From positions 1 through 37,202 of the forward strand of contig CANQWY010000009.1 of the NCBI GenBank assembly GCA_947627675.1: a stretch of DNA of 37,202 nucleotides, read 5' to 3'. This stretch comes from an uncultured Bacilli bacterium (GTDB taxonomy: Bacteria; Bacillota_I; Bacilli_A; RF39; UBA660). Positions 1 to 37,202 of this stretch are shown in pieces (position 1 is the stretch's first letter; every line of letters starts with the position of its first letter). The position numbers were made by a program, and so were the translations under genes. Under the pieces are notes generated by a model, which did not search any database, was not told the DNA's origin, and saw only the letters and a program-made list of their open reading frames with translations.

Positions 1-1488
1 GTAAATAAAAAAGTAATAGTACCCCTAATAGGAATAATAACGTTAATAATACTAGTAATAGGAATAAGCTATGCAGCCTTCACCTATAGTGGAATAGGAG
101 CAAAAGAAAACGTAATAACAACAGCAAATATATCAATGGTATATAATGAAGGAGAAAACGGAATAACATTAGAAAATGCTATACCAATGGAAGATGAAGT
201 AGGAAAAAAGTTAATAGATGAAAATCAAATATTTGATTTCACAGTAAATATAAATATTGTCGGAAAAACAGCAATAGCCTATGAAGTAACAGCAGAAAAA
301 GATAATAATTCAACGTTACAAGATAATGAAGTAAGAATCTATTTAGAAAAGTCAAATGAAGCTGATAATTATAAAGAAATATTAGAACCAAATAAATATA
401 TCCCACTAACAGAAGAAGATGAATTTGGAGCAAAAGCAGGAGAAATGGTACTAGATACAGGAAGTACGATAGAAACAACAACATATTACTACCGCTTAAG
501 AATGTGGGTAAGTAAAGAGTACCAATTAGGAAGTGAAGCAAAACACTTTACCATAAAAGTAAATGTGTATGGAAGTGATGGCAAAGTAACATTAAATAAA
601 CCAACAGCACCAACAATAACAGGAGGAAGCGAAGAATACGCGTTAGAACGTACTATAAAAGTTTCAGAAGAAGCAAAATTAGCAAGTGGTATATCTAAAT
701 ACCAATATTATCTAACAAAAGATAAAGACCAACTAACAGGAGGAACTTGGAAAGATATAGAAAGTGATGATAAAAGCATAACAATCTCAGAAAAAGGAAC
801 ACACTATGTATATTTTAGAGCAATAGGAACAAATGGTTTAGCAGGAGATGTATCAAATAAAGAAGAAGTAAACATAGGAAAAGAATACGATATAGAGAAT
901 AAAATAGAAGATGGTTCATTTGAAAGCGGGACTACGGAAAAAATTACGCTAGGTGATGGTCAAGCAAATGATTTAGTAAGTTTTATAGTAGATAATAATG
1001 TAAAATATTCTGGTAATTATGGTGCAAAATTTGTAGTAAATGGCAGCTTTAGTTCTAATAATTTTATTGGTATAATGTATTATCAACTTCTTCATTTAGA
1101 AAAAAATCATATTTATTATGCAACTGAATTTGTATATTTACCAAGTACATATAATGATATTGGAGAATTTGATTTGTTAGCATCTTCTGTATTATTGAAT
1201 CAAGGTTTTTATGAGCGAGGTAATATAAAATTTAATTCTTTAGACAGAGAACAATGGAATAAGATAAGTTTTTCTTTTGAGGAAGAAAAAGAAACAAATG
1301 ATTATTACCATTTTCGATTGGGGTATAGTTGGAGCATAAATAATACAATATATTTTGATGATATAATGTTTATTGATTTAACAGAAGTATTTGGAAGTGG
1401 AAATGAACCAACAAAAGAATACTTAGATAAATACTTAAAATATTTTGATGGTACATCTAAAATTGTATATAAAGATGTAACAAGTTAG
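1..1488 (+). CDS. Secreted/anchored TasA-like surface protein with Ig-like and carbohydrate-binding-like domains (5' truncated)
   Basis: The reading frame is open from base 1, so the true start lies upstream of the window. The first visible residues are a hydrophobic segment (about 5-22) ending in a SYAAF signal-peptidase-type motif. The same arrangement begins the protein at 15277. Residues about 35-195 form a beta-rich domain closely similar to that protein, sharing motifs such as NAIPMEDEVGK, YYYRLRMWVSK and FTIKVNVYGSDG. An Ig-like module follows (about 200-295), then a jelly-roll-like module ending in IYFDDIMFIDLTEVFGSGNEPT, which recalls CBM-like or phage-tail-type domains. Codon use shifts from A-ending to T-rich between about 900 and 1380, which suggests an acquired C-terminal domain. 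Predicted to be exported and cell-surface exposed. The binding partner is unknown and the fold assignments are inference. Confidence 0.75.
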   Translation, partial: VNKKVIVPLIGIITLIILVIGISYAAFTYSGIGAKENVITTANISMVYNEGENGITLENAIPMEDEVGKKLIDENQIFDFTVNINIVGKTAIAYEVTAEKDNNSTLQDNEVRIYLEKSNEADNYKEILEPNKYIPLTEEDEFGAKAGEMVLDTGSTIETTTYYYRLRMWVSKEYQLGSEAKHFTIKVNVYGSDGKVTLNKPTAPTITGGSEEYALERTIKVSEEAKLASGISKYQYYLTKDKDQLTGGTWKDIESDDKSITISEKGTHYVYFRAIGTNGLAGDVSNKEEVNIGKEYDIENKIEDGSFESGTTEKITLGDGQANDLVSFIVDNNVKYSGNYGAKFVVNGSFSSNNFIGIMYYQLLHLEKNHIYYATEFVYLPSTYNDIGEFDLLASSVLLNQGFYERGNIKFNSLDREQWNKISFSFEEEKETNDYYHFRLGYSWSINNTIYFDDIMFIDLTEVFGSGNEPTKEYLDKYLKYFDGTSKIVYKDVTS

Positions 1489-1521
1489 TAAAGAATAGTG
1501 AATAAATTAACTTCTTTTTAG

Positions 1522-1550
1522 TTGAATAAAAACAAAATAAGTGATAATAT
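1522..1550 (+). promoter_or_regulatory. Candidate promoter for the surface protein at 1579
   Basis: TTGAAT (1522-1527), a 17-bp spacer, and TAATAT (1545-1550) preceded by TG one base away (extended -10). It lies just upstream of an AGAAGGAG ribosome site (1563-1570) and ATG 1579. The -10 is only a partial match. Confidence 0.4.
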
Positions 1551-1578
1551 TTAGATATAAAATAGAAGGAGAAAGAAA

Positions 1579-3226
1579 ATGAAAAAAAGAAAAGATATAT
1601 TGTTAGTAATACCCCTAGTACTAACAATAGTTCTAATGGGGGGGGGTTACTTACGCCAAATATAGTAAGAGTATAGAAACAAAAAAGGAAATAACAATAA
1701 AAACAGGGACAAGATATATAGGAATATATGGAGTAAATGGAGCAAATAAAGAAAATATCGAATTAAATAAAGCGTATTCATTCACAATAGAAAACAGAGG
1801 AGCAGAAGATGCAAGTTATAGACTATATATCGAAGGTATAGAAAATAGTAGTATAAGTTATAGTTACACAAAAAGCGGAATAGCAACAACAGGGACATTA
1901 GCAAATAAAACAATAGATGAAAGTAATTTAAAAGTAGAAGAAAAGATAACTATAACAATAAAATTTACAGGGACAGGAAATTATAAAGGAAAACTAAAAG
2001 TAGAAACAAAAGACTATATGAATGAACCAAATACTCCAGTGTTAGTAGGAGATATGATCCCAGTAACATATAATGGAACAAACTGGGTAAAAGCAGATAC
2101 AGTAAATAATAACTGGTATGATTATAATAGAGGAGTCTGGGCTAATGCAGTAACTATAAAAGATTCATCTAAGAGAGCAGAATATAAAAATGCCCAAGCA
2201 GGAACAACTATAGATTTAAGTTATGTAAACTTAATGTTAGTATGGATACCAAGATACTCATATACATTAAGACAATCATATGGATATCAAATAGAAGGAG
2301 GATCAACACCAAGCCAAGCAACCCCCGGAGCATTTGATATCAAATTTGTAGATACAAACACAACCGAAAAAGGAACAGGAAAATACACCGGAACAACGCC
2401 GAGTAATTATTATACACCATCGTCATTTTGTTGGGGAAATACATGTGATACGACAAGAAGTGGAAATACAGAATTATCCGGAATCTGGATAAGTAAGTTT
2501 GAAATTACTGGAGATATTGAAAATATAACATCAATCCCTAATCAAGCCAGTTTAACAAATAAAAATATTTCATCACTCTTTAATGCTATAAAGAATCAAA
2601 TAAATGGAAGTAGTGGAACAACAAACTATGGCTTAAGTGGAACGAGTTATGATACTCACATGATAAAGAATACAGAATGGGGAGCCATGGCATACTTAAG
2701 TCAAAGTAAATATGGAAAATATGGGAATTCAAAATATACAAATGCCAATAAAGAAATATATCAAAATAAATCAAATGAATATAAAACAGGCTGTAGTTTT
2801 GGAATACCAAGTAATTCAGACACAAATTACGGATGCCAGTATACTTATGATATAGAGATAAATGGAACCGGAGCCAGTACCACTGGAACAATATATGGAA
2901 TATATGATACATCAGGAGGGGCTTTTGAAAGAGTAATGGGAAATTATAATGATGAAAAGGGACAATCAGGTTTTGAAGAAATGCCAGATGCTAAATATTA
3001 TAATAAATATACAAGTAATACAAGCATCAAAGGAGATGCAATAAATGTAGATGGAACAAATGGCTTTTATGGAGATTTTACAATATTTGTAGTTTCAGCC
3101 AGCCCTTGGTTCTATCGTGGAGCTAGATATAACTATGGTGTTGTCGCGGGTATCTTCGGCTTCGCCAGCACAGTTGGTGCTGCTGATCCCAGCTATGGTA
3201 CGCGTCTAGTTCTATCAACTTGGTAG
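1579..3226 (+). CDS. DGR-type variable surface protein, interrupted by a +1 shift at a nine-G tract
   Basis: ATG 1579 follows an AGAAGGAG site and encodes a basic start (MKKRKD) and a hydrophobic segment. The run of nine Gs at 1638-1646 then throws it into a stop (TAG) at 1663-1665. With eight Gs the frame runs unbroken through a V-T-Y-A-K-Y signal-peptidase-like site, a beta-rich domain (about 30-145) and a long C-terminal region to 3226. That region shares VGDMIPV, WIPRYSY, a CWGNTC segment, DTHMIKNTEWGAMAYLSQ and ERVMGNYNDEKGQSGFE with the protein at 15277. The tail ends GTRLVLSTW, like FGE/C-type-lectin-fold DGR targets. The longest intact piece starts at ATG 2018, which has no ribosome site and would lack a signal peptide. 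Probably an exported ligand-binding protein. The off frame may be phase variation or an assembly error. Confidence 0.7.
1638..1646 (+). repeat. Poly-G tract (9 G) in signal-peptide codons
   Basis: Nine consecutive Gs in DNA that is otherwise strongly AT-rich. They lie within the hydrophobic core of the signal peptide of the gene starting at 1579. Eight Gs restore the frame to the downstream coding region; nine close it after 28 codons. This is the classic position for slipped-strand phase variation. Confidence 0.8.
3107..3223 (+). other. Putative DGR variable repeat (VR) of the surface protein ending at 3226
   Basis: Thirty-nine codons from TGG to TGG, directly before the stop. Adenine is 20 of 117 bases, against roughly 40% in the upstream part of the gene. 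Codons switch from A-ending (gga, aca, ata) to C/T-ending (ggt, gct, ttc). The skeleton is WF-RG-(G/A)-x-Y-x-x-G-x-x-A-G-x-F-x-F, then G-x-A and G-x-R-LVL. The equal-length cassette at 17022-17138 keeps the skeleton but differs at 20 residues. No template repeat or reverse transcriptase is in the window, so the DGR call is inference. Confidence 0.65.
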
Positions 3227-3245
3227 TTGTATATAAGAAGATATA

Positions 3246-3277
3246 AAAAAGGGGCTGTCATAAGTGACAGCTCTTTT
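3246..3277. terminator. Bidirectional intrinsic terminator
   Basis: GGGCTGTCA, loop TAAG, TGACAGCTC, flanked by an A-run on the left and a T-run on the right, so it works in both directions. It separates the convergent surface-protein gene (+) and collagen-like gene (-). Confidence 0.9.
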
Positions 3278-3289
3278 ACAACTTTTTTA

Positions 3290-4069
3290 TTAATCTAATA
3301 GTTTAACTGAAAGTGAAGCCTGATTAATACTACCTCCATCAGCTGATGTTGTAGAAATTAATACAAGTGAAAGAACAGCTCCATCATATAATTTAACGAT
3401 AGTACTTTTTGCTAAAGTTCCTGTACCTCCTGTAGTTAAGTTTAGTGTTCCTGTTGTTCCTTCTACCAATTGATTTTTATCTTTAACAGCGACTACTAGA
3501 TTTCCAGCACTTGTTAGAGTGGCAGAAATACTATAACTAACTTCGTAAATTCCTCCCTCAATTAATGTAATTGTATTGTCATTTTGAGTTACATCGTAAT
3601 CTTCCATAAAATTTTTTAATTCAACAGTGGTAGGAGTGTCTGGTAGTTGCTGAAAAGCTTGAGTTGTTGTTGAATAAAGTCCACCATAAGCGTTTAGTCC
3701 GGCAGCCGGTCCTGTAGGCCCAGTAGGTCCCGTTGGTCCTTCCACTCCTTGTATTCCAGCTATTCCCTGTGGTCCCTGTTCGCCGGTAGGTCCTGTAGGT
3801 CCAGTAGGACCAACTAGTCCGCTTGGAATAACGAAATCAAAAATAGCATTTGTACTGGTTCCTGTATTAGTAACAATAGCTTCTGAGCCAGGTGCTCCTG
3901 TTGTAATTGTTCCAATAGTAATAGTTGCTGTCGCTGGTCCAGTAGGTCCAGTAGGACCCGTAGCACCTGTTGGTCCTATGCTTCCAGTAGGTCCTGCTAT
4001 GAAACAATAATTACAATCCGGTTTACATTTTTTATTTTGTTGGAAGTTATTAAAATTTCGTGAGTTCAT
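3290..4069 (-). CDS. BclA-like collagen-repeat protein (probable spore-surface glycoprotein)
   Basis: This 259-residue protein has a short N-terminus without a signal peptide but with Cys residues (KCKPDCNYC). Gly-Pro-Thr triplets follow in two blocks (about 27-45 and 87-123). Between them sits a segment ending DFVIPSG that is typical of Firmicute collagen-like proteins. The C-terminal ~130 residues form a beta-rich domain like the trimeric BclA C-terminal (TNF-like) head. In Bacillus such proteins form the exosporium nap. Here the assignment to the spore surface rests on the family and on the other sporulation genes in the window. The ribosome site AAAGGAG (complement of 4084-4090) is somewhat far from the ATG. 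Upstream on its strand, CATATAATA (complement of 4096-4104) resembles a sporulation-sigma -10, with no clear -35. The triplet repeats are GC-rich relative to the neighbours. Confidence 0.8.
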
Positions 4070-4193
4070 ATTTTTTTAGTCTTCTCCTTTCATGATATTA
4101 TATGAAAATATGAAAATTATAGATAATTAAACTAACTACATTATTAAATTAGTATTTAATTCTTAAAAGTAGTTCTAAAAAATATATGCCCAA

Positions 4194-4222
4194 TTGATCA
4201 TAAAGAAATTTTAATGTATAAT
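4194..4222 (+). promoter_or_regulatory. Promoter of the type IIG restriction-modification gene
   Basis: TTGATC (4194-4199), 17 bp, TATAAT (4217-4222). Transcription would start near 4229, almost on the TGGAGG ribosome site (4228-4233) before ATG 4240, giving an unusually short 5' leader. Confidence 0.55.
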
Positions 4223-4239
4223 ATATCTGGAGGTAATTT

Positions 4240-7200
4240 ATGAATATCCATGATTTAGAACAAAATTTTAAGAAAAATATTTTCAATAATGAAGATGATA
4301 TAAAAATTCATTTTCATTCTGATATTGTTAAGCCAATTCTCGATGAACTCAATCCGTCAATGGCAAACCAATATAAAAGCGAAGATAATTTATTGGCTGG
4401 TGGCCGTACAGATGCAACATTTCAGAATATATCATTTGAATTAAAAAAATATAATTATTTTTCAACTACTACTGGGATAAATGAAGCATTGTATGGACGA
4501 GATTACAAAGATCATGGATTATATGATTACATTATTAGTAATGCTAATATATCTGATGATGATAATGATATTACAATAACAAAAAAAATTCTTAGTGGTA
4601 TTGGAGTCGGTTTTGATGGGAAACAATTTATATTTGCACGATTTGTACCTATTCCAAATTTAAAAAAAATAAATACTGATAAAATTAAGATTGATATAAA
4701 TAATCCGTTATATATAGAATTTTCATATGAAATAAAAAATTTTTCATTGGGATTAAAAAGATTATTATTACTTCTAAAACAACAAGATAAAATAGCTTTA
4801 AATAAAAAAAATTTAATTTCAAAGATTAATCCAAAAAGTAGTTTTGTAAGAGATAATATTAAAATCATTTATGACGAGTTAATTTTTAACTTAAAAAGTT
4901 TGGACGGTAGTAATAGAGTTAGAACTCTATATAATGAATGGGATCACGTCTTTGGAACAATGTATGGTGATGACTCTGAAGCGACATGGTTTACTGAAAT
5001 ATCATCAATTATCAAAGAGACATATGGTTATGATTCCAATTTAGACATTGATAGTAAAATATATTTATTTGCCCTACAAACCTTTTTTAATATGTTCTTG
5101 AAACTTTTAATTTACTCTTTCTTAACTCAATTAGTTAGTCCTACATTTTCAATGAATTATACACTTGATAAATCTGAAATTGATAGTTTGTTTGATGGAG
5201 AATTAAATCGTTATGAAACATTAGTAAATAATTTCTTTGAATCCCATTTTATGGAATGGTTTACTTATACTTGTTCTGATAGTAATTTTGATACAGTTGT
5301 TGTTAATTCTATTTTAAATGTTATTAGAGAATTTGATTTAAGCACGTATATATTAAAACCAGAAGAAGTGCAAGATATTTTGCAAGAAGTTTATATGGAA
5401 TTAATTCCATCAAAGATGAGACATTTAATGGGAGAATATTTTTCTCCTGATTGGATAGTAGAACATGCTTTAGATATGGTTGAATATAAAGGAGATATTA
5501 ATAAAAAAATTATTGATCCTACAGCAGGATCTGGTACTTTTTTGACTCATGCAATAAGAAGAATTATAAAATCAAGAGGATTGCTATCTAAGAAAGATAT
5601 TTATAAAATAACACATAATGTTATTGGATTTGATATTAATCCTATTTCTGTAGTATCAGCAAAAGCAAACTACATTTTAATATTATTTTCTTCTTGTAAA
5701 GATGAGGTGTTTGAAAATTTTGCTGATTCAATAGATATTCCTATATATATTGCTGATTCAATTTTATCGCCGGTTGTTTATAGTGAGGAAAATGGCGATA
5801 CTCTTTCAATTAATACTTCTGTTGGAAAGTTTGAAATTCCTAAATTTAAAAATTATGAAAATGCCAGTGAATTCTTAAAGCAGCTAAGTATGGATATTAA
5901 TGATAAATGTAGTTTTGAACGCTTCTGGAATAAAGTCTCTGATAGATTAATAGATGAAAGTTACCAACAAGTTGTTAAAAAGCTTTTTGATAGATTATAT
6001 ACATTACATCGCGCTGGTAATGATTCATTCTGGCCCATTATTTTAAGAAATAGCTTTGCACCAATTTTGATTGGCGATAAGTTTGATTTTGTAGTTGGAA
6101 ATCCACCTTGGATAGCATGGAAATCTATGAGCAAGAGTTATCGTGAAGGAACATTAGAAGTATGGAAAAGTTATGGTATTTTTGAGAAAAATGCTTACGA
6201 TAAAAAAACTACCCATGATGATTTTGGAATGGCAGTTACTTATGTTGCAATAGATAAATATTTAAAAGATAATGGGAATATGTTGTTTTTACTTCCGGCA
6301 TCATTTTTGAAATCGACAAAAGGTGGCGAAGGCTTTAGAAAATTTTTTATTACAAGACATGGACAAAATATTCCTTTCTCAATAGAAGAAGTTGATGATT
6401 TTTCAAATGTAAAATTATTTACTGTTCCTACTGTAGCTGTAAAAATAAAAAAAGGGACAAAAATGAAATATCCTTTAAAAAATTATATAGTTTGGACTCA
6501 AAAAGGAAGGAAAAAAAATATTGATTCCCATGCAAAATGGATTGATGTCCAACAGAAATTAGATAAAAGTAAATTATTAGCACAACCTGTTGACAAAAAT
6601 AATAATCAATCTTCTTGGTTAACAATGGAGAATATGGAATTTGCAAATAAAGTATTAAATCCATTAAAAGAAAGAATATATAGTGGTAGAAAAGGAATCG
6701 AACCAGCGGGTGCAAAGGGCATTTTTATATTAAAACATCCCGTAAAATCTATGGATGGATTACTTTTGATAGAAAACTGTATAGAAAGGCAAAGAAGAAA
6801 AGACTTTATCAAAAAAGGAGTACATAAGGGAAAAATAGAAGAAGATTATATTTTCCCTATGTTAGGTGGAAGAAATATAGAAAAATGGAAAGTAAAATCA
6901 TGTGAATTTATGCTCGTTCCACATTCAATAGAATATAAATATGGTATACCAGAAAAAATACTTGAAAAAAAAGCTCCTAATACAGCTACTTGGCTTAATT
7001 ATTATCATGATGAACTTTTAGCGAGTAGGATTCAAAATGGTAAATTCTTTAATCCTAGTACACAACCATACTATCGATTAGATAATGTTGGCGAATATAC
7101 ATATTTACCATATAAAGTTTTATGGAAAGAACAAACAGGGAGTATGTCGGCAGTTGTAGTTTCATCATATTATAATTCTATTCCTAATGCAGATAAAAGT

Positions 7201-7521
7201 CTCTTTATGAAGGATAAAATAATAGTTGTTGATTCAAAAGTTTTAATGTTGGGTCTTAGAAATATTGATGAAGCCTATTATGTATGCGGAATATTAAATT
7301 CTAAAAGTATTACAAATATTATCGATAGTTATGCTATTTCAACTAATAGAGGAATAGATGTTTTGAAATATTTAGCTATTCCAAAGTTTAATAGTAATAA
7401 TAAATTGCATAAGAAAATATCGGAAGTATCTGAGGAGATTCATAATAATAAGAAATCTGGTATTGATGATATTAAAAGACTTGAAAACTTACTTAATGAT
7501 TTTGTTAGGAAAATATTTTAA
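4240..7521 (+). CDS. Type IIG restriction-modification enzyme (N6-adenine methyltransferase with N-terminal nuclease)
   Basis: A single 1093-residue polypeptide combines three parts. The N-terminal nuclease-like domain carries GGRTDATF with D58 followed by E67-L-K69, a PD-(D/E)xK pattern. The gamma-class N6-adenine methyltransferase core has SAM motif I DPTAGSGTFL (D426) and catalytic motif IV NPPW (N621-W624). The C-terminal ~350 residues are a plausible target-recognition region. This is the layout of Eco57I-like type IIG enzymes, which cleave near an asymmetric site and methylate one strand. No separate specificity, restriction or BREX/DISARM gene adjoins it, so it appears self-contained. 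The start follows TGGAGG and its own promoter. It lies between the collagen-like gene and the ribosomal operon, a likely insertion of a defence gene. The recognition sequence cannot be predicted here. Confidence 0.85.
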   Translation: MNIHDLEQNFKKNIFNNEDDIKIHFHSDIVKPILDELNPSMANQYKSEDNLLAGGRTDATFQNISFELKKYNYFSTTTGINEALYGRDYKDHGLYDYIISNANISDDDNDITITKKILSGIGVGFDGKQFIFARFVPIPNLKKINTDKIKIDINNPLYIEFSYEIKNFSLGLKRLLLLLKQQDKIALNKKNLISKINPKSSFVRDNIKIIYDELIFNLKSLDGSNRVRTLYNEWDHVFGTMYGDDSEATWFTEISSIIKETYGYDSNLDIDSKIYLFALQTFFNMFLKLLIYSFLTQLVSPTFSMNYTLDKSEIDSLFDGELNRYETLVNNFFESHFMEWFTYTCSDSNFDTVVVNSILNVIREFDLSTYILKPEEVQDILQEVYMELIPSKMRHLMGEYFSPDWIVEHALDMVEYKGDINKKIIDPTAGSGTFLTHAIRRIIKSRGLLSKKDIYKITHNVIGFDINPISVVSAKANYILILFSSCKDEVFENFADSIDIPIYIADSILSPVVYSEENGDTLSINTSVGKFEIPKFKNYENASEFLKQLSMDINDKCSFERFWNKVSDRLIDESYQQVVKKLFDRLYTLHRAGNDSFWPIILRNSFAPILIGDKFDFVVGNPPWIAWKSMSKSYREGTLEVWKSYGIFEKNAYDKKTTHDDFGMAVTYVAIDKYLKDNGNMLFLLPASFLKSTKGGEGFRKFFITRHGQNIPFSIEEVDDFSNVKLFTVPTVAVKIKKGTKMKYPLKNYIVWTQKGRKKNIDSHAKWIDVQQKLDKSKLLAQPVDKNNNQSSWLTMENMEFANKVLNPLKERIYSGRKGIEPAGAKGIFILKHPVKSMDGLLLIENCIERQRRKDFIKKGVHKGKIEEDYIFPMLGGRNIEKWKVKSCEFMLVPHSIEYKYGIPEKILEKKAPNTATWLNYYHDELLASRIQNGKFFNPSTQPYYRLDNVGEYTYLPYKVLWKEQTGSMSAVVVSSYYNSIPNADKSLFMKDKIIVVDSKVLMLGLRNIDEAYYVCGILNSKSITNIIDSYAISTNRGIDVLKYLAIPKFNSNNKLHKKISEVSEEIHNNKKSGIDDIKRLENLLNDFVRKIF

Positions 7522-7626
7522 AATTTGAGAAGAATATTTAACTTTCATTATTATTTTTTATAATAACTAAATCTTCTTCTAGCACTTTATATTTATTTAT
7601 GATTTTTTTATTGCTGGTATTAATGT

Positions 7627-7655
7627 TTGACAGTATATTCTTTTTGTGATAGAAT
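7627..7655 (+). promoter_or_regulatory. Promoter of the rplU operon
   Basis: A near-consensus sigma-A promoter: TTGACA (7627-7632), 17-bp spacer, TAGAAT (7650-7655). Predicted start is about 7662, at the first base of the L21 leader hairpin. Confidence 0.8.
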
Positions 7656-7661
7656 TTAGTT

Positions 7662-7752
7662 GTTTGAAGCCTCATTCTTCAAACCGCATTGAAAAGGTTA
7701 AAACTTTATGTACCTTAAAAGCGAGTCTTAAGATAGAAAAAGGAGGTATATT
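7662..7752 (+). ncRNA. Ribosomal protein L21 leader (cis-regulatory RNA)
   Basis: The transcribed leader begins with a perfect 8-bp hairpin, GTTTGAAG (7662-7669) with CTTCAAAC (7677-7684). Further short pairings follow (AAGGT with ACCTT; CTTAA with TTAAG), and then the AAGGAGG ribosome site. Position, length and hairpin order fit the Firmicute L21 leader, in which L21 is thought to bind its own mRNA and reduce expression. A covariance-model search (Rfam L21_leader) would decide. Confidence 0.7.
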
Positions 7753-8055
7753 ATGAACGCTGTTGTTAAAGTTGGTGGTAAGCAATACTATGTTTCTGAA
7801 GGTAGTGAGATTTACGTAGAAAAGTTAGAAGCTGAAGTTGGAGATATAGTTAATTTTGATCAAGTATTAATGCTTGACAATAAAGTTGGTAGTCCTTACC
7901 TTACTAATGTTACTGTTAGTGGTGTAGTTCAAAAAAACGGTAAACAAAAAAAGATTAGAGTATTTAAGTATAAAAATAAATCTAGATCTAATCGTAAAAC
8001 TCAAGGACATAGACAACCTTATACGCAAATTAAAATTACAAAAATTAATGGCTAA
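7753..8055 (+). CDS. rplU: 50S ribosomal protein L21
   Basis: At 100 residues this is the normal length for bacterial L21. It has the family start (AVVKVGGKQYYV) and the conserved basic C-terminal half (IRVFKYKNKSRSNRKTQGHRQPYT) that binds 23S rRNA. First gene of the L21-Prp-L27 operon, preceded by its leader RNA and an AAGGAGG site. The next gene starts two bases after the stop, so the two are cotranscribed. Confidence 0.98.
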   Translation: MNAVVKVGGKQYYVSEGSEIYVEKLEAEVGDIVNFDQVLMLDNKVGSPYLTNVTVSGVVQKNGKQKKIRVFKYKNKSRSNRKTQGHRQPYTQIKITKING

Positions 8056-8057
8056 TT

Positions 8058-8360
8058 ATGATTAAAGTTGTTGTCGTTAAAAAAGATAATAAATACTGTA
8101 CAATTTCAATAAATGGTCATGCTATGTATGATGATTTTGGAAAAGATATTGTCTGTAGTGCAGTCAGTAGTATAGTAATTACTACCATTAATGGTATTTT
8201 ATTACTTAATAGTGATAGTTTAAAATATGAGACATCTCAAGGAAAAGTTATAATTAATTATATAAGTGATGATGATATTACTCAAACTCTTATTAGTAAT
8301 ATGAATAATATGTTAAAGGAGTTAGAAGAAAGCTATCCAAATAATATACAAATAAAGTAA
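8058..8360 (+). CDS. prp: Ribosomal-processing cysteine protease Prp
   Basis: This 100-residue protein has the Prp (YsxB) signature. The catalytic His is in GHA (H21) and the catalytic Cys in [10 protein letters not shown] (C33). Prp removes the N-terminal extension of L27 before or during 50S assembly in Firmicutes. Its place between rplU and rpmA is the conserved one, and the L27 here does carry a cleavable-looking extension. It follows rplU by two bases with no strong ribosome site, suggesting coupled translation. Confidence 0.95.
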
Positions 8361-8373
8361 GGAGGATGAAACT

Positions 8374-8664
8374 ATGAATTTTTTGAAACTTAATATCCAA
8401 TTATTTGCACATCATAAAGGGCAAGGTTCTACATCTAATGGTCGTGATTCAGCAGGACGCAGATTAGGTTCAAAAGTTGGAGATGGACAATTCATAACAG
8501 CTGGTTCTATTATATATCGTCAAAGAGGAACTAAAATATTTCCAGGGAAAAATGTTAGACGTGGAAATGACGATACTTTATATTCTACAATTGATGGTAT
8601 AGTTAAATTTGAACGTTTAGGAAGAGACAGAAAACAAGCTTCTGTATATGAAGTAGAAGAATAA
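8374..8664 (+). CDS. rpmA: 50S ribosomal protein L27 with Prp-cleaved N-terminal extension
   Basis: L27 of 96 residues. The mature part starts [15 protein letters not shown], whose flexible tail reaches the peptidyl-transferase centre. It is preceded by [11 protein letters not shown], an 11-residue extension matching the Firmicute Prp site (usually LQFF, cut before Ala). Here the site reads IQLF before A12, one residue away from the usual FF. AAGGAGG precedes the start. A short hairpin with a T-run follows the stop. Confidence 0.97.
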
Positions 8665-8681
8665 GCCAGAAGGCTTTTTTT
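8663..8681 (+). terminator. Short intrinsic terminator or attenuator after rpmA
   Basis: AAGCC, loop AGAA, GGCTT, then a run of Ts. With only five base pairs it may let some transcription continue into the next genes. Confidence 0.55.
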
Positions 8682-8708
8682 CTTTAAATACAAAAAAGGG
8701 GGGAAATT

Positions 8709-9869
8709 ATGAATATGGATCAGTTTATTAAACTATATTATCCAATTAACACTTTAATTGAAAATAAAGATTTAGTTTTTAAATATTATGTTAATCAATA
8801 TGGTAATAAATATAAAGATTTATTAAATGAAAGAATGGAAAATATTATTTATTTTTTTAATTCTACACCAGATTTTACTTTTTATTTTCTACTTCAAAAT
8901 CAAAAATATATTATAAATTTTGAAAATATGAAAAAAATGGAAATAGAATATAATGATTATATGAGTATAAAAAAAAGAATTAAAAGTGATATTATGAAAT
9001 GTAAATATATTCTTTTTTGCATTAGTCATAATATATCTTATACTGAATATTATTGCAAGTATGATTTAATTTTAGAACTTGCTAATTTATTTATTAATGA
9101 TATTTCCAAATATCAAGTTGAATGTTCCGACTTAGGAATTAGACCAGTTAGTGATAAAAAAATAAGAGATAGATTTAAAATAGAATTAAATTTGTTGATA
9201 AATAATATAGAAAATGAATCTATTAAAGAAAGTATTTGGTGGAAAAATTTAAGCCATTCTTTTAAAAGTAAAGGGATAAATATTTCTAGTATATATCATT
9301 TTTACGAAAGCATAAATAATAAAAATAATCTTGGTCCACATTGTAGTATTATTGGCAATAACACAGTTGTTTTTATCCCATTACTTGAATGTTATTATAA
9401 ACAATACTGTCTAGATAGAATTTTTTTACATGAAAACAGGCATGCAATTGAAACAAATATTAAAACAAATTATATAGGAATTGACTCTCTAGACAATAAA
9501 TTAGAAATTCTAAATGAAATTAGAACAGATATTCATGCTATAGATGATAATAATCAATTACCAGAGATTTTTTCTAAAGAAGATAATAGAGAACATATAA
9601 TTTACTATTATGAAAAAATTTTCCCTTATGTTGACGATTTATTTTTTAAATACGGGTATTTGTTTGATAAACTCATTATGGAAGGTAATATAGAAAAGCT
9701 TTATAAAATATTTGGTAAGAAAAAAATATTTGAACTTGAAAATATACTTTTAGAAATTTTAGAGATTATTAAATCAGATAATTTTTCTGCTATTCCAGAT
9801 AAGAGTGAAGCTTTAAAATTAGTAAAAAAAATGGAGCTTAGTTCTTTATTAAAACTTAAAAAAAATTGA
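8709..9869 (+). CDS. Putative zinc metallopeptidase (HExxH, gluzincin-like), function unknown
   Basis: I do not recognise the family of this 386-residue protein. It carries HENRH at 241-245 (an HExxH zinc site) and NEIRTD at 269-274, where E270 sits at the spacing of a gluzincin third ligand followed by Asp. No signal peptide or membrane segment is evident, so it is probably cytoplasmic. The N-terminal 200 residues look helical and are rich in Tyr, Asn, Ile and Lys. It lies between rpmA and obgE, the slot that spo0B occupies in Bacillus subtilis, and is followed 15 bases later by obgE. The ribosome site is a G-run (GGGGGG, 8698-8703). Enzyme activity is inference from the motif only; a structural, inactive role is possible. 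Confidence 0.6.
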   Translation: MNMDQFIKLYYPINTLIENKDLVFKYYVNQYGNKYKDLLNERMENIIYFFNSTPDFTFYFLLQNQKYIINFENMKKMEIEYNDYMSIKKRIKSDIMKCKYILFCISHNISYTEYYCKYDLILELANLFINDISKYQVECSDLGIRPVSDKKIRDRFKIELNLLINNIENESIKESIWWKNLSHSFKSKGINISSIYHFYESINNKNNLGPHCSIIGNNTVVFIPLLECYYKQYCLDRIFLHENRHAIETNIKTNYIGIDSLDNKLEILNEIRTDIHAIDDNNQLPEIFSKEDNREHIIYYYEKIFPYVDDLFFKYGYLFDKLIMEGNIEKLYKIFGKKKIFELENILLEILEIIKSDNFSAIPDKSEALKLVKKMELSSLLKLKKN

Positions 9870-9884
9870 AAGGGAGCACTTAAA

Positions 9885-11165
9885 ATGTTTGTAGATGAGG
9901 TTATAATTAAAGTAATAGCAGGTAATGGGGGCGATGGTTGTACTGCTTTTCGTAGAGAAAAATATGTAGATATGGGTGGCCCATTTGGTGGAAATGGTGG
10001 ACATGGTTCTAATATAATATTTAAGGTTGATGAAGGCTTACATACCTTACTTGATTTAAGATATCAAAAATTAATTAAAGGAAAAAAAGGTGAAAATGGT
10101 AAAGGCAAAAATCAACATGGTAAAAATGCAGAAGATATTATTATAAAAGTTCCTCTTGGAACAGTTGTTACTGATAATGATACTAATCTTGTTATTTGCG
10201 ATTTAAAACATAAAGATGATTTTGCAATTGTTTGTAAAGGAGGAAGAGGAGGAAGAGGTAATACAGCCTTTAAAACTCAAACAAATACAGCTCCAGATTT
10301 TTCAGAAAATGGCGAGCCTGGTGAGGAAAGAGAACTAAAAGTAGAAGTTAAAATGTTAGCAGATGTTGGATTGGTTGGACTTCCAAGTGTTGGGAAAAGT
10401 ACCTTTATTTCTGCTGTTAGTAGAGCAAAACCTAAAATTGCAGCATATCACTTTACAACATTAGTACCTAATTTAGGAGTCTCTCAAAGTAGAGATGGTT
10501 ATAGTTTTGTTTTAGCAGATTTACCAGGTTTAATTGAAAATGCTAGCTTAGGTGAAGGGCTAGGTGATAAATTTTTAAAACATATCGAACGAACTAAGAT
10601 TATTGCTCATGTAATCGATATGGGTAAAACAGAAGGAAGAGATCCATATAATGATTTTCTTCTTATCAATAAAGAACTTGAAAATTTTAATCCAAAGTTA
10701 TTAAAAAAACCAATGATTATTATTGCAAATAAAATGGATATGGGCGAAGCTGAACAAAACTTAATAGAATTTAAGAAAAAAATAAATAATGAAAAGATAA
10801 AAATATTTCCAGTTAGTGCTTTTACAAAAAAAGGTACAAATGAAGTAATAGATTATTTAGCAACTATCTTAAAAGAAATGAAAGATGAAGAATTATTTTC
10901 GACAGATGAGTTTGAAGACCATGTTTTATATAAGTTTCAAAAAGAACAGCCTTATACAATTTCAAAAGAAGATGATGTATTTGTAATTAAAGGAGAAAAA
11001 ATAGAAAAACTCTTTAAAATGACTAAGTTTACAAGCGAAGAAGGTCAAAGAAGATTTGCCCGAAAATTAACTAAAATGGGAATTGATGAAAAATTAGAAG
11101 AAATGGGAATAAAAGAAGGAGATATGGTTAGAATATTAGACTTCTACTTTGAATATAGAAAATAA
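9885..11165 (+). CDS. obgE: GTPase ObgE/CgtA
   Basis: This 426-residue protein has the three Obg domains. The first is the glycine-rich Obg fold (about 1-158, with GGNGGHGSN and GGRGGRGN). The G domain follows (P-loop GLPSVGKST at 165-173, DLPGLIE, NKMD). The last is the C-terminal OCT domain (about 345-426), found in Gram-positive Obg. It is an essential GTPase linked to late 50S assembly and stress signalling; in B. subtilis it is also needed for Spo0A phosphorelay activation. The start follows AAAGGGAG. It is probably cotranscribed with the upstream metallopeptidase-like gene. Confidence 0.98.
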   Translation: MFVDEVIIKVIAGNGGDGCTAFRREKYVDMGGPFGGNGGHGSNIIFKVDEGLHTLLDLRYQKLIKGKKGENGKGKNQHGKNAEDIIIKVPLGTVVTDNDTNLVICDLKHKDDFAIVCKGGRGGRGNTAFKTQTNTAPDFSENGEPGEERELKVEVKMLADVGLVGLPSVGKSTFISAVSRAKPKIAAYHFTTLVPNLGVSQSRDGYSFVLADLPGLIENASLGEGLGDKFLKHIERTKIIAHVIDMGKTEGRDPYNDFLLINKELENFNPKLLKKPMIIIANKMDMGEAEQNLIEFKKKINNEKIKIFPVSAFTKKGTNEVIDYLATILKEMKDEELFSTDEFEDHVLYKFQKEQPYTISKEDDVFVIKGEKIEKLFKMTKFTSEEGQRRFARKLTKMGIDEKLEEMGIKEGDMVRILDFYFEYRK

Positions 11166-11170
11166 TCAAA

Positions 11171-11530
11171 TTATTTATTTTCTAAAAAAACTTTTTCATT
11201 ATTTGTATACTCAATATTTAATTTATCATTAATTTTTAAATCAATATTATTAGGAAGTTTTAAAATATAAATATATTTTGTTTTTTTAGGCGATATTAAT
11301 ATTTTTTCTGTAGAGACATTTTTTAAAAATTTAATTACATTATTATATTTATCGACAAAAATAATATCTGTTTTTTGGCAGAAAAAATAAGTACTTATTA
11401 TTTTTTTATTCAAAAAGCAAATTCCTTCATCTATTTCATCCAATTTAAATTTAAAACTTTTAAATTTTTCTATTTTAGTTTTTAGTAATTTGATAGATAT
11501 TTTATTATTTTTTGAAATTTTTAATAACAT
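11171..11530 (-). CDS. DUF192-like small protein
   Basis: This 119-residue protein is opposite to its neighbours, five bases after obgE. The segment from about 38 to 105 fits the DUF192 (COG1430) pattern: a stretch corresponding to the family's IHTFFM (here ISTYFF), then a hydrophobic strand with Asp and VDKYNNVI, and finally a leucine strand with Pro before a basic-acidic turn and K-x-N-D-K-L-N-I-E. Most DUF192 proteins are exported or lipid-anchored. This one has no signal peptide and a Lys-rich N-terminus. The function of the family is unknown. The ribosome site AGGTGA lies just upstream on its strand. Confidence 0.5.
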   Translation of the reverse strand: MLLKISKNNKISIKLLKTKIEKFKSFKFKLDEIDEGICFLNKKIISTYFFCQKTDIIFVDKYNNVIKFLKNVSTEKILISPKKTKYIYILKLPNNIDLKINDKLNIEYTNNEKVFLENK

Positions 11531-11630
11531 TTTAATTCACCTGTTTAAATAATAGCATAAATATTAATATATAACTAGAAAAAATATATGTGATGTGATA
11601 TTATATATACAGTTAAAAGGAGGAAAAAAT

Positions 11631-12356
11631 ATGAGTGGACATTCTAAGTGGGCAACTATTCATAGAAAAAAAGGGGAACTTGATGCAGCACGTGGTAAAG
11701 TTTTTCAAAAACTTGCAAAGGAAATTTATGTTGCAGCGAAGAGTGGTAGTCCTGATCCTGATAGCAATGCTTCTTTAAGAATGGTTATTGAAAAGGCAAG
11801 AGGAGCCAATATGCCTAAAGATAATATTGAAAAAGCAATACAGAAAGCTAAAGGGTCAACGGATGCAGAGTCATATGATGCTATTAGATATGAAGGTTAT
11901 GGTCCTGGTGGAGTTGCTATTATGGTTGATTGTTTAACCGATAATAAAAATAGAACAGCTAGTGAAGTAAGAAGTAGTTTTACAAAACGTGGTGGTAATT
12001 TAGGAACTAGTGGTAGTGTAAGTTATATGTTTGAACGCCGAGGAATTATTGATATCCCAAGCGATTATAATGAAGAAGATATTATGTTAACAGCACTTGA
12101 TAATGGAGCTTTAGACTTTGTTACAATTGATAATGTATATGAGATTACTACTTTAGCTGAAGATTTTATAAAAGTAAAAAATGCTTTAGAAAGTATAGGT
12201 GTTCAAGAATTTATAACAAGTGAGGTTACATTTATTCCTACCAATACTATGCAAGTTGATGATCCTGAACAAAAAGAAAAAATTCATAATTTAATAGAAC
12301 AATTAGAAGAATTAGATGATGTACAAGATGTTTATTGTAATTTAAAAGAAGAATAA
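11631..12356 (+). CDS. yebC: YebC/PmpR family protein (translation or transcription factor)
   Basis: This 241-residue protein starts with the family hallmark MSGHSKWATIHRKKG. The frame is open from 11595, but ATG 11631 follows AAAGGAGG (11617-11624) and matches the family start, so I use it. The three-domain YebC layout is intact, with GYGPGGVAIMV, TDNKNRTASEVR and the C-terminal FIPTNT region. Members were described as transcription regulators and more recently as factors relieving ribosome stalling at proline stretches; which applies here cannot be told. The gene ends in a strong terminator. Confidence 0.96.
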   Translation: MSGHSKWATIHRKKGELDAARGKVFQKLAKEIYVAAKSGSPDPDSNASLRMVIEKARGANMPKDNIEKAIQKAKGSTDAESYDAIRYEGYGPGGVAIMVDCLTDNKNRTASEVRSSFTKRGGNLGTSGSVSYMFERRGIIDIPSDYNEEDIMLTALDNGALDFVTIDNVYEITTLAEDFIKVKNALESIGVQEFITSEVTFIPTNTMQVDDPEQKEKIHNLIEQLEELDDVQDVYCNLKEE

Positions 12357-12368
12357 TTTAATCATATT

Positions 12369-12393
12369 AAGAGCTTGTTCATAGGCTCTTTTT
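12369..12393 (+). terminator. Intrinsic terminator after yebC
   Basis: AAGAGC (12369-12374), 10-base loop, GCTCTT (12385-12390), then Ts. It overlaps the -35 of the ruvA promoter. Confidence 0.8.
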
Positions 12394-12403
12394 AAGTTAT
12401 AAT
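12375..12403 (+). promoter_or_regulatory. Promoter of ruvAB-queA
   Basis: TTGTTC (12375-12380), 17 bp, TATAAT (12398-12403). The -35 lies in the loop of the yebC terminator. No LexA box was seen. Confidence 0.55.
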
Positions 12404-12426
12404 TATAGAAGAAATGAGGGTTATAT

Positions 12427-12987
12427 ATGTATGATTATATAAAAGGAATAGTTACAGAAATTAAAAGCAATGGTATAGTTTTAGAAAATAATGATATCGG
12501 TTATTTTATATATACTGCCAATCCTTATGCTTTTAATGAAAATGAAAATTATAAAGTATTTTTATATCAAGTTGTTAAAGAAGAAGAACTAACTTTATTT
12601 GGTTTTAAAAAAGAAGAAGAGAAAAGCTTATTTTTAAAATTAATTAATGTAAAAGGTTTAGGGCCAAGGATGGCGTTACCTATACTAGCAACGGGTTCAA
12701 TTAATGGTATAGTTGATGCTATTAATAGAGAAAATATTTTATATTTAAAAAAATTTCCAAAAATTGGTGATAAGCTTGCCAAACAAATAATTTTAGACTT
12801 AAAAGGAAAACTTAGTGATATTTCTGTTGATGCTATAGAAACTAATAATGGTGCTGTAGAATTACGTGAAGTATTAATTGGTCTTGGCTACAAAGAAAAA
12901 GAAGTTAGTGGGGTTATTAATAAGGTAGATTTAGAACTTAGCATAGAAGACCAAGTAAAAGAAGCTTTGAAATTACTGTTAAAATAA
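12427..12987 (+). CDS. ruvA: Holliday junction branch migration protein RuvA
   Basis: This 186-residue protein has the RuvA three-domain form. The N-terminal OB fold starts MYDYIKGIVTEI, and the middle helix-hairpin-helix DNA-binding region has NVKGLGPRMALPIL and FPKIGDKLAKQIILDLKGKL. A small C-terminal domain (about 140-186) contacts RuvB. A RuvA tetramer holds the four-way junction while RuvB hexamers drive branch migration. Fifteen bases separate it from ruvB, in the usual order. Slightly shorter than the ~200-residue family norm because the linker is brief. Confidence 0.97.
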   Translation: MYDYIKGIVTEIKSNGIVLENNDIGYFIYTANPYAFNENENYKVFLYQVVKEEELTLFGFKKEEEKSLFLKLINVKGLGPRMALPILATGSINGIVDAINRENILYLKKFPKIGDKLAKQIILDLKGKLSDISVDAIETNNGAVELREVLIGLGYKEKEVSGVINKVDLELSIEDQVKEALKLLLK

Positions 12988-13002
12988 AAGGAGTGGGTAT
13001 TT

Positions 13003-14019
13003 ATGGATAATGAGGATGTATTAAACAGCGAAGAACAAAAAGAAGATGAGGATCTTGAACAATCAATTAGACCAGATAGAATTGATGAATATATAGGTCA
13101 AAGTGATGTAAAAGAGAATATTAAAGTATTTGTTAGTGCTGCAAAAATGCGAGGTGAGGTTCTTGATCATGTTTTGCTATATGGTCCTCCAGGTTTGGGG
13201 AAGACTACTTTAGCTAATATAATTGCTAATGAACTTGGTAGTAATATAAAAACTGCAAGTGGACCTAGTATCGAAAAAAGTGGAGACTTAGCAGCAATTC
13301 TGTCTTCTTTAGAGCCTGGAGATGTCCTTTTTATTGATGAGATTCATAGAATGCCCCGTTTTATTGAGGAAATACTATATCCTGCAATGGAAGATTTTAC
13401 TCTTGATATTATTATCGGTAATGAGGGTAATACTAGAAGCATTAAAATAGATTTACCCCCTTTTACTTTAGTAGGAGCTACTACTAGAGCAGGTGATTTA
13501 ACAGCTCCTCTTAGAGATAGATTTGGTATTGTTTGTAAACTGCAATATTACACTAATGATGAATTATCTTTAATAGTTGAGAGAACTGCAAGAGTACTAG
13601 GTATAGGGATTAGTAAAGATGCTGCTTTTAACCTTGCAAGTAGGAGTCGTGGTACTCCAAGAATAGCTAATCGCTTATTTAAAAGAGTTAGAGATTTTGC
13701 AATAGTTGATAAAAAAGATACAATTGATAAAGAAATCTGTGATGTTGCACTTGATAGATTAAAGGTTGATAAATATGGTTTGGATGATACAGATCATGAA
13801 CTTTTACTAGCTATTATTAAAAAATTTAATGGTGGACCTGTTGGAGTAGAAGCAATAGCTTCTGCAATAGGCGAAGAAGTAACTACGATTGAAGATGTCT
13901 ATGAGCCATATCTAATGCAAAATGGCTTCTTAAAAAGAACAGCTAGAGGAAGAGTTGCAACTTCTAGAGCATATGAAGTTTTGCAAATAGATTATCAATC
14001 TAAAATATTTGATGATTAA
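13003..14019 (+). CDS. ruvB: Holliday junction branch migration ATPase RuvB
   Basis: This 338-residue AAA+ motor has Walker [10 protein letters not shown] starting at residue 61, Walker B LFIDEIHR and the sensor sequence LVGATTRAG. The arginine finger lies in LRDRFG, and a C-terminal winged helix contains [10 protein letters not shown] and RTARGR. It pairs with the RuvA just upstream for recombination and fork repair. The start follows AAAGGAG. queA follows after 15 bases, so the three genes form one operon. Confidence 0.99.
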
Positions 14020-14034
14020 AATGGATGTGATTTT

Positions 14035-15063
14035 ATGAAAGTAGATGATTTTGATTATAATTTACCGGAAAAATTAATTGCTCAATCTCCTTTATTAAAA
14101 AGAGATGAAGCTAGATTAATGGTCCTTGATAAAAAAACAGGCACTATAGAACATAAAAAGTTTTACGATATAATAGACTATTTAAACGAAAATGATTGTT
14201 TAGTTTTAAATGACACAAAAGTTTTGCCTGCTCGTCTAATTGGAGAAAAGGAAGATACCCATGCTGTTATTGAAGTTTTACTTTTAAAAAATATTAATGA
14301 TAATATTTGGCAGTGTTTAACAAAGCCGGCAAGAAGAATTAAAATTGGCACTATTGTAAGTTTTGGTAATGGTTTATTAAAAGCAAAGTGTATTAAAATA
14401 GAAGATGATGGTTTACGTCAATTTGAATTTATTTATGAAGGCATCTTTTATGAAATTTTAGATAAATTAGGAACAATGCCTCTTCCTCCATATATCCATG
14501 AAAAATTAGAGGATCAGTCTATGTATCAGACTATTTATGCCAAGGAAATAGGAAGTGCTGCAGCTCCTACTGCTGGTCTACATTTTACCGAAGAATTATT
14601 AGAGAAAATAGCTAAGAAAAAAGTTAATATATGTTATGTAACTTTGCATGTTGGACTAGGAACGTTTAGACCTGTAAATGTACAAAATATTGAAGATCAT
14701 GTGATGCATAGTGAATTTTATACAATGAGCAAAGAAGTTGCTAATATATTAAATGAAACGAAAAAAAAGAAGGGTAATATTATTAGTGTAGGAACAACAT
14801 CTTCCAGAGTACTTGAAACCATTGCTTCAAAGTATGATGGCAGATTTGTAGAAGAGAGTGGTTTTACTAATATATTTATTTATCCAGGCTACAAGTTTAG
14901 GGGAGTTGATAAATTAATTACAAATTTTCATTTGCCAAAATCAACTCTTATTATGTTAGTTTCAGCTCTTGCTGGGCGAGAAAATATTATAAATGCCTAT
15001 AATATAGCCGTTAAAGAGGAATATAGATTTTTCTCATTTGGTGACGCAATGTTTATAAAATAA
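14035..15063 (+). CDS. queA: S-adenosylmethionine:tRNA ribosyltransferase-isomerase QueA
   Basis: This 342-residue protein covers the full QueA length. It begins [18 protein letters not shown] and includes [21 protein letters not shown] and [17 protein letters not shown], all family signatures. It transfers the ribosyl part of SAM to 7-aminomethyl-7-deazaguanine at tRNA position 34, giving epoxyqueuosine. The usual partner tgt does not follow; the surface-protein gene at 15277 sits there instead. A hairpin terminator ends the operon. Confidence 0.98.
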
Positions 15064-15087
15064 ATTTTATTTTAAGTGAAAAGGAAA

Positions 15088-15113
15088 AAGTTAGGATAAC
15101 CTATCTTTTTTTT
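15088..15113 (+). terminator. Intrinsic terminator after queA
   Basis: AAG-T-TAGG, loop ATAA, CCTA-T-CTT, one internal T-T mismatch, followed by a run of Ts. Confidence 0.7.
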
Positions 15114-15181
15114 GTTTACAAAATTTTACAGATTAATGAGTAGTTAATATATAAATTAATAAAATATATTTAAATAAGTTA

Positions 15182-15210
15182 TTTACAATACCCTTAAATT
15201 AAGATAAAAT
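15182..15210 (+). promoter_or_regulatory. Promoter of the surface-protein gene at 15277
   Basis: TTTACA (15182-15187), 17 bp, TAAAAT (15205-15210). An inverted repeat, ATGAGTA (15224-15230) and TACTCAT (15246-15252), lies in the 5' leader between promoter and start. Confidence 0.55.
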
Positions 15211-15276
15211 TTAAATATAAGATATGAGTATAATAATAAAAAAAGTACTCATAATAAGTAGTAAGAGGTGTTTATG

Positions 15277-17007
15277 ATGAATAAAGAAAAAAATAAAAAA
15301 GTAGCATTAACGATATTAGGAATAATAATATTAGTAGTAATGGTATTAGGAATAAGTTATGCGGCATTTAATTACACAGGAAAAGGAGAAGTAGAAAATG
15401 CCATAACAACAGGAACAATAACAATGGTATATACAGAAGGAGATAATGGAATAACTCTAAGTAATGCCATACCAATGGAAGATGAAGTAGGAAAGCAACT
15501 AAAAGATGATAACCAAATGTTTGATTTCACAGTTCAAATAAATATTGTAGGAAATACAACAATAAGTTATGAAGTAACTGCTGAAAAACAAACAGATAGT
15601 ACATTACAAAATAATGAAGTAAGGATCTATTTAGAAAGATCAACAGATAAAGCAAATTATAATGCAGTATCAAATGAAGTAACAGGATATGTCCCATTAG
15701 AAGAAGCAGATAGTTTTGGAGCGAAAGTAGGGGAAATGGTGTTAGATACAGGAAGTACAAGTACAACAGCAACATACTATTATCGCTTAAGAATGTGGGT
15801 AAGCAAGAGTTATGAATTAACAGAGGAATCAAAGCACTTTACCATAAAAGTAAACGTCTATGGAAGTGATGGAGTAAAAGTAACATCAAGATATTTAAAA
15901 GAATTTGGAAAAGACACATCAAATGCCAATAAACCAGAATTAGTAGGAGATATGATTCCAGTAGTATGGGATGAAAAAAATAAAACATGGGTAAAATCCC
16001 CAACTAATCAAAATAATTATTATAATTACGAAAATCAAAATTGGGCCAATGCCGTAACGATAAAAGAAACAGATAAAAGAGCAGAATATAAAAGCGCACC
16101 AATAGGAACAGAAGTGAAGATGACTGATATAAACACAATGTGGGTCTGGATCCCAAGATATTCATATGCTTTAAAAGGAGATTATGGAACACAAATAGGA
16201 GAAACTACTCCAAATCAAAATACCCCAGGAGCTTTTGATATTAAGTTTGTGAATACAAGTACAACTGATACTGGAGCCGGCAAATATACAGTAGATAATC
16301 CAGGTGGATATTATTATACACCATCAAGTTTTTGTTGGGGCAACACATGTGATGATGAAGGTCAAAGAAGTAATGAGAATACAGAATTATCTGGAATCTG
16401 GATAAGTAAATTTGAGATGACTGGTTCATTAACTGAAATAACATCAAAACCAAACGAAACGAGCATAACAAATCAAACAAATCAATCATTCTTTAATGCC
16501 ATTCAAACACAAATGAATAATACAAATGGTTCTACAAATTATGGTTTTAATGGAAATAATTATGATACGCATATGATAAAGAACACAGAATGGGGAGCGA
16601 TGGCCTATTTAAGTCAAAGTAAATACGGCAAGTATGGTAATAAAAATTATACAGGGGTTAATAAAGAGATTTATATAAATGATTATAGTGGATTACAAAC
16701 AGGATGTAGTAAAGGAGCGCCAGGAAGTGGAACTAGCGGTAATTCAAACAAATCAGATACATGTGAACATCAATATATGGAACCGGAGCCAGTACAACCG
16801 GGACGATATATGGAATCTACGATACTGTGGGAGGAGCCTGGGAACGTGTTATGGGAAATTACAATGATGAAAAGGGACAATCAGGATTTGAACAAATGCC
16901 CGAAAGAAAATATTATAATAAATATACAAATGAAACGGGAATCAAAGGCGATGCCACAAAAGCAGAAGGAACGAATGGATTTTATGAAGATTATCAAGAA
17001 TTTATAA
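15277..17007 (+). CDS. DGR-type variable surface protein, frameshifted before its variable cassette
   Basis: AAGAGGTG (15263-15270) best serves ATG 15277, although ATG 15274 and GTG 15268 are also in frame. The protein starts with a basic tail, a membrane segment and SYAAF. It then has a TasA-like beta domain nearly matching the protein at the window start, followed by the VGDMIPV...WVWIPRYSY...DTHMIKNTEWGAMAYLSQ region shared with the gene ending at 3226. Homology stops at about residue 500 (base 16776). There a single base appears missing: CAA-TAT-ATG where CAA-TAT-AAT-GGA is expected. Translation then continues in the wrong frame to a stop at 17007, giving an unrelated ~76-residue tail. 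The correct continuation is the next entry. Exported and probably cell-anchored. Whether the lesion is real, reversible or a sequencing error is open. Confidence 0.7.
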   Translation: MNKEKNKKVALTILGIIILVVMVLGISYAAFNYTGKGEVENAITTGTITMVYTEGDNGITLSNAIPMEDEVGKQLKDDNQMFDFTVQINIVGNTTISYEVTAEKQTDSTLQNNEVRIYLERSTDKANYNAVSNEVTGYVPLEEADSFGAKVGEMVLDTGSTSTTATYYYRLRMWVSKSYELTEESKHFTIKVNVYGSDGVKVTSRYLKEFGKDTSNANKPELVGDMIPVVWDEKNKTWVKSPTNQNNYYNYENQNWANAVTIKETDKRAEYKSAPIGTEVKMTDINTMWVWIPRYSYALKGDYGTQIGETTPNQNTPGAFDIKFVNTSTTDTGAGKYTVDNPGGYYYTPSSFCWGNTCDDEGQRSNENTELSGIWISKFEMTGSLTEITSKPNETSITNQTNQSFFNAIQTQMNNTNGSTNYGFNGNNYDTHMIKNTEWGAMAYLSQSKYGKYGNKNYTGVNKEIYINDYSGLQTGCSKGAPGSGTSGNSNKSDTCEHQYMEPEPVQPGRYMESTILWEEPGNVLWEITMMKRDNQDLNKCPKENIIINIQMKRESKAMPQKQKERMDFMKIIKNL

Positions 17008-17141
17008 CTTCTTCTGCCCCTTGGTTTACCTGTGGCGGTCTCTATTCCGATGGTGTTCGCGCTGGTGTTTTCCGCTTCGGTAACGGCAATGGTTCTGCTA
17101 ACATCAACTCTGGTTCGCGCCTTGTTTTAGCTACCTGGTAG
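16827..17141 (+). pseudogene. Out-of-frame C-terminal part of the surface protein at 15277 (variable C-type-lectin-like tail)
   Basis: In the third frame, sequence homologous to the gene ending at 3226 resumes at about 16779 (GTGASTTGTIYGIYDT) and runs to 17141. GTG 16827 is only the first possible start codon and has no ribosome site, so independent translation is unlikely. It contains ERVMGNYNDEKGQSGFE and the variable cassette ending in SRLVLATW. Adding one base near 16776 joins it to the upstream frame. It is best read as the real C-terminus of that protein rather than a separate gene. Confidence 0.75.
17022..17138 (+). other. Putative DGR variable repeat (VR) of the surface protein at 15277
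   Basis: Thirty-nine codons from TGG to TGG, then the stop. Adenine is 14 of 117 bases, and nearly every third position is C or T. AAC/AAT codons remain at 21, 23, 27 and 29, where the partner cassette at 3107-3223 has AGC, GTT, GAT and AGC. That is the pattern left when AAY codons in a template are randomised at their adenines. Confidence 0.65.
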
Positions 17142-17181
17142 GCTCTCTTTGATATATAAAAGGTTAAGTTATATTTTTACC

Positions 17182-17220
17182 AAAAAGTTTATCTTATAAA
17201 AAAGTTAAACTTTTTCTTTT
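17182..17220 (+). terminator. Intrinsic terminator after the surface-protein gene
   Basis: A perfect 10-bp inverted repeat, AAAAAGTTTA (17182-17191) and TAAACTTTTT (17206-17215), followed by more Ts. Confidence 0.75.
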
Positions 17221-17264
17221 TCTAAAATAAACTAATTAATCATATGATTATATTGGTGAAGAAT

Positions 17265-17504
17265 ATGTATAAATATCTAAGAGAATATATAGATAATAAT
17301 GAATTTAAACTAACTCTTTTAAACGAAAGAGTAAATATTCTAAATTATGATAAATTAATCCAAATTAACGATAAAGAAATGGTTATTGCTATTAAAGATA
17401 AGAAAATTGTTATAACCGGTAATAATTTAGCAATTAGTAAATTATTAGATAGAGAATTATTAATTACTGGTAATATAAATGTAATAGAGGTAAAAAATGG
17501 ATAG
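17265..17504 (+). CDS. yqfC: Sporulation protein YqfC
   Basis: A protein of 79 residues when started at ATG 17265, which has GGTGA upstream; the in-frame ATG 17244 has no ribosome site. The sequence fits the small YqfC family, with a central ILNYDKLIQINDKEMVIAIKDKKIVITGNNL and a C-terminal strand LLITGNINVIEV. yqfC is under mother-cell sigma-E control in B. subtilis and is always followed by yqfD, as here. Its precise role is unknown. The last 8 bases overlap yqfD. Confidence 0.85.
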   Translation: MYKYLREYIDNNEFKLTLLNERVNILNYDKLIQINDKEMVIAIKDKKIVITGNNLAISKLLDRELLITGNINVIEVKNG

Positions 17505-18645
17505 ATATAAATTACAAATAACAGGATATTCTCTTAGATATTTTTTAAATAACTTAATAAAGAATAAGATTCAGTTATATTATATAAATCAAACTAATGA
17601 TAGACTTATAATAATAGTAAATGAAAATGATTTTAATAAAATAAAGAAAATGAAAACAACTTGTAAAGTAAAAGTACTAAATAGATTTGGAATTGAAAAA
17701 ATTAAATATTTAGTATATAAATATCGTTATCTGCTACTATTTTTTTTAATAGGACTTTTTTTAATTTTAACATTATCAAATATAATATTTGAAATTGAAG
17801 TTGTACATCCAAAAAAAGAAATTAGAAATATGATATATGATGATTTAAAAAAATATGGTATAAAAAAATATACCTTTACCAAAAATTATGAAGAAAAAGA
17901 AAAAATAAAAGAAAAAATTTTAAAAAAAGAAAAAAATAAAATTGAATGGTTAGAAATAGATAAAATAGGTACCAAGTATATAGTTAACGTTGAAGAAAGA
18001 AAAAAGAAAATAACCTCCAATGATAATACTCCTAGAGATATAATTGCTAAAAAAGATGGTATGATATTAAAAATACAGGCAAATAATGGTGAAATAGTAA
18101 AGAAAAAATATGATTACGTAAAAAAAGGAGATATAATAATAAGTGGAACAATTAAAAATAAAGAAGACGAAGTAAATAAAATAAAAGCAACAGGAGTAGT
18201 ATATGGAGAAGTATGGTATAATGTAAAAGTCGAAATTCCAATAAAGTATCATGAAGAAATAGAAACTGGAAGAGAAAAGCAAGTCTTAGCCTTTAGATTT
18301 CTAAATAAAGATTTGTTTTTTGAATTTAATAAATATAAAGAATATAATAGAACTGATAAATATTTAATTAGAAATGAAATATTACCTATTGGCTTCTCAA
18401 TTGTTACTAAAAAAGAAAAAATATCATCTGATAAAATATACAACATAAATAATATTGATAAAAAAGCTATTGAACTTGCAGAAGATAAATTTAATAAAAA
18501 AAATATAATATTCGAAAAAGTTTTGAAAAAAACGCTTAATGATAGTACAATAACAGTAGAGGTATTTTTAAAGGTTAAAGAAAATATTACAGCATATCAG
18601 AAAATAGAAAATTTAGAATTAAAAAAGGAGGAAGATGATGAGTAG
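17497..18645 (+). CDS. yqfD: Sporulation protein YqfD (SpoIV-like membrane protein)
   Basis: This 382-residue protein has one membrane segment at about 75-98 (YLLLFFLIGLFLILTLSNII) and a large basic extracytoplasmic part. That part contains the family pattern IEWLEIDKIGTKYIVNVEERK and RDIIAKKDGMILKIQANNGE. YqfD is a mother-cell sporulation protein of unknown mechanism, and its start overlaps yqfC after a GAGGT site. It ends overlapping the VanZ-like gene. Exceptionally Lys/Ile/Glu-rich, in line with the AT-rich genome. Confidence 0.9.
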   Translation: MDRYKLQITGYSLRYFLNNLIKNKIQLYYINQTNDRLIIIVNENDFNKIKKMKTTCKVKVLNRFGIEKIKYLVYKYRYLLLFFLIGLFLILTLSNIIFEIEVVHPKKEIRNMIYDDLKKYGIKKYTFTKNYEEKEKIKEKILKKEKNKIEWLEIDKIGTKYIVNVEERKKKITSNDNTPRDIIAKKDGMILKIQANNGEIVKKKYDYVKKGDIIISGTIKNKEDEVNKIKATGVVYGEVWYNVKVEIPIKYHEEIETGREKQVLAFRFLNKDLFFEFNKYKEYNRTDKYLIRNEILPIGFSIVTKKEKISSDKIYNINNIDKKAIELAEDKFNKKNIIFEKVLKKTLNDSTITVEVFLKVKENITAYQKIENLELKKEEDDE

Positions 18646-19225
18646 TATTATAAATAGCGTTATATCATCAACTTGGCCTATGATATTAGTAAGTGTCGTT
18701 GTAGCATCAAGCCTAAGAATTGCATATCTAATAAGAAATAATCTTCATTTTACTCTTTATAAAGAATTGTTTACTTTAATTGCGATTATTTATGTATTAG
18801 AACTCTTCCAAATAGTTACTAGTGGCGATGTTGTTAGTTGGTCAACTAATAATATAGTTCCTTTTAAAGAAATTTTTAGATATAAAATAGGTAGTAGATT
18901 ATTTCTAAAAAATGTTTTAGGAAATATTTTATTGTTTATGCCCTATGGTTTTTTTGCAGCTTTTTATTTAAAAGAAGATCATCCAAAACTTATTGTATTT
19001 TTAACACTTGTTATATCTCTTACTATAGAATTAGTTCAAATGAGTATAGGAAGAGTTTTTGATGTTGATGATATTATATTAAATACTATTGGAGGTTTCT
19101 TAGGATTTAATTTTTATTTATTCTTTAAAAATATATCAGATATAGTACCATCATTTTTCAAAAATGAAATATTTTTAAATACAATTACTGCTATATTTTT
19201 ACTTGGACTTTTAAGTTTAATATAA
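18635..19225 (+). CDS. VanZ-family membrane protein
   Basis: This 196-residue protein has about five membrane segments. It carries the VanZ signature: NVLGNILLFMPYGF, then ELVQMSIGRVFDVDDIILNTIGGFLGF. VanZ-like proteins are widespread in Firmicutes. The namesake gives low teicoplanin resistance, but the biochemical role is unknown. The start lies inside the yqfD end, after AGGAGG. It occupies the place between yqfD and ybeY where phoH and pgpH sit in B. subtilis. Confidence 0.9.
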   Translation: MMSSIINSVISSTWPMILVSVVVASSLRIAYLIRNNLHFTLYKELFTLIAIIYVLELFQIVTSGDVVSWSTNNIVPFKEIFRYKIGSRLFLKNVLGNILLFMPYGFFAAFYLKEDHPKLIVFLTLVISLTIELVQMSIGRVFDVDDIILNTIGGFLGFNFYLFFKNISDIVPSFFKNEIFLNTITAIFLLGLLSLI

Positions 19226-19243
19226 TAAAGAATGGAGAACTAT

Positions 19244-19693
19244 ATGAATAAGGTAGAAATAAATAATTTAACTAATGAAAATATTAAAGAATTGGATAAA
19301 GTAAAAGAAATTTTAATGTATGCTCTTGATAAAGAAAAATTAAAAAATACTTATTTTTCAGTAATAATAGTTGATAATTCTTATATTCATAATTTAAATA
19401 AAACTTATAGAAATATTGATAGAGAAACAGATGTTATAACTTTTGCTCTTAACGATGATAAGTTGGTTATGAATGGTAGTGATGTAAATATTTTAGGAGA
19501 TATTTATATTAGTCTTGATAAAGCTAGAGCACAAGCAGTTTTGTATAATCATTCGTTTTTAAGAGAAATTTGTTTTTTAGCAGTACACGGTTTTTATCAT
19601 TTATTAGGATATGACCATATGAAAAAAGAAGATGAAGAAATTATGTTCCAAAAACAAAGGGAGGTCTTAGAAGAATATGGAATTACTAGGTAA
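19244..19693 (+). CDS. ybeY: Endoribonuclease YbeY (rRNA maturation)
   Basis: ATG 19244 follows GGAG at 19234-19237; the frame is also open from ATG 19232, which overlaps that site. The 149-residue protein has the UPF0054 zinc motif HGFYHLLGYDH, with ligands H115, H119 and H125, and the upstream signature YRNIDRETDVITFAL. YbeY is a single-strand endoribonuclease involved in 16S rRNA 3' maturation and 70S quality control. It overlaps dgkA by 17 bases, which implies translational coupling. Confidence 0.96.
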   Translation: MNKVEINNLTNENIKELDKVKEILMYALDKEKLKNTYFSVIIVDNSYIHNLNKTYRNIDRETDVITFALNDDKLVMNGSDVNILGDIYISLDKARAQAVLYNHSFLREICFLAVHGFYHLLGYDHMKKEDEEIMFQKQREVLEEYGITR

Positions 19694-20084
19694 GAAGTTT
19701 CATAGAAATAAGAAGTTTGGAATTAGAAAAATAAAAAAAAGTATAATGAATTCATTAGAAGGCTTAATAAAAGGTTATAGTGAAGAGCAAAGCTTAACTA
19801 TTCATTTTGTGATGAGTAGTATTGTTGTATTATTAGGAATATTTTTTAAAATAAATAGATATGAATGGGTTTTTACTATTATTTTAATGGGATTAATTTT
19901 ATGTATAGAATTATTAAATACTGCAATAGAAGCAAATGTTGATTTAACAACTGCTAGAATACATCCACTTGCTAAAGAAGCTAAAGATGTTGGAAGCGCA
20001 GCTACATTTATTATGAGTATTTTTGCTCTGATTGGTGAAATTATTATATTTTATCCATATTTTATAGAATTTTTTAATATATAA
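19677..20084 (+). CDS. dgkA: Diacylglycerol/undecaprenol kinase
   Basis: This 135-residue protein has three membrane helices and the DgkA family signature ELLNTAIEANVDL followed by AKDVGSAAT. The Firmicute enzymes mainly phosphorylate undecaprenol to feed cell-wall carrier lipid. The Bacillus homologue matters for sporulation. The basic N-terminal 30 residues precede the first amphipathic helix (GYSEEQSLTIHF). It is located in the conserved ybeY-dgkA-cdd-era order. Confidence 0.95.
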   Translation: MELLGKKFHRNKKFGIRKIKKSIMNSLEGLIKGYSEEQSLTIHFVMSSIVVLLGIFFKINRYEWVFTIILMGLILCIELLNTAIEANVDLTTARIHPLAKEAKDVGSAATFIMSIFALIGEIIIFYPYFIEFFNI

Positions 20085-20094
20085 GAGGTGTTTT

Positions 20095-20481
20095 ATGAAA
20101 GAAAAATTAGATTTATTATTAAATAGAAGTCAAAGTTCATATTTCAATTATCCAGTTGCAGCAATATTAGAATGTAAAGATGGTACTTATTTTTATGGAG
20201 TAAATGTAGAAACTGCTTCTCCTGCTGCTGGGATATGTGCGGAAAGAAATGCTATATATAGTGCAATTAGTAATGGGTATTTAAAAAAAGATTTTAAAAG
20301 GATACATTTAAAGGCCAGAAGTGATAAAGAAATTTATCCTTGCTTTATATGTAGACAAGCCTTAGTAGAGTTATGTGATTTGGATATGGAAATAGTTATC
20401 TATTATGAAGATAAGCAAAAAAAAGTTACGGTAAGAGATCTAACACCATACAGCTTTTCAAATACTGATTTAGAAAAATAG
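20095..20481 (+). CDS. cdd: Cytidine deaminase-family protein
   Basis: This 128-residue zinc deaminase has CAERNA with C48 and the proton shuttle E50, and PCFICRQ with C83 and C86 as the other zinc ligands. The family usually reads PCGxCRQ; here Gly is replaced by Phe. The substrate-binding NVE(T/N)AS motif is present as NVETASPAAG. The likely reaction is cytidine or deoxycytidine to uridine for pyrimidine salvage. The atypical residues leave some doubt about the substrate (a blasticidin-deaminase-like enzyme is possible). The dgkA-cdd-era order supports Cdd. Confidence 0.88.
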   Translation: MKEKLDLLLNRSQSSYFNYPVAAILECKDGTYFYGVNVETASPAAGICAERNAIYSAISNGYLKKDFKRIHLKARSDKEIYPCFICRQALVELCDLDMEIVIYYEDKQKKVTVRDLTPYSFSNTDLEK

Positions 20482-20494
20482 AGGAGAATTTAAC

Positions 20495-21379
20495 ATGAAA
20501 GTAGGATTTGTAAGTTTAATAGGTAGACCTAATGTTGGAAAATCAACTTTAATGAATTCAATCTTAGGTGTAAAACTTGCTATTACAAGTGATAAGGTTG
20601 GTACAACTAGAAACATTATAAATGGAATATATAATGATCAAGATAGTCAAATTATATTTGTAGATACACCGGGTATCCATAAACCTATAAATAAACTAGA
20701 TAGTATGCTAAATAAAAAAAGTTATACTAATACAGATGGAGTTGATTTAATATTGTTTCTAGTAGATGGATCAACAGGTATAGGTAGGGGTGATAAATTT
20801 ATTCTTGATAAAATAAAAAATGAAGAAATTCCCGTTTTTTTAGTAATAAATAAGATAGATAAAATAAAAAAAGAAAAGTTAATAAAATTAATTGATGACT
20901 TTAAAAATATGTACGACTTTAAAGAAATAATTCCAATATCAGCTTTAGAAAAAAATAATATAGAAGAATTAAAAAAAGTTATAAAAAAATATTTAAGTGA
21001 ACAAGATAAAATTTTTAGTGAAGAAGAGTTAACAAATGTGTCTCAGAAATTTATAGCAAGTGAAACTATTAGAGAAAAATTACTAGAACTTACAAATAAT
21101 GAGATACCTCATACTATAACTTGTTATACGGAAAATTTTAAAGAAAAAAAGAATATTATAAATATAAGTGTTTTAATAGTAGTAGAAAGAGAAAATTTAA
21201 AGAAGATAATTATTGGTAAAAGAGGGTCTTTATTAAAAGAAGTTGGAATAAGAGCAAGAAAAGATTTAGAAAGTTTTTTTGGTAAAAAGGTTTTTTTAGA
21301 GACATATGTTAAAACTATGAAAAATTGGCGTGATGAAGAAAAGTTATTAATTGAATTAGGGCTAAAGGAAGATGAATAA
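20495..21379 (+). CDS. era: GTPase Era
   Basis: This 294-residue protein has the Era G domain (P-loop GRPNVGKST near residues 10-18, DTPGIHKP, NKIDKI) and a C-terminal KH domain with IIGKRGSLLKEVG. The KH domain binds the 3' end of 16S rRNA. Era acts in 30S subunit maturation. The start follows AGAGGAG. yqzL and recO come next, as in other Firmicutes. Confidence 0.98.
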   Translation: MKVGFVSLIGRPNVGKSTLMNSILGVKLAITSDKVGTTRNIINGIYNDQDSQIIFVDTPGIHKPINKLDSMLNKKSYTNTDGVDLILFLVDGSTGIGRGDKFILDKIKNEEIPVFLVINKIDKIKKEKLIKLIDDFKNMYDFKEIIPISALEKNNIEELKKVIKKYLSEQDKIFSEEELTNVSQKFIASETIREKLLELTNNEIPHTITCYTENFKEKKNIINISVLIVVERENLKKIIIGKRGSLLKEVGIRARKDLESFFGKKVFLETYVKTMKNWRDEEKLLIELGLKEDE

Positions 21380-21421
21380 AAAAATATAAAAGTTACCATT
21401 ATATTAATAGAGGTGATTTTT

Positions 21422-21523
21422 ATGAAAGAGCTATCTTGGCGTTTATTTAAGGAAACAGGGAATATAAAGTATTATTTGTTTTATTTAAAACTTAAAGGTG
21501 AAGAGGATGAAGACAAAGATTGA
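21422..21523 (+). CDS. yqzL: YqzL family small protein
   Basis: A 33-residue gene between era and recO, preceded by AGAGGTGA (21409-21416). Its sequence, ELSWRLFKETGNIKYYLFY followed by an acidic tail, matches the YqzL pattern (a WxLFxxTGxIxxYL core). YqzL is a tiny protein of unknown function that is found in this position in many Firmicutes. It overlaps the recO start by 17 bases, so the two are translationally coupled. Confidence 0.85.
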   Translation: MKELSWRLFKETGNIKYYLFYLKLKGEEDEDKD

Positions 21524-22256
21524 ATGTGTTGAAGGAATTATATTAAGCGAAGTTAATTACAGTGAATCTAGTAAAATATTGAATATTTTAACAAAAGAAT
21601 ATAATTTGATTGCTGTAATATCCAGAGGATGTAGAAATATTAAAAGTAAATTAAGAGGAGTAAGTCGAAAACTGATTTATGCTAAATTTAATATATATTA
21701 TAAAGAAAATGGTTTGTCTACTTTAATTAGTGTAGATATAATAGACAGCTATAAAAATATATTGTTAAATTTAAGTAAAATAAGCTATGCTACATACATA
21801 TTAGAACTTACTAATCAAGTAATTAAACAGTCTGATAATAATAATATTTTTAATATTTTAAAGAGTAGCCTTCAAAAAATAAATGATGGATTTAATGAAG
21901 AAATTATAACAAGTATTGTAGAAATAAAATATTTAGATTATTTAGGAGTAAAACCTAATATTGATAATTGTAGTATTTGTGGTTCTACCAAAGATATTAT
22001 AACTTTAAATAGTGATGTAGGTGGTTTTCTTTGTAAAGAGTGTTTAACTAATCAATATATTGTTAAAGAAATTACTATTAAGCTAATTAGAATGTTTTAT
22101 TATGTTGATATAGATAAGATTACAAAATTGGCTATAAAAAAAGATAATATGAAGGAATTAAATGAATTTTTACAAGAATATTATGAGAAATATACTGGTA
22201 TTTACCTAAAAAGCAAAAAAATATTAGAAAAAATTGAAAATTTAGTAGAAAGTTAA
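21507..22256 (+). CDS. recO: DNA repair protein RecO
   Basis: ATG 21507 with GGTGA at 21497-21501 is preferred over in-frame GTG 21498. The 249-residue protein starts with the RecO OB fold (ECVEGIILSEVNYSESSKIL). It has the zinc finger C155-x2-C158 and C176-x2-C179. RecO loads RecA onto SSB-coated single-stranded DNA together with RecR. Position after era is conserved. Confidence 0.95.
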   Translation: MKTKIECVEGIILSEVNYSESSKILNILTKEYNLIAVISRGCRNIKSKLRGVSRKLIYAKFNIYYKENGLSTLISVDIIDSYKNILLNLSKISYATYILELTNQVIKQSDNNNIFNILKSSLQKINDGFNEEIITSIVEIKYLDYLGVKPNIDNCSICGSTKDIITLNSDVGGFLCKECLTNQYIVKEITIKLIRMFYYVDIDKITKLAIKKDNMKELNEFLQEYYEKYTGIYLKSKKILEKIENLVES

Positions 22257-22305
22257 AACTATCTGTGTTAATATTATATATAGATAGAAGATAGGTGATA
22301 CTTTA

Positions 22306-22908
22306 ATGAATGATAAATTTAGTTTTAAAAATTTAAAAGATAGCGATAAGAAACAGATTATGTCTTTAGTATTAGTTATATGTTTAGTTGGTATTGTACT
22401 TCTTGGGACAAGCTATGCTTGGCTTACTGTTACTAAGAGTAGTACTAATAGTATAGGTATAACAGCAGGTACACTGAATTTACAATTTAGTGATACTGAA
22501 AGTAGTACTATAACTTTGACAGATAATGTTCCAATTAGTGATAGTGAAGGTTTAGCCTCAACCCCTTATACTTTTACTATTACTAATAAGGGAAATGTAA
22601 AATCAAATTATACAATTTATCTTGATGATGTTAACTTAGATAGTGGTGAAACTAAATTAGATGATAAATATGTTAAGTATAGTTTAACTAAAAATAGTGG
22701 TACTGCTACTACAGCATTAATAAATTCTTTAACTCCAGTTAGTAATTCTACATCACTACAGTTAACTACTGGTACTCTTGAAACAGAAAATAGTCAAGAT
22801 ACTTATACTTTAAGAGTATGGTTAGACGAAGATAACTTTAATAAAGAAGCTACAAGCAAAACATTTAAAAAGACACTAAGAATAGAAGCAACTCAAGAAT
22901 TTAAATAA
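22306..22908 (+). CDS. TasA-like secreted beta-sandwich protein
   Basis: This 200-residue protein has a cytoplasmic basic start, one hydrophobic helix (about 21-37) and a TSYAWL signal-peptidase (SipW-type) motif. A Ser/Thr/Asn-rich beta domain follows, with pattern TITNKGNVKSNYTIYLDD and TYTLRVWLDE. This is the architecture of TasA/camelysin-like proteins, which form extracellular fibres in Bacillus. The related domain in the surface proteins at 1 and 15277 has RLRMWVS at the equivalent place. No sipW-like gene is nearby. The ribosome site is AGGTGA. A hairpin terminator follows. Exported; fibre formation is speculation. Confidence 0.65.
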   Translation: MNDKFSFKNLKDSDKKQIMSLVLVICLVGIVLLGTSYAWLTVTKSSTNSIGITAGTLNLQFSDTESSTITLTDNVPISDSEGLASTPYTFTITNKGNVKSNYTIYLDDVNLDSGETKLDDKYVKYSLTKNSGTATTALINSLTPVSNSTSLQLTTGTLETENSQDTYTLRVWLDEDNFNKEATSKTFKKTLRIEATQEFK

Positions 22909-22922
22909 TAGTTATAATAGAA

Positions 22923-22945
22923 AGTCTGTAAAAACAGATTTTTTT
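22923..22945 (+). terminator. Intrinsic terminator
   Basis: AGTCTGT, loop AAAA, ACAGATT (one G-T pair), then Ts, following the TasA-like gene. Confidence 0.75.
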
Positions 22946-22961
22946 ATTATAATTATATTTT

Positions 22962-22978
22962 TTCGACAAAATTCGACA
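22962..22978 (+). promoter_or_regulatory. Tandem Spo0A-type boxes
   Basis: Two exact TTCGACA heptamers (22962-22968 and 22972-22978) separated by three bases. The reverse strand reads TGTCGAA twice, the 0A-box consensus TGNCGAA, with the 10-bp phasing of known tandem sites such as spoIIG. They lie just upstream of the promoter at 22996-23024. Confidence 0.65.
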
Positions 22979-22995
22979 CTTTTTTCAAAAAAAGT

Positions 22996-23031
22996 TTGCT
23001 AATATGCTAATTATGTGTTATACTATAACAC
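22996..23031 (+). promoter_or_regulatory. Promoter with overlapping palindrome upstream of the unknown gene at 23057
   Basis: TTGCTA (22996-23001), 17 bp, TATACT (23019-23024). The -10 lies inside a perfect palindrome, GTGTTATA-C-TATAACAC (23015-23031), a likely operator. A short direct repeat GCTAAT occurs twice in the spacer region. Confidence 0.55.
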
Positions 23032-23056
23032 GTCTTGAAAAAAGGGAGGAATTATT

Positions 23057-23686
23057 ATGAATAAAAATAATATTAAAAAAATAGTTTATTTTGATACTAA
23101 CGGAAACTTAATTGGAGTAAAAGCAAATTTAGAAAAGAAGAATATAGATTTATTTGTTTCAATGTTATCAAGAGTTGAAATGCAAAGTAGTTATTCTACT
23201 AGTACAGCTGCTTTCCAAAATAGTGCTATTCCAAATTTAAGAAATTATTTGTATGATGTAACTGATAAAAATGAATATATTGAATTAATGAGTATTCCGA
23301 ATTTTTACGGAAAAGATATAAATTATATCATAAGCATTATTAATGACATAGATAAGTCAAAAGACCAAAATGTATCAAGAAAACAATTAGACAAAATTCA
23401 TTTAGAAATTAGAAAATTTAAAATTATAGCTTCTAGTATTAAAGAATTTATGACTCAAGCATTTAATCTTCAATCTCCAGAGATAATCGCTAGTAGTGAT
23501 GCACTTAATACTCTAGCTCCAATTATGGAGAATGGTGAATTAAAAATTTTTGAGAAATCTTTAAAAAAAGTAGAAAAATATTCAATTATAAATAGCTTAG
23601 TATTAGAAGCAATGAGAAAAGTAGGTGTTTCTTTATTTGAAGATACTCTTACTAAGAATACCGAAAAAAGTTATATAAAAAAATAG
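23057..23686 (+). CDS. Unknown 209-residue cytoplasmic protein, possibly Spo0A-controlled
   Basis: I do not recognise a family. It starts after GGGAGG and has no signal peptide or membrane segment. The N-terminal IKKIVYFDTNGNLIGVKANLE looks like a pair of strands. Residues 33-60 are Ser/Thr-rich, and the rest is largely helical. A single gene with its own promoter, an operator-like palindrome, tandem 0A-type boxes and a perfect terminator; such dedicated control suggests a regulated role in starvation or sporulation. This is inference from the upstream DNA only. Confidence 0.8.
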   Translation: MNKNNIKKIVYFDTNGNLIGVKANLEKKNIDLFVSMLSRVEMQSSYSTSTAAFQNSAIPNLRNYLYDVTDKNEYIELMSIPNFYGKDINYIISIINDIDKSKDQNVSRKQLDKIHLEIRKFKIIASSIKEFMTQAFNLQSPEIIASSDALNTLAPIMENGELKIFEKSLKKVEKYSIINSLVLEAMRKVGVSLFEDTLTKNTEKSYIKK

Positions 23687-23719
23687 AGACTACTGAGAAA
23701 TAGTAGTCTCTTTATTTTT
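23685..23719 (+). terminator. Strong intrinsic terminator
   Basis: AGAGACTACT (23685-23694) and AGTAGTCTCT (23702-23711), a perfect 10-bp stem, followed by Ts. It begins inside the stop codon of the upstream gene. Confidence 0.9.
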
Positions 23720-23724
23720 AGGGG

Positions 23725-23753
23725 TTGTAAAATAAATGTATTTGCGATAAAAT
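23725..23753 (+). promoter_or_regulatory. Promoter of tRNA-Gln
   Basis: TTGTAA (23725-23730), 17 bp, TAAAAT (23748-23753), about 14 bases before the tRNA 5' end. Confidence 0.55.
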
Positions 23754-23766
23754 TAATTTGTTAGTT

Positions 23767-23841
23767 TGCTCCATAGCCAAGTGGTAAGGCAGTGCGCTCT
23801 GACCGCATTATGCGCTAGTTCGAATCTAGCTGGAGCAGCCA
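23767..23841 (+). tRNA. tRNA-Gln (anticodon CUG)
   Basis: A full cloverleaf with encoded CCA. Acceptor TGCTCCA pairs with TGGAGCA (the U1-A72 pair typical of tRNA-Gln). The D stem is GCC/GGC. The anticodon stem GTGCG/CGCAT carries loop CTCTGAC (anticodon CTG). The T arm is GCTAG-TTCGAAT-CTAGC, the discriminator G. It reads CAG, a rare codon in this AT-rich genome. It lies about 470 bases upstream of gltX. Confidence 0.95.
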
Positions 23842-23872
23842 ATTAGCAATTACTATTTATAGTTTACATAAG

Positions 23873-23892
23873 AAATGTGCTTGGACACATTT
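23873..23892 (+). terminator. Possible terminator after tRNA-Gln
   Basis: AAATGTG, loop CTTGGA, CACATTT, followed by a weak T-rich stretch. It also lies at the 3' end of the minus-strand YjcZ-like gene. Confidence 0.4.
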
Positions 23893-23906
23893 TAATTTTG
23901 GTAAAA

Positions 23907-24077
23907 TTAGAAATTTCCATTATTTCTATTTCCGCCACCCCAAAATAAGAAGAAGAGTATAAATATTATTATAATAATCCAAAGCCAGCTAGTTCCTGTA
24001 TTATCACTATTATTTCCATTTCCATATCCATATCCATATCCTGGACAGCAAAAAGCTGGATATCCATACACATACAT
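23907..24077 (-). CDS. YjcZ-like sporulation miniprotein
   Basis: This 56-residue protein starts after GAAAGGAG (complement of 24089-24096). It has a Gly/Tyr-rich head (YGYPAFCCPGYGYGYG), then a spacer, and one hydrophobic helix (about 31-46, SWLWIIIIIFILFFLF). It ends in GGGNRNN. This is the layout of the YjcZ family of tiny sporulation proteins, which includes the spore-coat assembly protein SscA of B. subtilis. Likely a mother-cell or spore-coat membrane peptide. Family membership is from the pattern and not from a search. Confidence 0.75.
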   Translation of the reverse strand: MYVYGYPAFCCPGYGYGYGNGNNSDNTGTSWLWIIIIIFILFFLFWGGGNRNNGNF

Positions 24078-24218
24078 AAGAATATAACTCCTTTCAATAT
24101 ATTATATTAGAGAGATTATAAATTAATTATAATAGATACCTATTATAAAAATTGGAAAATGCTGTATAAAATATTAAAGATAATACTATATTTTAATAAT
24201 CATAATAATTGGTCTTTA

Positions 24219-24247
24219 TTGACTTTTAAAATTATAAATGATAAATT
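24219..24247 (+). promoter_or_regulatory. Candidate promoter of gltX
   Basis: TTGACT (24219-24224), 17 bp, TAAATT (24242-24247). Another TATAAT occurs slightly further on at wrong spacing. The region 24078-24303 otherwise shows only AT-rich DNA, with no T-box sequence. Confidence 0.35.
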
Positions 24248-24315
24248 ATATAATGTTAAATAGATACTTAATAAGTAATCTAAATTAGTAATTTATTTAT
24301 AAAATGGAGGTTTAT

Positions 24316-25953
24316 ATGAGTTTAGAAGAAAGAAATTATCTAGCTGAATTAATATTGCCAAATATAAAAGAAACTCCAGATGATATAGAAAAAAGATATC
24401 CTGAAAGAACTTTAAAAGAAGGAGCAAAAGTAACACGTTTTGGACCAAGCCCAACAGGTTTTATGCATATAGGTAATTTAGAAAGTGCCTTTTTAGATTA
24501 TATTTTTGCCATTCAAAGTAATGGTGTTTTCTATGTAAGATTAGAAGATACAGATCAAGAACGTCTTGTTGAAAATGCTAGTGAATTGATAAAAGAAACT
24601 TTAACTGATTATAAGATTATGCCATCTGAGGGGGCGTTTTCATCAGGAAAATATGGGCCATATGTTCAAAGCCTACGTAAAGAAATTTATCAAGTATATA
24701 TTAAAGATTTAATAAAAAAAGGATTAGCTTATCCTTGTTTTATGAGTAAAGAAGAACTACAGGAAATAAGAGAAGGCCAAGAGTTACGAAAAGAAGCTAT
24801 AGGTGTTTATGGTTATTATGCAACAGATCGCGATCTTTCACTAGAAGAAGTAAAAAAACATCTTGAAAATGGTGATAGCTATGTAATTAGAATAAAATCT
24901 CCAGGTGATATGTCTAAGCAAATTGTATTACACGATTTAATAAAGGGAGATATTACTCTTCCAGAAAATATTATTGACGAAGTAATTATGAAAAAAGATG
25001 GTCTTCCTACTTATCATTTTGCCCATGTAATAGATGATCACTTAATGCATACGACAACTGTTATTAGAGGGGATGAGTGGGTACCAAGTTATCCGAAACA
25101 TTTACAATTAGCTCAGATTCTAGGATTTAAAATGCCAAAATATGCTCATTATGCTCCACTTACTAAAAAAGAAAATGGCAATATAAGAAAATTAAGTAAA
25201 AGAAAAGATCCTGAATTTTCGGTTAGTTTTTATAAAGAAGAGGGAATACCACCTGAAGCTGTAAAACTTTTCTTAGCAACAATAATTAATACGAATTTTG
25301 AAGAATGGTATTTACAAAATAGTGATAAATCATATTTAGATTTTAAATTTTCATTTAAGAAGATGCCGACTGGTGGTACACTTTTTGACACTGATAAATT
25401 GAATAATATATGTAGAACTTATTTTTCTAGGCTTAGTGCATTAGAAATATATAATCAAAGTTTAGAATATTATAAAAATCATGATAATGTTTTTTATGAG
25501 CTAATGCTTTCAAATAAAAATATTTTGGTTTCATTTTTAGATATTGAAAGAAATGGGAAAAGACCTAGAAAAGATATTGCAACTTATAAAGATATAAAGA
25601 AAGAATCAAGTTATATGTTTTCTGAATTGTTCTATAATAAAAATACCTATGATTGTGTAGAAAAGAATATTAATTGTACTATTTTATTAAATTATTTAGA
25701 AATATATAACGAGAATGATACTCAAGATGAATGGTATTTGAAAATGCAAAAATTTGCTGAAAAAAATAATTACGCTTCTACTGTCAAAGAATATAAAGAA
25801 AATCAAACTAAATATGAAGGTCATATAGGTACTATTTGTGAAAATTTAAGACATGTTATAACAGGAAGATTACAGACTCCTAATCTTTATGATATTTTAA
25901 AAATACTTGGAAAAGAAGAACTTAAAAAGAGAATAGAATTTTATCAAAAATAG
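24316..25953 (+). CDS. gltX: Glutamyl-tRNA synthetase
   Basis: ATG 24316 is preceded by TGGAGG (24305-24310); the in-frame ATG 24304 overlaps that site and is rejected. The 545-residue class I synthetase has the HIGH motif as HIGN at 51-54, within GPSPTGFMHIGN, and the KMSKS motif as KLSKR at 292-296. An N-terminal extension of about 40 residues precedes the Rossmann fold, and the C-terminal part is the helical anticodon-binding region. It attaches glutamate to tRNA-Glu. No glutaminyl-tRNA synthetase is seen here, so it may also charge tRNA-Gln for later amidation by GatCAB, as in most Firmicutes. tRNA-Gln and tRNA-Glu genes flank it. Confidence 0.96.
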   Translation: MSLEERNYLAELILPNIKETPDDIEKRYPERTLKEGAKVTRFGPSPTGFMHIGNLESAFLDYIFAIQSNGVFYVRLEDTDQERLVENASELIKETLTDYKIMPSEGAFSSGKYGPYVQSLRKEIYQVYIKDLIKKGLAYPCFMSKEELQEIREGQELRKEAIGVYGYYATDRDLSLEEVKKHLENGDSYVIRIKSPGDMSKQIVLHDLIKGDITLPENIIDEVIMKKDGLPTYHFAHVIDDHLMHTTTVIRGDEWVPSYPKHLQLAQILGFKMPKYAHYAPLTKKENGNIRKLSKRKDPEFSVSFYKEEGIPPEAVKLFLATIINTNFEEWYLQNSDKSYLDFKFSFKKMPTGGTLFDTDKLNNICRTYFSRLSALEIYNQSLEYYKNHDNVFYELMLSNKNILVSFLDIERNGKRPRKDIATYKDIKKESSYMFSELFYNKNTYDCVEKNINCTILLNYLEIYNENDTQDEWYLKMQKFAEKNNYASTVKEYKENQTKYEGHIGTICENLRHVITGRLQTPNLYDILKILGKEELKKRIEFYQK

Positions 25954-25985
25954 ATTCTATCTCAGATTTTAGAATTATTATTAAT

Positions 25986-26876
25986 ATGTTTTTAAATGTA
26001 AGTGGTAGAACTGATATAGTAGCTTTTTATTCTGAATGGTTTATAAATAGATATAGAAAAGGCTTTGTAGATGTTAGAAATCCCTTTTATGAAAACCAAG
26101 TAAGTAGAATATACTTTAAGTCAGTTGATGCAATAATTTTTTGTACTAAAAATCCTATTCCAATGATAAAATATTTATCTGAAATAAAGAAACCTATTAT
26201 TTTTCAAGTAACAATTACACCATATAAAAAAGATATTGAGCCTAATGTCATTTCTAAAAAAGAGATAATAGAATCTGTAAAAAAAATATCTAATAATATT
26301 GGAATGGACAATATTTATATTAGATATGATCCTATTTTTTTAAGTCCTAAATATAATATAAATTATCATATAAAAGCTTTTAATAGACTTTGTTCTTTAT
26401 TATCTGGTTATGTTAAGAAAATAATAGTATCTTTTATTGACGATTATAAAAATGTTCAAGTAAATAGTAAAATATTAAATATAAAGAGTTTTACAGAAGA
26501 TGATTATATAAAAATAGGCCAAAACTTTTCTAAGATTGCTAAAAAGTATAATATGACTGTTCAGACTTGTTCTGAAGAAATAAGATTACTAGAATATGGC
26601 TTTATTAAGGATGATTGCTTGTCAAGAAATCTTGCTTTTAAGTTATCCGGCAAAACAAAATTTAAAACATGGCGTGGAAGAAATAATAAGAACTGTAATT
26701 GTGTTGAAATGGTTGATATAGGTGTCTATAATACATGTAAACATTATTGTAAATATTGCTATGCTAATTTCAATGAAAAAGAGGTTGACAATAATTATAA
26801 AAGACATAATAAGGAATCATCATTATTAATAGGTAATTTAAAAGAAAATGACATTATAAAAGAAAGAAAAGAATAA
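25986..26876 (+). CDS. DUF1848 family protein with radical-SAM-like Cys motif
   Basis: This 296-residue protein matches the DUF1848 pattern: SGRTDIVAFYSEWFINR at the start, then VRNPFYENQVSRI, IIFCTKNP, FQVTITPY, IEPNV and IRYDPIF. Near the C-terminus C251-x3-C255-x2-C258 resembles a 4Fe-4S radical-SAM triad placed unusually late. C237 and C239 just before it may add metal binding. Function is unknown; some relatives are annotated as DNA-repair or spore-photolyase-like. The ATG has no good ribosome site, only an AT-rich leader, so translation may be weak. It lies 32 bases after gltX without a clear terminator. Confidence 0.85.
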   Translation: MFLNVSGRTDIVAFYSEWFINRYRKGFVDVRNPFYENQVSRIYFKSVDAIIFCTKNPIPMIKYLSEIKKPIIFQVTITPYKKDIEPNVISKKEIIESVKKISNNIGMDNIYIRYDPIFLSPKYNINYHIKAFNRLCSLLSGYVKKIIVSFIDDYKNVQVNSKILNIKSFTEDDYIKIGQNFSKIAKKYNMTVQTCSEEIRLLEYGFIKDDCLSRNLAFKLSGKTKFKTWRGRNNKNCNCVEMVDIGVYNTCKHYCKYCYANFNEKEVDNNYKRHNKESSLLIGNLKENDIIKERKE

Positions 26877-26910
26877 AATAAAAGAAGCATATAAATTATT
26901 GCAAAATTTA

Positions 26911-26939
26911 TTGTCAAAAAAATATATCTATGTTACAAT
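26911..26939 (+). promoter_or_regulatory. Promoter of tRNA-Glu
   Basis: TTGTCA (26911-26916), 17 bp, TACAAT (26934-26939), about 29 bases before the tRNA. Confidence 0.65.
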
Positions 26940-26968
26940 TTAAATGTCTTTAAATGAAGGCATTACTT

Positions 26969-27045
26969 GGTCTGTTGGTGAAGTGGCTTAACACATTGCC
27001 CTCTCAAGGCAACATTCACGGATTCGAATTCCGTACAGACTACCA
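26969..27045 (+). tRNA. tRNA-Glu (anticodon CUC)
   Basis: Cloverleaf with encoded CCA. Acceptor GGTCTGT pairs with ACAGACT (G1-U72 wobble). D stem is GTG/CAC. Anticodon stem TTGCC/GGCAA has loop CTCTCAA (anticodon CTC, reading GAG). T arm is ACGGA-TTCGAAT-TCCGT, discriminator A. A perfect hairpin terminator follows. Confidence 0.95.
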
Positions 27046-27056
27046 ATAGTAAATTA

Positions 27057-27079
27057 AGCAACTTGATGTTGCTTTTTTA
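27057..27079 (+). terminator. Intrinsic terminator after tRNA-Glu
   Basis: AGCAAC, loop TTGAT, GTTGCT, then a run of Ts. Confidence 0.9.
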
Positions 27080-27093
27080 TATAAAGTATTTAC

Positions 27094-27122
27094 TTGCGTT
27101 TTTACTAATATTATGTTATAAT
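27094..27122 (+). promoter_or_regulatory. Promoter of the gene at 27147
   Basis: TTGCGT (27094-27099), 17 bp, TATAAT (27117-27122). Confidence 0.6.
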
Positions 27123-27146
27123 ATGCTCATCGATAGGGGGAATATT

Positions 27147-28541
27147 ATGATTTTATTTAGAAAAAAAGAAGAAAAGAAAAATTTAAGAAAAGAGTATGGA
27201 AAACGCTTACCTTTAGTTCCTTTCTTTAAAATAAAGTATAAAAAACTAGCTAAAAAGAATTATAAATCTTTTTTAAAGGAACTTAAAGAAGTTAAAAAAA
27301 ATATTCGTTATGATAAAAAAGAGCTTAAAAAAATTAACAAAGTATTGACATATGATACAGAGTATTCTGATGATATTACTCAAAAAGTGAATTTAACAAA
27401 TAGAAAAGTAGAATTAATAGAAGACCTTGACAATCAACAAATTAAATTAAGTAACAATATAATTCCTGAACTTGAAAAATATACTTGGGTTCTTAGAAAA
27501 CCAAAGAAATTTATAAGGAAATATTATCTAGAAGAATATCCATATACATTTGATGATTTATCTGAGGATAATGAAAATATAGATGAAGAGGAACAATATG
27601 ACGATGATAATCAAAATGTACAAAATGAGTTGTTAGAAAAAGCAAGATATTTTGTTGAGAAGTATGGAGATAATTTTGCCTACAATGAGGATGGTCAAGA
27701 AAAGACGATCGAACAAATTGTAATGGATGGTATGCATTGTGAGGATATGGAACAAGCTTATAAATATATTGGCAAATATGGAAATGATTTTGCATATAAT
27801 GAAGATGGTAGTGCCAAAACATTTGAACAGATAATAATAGATGGAATTCAAAGAGAAGAATTAGAAAAATTAGCAGCAGAGCAAAAATATTTTTATAATA
27901 AGGATAATTTCGAATCAAACTTAGATGAAGAAGGTAAATATTCATTAGTTGGAGATCAAATTATAGATAATAAATACTATTTTGAAACTAAGAAATTAGC
28001 AGTTAATAATATAATGACTACTGATGATATTATAAGAGAATCATATGTTAACGAAAATTTTGATAAATTTGCTGAACTATTTAATAATATATTAGATAAT
28101 AGAATGAATATAGATGATATTCTTTTACTAGTAAACACATTTATCAATTCAAATCTAAAAGAAGAAAAAATAATTGTTGATGACGTAAATAATGTAAATA
28201 TTAAAAAAAATGATAATATTATAGTAGATGATATTGAACTTGTTAATACAGATTCTATGTCTAAAAGTACTGCTGATATATCAAAAGAAGATCACACCGA
28301 TACATCAAAAGGGAATTTGTCTATTGATGAAATTATAGAAATTTTAGAATCTCTTAGATCTTATAAAAATGTAGATAATACTGATGAAATTACAAGCAAT
28401 AATATGATAAACGATGCAATTAATAAACAAATCCAAGTAGAACAAGCAATAAAGGAAGATGTAGTAGACCATTATGTAGAAGCTGAAAGCGTAAGTAGTA
28501 CTGATTCTATAAATGATGCTATATCAATATTTAGTAAATAA
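27147..28541 (+). CDS. Unknown acidic protein with coiled coil and two 38-residue repeats
   Basis: The frame is open from 27063, but that start lies in the tRNA terminator. ATG 27147 follows AGGGGG and a clear promoter, giving 464 residues. A basic N-terminal half (1-135) is Lys-rich and probably coiled coil. Two tandem 38-residue units (residues 166-203 and 204-241, bases 27642-27755 and 27756-27869) share KYGxxFAYNEDG and KTxEQIxxDG. The acidic C-terminus contains Asp/Ile-rich segments (DDIILL-like) and ends SINDAISIFSK. No signal peptide or membrane span. I do not recognise it. Repeat and acidic tail suggest a protein-binding scaffold; this is a guess. Confidence 0.75.
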   Translation: MILFRKKEEKKNLRKEYGKRLPLVPFFKIKYKKLAKKNYKSFLKELKEVKKNIRYDKKELKKINKVLTYDTEYSDDITQKVNLTNRKVELIEDLDNQQIKLSNNIIPELEKYTWVLRKPKKFIRKYYLEEYPYTFDDLSEDNENIDEEEQYDDDNQNVQNELLEKARYFVEKYGDNFAYNEDGQEKTIEQIVMDGMHCEDMEQAYKYIGKYGNDFAYNEDGSAKTFEQIIIDGIQREELEKLAAEQKYFYNKDNFESNLDEEGKYSLVGDQIIDNKYYFETKKLAVNNIMTTDDIIRESYVNENFDKFAELFNNILDNRMNIDDILLLVNTFINSNLKEEKIIVDDVNNVNIKKNDNIIVDDIELVNTDSMSKSTADISKEDHTDTSKGNLSIDEIIEILESLRSYKNVDNTDEITSNNMINDAINKQIQVEQAIKEDVVDHYVEAESVSSTDSINDAISIFSK

Positions 28542-28550
28542 TATATCTAA

Positions 28551-28583
28551 AAAAGTAAAAGTTAAATCTGACTTTTGCTTTTT
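28551..28583 (+). terminator. Intrinsic terminator
   Basis: AAAAGTAAAAGT and ACTTTTGCTTTT around a TAAATCTG loop (one G-T pair), ending in Ts. It follows the acidic repeat protein gene. Confidence 0.8.
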
Positions 28584-28610
28584 ATGTTATAATAGAAATG
28601 GTGATTTGTT

Positions 28611-29156
28611 ATGGGGAATTTCTCTAAACATATTAAAACAGTTAATAAACATAGGTTTTTAGTATTTATATTATGCTTTAAATCTGGTATACCTTTTAGA
28701 GGCCTTGTTCACGATTTATCAAAGTATAGTAAAACAGAATTATCGGAAAGCATAAAATATTATAATGGTAAAAATAGTCCTATAATAAATTGTAGAAAAG
28801 AAAATGGTTATTCTATTTGTTGGTTACATCATAAAGCTAAAAATAAACATCACTTTGAATATTGGTATGATGAAGCAAGTCCTAATATTGCAATAATGCC
28901 ATATAAGTATGCTGTAGAAATGATTTGTGATAGAACGGCAGCATCTATGACATATAAAGGTACTAAATATACTGATAGCGATCCTTATGATTATTTTTTA
29001 ATTGAAAATAAAAGATTTTCCTATATGATTAATCCTAAAATAAATAAATTTATGGAAACAGTTTTTTTGGATTTAAAAGAAAAAGGTCACAACTATGTTT
29101 TTAATAGAAAATATTTTAAAAGAACATATACTAAAATAGTAGGTGATAATAAATGA
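28611..29156 (+). CDS. DUF5662 family protein
   Basis: This 181-residue protein is rich in His and Tyr. The family pattern is visible: a start with repeated His/Lys, GLVHDLSKYSKTEL with an HD pair, then WLHHKAKNKHHFEYW, and further IMPYKYAVEMICDR. The HD and HH residues recall metal-dependent phosphohydrolases, but no activity is established for the family. The gene overlaps murI by four bases (ATGA), so the two are translationally coupled. Confidence 0.75.
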   Translation: MGNFSKHIKTVNKHRFLVFILCFKSGIPFRGLVHDLSKYSKTELSESIKYYNGKNSPIINCRKENGYSICWLHHKAKNKHHFEYWYDEASPNIAIMPYKYAVEMICDRTAASMTYKGTKYTDSDPYDYFLIENKRFSYMINPKINKFMETVFLDLKEKGHNYVFNRKYFKRTYTKIVGDNK

Positions 29157-29890
29157 TAGGTGTTTTTGATTCGGGAATTGGAGGAGTTACAGTTTTAAGA
29201 GAACTTTTAAAAATATTACCTAATGAAAATTATTTATATTATTCGGATTCTATTCATTGTCCATATGGTGATAAATCAAAAGAAGAATTAGAAAGTTATA
29301 CATCTTATATAGTTGAATATTTAATTAATAAAGGTTGTAAAATAATTGTAATTGCTTGTAATACAGCTAGTGCGATATGTAAGCAATACTTAAGAGAAAA
29401 ATATGATGTCCCAATAGTTGCGATAGAGCCTGCCTGTAAAATGGTTTATGATTTGGAAGATAATAGTAAAACAATAATAATGGCAACAAGTGGAACAGTA
29501 AATAGTAGAAAGTTTATAGAACTGTATCAAAAATATGATAATAATAATATGGTGATATGTAATTGTCAGGGCTTAGCAGAGTTAATTGAGAAAGGTGATA
29601 AAGAAAAAATAATTTCTTATTTAACAAATAAATTTGAAAATTATATTAATATAGAAAATGTAATACTAGGATGTACTCATTATCCTTTAATAAAAAATGA
29701 GATAAAATCTGTTTTGGGAAATGTTAATTTTTTTGATGGTAGTATCGGTGTAAGTAAGCAAGTAAAACGAATTCTTCAAAATAAGAAAATGTTATCTAAT
29801 AATTCTGGTAAAGTTACTTTTATTGACTCTAGTAATAATAAAGATAAAGAAAAGTTGTTTTTTTCTATTGCAACTTCTGATTATATTTAA
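29153..29890 (+). CDS. murI: Glutamate racemase
   Basis: This 245-residue protein has the two catalytic Cys of MurI: C69 in ACNTAS and C174 in GCTHYPL, with FDSGIGG at the N-terminus and YYSDSIHCPYG binding the substrate. It makes D-glutamate for peptidoglycan. It overlaps the DUF5662 gene by four bases. Slightly short of the ~265-residue norm because the C-terminus is brief. The promoter of the glycyl-tRNA synthetase lies in its last codons. Confidence 0.96.
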   Translation: MIGVFDSGIGGVTVLRELLKILPNENYLYYSDSIHCPYGDKSKEELESYTSYIVEYLINKGCKIIVIACNTASAICKQYLREKYDVPIVAIEPACKMVYDLEDNSKTIIMATSGTVNSRKFIELYQKYDNNNMVICNCQGLAELIEKGDKEKIISYLTNKFENYINIENVILGCTHYPLIKNEIKSVLGNVNFFDGSIGVSKQVKRILQNKKMLSNNSGKVTFIDSSNNKDKEKLFFSIATSDYI

Positions 29891-29896
29891 TATAAT
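29868..29896 (+). promoter_or_regulatory. Promoter of the glyQS T-box transcript
   Basis: TTGCAA (29868-29873), 17 bp, TATAAT (29891-29896), overlapping the end of murI. Predicted start about 29903. Confidence 0.7.
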
Positions 29897-29902
29897 AAAA
29901 AA

Positions 29903-30020
29903 TATGAAGTGATGATGAAGCTTGGAAACTTCTAGCTATATATATAAAAGTGATTCTATTAGAATAATTAAGGTGGAACCGCGGTGTAGACCGTCCTTAA
30001 ATATTTATAGAATCTTTTTT
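29903..30020 (+). promoter_or_regulatory. Compact glycine T-box riboswitch
   Basis: It carries the T-box sequence AAGGTGGAACCGCGG (29970-29984). The terminator stem pairs GATTCTAT (29952-29959) with ATAGAATC (30007-30014) and is followed by six Ts. The antiterminator pairs TTAAGG with CCTTAA. Uncharged tRNA-Gly would stabilise the antiterminator and allow glyQS expression. Only about 67 bases separate the predicted start from the T-box. Stem I is therefore a stub, GAAGT...ACTTC, with GGA (a Gly codon) in TTGGAAAC as the candidate specifier. Confidence 0.85.
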
Positions 30021-30040
30021 ATAATAAAGGAGGATAGATA

Positions 30041-31411
30041 ATGGAAAATTTAACAATGGAAAAATTGGTTAATTATTGTAAACAATATGGCTTTATATTT
30101 CAAGGAAGTGAAATATATGGGGGTCTTGCTAATACTTGGGATTATGGGCCTTTAGGCAGTAGATTGAAAAATAATATAAAAGATACTTGGCGTAAGAGGT
30201 TTATTCAAGAAAGAAAAAATGCGTATGAAATAGATGCTGCAATTCTTATGCATCCTAAGGTTTGGGAAGCAAGCGGTCATGTAGCTAGTTTTTCAGATCC
30301 ACTAATAGATTGTAAAGAGTGTAAGGTTAGACATAGAGCTGATAATTTAATAGATGAGTTTGATCCTATGGTTGTTGCAGATACTATGACAAAAGAAGAA
30401 ATGATGGAATATATTAAGAAAAATAATATTCCATGTCCAAATTGTGGTAAAAGTAATTTTACCGATATTAGAGAATTTAATCTGATGTTTGAAACTCATC
30501 GAGGAGTAATTGAAGACGGAAAAAATAAAGTATATTTAAGACCAGAAAATGCTCAAGGGGAATATGTTAATTTCTTAAATGTTCAAAGAAGTATGAGAGC
30601 TAAGCTACCTTTTAGTATAGGACAAATTGGTAAGGCCTTTAGAAATGAAATAACTCCTGGGAATTTTACTTTTAGAACAATAGAGTTTGAACAAATGGAA
30701 TATCAAACTTTTTGCATGAAAGGAAACGATTCTGAGATATATGACTATTTTAAGGAATATGCAAAAAAATATTTTTTAGATTTAGGGTTAAAAGAAGAAA
30801 AATTAAGATTTCATGATCACGAAAAATTAGCTCACTATGCTAAAGAAGCTTGTGATATAGAATATAAATTTAATTTTGGCTGGGGAGAAATAAATGGTAC
30901 ACATAATAGGACTGATTATGATCTATCTCGTCATGAAGAATATTCTAAAACAGCGCAAGAATATTTAGATCCTGATACTGAAAAAAAATATATTCCTTAT
31001 ATAATTGAATCAACAATTGGTTGTGATAGATTATTATTAGCAATATTGGATAATTCTTATTGTGAAGAAAAATTAGAAAATGGGGAAACAAGAGAAGTGA
31101 TGAAATTTATTCCTGCTCTTGCACCATATAAAGTTGCAGTATTGCCGCTAAATAAAAAATATCATAGCGAAAAAGCTTTAGAGATTTATGCTAAATTAGC
31201 AAATAAATTTATGGTTAGTTATGACGAGACTGGTAGCATTGGAAAACGCTATAGAAGATGTGATGCTGTAGGGACCCCATTTGCTATTACTGTTGATGAT
31301 GAGACTATAAATAATGATACAGTAACTGTTAGAGATCGTGATACTATGAAACAAGTAACTCTAAAAGTTGATGAAGTATTTGAATATGTTTCAAGAAGGA
31401 TGGAATTTTAA
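30041..31411 (+). CDS. glyQS: Glycyl-tRNA synthetase (single-chain, dimeric type)
   Basis: This 456-residue class II synthetase is of the eukaryote/archaeal-like alpha2 type. It has GGLANTWDYGPLGSRLKNN, a Cys cluster around CKEC and CPNCGKS, and GEYVNFLNVQRSMRAKLPFSIGQIGKAFRNEI. ESTIGCDRLLLAIL is motif 3, and an anticodon-binding domain follows from about 355. It is distinct from the two-subunit glyQ/glyS found in B. subtilis. ATG follows AAAGGAGG and the T-box leader, so expression responds to glycine charging. Confidence 0.97.
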   Translation: MENLTMEKLVNYCKQYGFIFQGSEIYGGLANTWDYGPLGSRLKNNIKDTWRKRFIQERKNAYEIDAAILMHPKVWEASGHVASFSDPLIDCKECKVRHRADNLIDEFDPMVVADTMTKEEMMEYIKKNNIPCPNCGKSNFTDIREFNLMFETHRGVIEDGKNKVYLRPENAQGEYVNFLNVQRSMRAKLPFSIGQIGKAFRNEITPGNFTFRTIEFEQMEYQTFCMKGNDSEIYDYFKEYAKKYFLDLGLKEEKLRFHDHEKLAHYAKEACDIEYKFNFGWGEINGTHNRTDYDLSRHEEYSKTAQEYLDPDTEKKYIPYIIESTIGCDRLLLAILDNSYCEEKLENGETREVMKFIPALAPYKVAVLPLNKKYHSEKALEIYAKLANKFMVSYDETGSIGKRYRRCDAVGTPFAITVDDETINNDTVTVRDRDTMKQVTLKVDEVFEYVSRRMEF

Positions 31412-32136
31412 TGAAAAAACCTATTATTGGTATAATGATGAGAACTGATATTTCAAAAGATAATCGTTCAATTCAGTATATATATGATACAGCACGGAGT
31501 GCAATTATCGAATGTGGAGGAGAACCATTATTGTTATGCCCTCCTAAAAATTTAGATTATTCCAAAACTAAATTTGATGAATATCCAGATTTTACAAATG
31601 AAGAAATAAAAAATATAAACTTTTGGTTAGATATGTGTGATGGGCTGTTTTTACCAGGAGGAAATAAATATTCAAAATATGATTGTTTAGTATTTGAATT
31701 AGCTTTAAAAAGAGATTTACCCATATTAGGTGTCTGCTTAGGTATGCAGATTATGTCTAATTATAAAAAAGAATTTAAGTTAGAAAAGATAAATTCTTCT
31801 ATAAATCATTATGATACTAATAAAAAATATTGTCACCAAGTAAAAATTAAAAAAGATTCATTACTTTATAAAATAATTGATAAAGAACAAATAGAAGTAA
31901 ATAGTTATCATAAAATCCAAGCTTTTCCTAATAATTTATTTGATATAGTTGCCGTAGCACCAGATGGGGTTATTGAAGCAATTCAAATGAAAGAAAAAAA
32001 ATTTGTTTTAGGTGTGCAATGGCATCCTGAAAAGATGGTTGAATATGATAAAGATGCTTTAAAATTAATGAATTATTTTATCAATGAAGCCATAATTTAT
32101 AAAGAAGATAAAGATAAAAAAGTAATTAGAGTTTAA
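31411..32136 (+). CDS. Gamma-glutamyl hydrolase-type class I amidotransferase (peptidase C26)
   Basis: This 241-residue protein has the C26 triad: C109 in GVCLGMQ, H205 and E207 in WHPE. LPGGNKYSKYD is the oxyanion-side loop. It resembles PuuD and the gamma-glutamyl-GABA hydrolases, which cut gamma-glutamyl amides. The exact substrate is unknown. It starts on the last base of the glyQS stop (TAATG overlap), so it is cotranscribed and under the T-box. Confidence 0.85.
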   Translation: MKKPIIGIMMRTDISKDNRSIQYIYDTARSAIIECGGEPLLLCPPKNLDYSKTKFDEYPDFTNEEIKNINFWLDMCDGLFLPGGNKYSKYDCLVFELALKRDLPILGVCLGMQIMSNYKKEFKLEKINSSINHYDTNKKYCHQVKIKKDSLLYKIIDKEQIEVNSYHKIQAFPNNLFDIVAVAPDGVIEAIQMKEKKFVLGVQWHPEKMVEYDKDALKLMNYFINEAIIYKEDKDKKVIRV

Positions 32137-32174
32137 TTATTTTTTTTAATATTTATATTATATTTATGGTTTTA

Positions 32175-32183
32175 TGATATAAT
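32175..32183 (+). promoter_or_regulatory. Extended -10 promoter of the three-gene operon
   Basis: TGATATAAT, a TGn extended -10, with no recognisable -35. It lies 22 bases before GTG 32206. Confidence 0.55.
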
Positions 32184-32205
32184 ATTAAACCAAGGGGGAA
32201 TTATA

Positions 32206-33168
32206 GTGGACGAGTTTAAAGATGAATTTGGCTATTTTTCAGATATAGACGCTATTTTAGATAGTTCTATGTATAAAGATTTAGATATTAAAGGAAGAAA
32301 CGATTTACTTCTTGAAATAATTATGAATAATAATAAAATAGCCAATAGTATTAATAATGAGGTTGAAAAAAGCAATAAAGAAAGATTTGTAGTAAATCAT
32401 AATGAAAAAAAATCTAAAGAGAAATATGATAAAATAGATAAAGGGAAAAATAAATTTACAATAGATTCTTCACTACTTGAAAATAGCAGCGATATAGAAT
32501 TATTTTTACCTGAAAAAGATGATGTTTATTTTTCAGAAAAAATAAATTTATTAAAATGTAATTTGTATTTAATTATTGATAAATATAATACTATGCTAAG
32601 AAATATTAAAAATAATGAAGATAGAGATATCGAAAATTATATTTTGGAATGTATAAAAAATACTGAAGATAAATTAGAAATTGTAAATAATTATTGTACA
32701 GAAGAAATAGAACTTAAACCAGTAGAAAATCTAAATATATTATATTTTAAATATAAGGGTACTAATTTAGTATTAAAAGATATATTAGATGAGGATATCG
32801 ATAAATATGATGTATATTATAATTTAATTCAATCTCTTAAGGAACAGAAGTTTAAATCAATAAAAAAACTTAAGATTGGAATATATGAACTTAGAGCATC
32901 AGAACAGAGACTAATTTTTGATAAAATAGATCAATCTACGATAATTATAATTTATTTGTTTACCAAAAAAATATTTTCCAGTAAGAAATATAGATATGAT
33001 ATAGATAAAAGGTGTCGAGAATATCAGTCCGTTAAAGAAGAAATAAAAACAAATTTAAAAGAAAAAAGAGAGACATTACTTGAGGAACACTTAAAGGATG
33101 ATGAATTATTAATTAATATATTAAAAACAAAAAGTAAAAAACTAATAAAGGAATTAAAAAAAGTATGA
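32206..33168 (+). CDS. Unknown protein with a RelE/HigB-like C-terminal domain
   Basis: This 320-residue protein starts at GTG after AAGGGGG. Residues about 205-285 follow the RelE/Gp49-like toxin fold pattern: SIKKLKIGIYELR (Y227, E228, R230), RLIFDK, a hydrophobic strand TIIIIYLFTKK, and a C-terminal helix with KRCREYQ. In free toxins this domain is about 100 residues and cleaves mRNA on ribosomes. Here it is fused behind about 200 residues of acidic, helical sequence. It shares ATGA overlap with the next gene, so it is the first of an operon. The RelE call is pattern-based and needs structure comparison. Confidence 0.6.
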   Translation: MDEFKDEFGYFSDIDAILDSSMYKDLDIKGRNDLLLEIIMNNNKIANSINNEVEKSNKERFVVNHNEKKSKEKYDKIDKGKNKFTIDSSLLENSSDIELFLPEKDDVYFSEKINLLKCNLYLIIDKYNTMLRNIKNNEDRDIENYILECIKNTEDKLEIVNNYCTEEIELKPVENLNILYFKYKGTNLVLKDILDEDIDKYDVYYNLIQSLKEQKFKSIKKLKIGIYELRASEQRLIFDKIDQSTIIIIYLFTKKIFSSKKYRYDIDKRCREYQSVKEEIKTNLKEKRETLLEEHLKDDELLINILKTKSKKLIKELKKV

Positions 33169-35087
33169 AACATATAATTGAGAAGTATAAAAATAGTTTT
33201 AGTTATATAGATTATTGTTTAATAGAAGAAAAATTAGAATTGTTACAAAGTTTATATGATGATATAAAAAAGTGTTATTCTAATATTTCATCAATAAAAG
33301 ATAGATTACAATTATTAGAAGCATATAAAAATATAGATTTGGAGAAAATTATTAAATTGTATTTATTAATAGAATATGAATTTAGTATTGATGAGTTAAA
33401 CAAAATGACAGCATATATTCTAGATCTTTTAAGTTATGATGTAAATAAAAAAATATTAGTAGAAAATATTGGATATTTAGATAAAGAAGAAAGTAATAAT
33501 AAAAAAAAGAATTTTTTATCAAAATTTGTTGATGTTATTTTATTTATGGCTAAGCATTTTGTAAAAGATTTTGAGAATAATTTGAATATTCTTATTAATC
33601 TTTCTAAAAATAATGATTTTAAAGAAACCATTGATATTTTTGATAAAATGTTTAATTGCAAAGAACAGTTGAATATTTTAATAAAAAACTCTAAAGTTAT
33701 GAAATATTCTAAAGAAAGTATTATAAAAAATAAAAAGGCTAATTGTATATTAGAGGAATTAATTAGTTCTTTTAAAAAAATCTATGAAGAAAAAGAATAT
33801 ATGATAAAGGATAAATTATATAATTATTCATCTTATATCAAAAAAGCTCAAAAAAATAATAATTATTTAAAAGAAGTAGATAATAATATTTTAAAGATTA
33901 CAAGTATTTTAGAAAAAGAATATATAGCTTATTTCGAAATATTAAAATTAAAAGATATTATTAAAGATGATACTCTATTTAATGAAATTTTAATATATAT
34001 TTTAAAAAATACAAAATTTTCTGTTAATAATAAATATAAAAATAAATTAGAAATAATGTTTAGAAATTTATTTAATAAATATAATTATAATTATGATATT
34101 CTTGATGAAACAATAAAATTATCTATAAAAGATAGATATGATGAAATAGATGAATTATTATCAGTAACTTCTAAAAATGGTATATTATTATCTAATACAA
34201 ATTTAGAAAAAGTCTTAATAGATGGTAATATTAGTTTAATCTGTAATATTAAAGGATTATTTAGTAAAGGGTATTTAAATAATAGCTATATTAATAATAA
34301 CATACAATTATTATGTGATTCTGAGTACCAAAGCGCTTTTTTAAAAAATATTGATTATTTCTTATCTATGAAGATTAATATTTTACAATTAATTAATAAT
34401 AACGTTCAATTAGGAATAATAGATAGTGACTTATTAAAAAGAAATTTGGAAATATATAATATGTACAATATTAATTTTAAAGATAAACAATTTCATAATT
34501 TTTCATTTCTAACTAATCCAAAATGTTTTTCTGTAATAGACGGCTTTATAGAAGAAGGATTATTATTTGTAATTAAGGAACATCCTGAATATATAAAAGA
34601 AGAGAATAAAGATATGATAAAAAGGATTCATATTAATAATCTGATTAATAGTGAAGTTTTAAAAGAAGATAGAATAGATTCTAAATTAGTATATGCTGAA
34701 AAATATTTTATAGAAGATTCATCTTTAGATAAATATTTGTGTAGTCATACGATTGAATACCAAGATAAGAATATTAAAGATATTCTTGATAAAAGCGTTA
34801 TTAATAAAATATCTAATGAACTAGAAGAAAATACTATAGTAAGGACATTAGATAATAAATATAAAAATAAAACTGGAGAATTATACATTATTAATGATAT
34901 TTTAATATCTAGAATAAAATTTTTAAGAAATATGGAAGCTTTAAAAGATTATGATTCTTTTTCATTAGATAGTATTGTATTTAACTGTTTAATTAATAAT
35001 TCTTATTTAATAGATGATGAAATAATTGAAATAAAAGATATAGTTGATGATATTTTAGTAAAAGGTAAGATCCTAAAGAAGGAGTAG
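33165..35087 (+). CDS. Unknown large helical protein, paralog of the next gene
   Basis: This 640-residue protein has no signal peptide or membrane segment, is rich in Asn, Ile, Lys and Leu, and is mostly helical. The C-terminal half shows clear homology to the next gene: NNSYINNNIQLL, NINFKDK, DGFIEEGL, HINNLINS, KYLCSHTIEYQDKNI and LISRIKFLRN all have counterparts there in the same order. No known domain is recognised. It overlaps the preceding gene (ATGA) and is followed after three bases by its paralog, so the three are one transcript. Confidence 0.8.
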   Translation: MKHIIEKYKNSFSYIDYCLIEEKLELLQSLYDDIKKCYSNISSIKDRLQLLEAYKNIDLEKIIKLYLLIEYEFSIDELNKMTAYILDLLSYDVNKKILVENIGYLDKEESNNKKKNFLSKFVDVILFMAKHFVKDFENNLNILINLSKNNDFKETIDIFDKMFNCKEQLNILIKNSKVMKYSKESIIKNKKANCILEELISSFKKIYEEKEYMIKDKLYNYSSYIKKAQKNNNYLKEVDNNILKITSILEKEYIAYFEILKLKDIIKDDTLFNEILIYILKNTKFSVNNKYKNKLEIMFRNLFNKYNYNYDILDETIKLSIKDRYDEIDELLSVTSKNGILLSNTNLEKVLIDGNISLICNIKGLFSKGYLNNSYINNNIQLLCDSEYQSAFLKNIDYFLSMKINILQLINNNVQLGIIDSDLLKRNLEIYNMYNINFKDKQFHNFSFLTNPKCFSVIDGFIEEGLLFVIKEHPEYIKEENKDMIKRIHINNLINSEVLKEDRIDSKLVYAEKYFIEDSSLDKYLCSHTIEYQDKNIKDILDKSVINKISNELEENTIVRTLDNKYKNKTGELYIINDILISRIKFLRNMEALKDYDSFSLDSIVFNCLINNSYLIDDEIIEIKDIVDDILVKGKILKKE

Positions 35088-35090
35088 AAT

Positions 35091-37106
35091 GTGGAAATAG
35101 ATGAGATACTTAAACATTATAAAGAAGTTTTTGATATAGGTATTGATTATAAAGAAATAGAGAATAGATATAAATATATAAATTTTATTACTGAAAAGTT
35201 ATTAACAATAAATTATAGTCTTTTATTTTTTGATATGGGAATAAATGAATTACATACTGAATTAAATTCTTTTAGTATAGACGATATTATTAAGTTACTG
35301 CTTTTAGTTTATTATGATTTTTCAATTGAAGAGGCTGATAAAAGGTGTTATTTAATAAAATTATTTTTTGCCGATAAAACATTTTCTCGTGAAGCTAAAT
35401 ACTTTTTAGTACAAAAAATATTTGAAAATTATAATCAAAATAAAGATAGTTATGACATTAAAGAATTATTAATAAAATCTTTATTTAGTGAAAAAGCTGA
35501 AAATAATTCTGATTTTATAATAAAAGTTAATGAACTTATTGTTGAAAATATTTGTGAATTATTAAAAAATGATGCAATTATTGATCTTTATTCCACTTTT
35601 GAGATTTTATGTAATGAAATAGGTGATTATCCTAAGTTGGATAAAGCAACACTTAAATATAGTGCTTTAAAAGTTAGCAAATATAAAATTATTAGTATAG
35701 AAAAACTAAGAAATAAACCAGATTTTGTTCCAATAGTTTATATATGTTTAATTGAAAGTTTAGTAAAATATAATATTAATTTTATATCGAAAAAATTAGA
35801 GGAATACAAGAAAAAGGCTTCTAAATTAAAAAAAGATTATTATAAAGTTTTAAATAAACAAAGAGAAAATGAGCAATTATTAAAGAGAATATTAAAAAAA
35901 GATTTTATTTCAGAAGAAGATATATTAAAGTTGCAGGAAATAATTAAAGATGAGATATTGTTAAATGAATGTTTAATATATATAATTACTCATAACTGTA
36001 AATATATAGATAAAAATTTACATACAGATAGCAATAACATAAAAATAAAGGATTTATTTAGAAAATATAACTATAATTTTGATGAAATAGAAGAAAAAAG
36101 AAATTTTATATTATCGATGAATTATCAGGACTTACTTAAGATATTAGAAGAATTAAATAATAATCAAATTAGATTAACTTATGAAAATTTAGAAATTGTT
36201 TTGTGTAATTCAAGTGTAGATAGCATAAAGAAAGTATCTAACTTAATAAGTAAAGAATATATTAATAATAGTTATATTAACTCACATATAAAGATATTAT
36301 ATGATGAATGTTATCAGATTAATTTTTTAAACAATATTAATAGTTTATCAGATAGTAATATAAATCTTGATAAAGTCTTATTAAATACTGATTTAGGAGA
36401 GTTGGATTATAAACTTTTAAGAAAAAATTTATATATGGTTAAATTGTATAAGATAAATTTTAAAGATAAGTTATTTAGTAATTTTGAATTTTTAAGTGAT
36501 AGTAGATGTTTAAATATAATAGATAGTTTTATAGAAGAAGGATTAAGTGAAACTATAATGAATTGTCCTGAATATATAAGAAAAGATAATATAAATACTA
36601 TAAAAAGGGTACATATCAATAATTTAATCGGTAGTAATGTAATGAAATCAAACAGATTAGATAAAACAGTATTATATGAAAAAAATTATTTTATAAAGGA
36701 TGTATATCTGGATGAATATTTATGTAGTCATACTTATGAATATGTTGATAATAATATTATTAATATTTTAGATAATGAAGCAAGAAATTTTATTGATGAA
36801 AAAATATTAGATAAAGAAATAGTCAATAAATTAGATAAAGAATTTTTGGATAAAGACAATTACACATTTGAAAGTTTTATAATCTCGCGGATTAAATTTT
36901 TAAGGAATTTAACAGCGTTAGAAAAGTATTATAATAAGTTTGATGAAAAGAGTATAATATTTAACAGTTTAGTATACAATTCCTATTTATCATATGAAGA
37001 AATTAAAGTTATTAATAATATAATAGAAAGTATATATTCTAAAGAAACAAACAAAAAATTAAAAAAAAATATAAGAATTAATTACATTAAATTTTCTGAT
37101 ATATAA
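35091..37106 (+). CDS. Unknown large helical protein, tandem paralog
   Basis: This 671-residue protein starts at GTG after AAGAAGGAG. It matches its upstream neighbour over the C-terminal ~350 residues in conserved order (KYNYNFDEIEEK, NNSYINSHIKIL, KINFKDKLFSNF, DSFIEEGL, HINNLIGS, EYLCSHTYEY, IISRIKFLRN), while the N-terminal halves diverge. A tandem duplication is likely. The repeated Leu/Ile helices suggest a solenoid or coiled-coil scaffold. No catalytic motif was found. A perfect terminator follows. Confidence 0.8.
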   Translation: MEIDEILKHYKEVFDIGIDYKEIENRYKYINFITEKLLTINYSLLFFDMGINELHTELNSFSIDDIIKLLLLVYYDFSIEEADKRCYLIKLFFADKTFSREAKYFLVQKIFENYNQNKDSYDIKELLIKSLFSEKAENNSDFIIKVNELIVENICELLKNDAIIDLYSTFEILCNEIGDYPKLDKATLKYSALKVSKYKIISIEKLRNKPDFVPIVYICLIESLVKYNINFISKKLEEYKKKASKLKKDYYKVLNKQRENEQLLKRILKKDFISEEDILKLQEIIKDEILLNECLIYIITHNCKYIDKNLHTDSNNIKIKDLFRKYNYNFDEIEEKRNFILSMNYQDLLKILEELNNNQIRLTYENLEIVLCNSSVDSIKKVSNLISKEYINNSYINSHIKILYDECYQINFLNNINSLSDSNINLDKVLLNTDLGELDYKLLRKNLYMVKLYKINFKDKLFSNFEFLSDSRCLNIIDSFIEEGLSETIMNCPEYIRKDNINTIKRVHINNLIGSNVMKSNRLDKTVLYEKNYFIKDVYLDEYLCSHTYEYVDNNIINILDNEARNFIDEKILDKEIVNKLDKEFLDKDNYTFESFIISRIKFLRNLTALEKYYNKFDEKSIIFNSLVYNSYLSYEEIKVINNIIESIYSKETNKKLKKNIRINYIKFSDI

Positions 37107-37167
37107 ATTTTTATCTAAAAAATAGTGTCAATAATTTTTGAAAATGTCTTAAAAAAAACTAAACATT

Positions 37168-37192
37168 AACGGGAATTTTTAACCCGTTTTTA
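37168..37192 (+). terminator. Intrinsic terminator after the three-gene operon
   Basis: AACGGG (37168-37173), loop AATTTTTAA, CCCGTT (37183-37188), then Ts. Confidence 0.9.
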
Positions 37193-37202
37193 TTTACTTT
37201 CT

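Follow-up and report, generated by a model that had tools for sequence, protein, structure and literature searches.

A nine-guanine tract as a putative on/off switch for retroelement-diversified surface proteins of an uncultured Bacilli bacterium

Does a run of nine guanines in a signal-peptide coding region decide whether a surface protein is made or not? The question is raised by a locus in the window, i.e. the whole stretch of 37,202 nucleotides that was analysed, which is contig C9 of a 1.57 Mb assembly that is 94% complete. A sequence-only reading of the locus had proposed that eight Gs give the full protein, that nine Gs stop translation after 28 codons, and that slippage in the tract forms a phase-variable switch layered on a hypervariable cassette. 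The features of the window that concern these claims are as follows; class A and class B denote two sets of tract-bearing genes, DGR stands for diversity-generating retroelement, and VR, TR and RT for its variable region, template repeat and reverse transcriptase.

1 to 1488, forward strand: upstream gene, a class B paralog with a SipW/TasA-like signal and a C-terminus without VR.
1565 to 1571, forward strand: Shine-Dalgarno-like AAGGAGA within ...AGAAGGAGAAAGAAAATG, a sequence conserved in class A paralogs.
1579 to 1665, forward strand: open reading frame as written, with start codon, n- and h-region of the signal peptide, frameshifted tail and stop (28 codons).
1638 to 1646, forward strand: G9 tract closing the h-region of the signal peptide; the frame is continuous only with 8 or 11 Gs.
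1647 to 3226, forward strand: mature-protein frame of the class A DGR-target surface protein, open from 1649, with the stop at 3224-3226.
3095 to 3226, forward strand: VR, with the C-lectin-type motif ...WFYRGARYNYGVVAGIFGF...GTRLVLSTW.
15268 to 17141, forward strand: second DGR-target paralog on the contig, without a G-tract, with its VR at 17010-17138.

When the sequence was read directly, positions 1638-1646 held exactly nine Gs, the sole G-run of at least seven in the 37 kb window (three G heptamer matches against 0.15 expected, all within this run), which bears out the count given earlier. Translation from the ATG at 1579-1581, with the AAGGAGA Shine-Dalgarno ahead of it, yields with nine Gs the 28 codons MKKRKDILLVIPLVLTIVLMGGGYLRQI followed by a stop, again as claimed. 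On the 3' side of the tract the frame TYAKYSKSIET...GTRLVLSTW runs for 525 open codons to position 3223. Because a TAA abuts the tract directly upstream in that frame, the 525 codons can be reached from ATG 1579 only when the number of Gs, n, satisfies n mod 3 = 2 (8 or 11 Gs). In the other phase (...VLMGGVTYA) the half 5' of the tract is a signal peptide. Ten Gs, as found in four paralogs, are likewise out of phase. The earlier arithmetic, by which eight Gs join the signal peptide to the full protein, was accordingly correct.

The 525-codon protein had 46 matches in the source genome, which correspond to about 40 dispersed genes and fragments, and a complete DGR with its parts all on one strand was found on another contig, C26.

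C26, 15264 to 16308: RT (PF00078; motifs GIPIGNYTSQYFANIYL and YMDD).
C26, 16271 to 16640: accessory protein Avd (NF033474, E 3.6e-21).
C26, 17242 to 17400: TR.

The target next to RT differs from TR at 19 positions, 19/19 of them TR adenines. Over 36 aligned VR copies, a set that includes TR itself and one partial duplicate, the change rate by TR base was 0.54 for A, 0.31 for C, 0.21 for G and 0.13 for T. The VR of the window shows 37 differences from TR, 18 at adenines and 19 at other bases, and is therefore an older or more diverged target. The presumed hypervariable cassette is thus the VR of a complete DGR with A-biased changes. In the second target on the contig (15268-17141) the frame is broken near 16760-16790 by a frameshift outside any homopolymer. 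From motif resemblance, the VR tip may adopt a lectin fold; the AlphaFold model of P0001 was poor (pLDDT 45), and searches with the target protein returned no PDB profile match and no Pfam or NCBIfam match at all, Opa included.

Some neighbouring observations are recorded here. Downstream of the class A gene the window encodes, at 3290-4069 on the reverse strand, a collagen-repeat protein with a BclA C-terminal-like domain, which resembles exosporium or surface glycoproteins, and, at 4240-7521 on the forward strand, an Eco57I-like restriction-modification enzyme whose gene lies between the DGR target and rplU-rpmA-obg. A genome of the same genus (G001; contigs C25, C38, C72, C103, C271 and others) carries at least 15 VR-only-like frames of about 57 codons, several per contig; these may be a large set of template repeats or of silent VR cassettes.

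To place the tract in its genomic context, the genome DNA was examined as stretches around tracts and targets. It contains 36 G-tracts of eight or more, against roughly 0.6-5.4 expected (0.6 from independent bases, 5.4 from a run-extension estimate on the window). They lie in the signal peptides or N-terminal leaders of surface-protein genes, in a single promoter spacer and in two genes that look like envelope-modification genes, so that a length far above chance goes together with a place in an N-terminal coding region or a promoter, as is typical of phase variation. The switch tract proposed for the window is supported in this way, but it does not stand alone, being one of 36.

Class A comprises 25 tract copies at an identical signal-peptide position, corresponding to about 22 genes, since contig ends have split some genes into halves that count as separate copies. 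About 22 paralogs with the same tract make up a genomic bank of DGR-diversified surface proteins. The lengths are 21 G9 and 4 G10, and every copy is out of frame; no G8 or G11 was seen among the 25 copies. With random lengths, the chance that none of 22 class A genes is in frame is P = 1.3e-4, and an all-OFF class A is unexpected for a simple unbiased switch. The default state of class A is silent, with all copies OFF in the consensus.

Class B, on the other hand, consists of eight tracts that follow a nine-codon leader, MKKINNCSN, and precede a hydrophobic SipW/TasA-like signal. Five of them are G9 and in frame, and three are G10 and out of frame, although G10 brings into frame an internal ATG that overlaps the tract and has no Shine-Dalgarno. 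The start of the window falls just 3' of the class B tract site, and the tract belonging to the frame at 1-1488 has been lost at the contig end. A G9 tract is out of frame in class A and in frame in class B, a point by which the sequence-only reading is to be corrected. The length mix is similar in the two classes (Fisher p = 0.32, on few class B copies), which suggests that the lengths are at a mutational equilibrium and that the phase bias arises from the architecture; whether a class is mostly OFF or mostly ON would be set by the number of bases flanking the tract.

The remaining three tracts lie on contigs C35, C54 and C85, in or before genes named by inspection, which are further likely phase-variable envelope genes.

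C35, position 3240 (L103/L169): acyltransferase-like membrane protein split by a G9, out of frame.
C54, position 3358 (L111/L170): serine-acetyltransferase-like gene with a G8, in frame.
C85, position 233 (L119/L171): glycosyltransferase-like gene with a G9 in the promoter spacer.

Only the tract on C85 is of the promoter type; the main tracts of the source genome lie in coding sequence.

Length variation was found on an otherwise unchanged background. Two class A copies, L101 (G10) and L105 (G9), match perfectly for 82 bases upstream of the tract and for 87 bases downstream, and the class B copies L093 and L116 share 44 and 92 flanking bases with tracts of G9 and G10. Over these stretches each pair differs only in the tract, which therefore changes faster than its surroundings; the polymorphism is one between paralogs and not between alleles of one locus. 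A search with the tract motif for other strains gave no match in viral_contigs and three in genome_contigs, all unrelated (records of the own genome may be left out of that search). The source genome encodes MutS1. Raised slippage through mismatch-repair loss is thus not to be expected, and such a loss was rejected as the cause of the long tracts.

Since class A is out of frame throughout in the consensus, its members could be a set of pseudogenes in which G9 is a fixed frameshift, the more so as an internal stop in one copy and an early end in another were seen (L025/L092 and L106). A fixed nine had indeed been named beforehand as the mark of a dead gene. However, nearly all full class A copies have an intact frame downstream of the tract, and in the 19 full-length genes, with frames of about 525 codons, dN/dS outside the VR has a median of 0.37 (range 0.25-0.52). 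Moreover, the changes in the VRs are A-biased, a sign of rewriting by the DGR, and it is implausible that about 22 genes were lost at once by the same change. We thus give the dead-gene explanation hardly any credence.

Are such tracts a peculiarity of this genome? The lineage is probably RF39-like, to judge by its small AT-rich genomes, by the many genomes of 0.6-1 Mb in a sample of the phylum and by a YqfD-like gene that scores below its NCBIfam cut-off. In a sample of 145 genomes of the family, promoters of the form TTGACA-N-G7+-N-TANNAT were found in 34 (33 genera), and a reversed control of the pattern gave zero matches in the same 145; in a wider sample of the phylum the pattern occurred in 12 of 195 genomes. 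N-terminal coding tracts were present in 18/145 family genomes, with some control matches in a few others, and either type in 48/145. Within the genus, G006 has homologues of this protein family, some with a VR-type end, behind promoters in which G8-13 forms the -35/-10 spacer, and G005 has similar promoter tracts ahead of other secreted proteins. Several genera have their own, unrelated leader followed by a tract and a secreted frame. G080, for example, has type-IV-pilin-like starts and a variable end of the GVRPV type, G142 has proteins of the WANAV type, and G049 and G094 have other families. The poly-G tracts arose independently in many genera. Across the family, their presence is weakly linked to that of Avd (p = 0.047 for promoter tracts, p = 0.07 for either type).

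The tract length decides the frame in the leaders of other genera too, and ON and OFF lengths are found side by side: G8 off, G9 on and G10 off in G142, G9 on and G10 off in G130, and G10 on and G11 off in G080. Among 30 scorable leaders outside the source genome, 4 were ON, 20 had one G too many and 6 one too few. The usual optimum of a promoter spacer is 17 bases, and the spacers with tracts peak at 19 (sample of 98 sites), i.e. one or two bases above it. We read this consensus state just above ON, which is shared by the coding and promoter designs, as a default-OFF bias, with systematic overcalling as the technical alternative.

As separate observations, six genomes (G138, G125, G083, G024, G034 and G089) have 16-33 poly-G promoter matches each, and the modal promoter tract length differs by species (G9 in G125, G8 in G083, G9/G10 in G138). 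In G005 (C46; L137:1846) a serine-recombinase-like gene carries an in-frame G10 in the middle of its coding sequence and is possibly a phase-variable recombinase.

If the tracts were overcalled in assembly or sequencing, their true length would be eight and the proteins would be constitutive. The state one G above ON is common, as such an error would have it, and many contigs break at tracts; identical stretches extend up to 199 bases, so the assembler may pull the lengths of individual copies to the commonest one. Copies in a unique context are also G9 (the second copy of L118, 48 bases, and L106, 63 bases). A true length one below that called would, however, break in the same assembly both class B, which reads through at 9, and the acetyltransferase-like gene on C54, which does so at 8; lengths of 8, 9 and 10 coexist, and other genera behave alike with different modal lengths. 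Overcalling is thus very improbable as the explanation.

Another possibility is that the tract is fixed at nine and nevertheless productive, because slippage of RNA polymerase or the ribosome (+1 type, in effect skipping one G) would provide a low, constant level of all class A proteins. The frames are conserved despite every class A copy being OFF, and a correction by one G fewer fits 21/25 class A copies and 20/26 OFF copies in other genera. The opposite correction is needed within the same leader families, though (class A G10, G142 G8 and G049 G10), class B and several other genes are already in frame, and the tracts that related genera have in promoter spacers cannot act through translational slippage. 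We consider this explanation unlikely, albeit the least so of the alternatives.

The flanks of the tract, finally, could point to a role in recombination, with the tract and its near-identical surroundings mainly reshuffling cassettes between paralogs and the effect on the frame being incidental. About 66 bases upstream (pi 0.04) and 30 downstream (pi 0.01) are near-identical and the next 90 diverge (0.17), and the motif GTTCTAAT-G9 is common to class A and class B, whose frames differ. In contrast, the independent tracts of other genera have unrelated flanks, and they lie where expression switches would be looked for (promoter spacer, first 20 codons). A recombination anchor is as remote an explanation as a set of dead genes.

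The proposal of a phase-variable switch is, on the other hand, supported by the roughly 22 paralogs, by G9 and G10 in otherwise identical sequence and by purifying selection, and further by independent promoter and leader tracts that recur in the family with mixed ON and OFF lengths. We hold it highly probable that the locus is subject to slipped-strand phase variation, with class A OFF by default, layered on DGR diversification. In the mechanism envisaged, G9 would be a contingency (simple-sequence-repeat) tract in which slipped-strand replication would gain or lose single Gs, and only cells with 8 (or 11) Gs would translate the signal peptide through into the 525-residue surface protein, the C-terminal lectin-type tip of which would be rewritten by the DGR and may bind variable ligands. 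In most cells the class A bank would be OFF, its modal length of 9 exceeding the ON length by one G, and its members would be released singly and stochastically. Switching as such, including slippage at phase-variation rates and the existence of ON cells, is suggested by these patterns in the DNA.

Mechanistically, the closest system is the opa family of gonococci; the locus works like opa but is not an Opa. Neisseria gonorrhoeae has 9-12 opa loci, and each copy carries a repeat where the signal sequence is encoded; slippage there sets the frame, the alleles are very diverse, and in-frame copies are fewer than chance (mean 1.7 vs 3.4) (PMC13183285). Like class A, opa thus combines multi-copy surface proteins, a signal-sequence repeat that sets the frame, and a number of in-frame copies below chance. 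Unlike class A, the opa repeat is the pentanucleotide CTCTT and not a mononucleotide, its diversity is not made by a DGR, the host is a Gram-negative pathogen, and the sequences are unrelated.

In Campylobacter jejuni, 29 loci with G/C tracts of at least 7 toggle reading frames ON and OFF (PMC4965091). The number and length of the tracts are similar to those of the source genome, but C. jejuni is without a DGR-diversified family of paralogs. Mismatch repair is weak in C. jejuni, whereas the source genome has MutS1. Poly-G or poly-C switches in promoter spacers are known from meningococcal porA and opc and from Bordetella fim. The -35/-10 G-tracts of the 34/145 family genomes, including those before the homologues of this gene family in G006, are of this kind; the source genome differs in that its main tracts are coding, with the promoter type at C85 only.

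DGRs with multiple VRs are known (PMC6642488), and cellular DGR targets usually have N-terminal membrane anchors or signal peptides (PMC8144416). The DGR described here agrees with cellular multi-target DGRs in having TR, Avd, RT and an A-biased VR at the C-terminus of secreted proteins, and is set apart by the roughly 40 target genes and fragments that are scattered over 1.57 Mb. In the literature searched, mostly without subscription papers, no paper that describes an on/off slippage switch on DGR targets turned up, nor any that reports poly-G phasomes in uncultured lineages of this kind.

Why genomes with multiple phase-variable loci seem confined to pathogens is a major open question according to a 2025 review of phase variation (PMC11868660). 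The present analysis finds large poly-G phasomes in a family of uncultured small-genome bacteria, with 36 tracts in the source genome and at least one promoter-spacer or N-terminal tract in 48/145 sampled genomes. It also brings together DGR hypermutation, which determines which variant there is, and slippage, which determines whether it is shown, two mechanisms so far examined separately. The bias towards one G above ON resembles that of gonococcal opa and leads to a testable prediction on default-silent repertoires. More tentatively, and with somewhat less than even confidence, we propose a lineage-wide system of two layers, in which one DGR would rewrite in trans the binding tips of dozens of surface proteins, and poly-G tracts, repeatedly evolved in promoters and leaders and tuned to an equilibrium one G above ON, would keep nearly all copies silent and release them singly. 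If true, this two-layer system would be the bacterial counterpart of a repertoire that is diversified but sparsely expressed.
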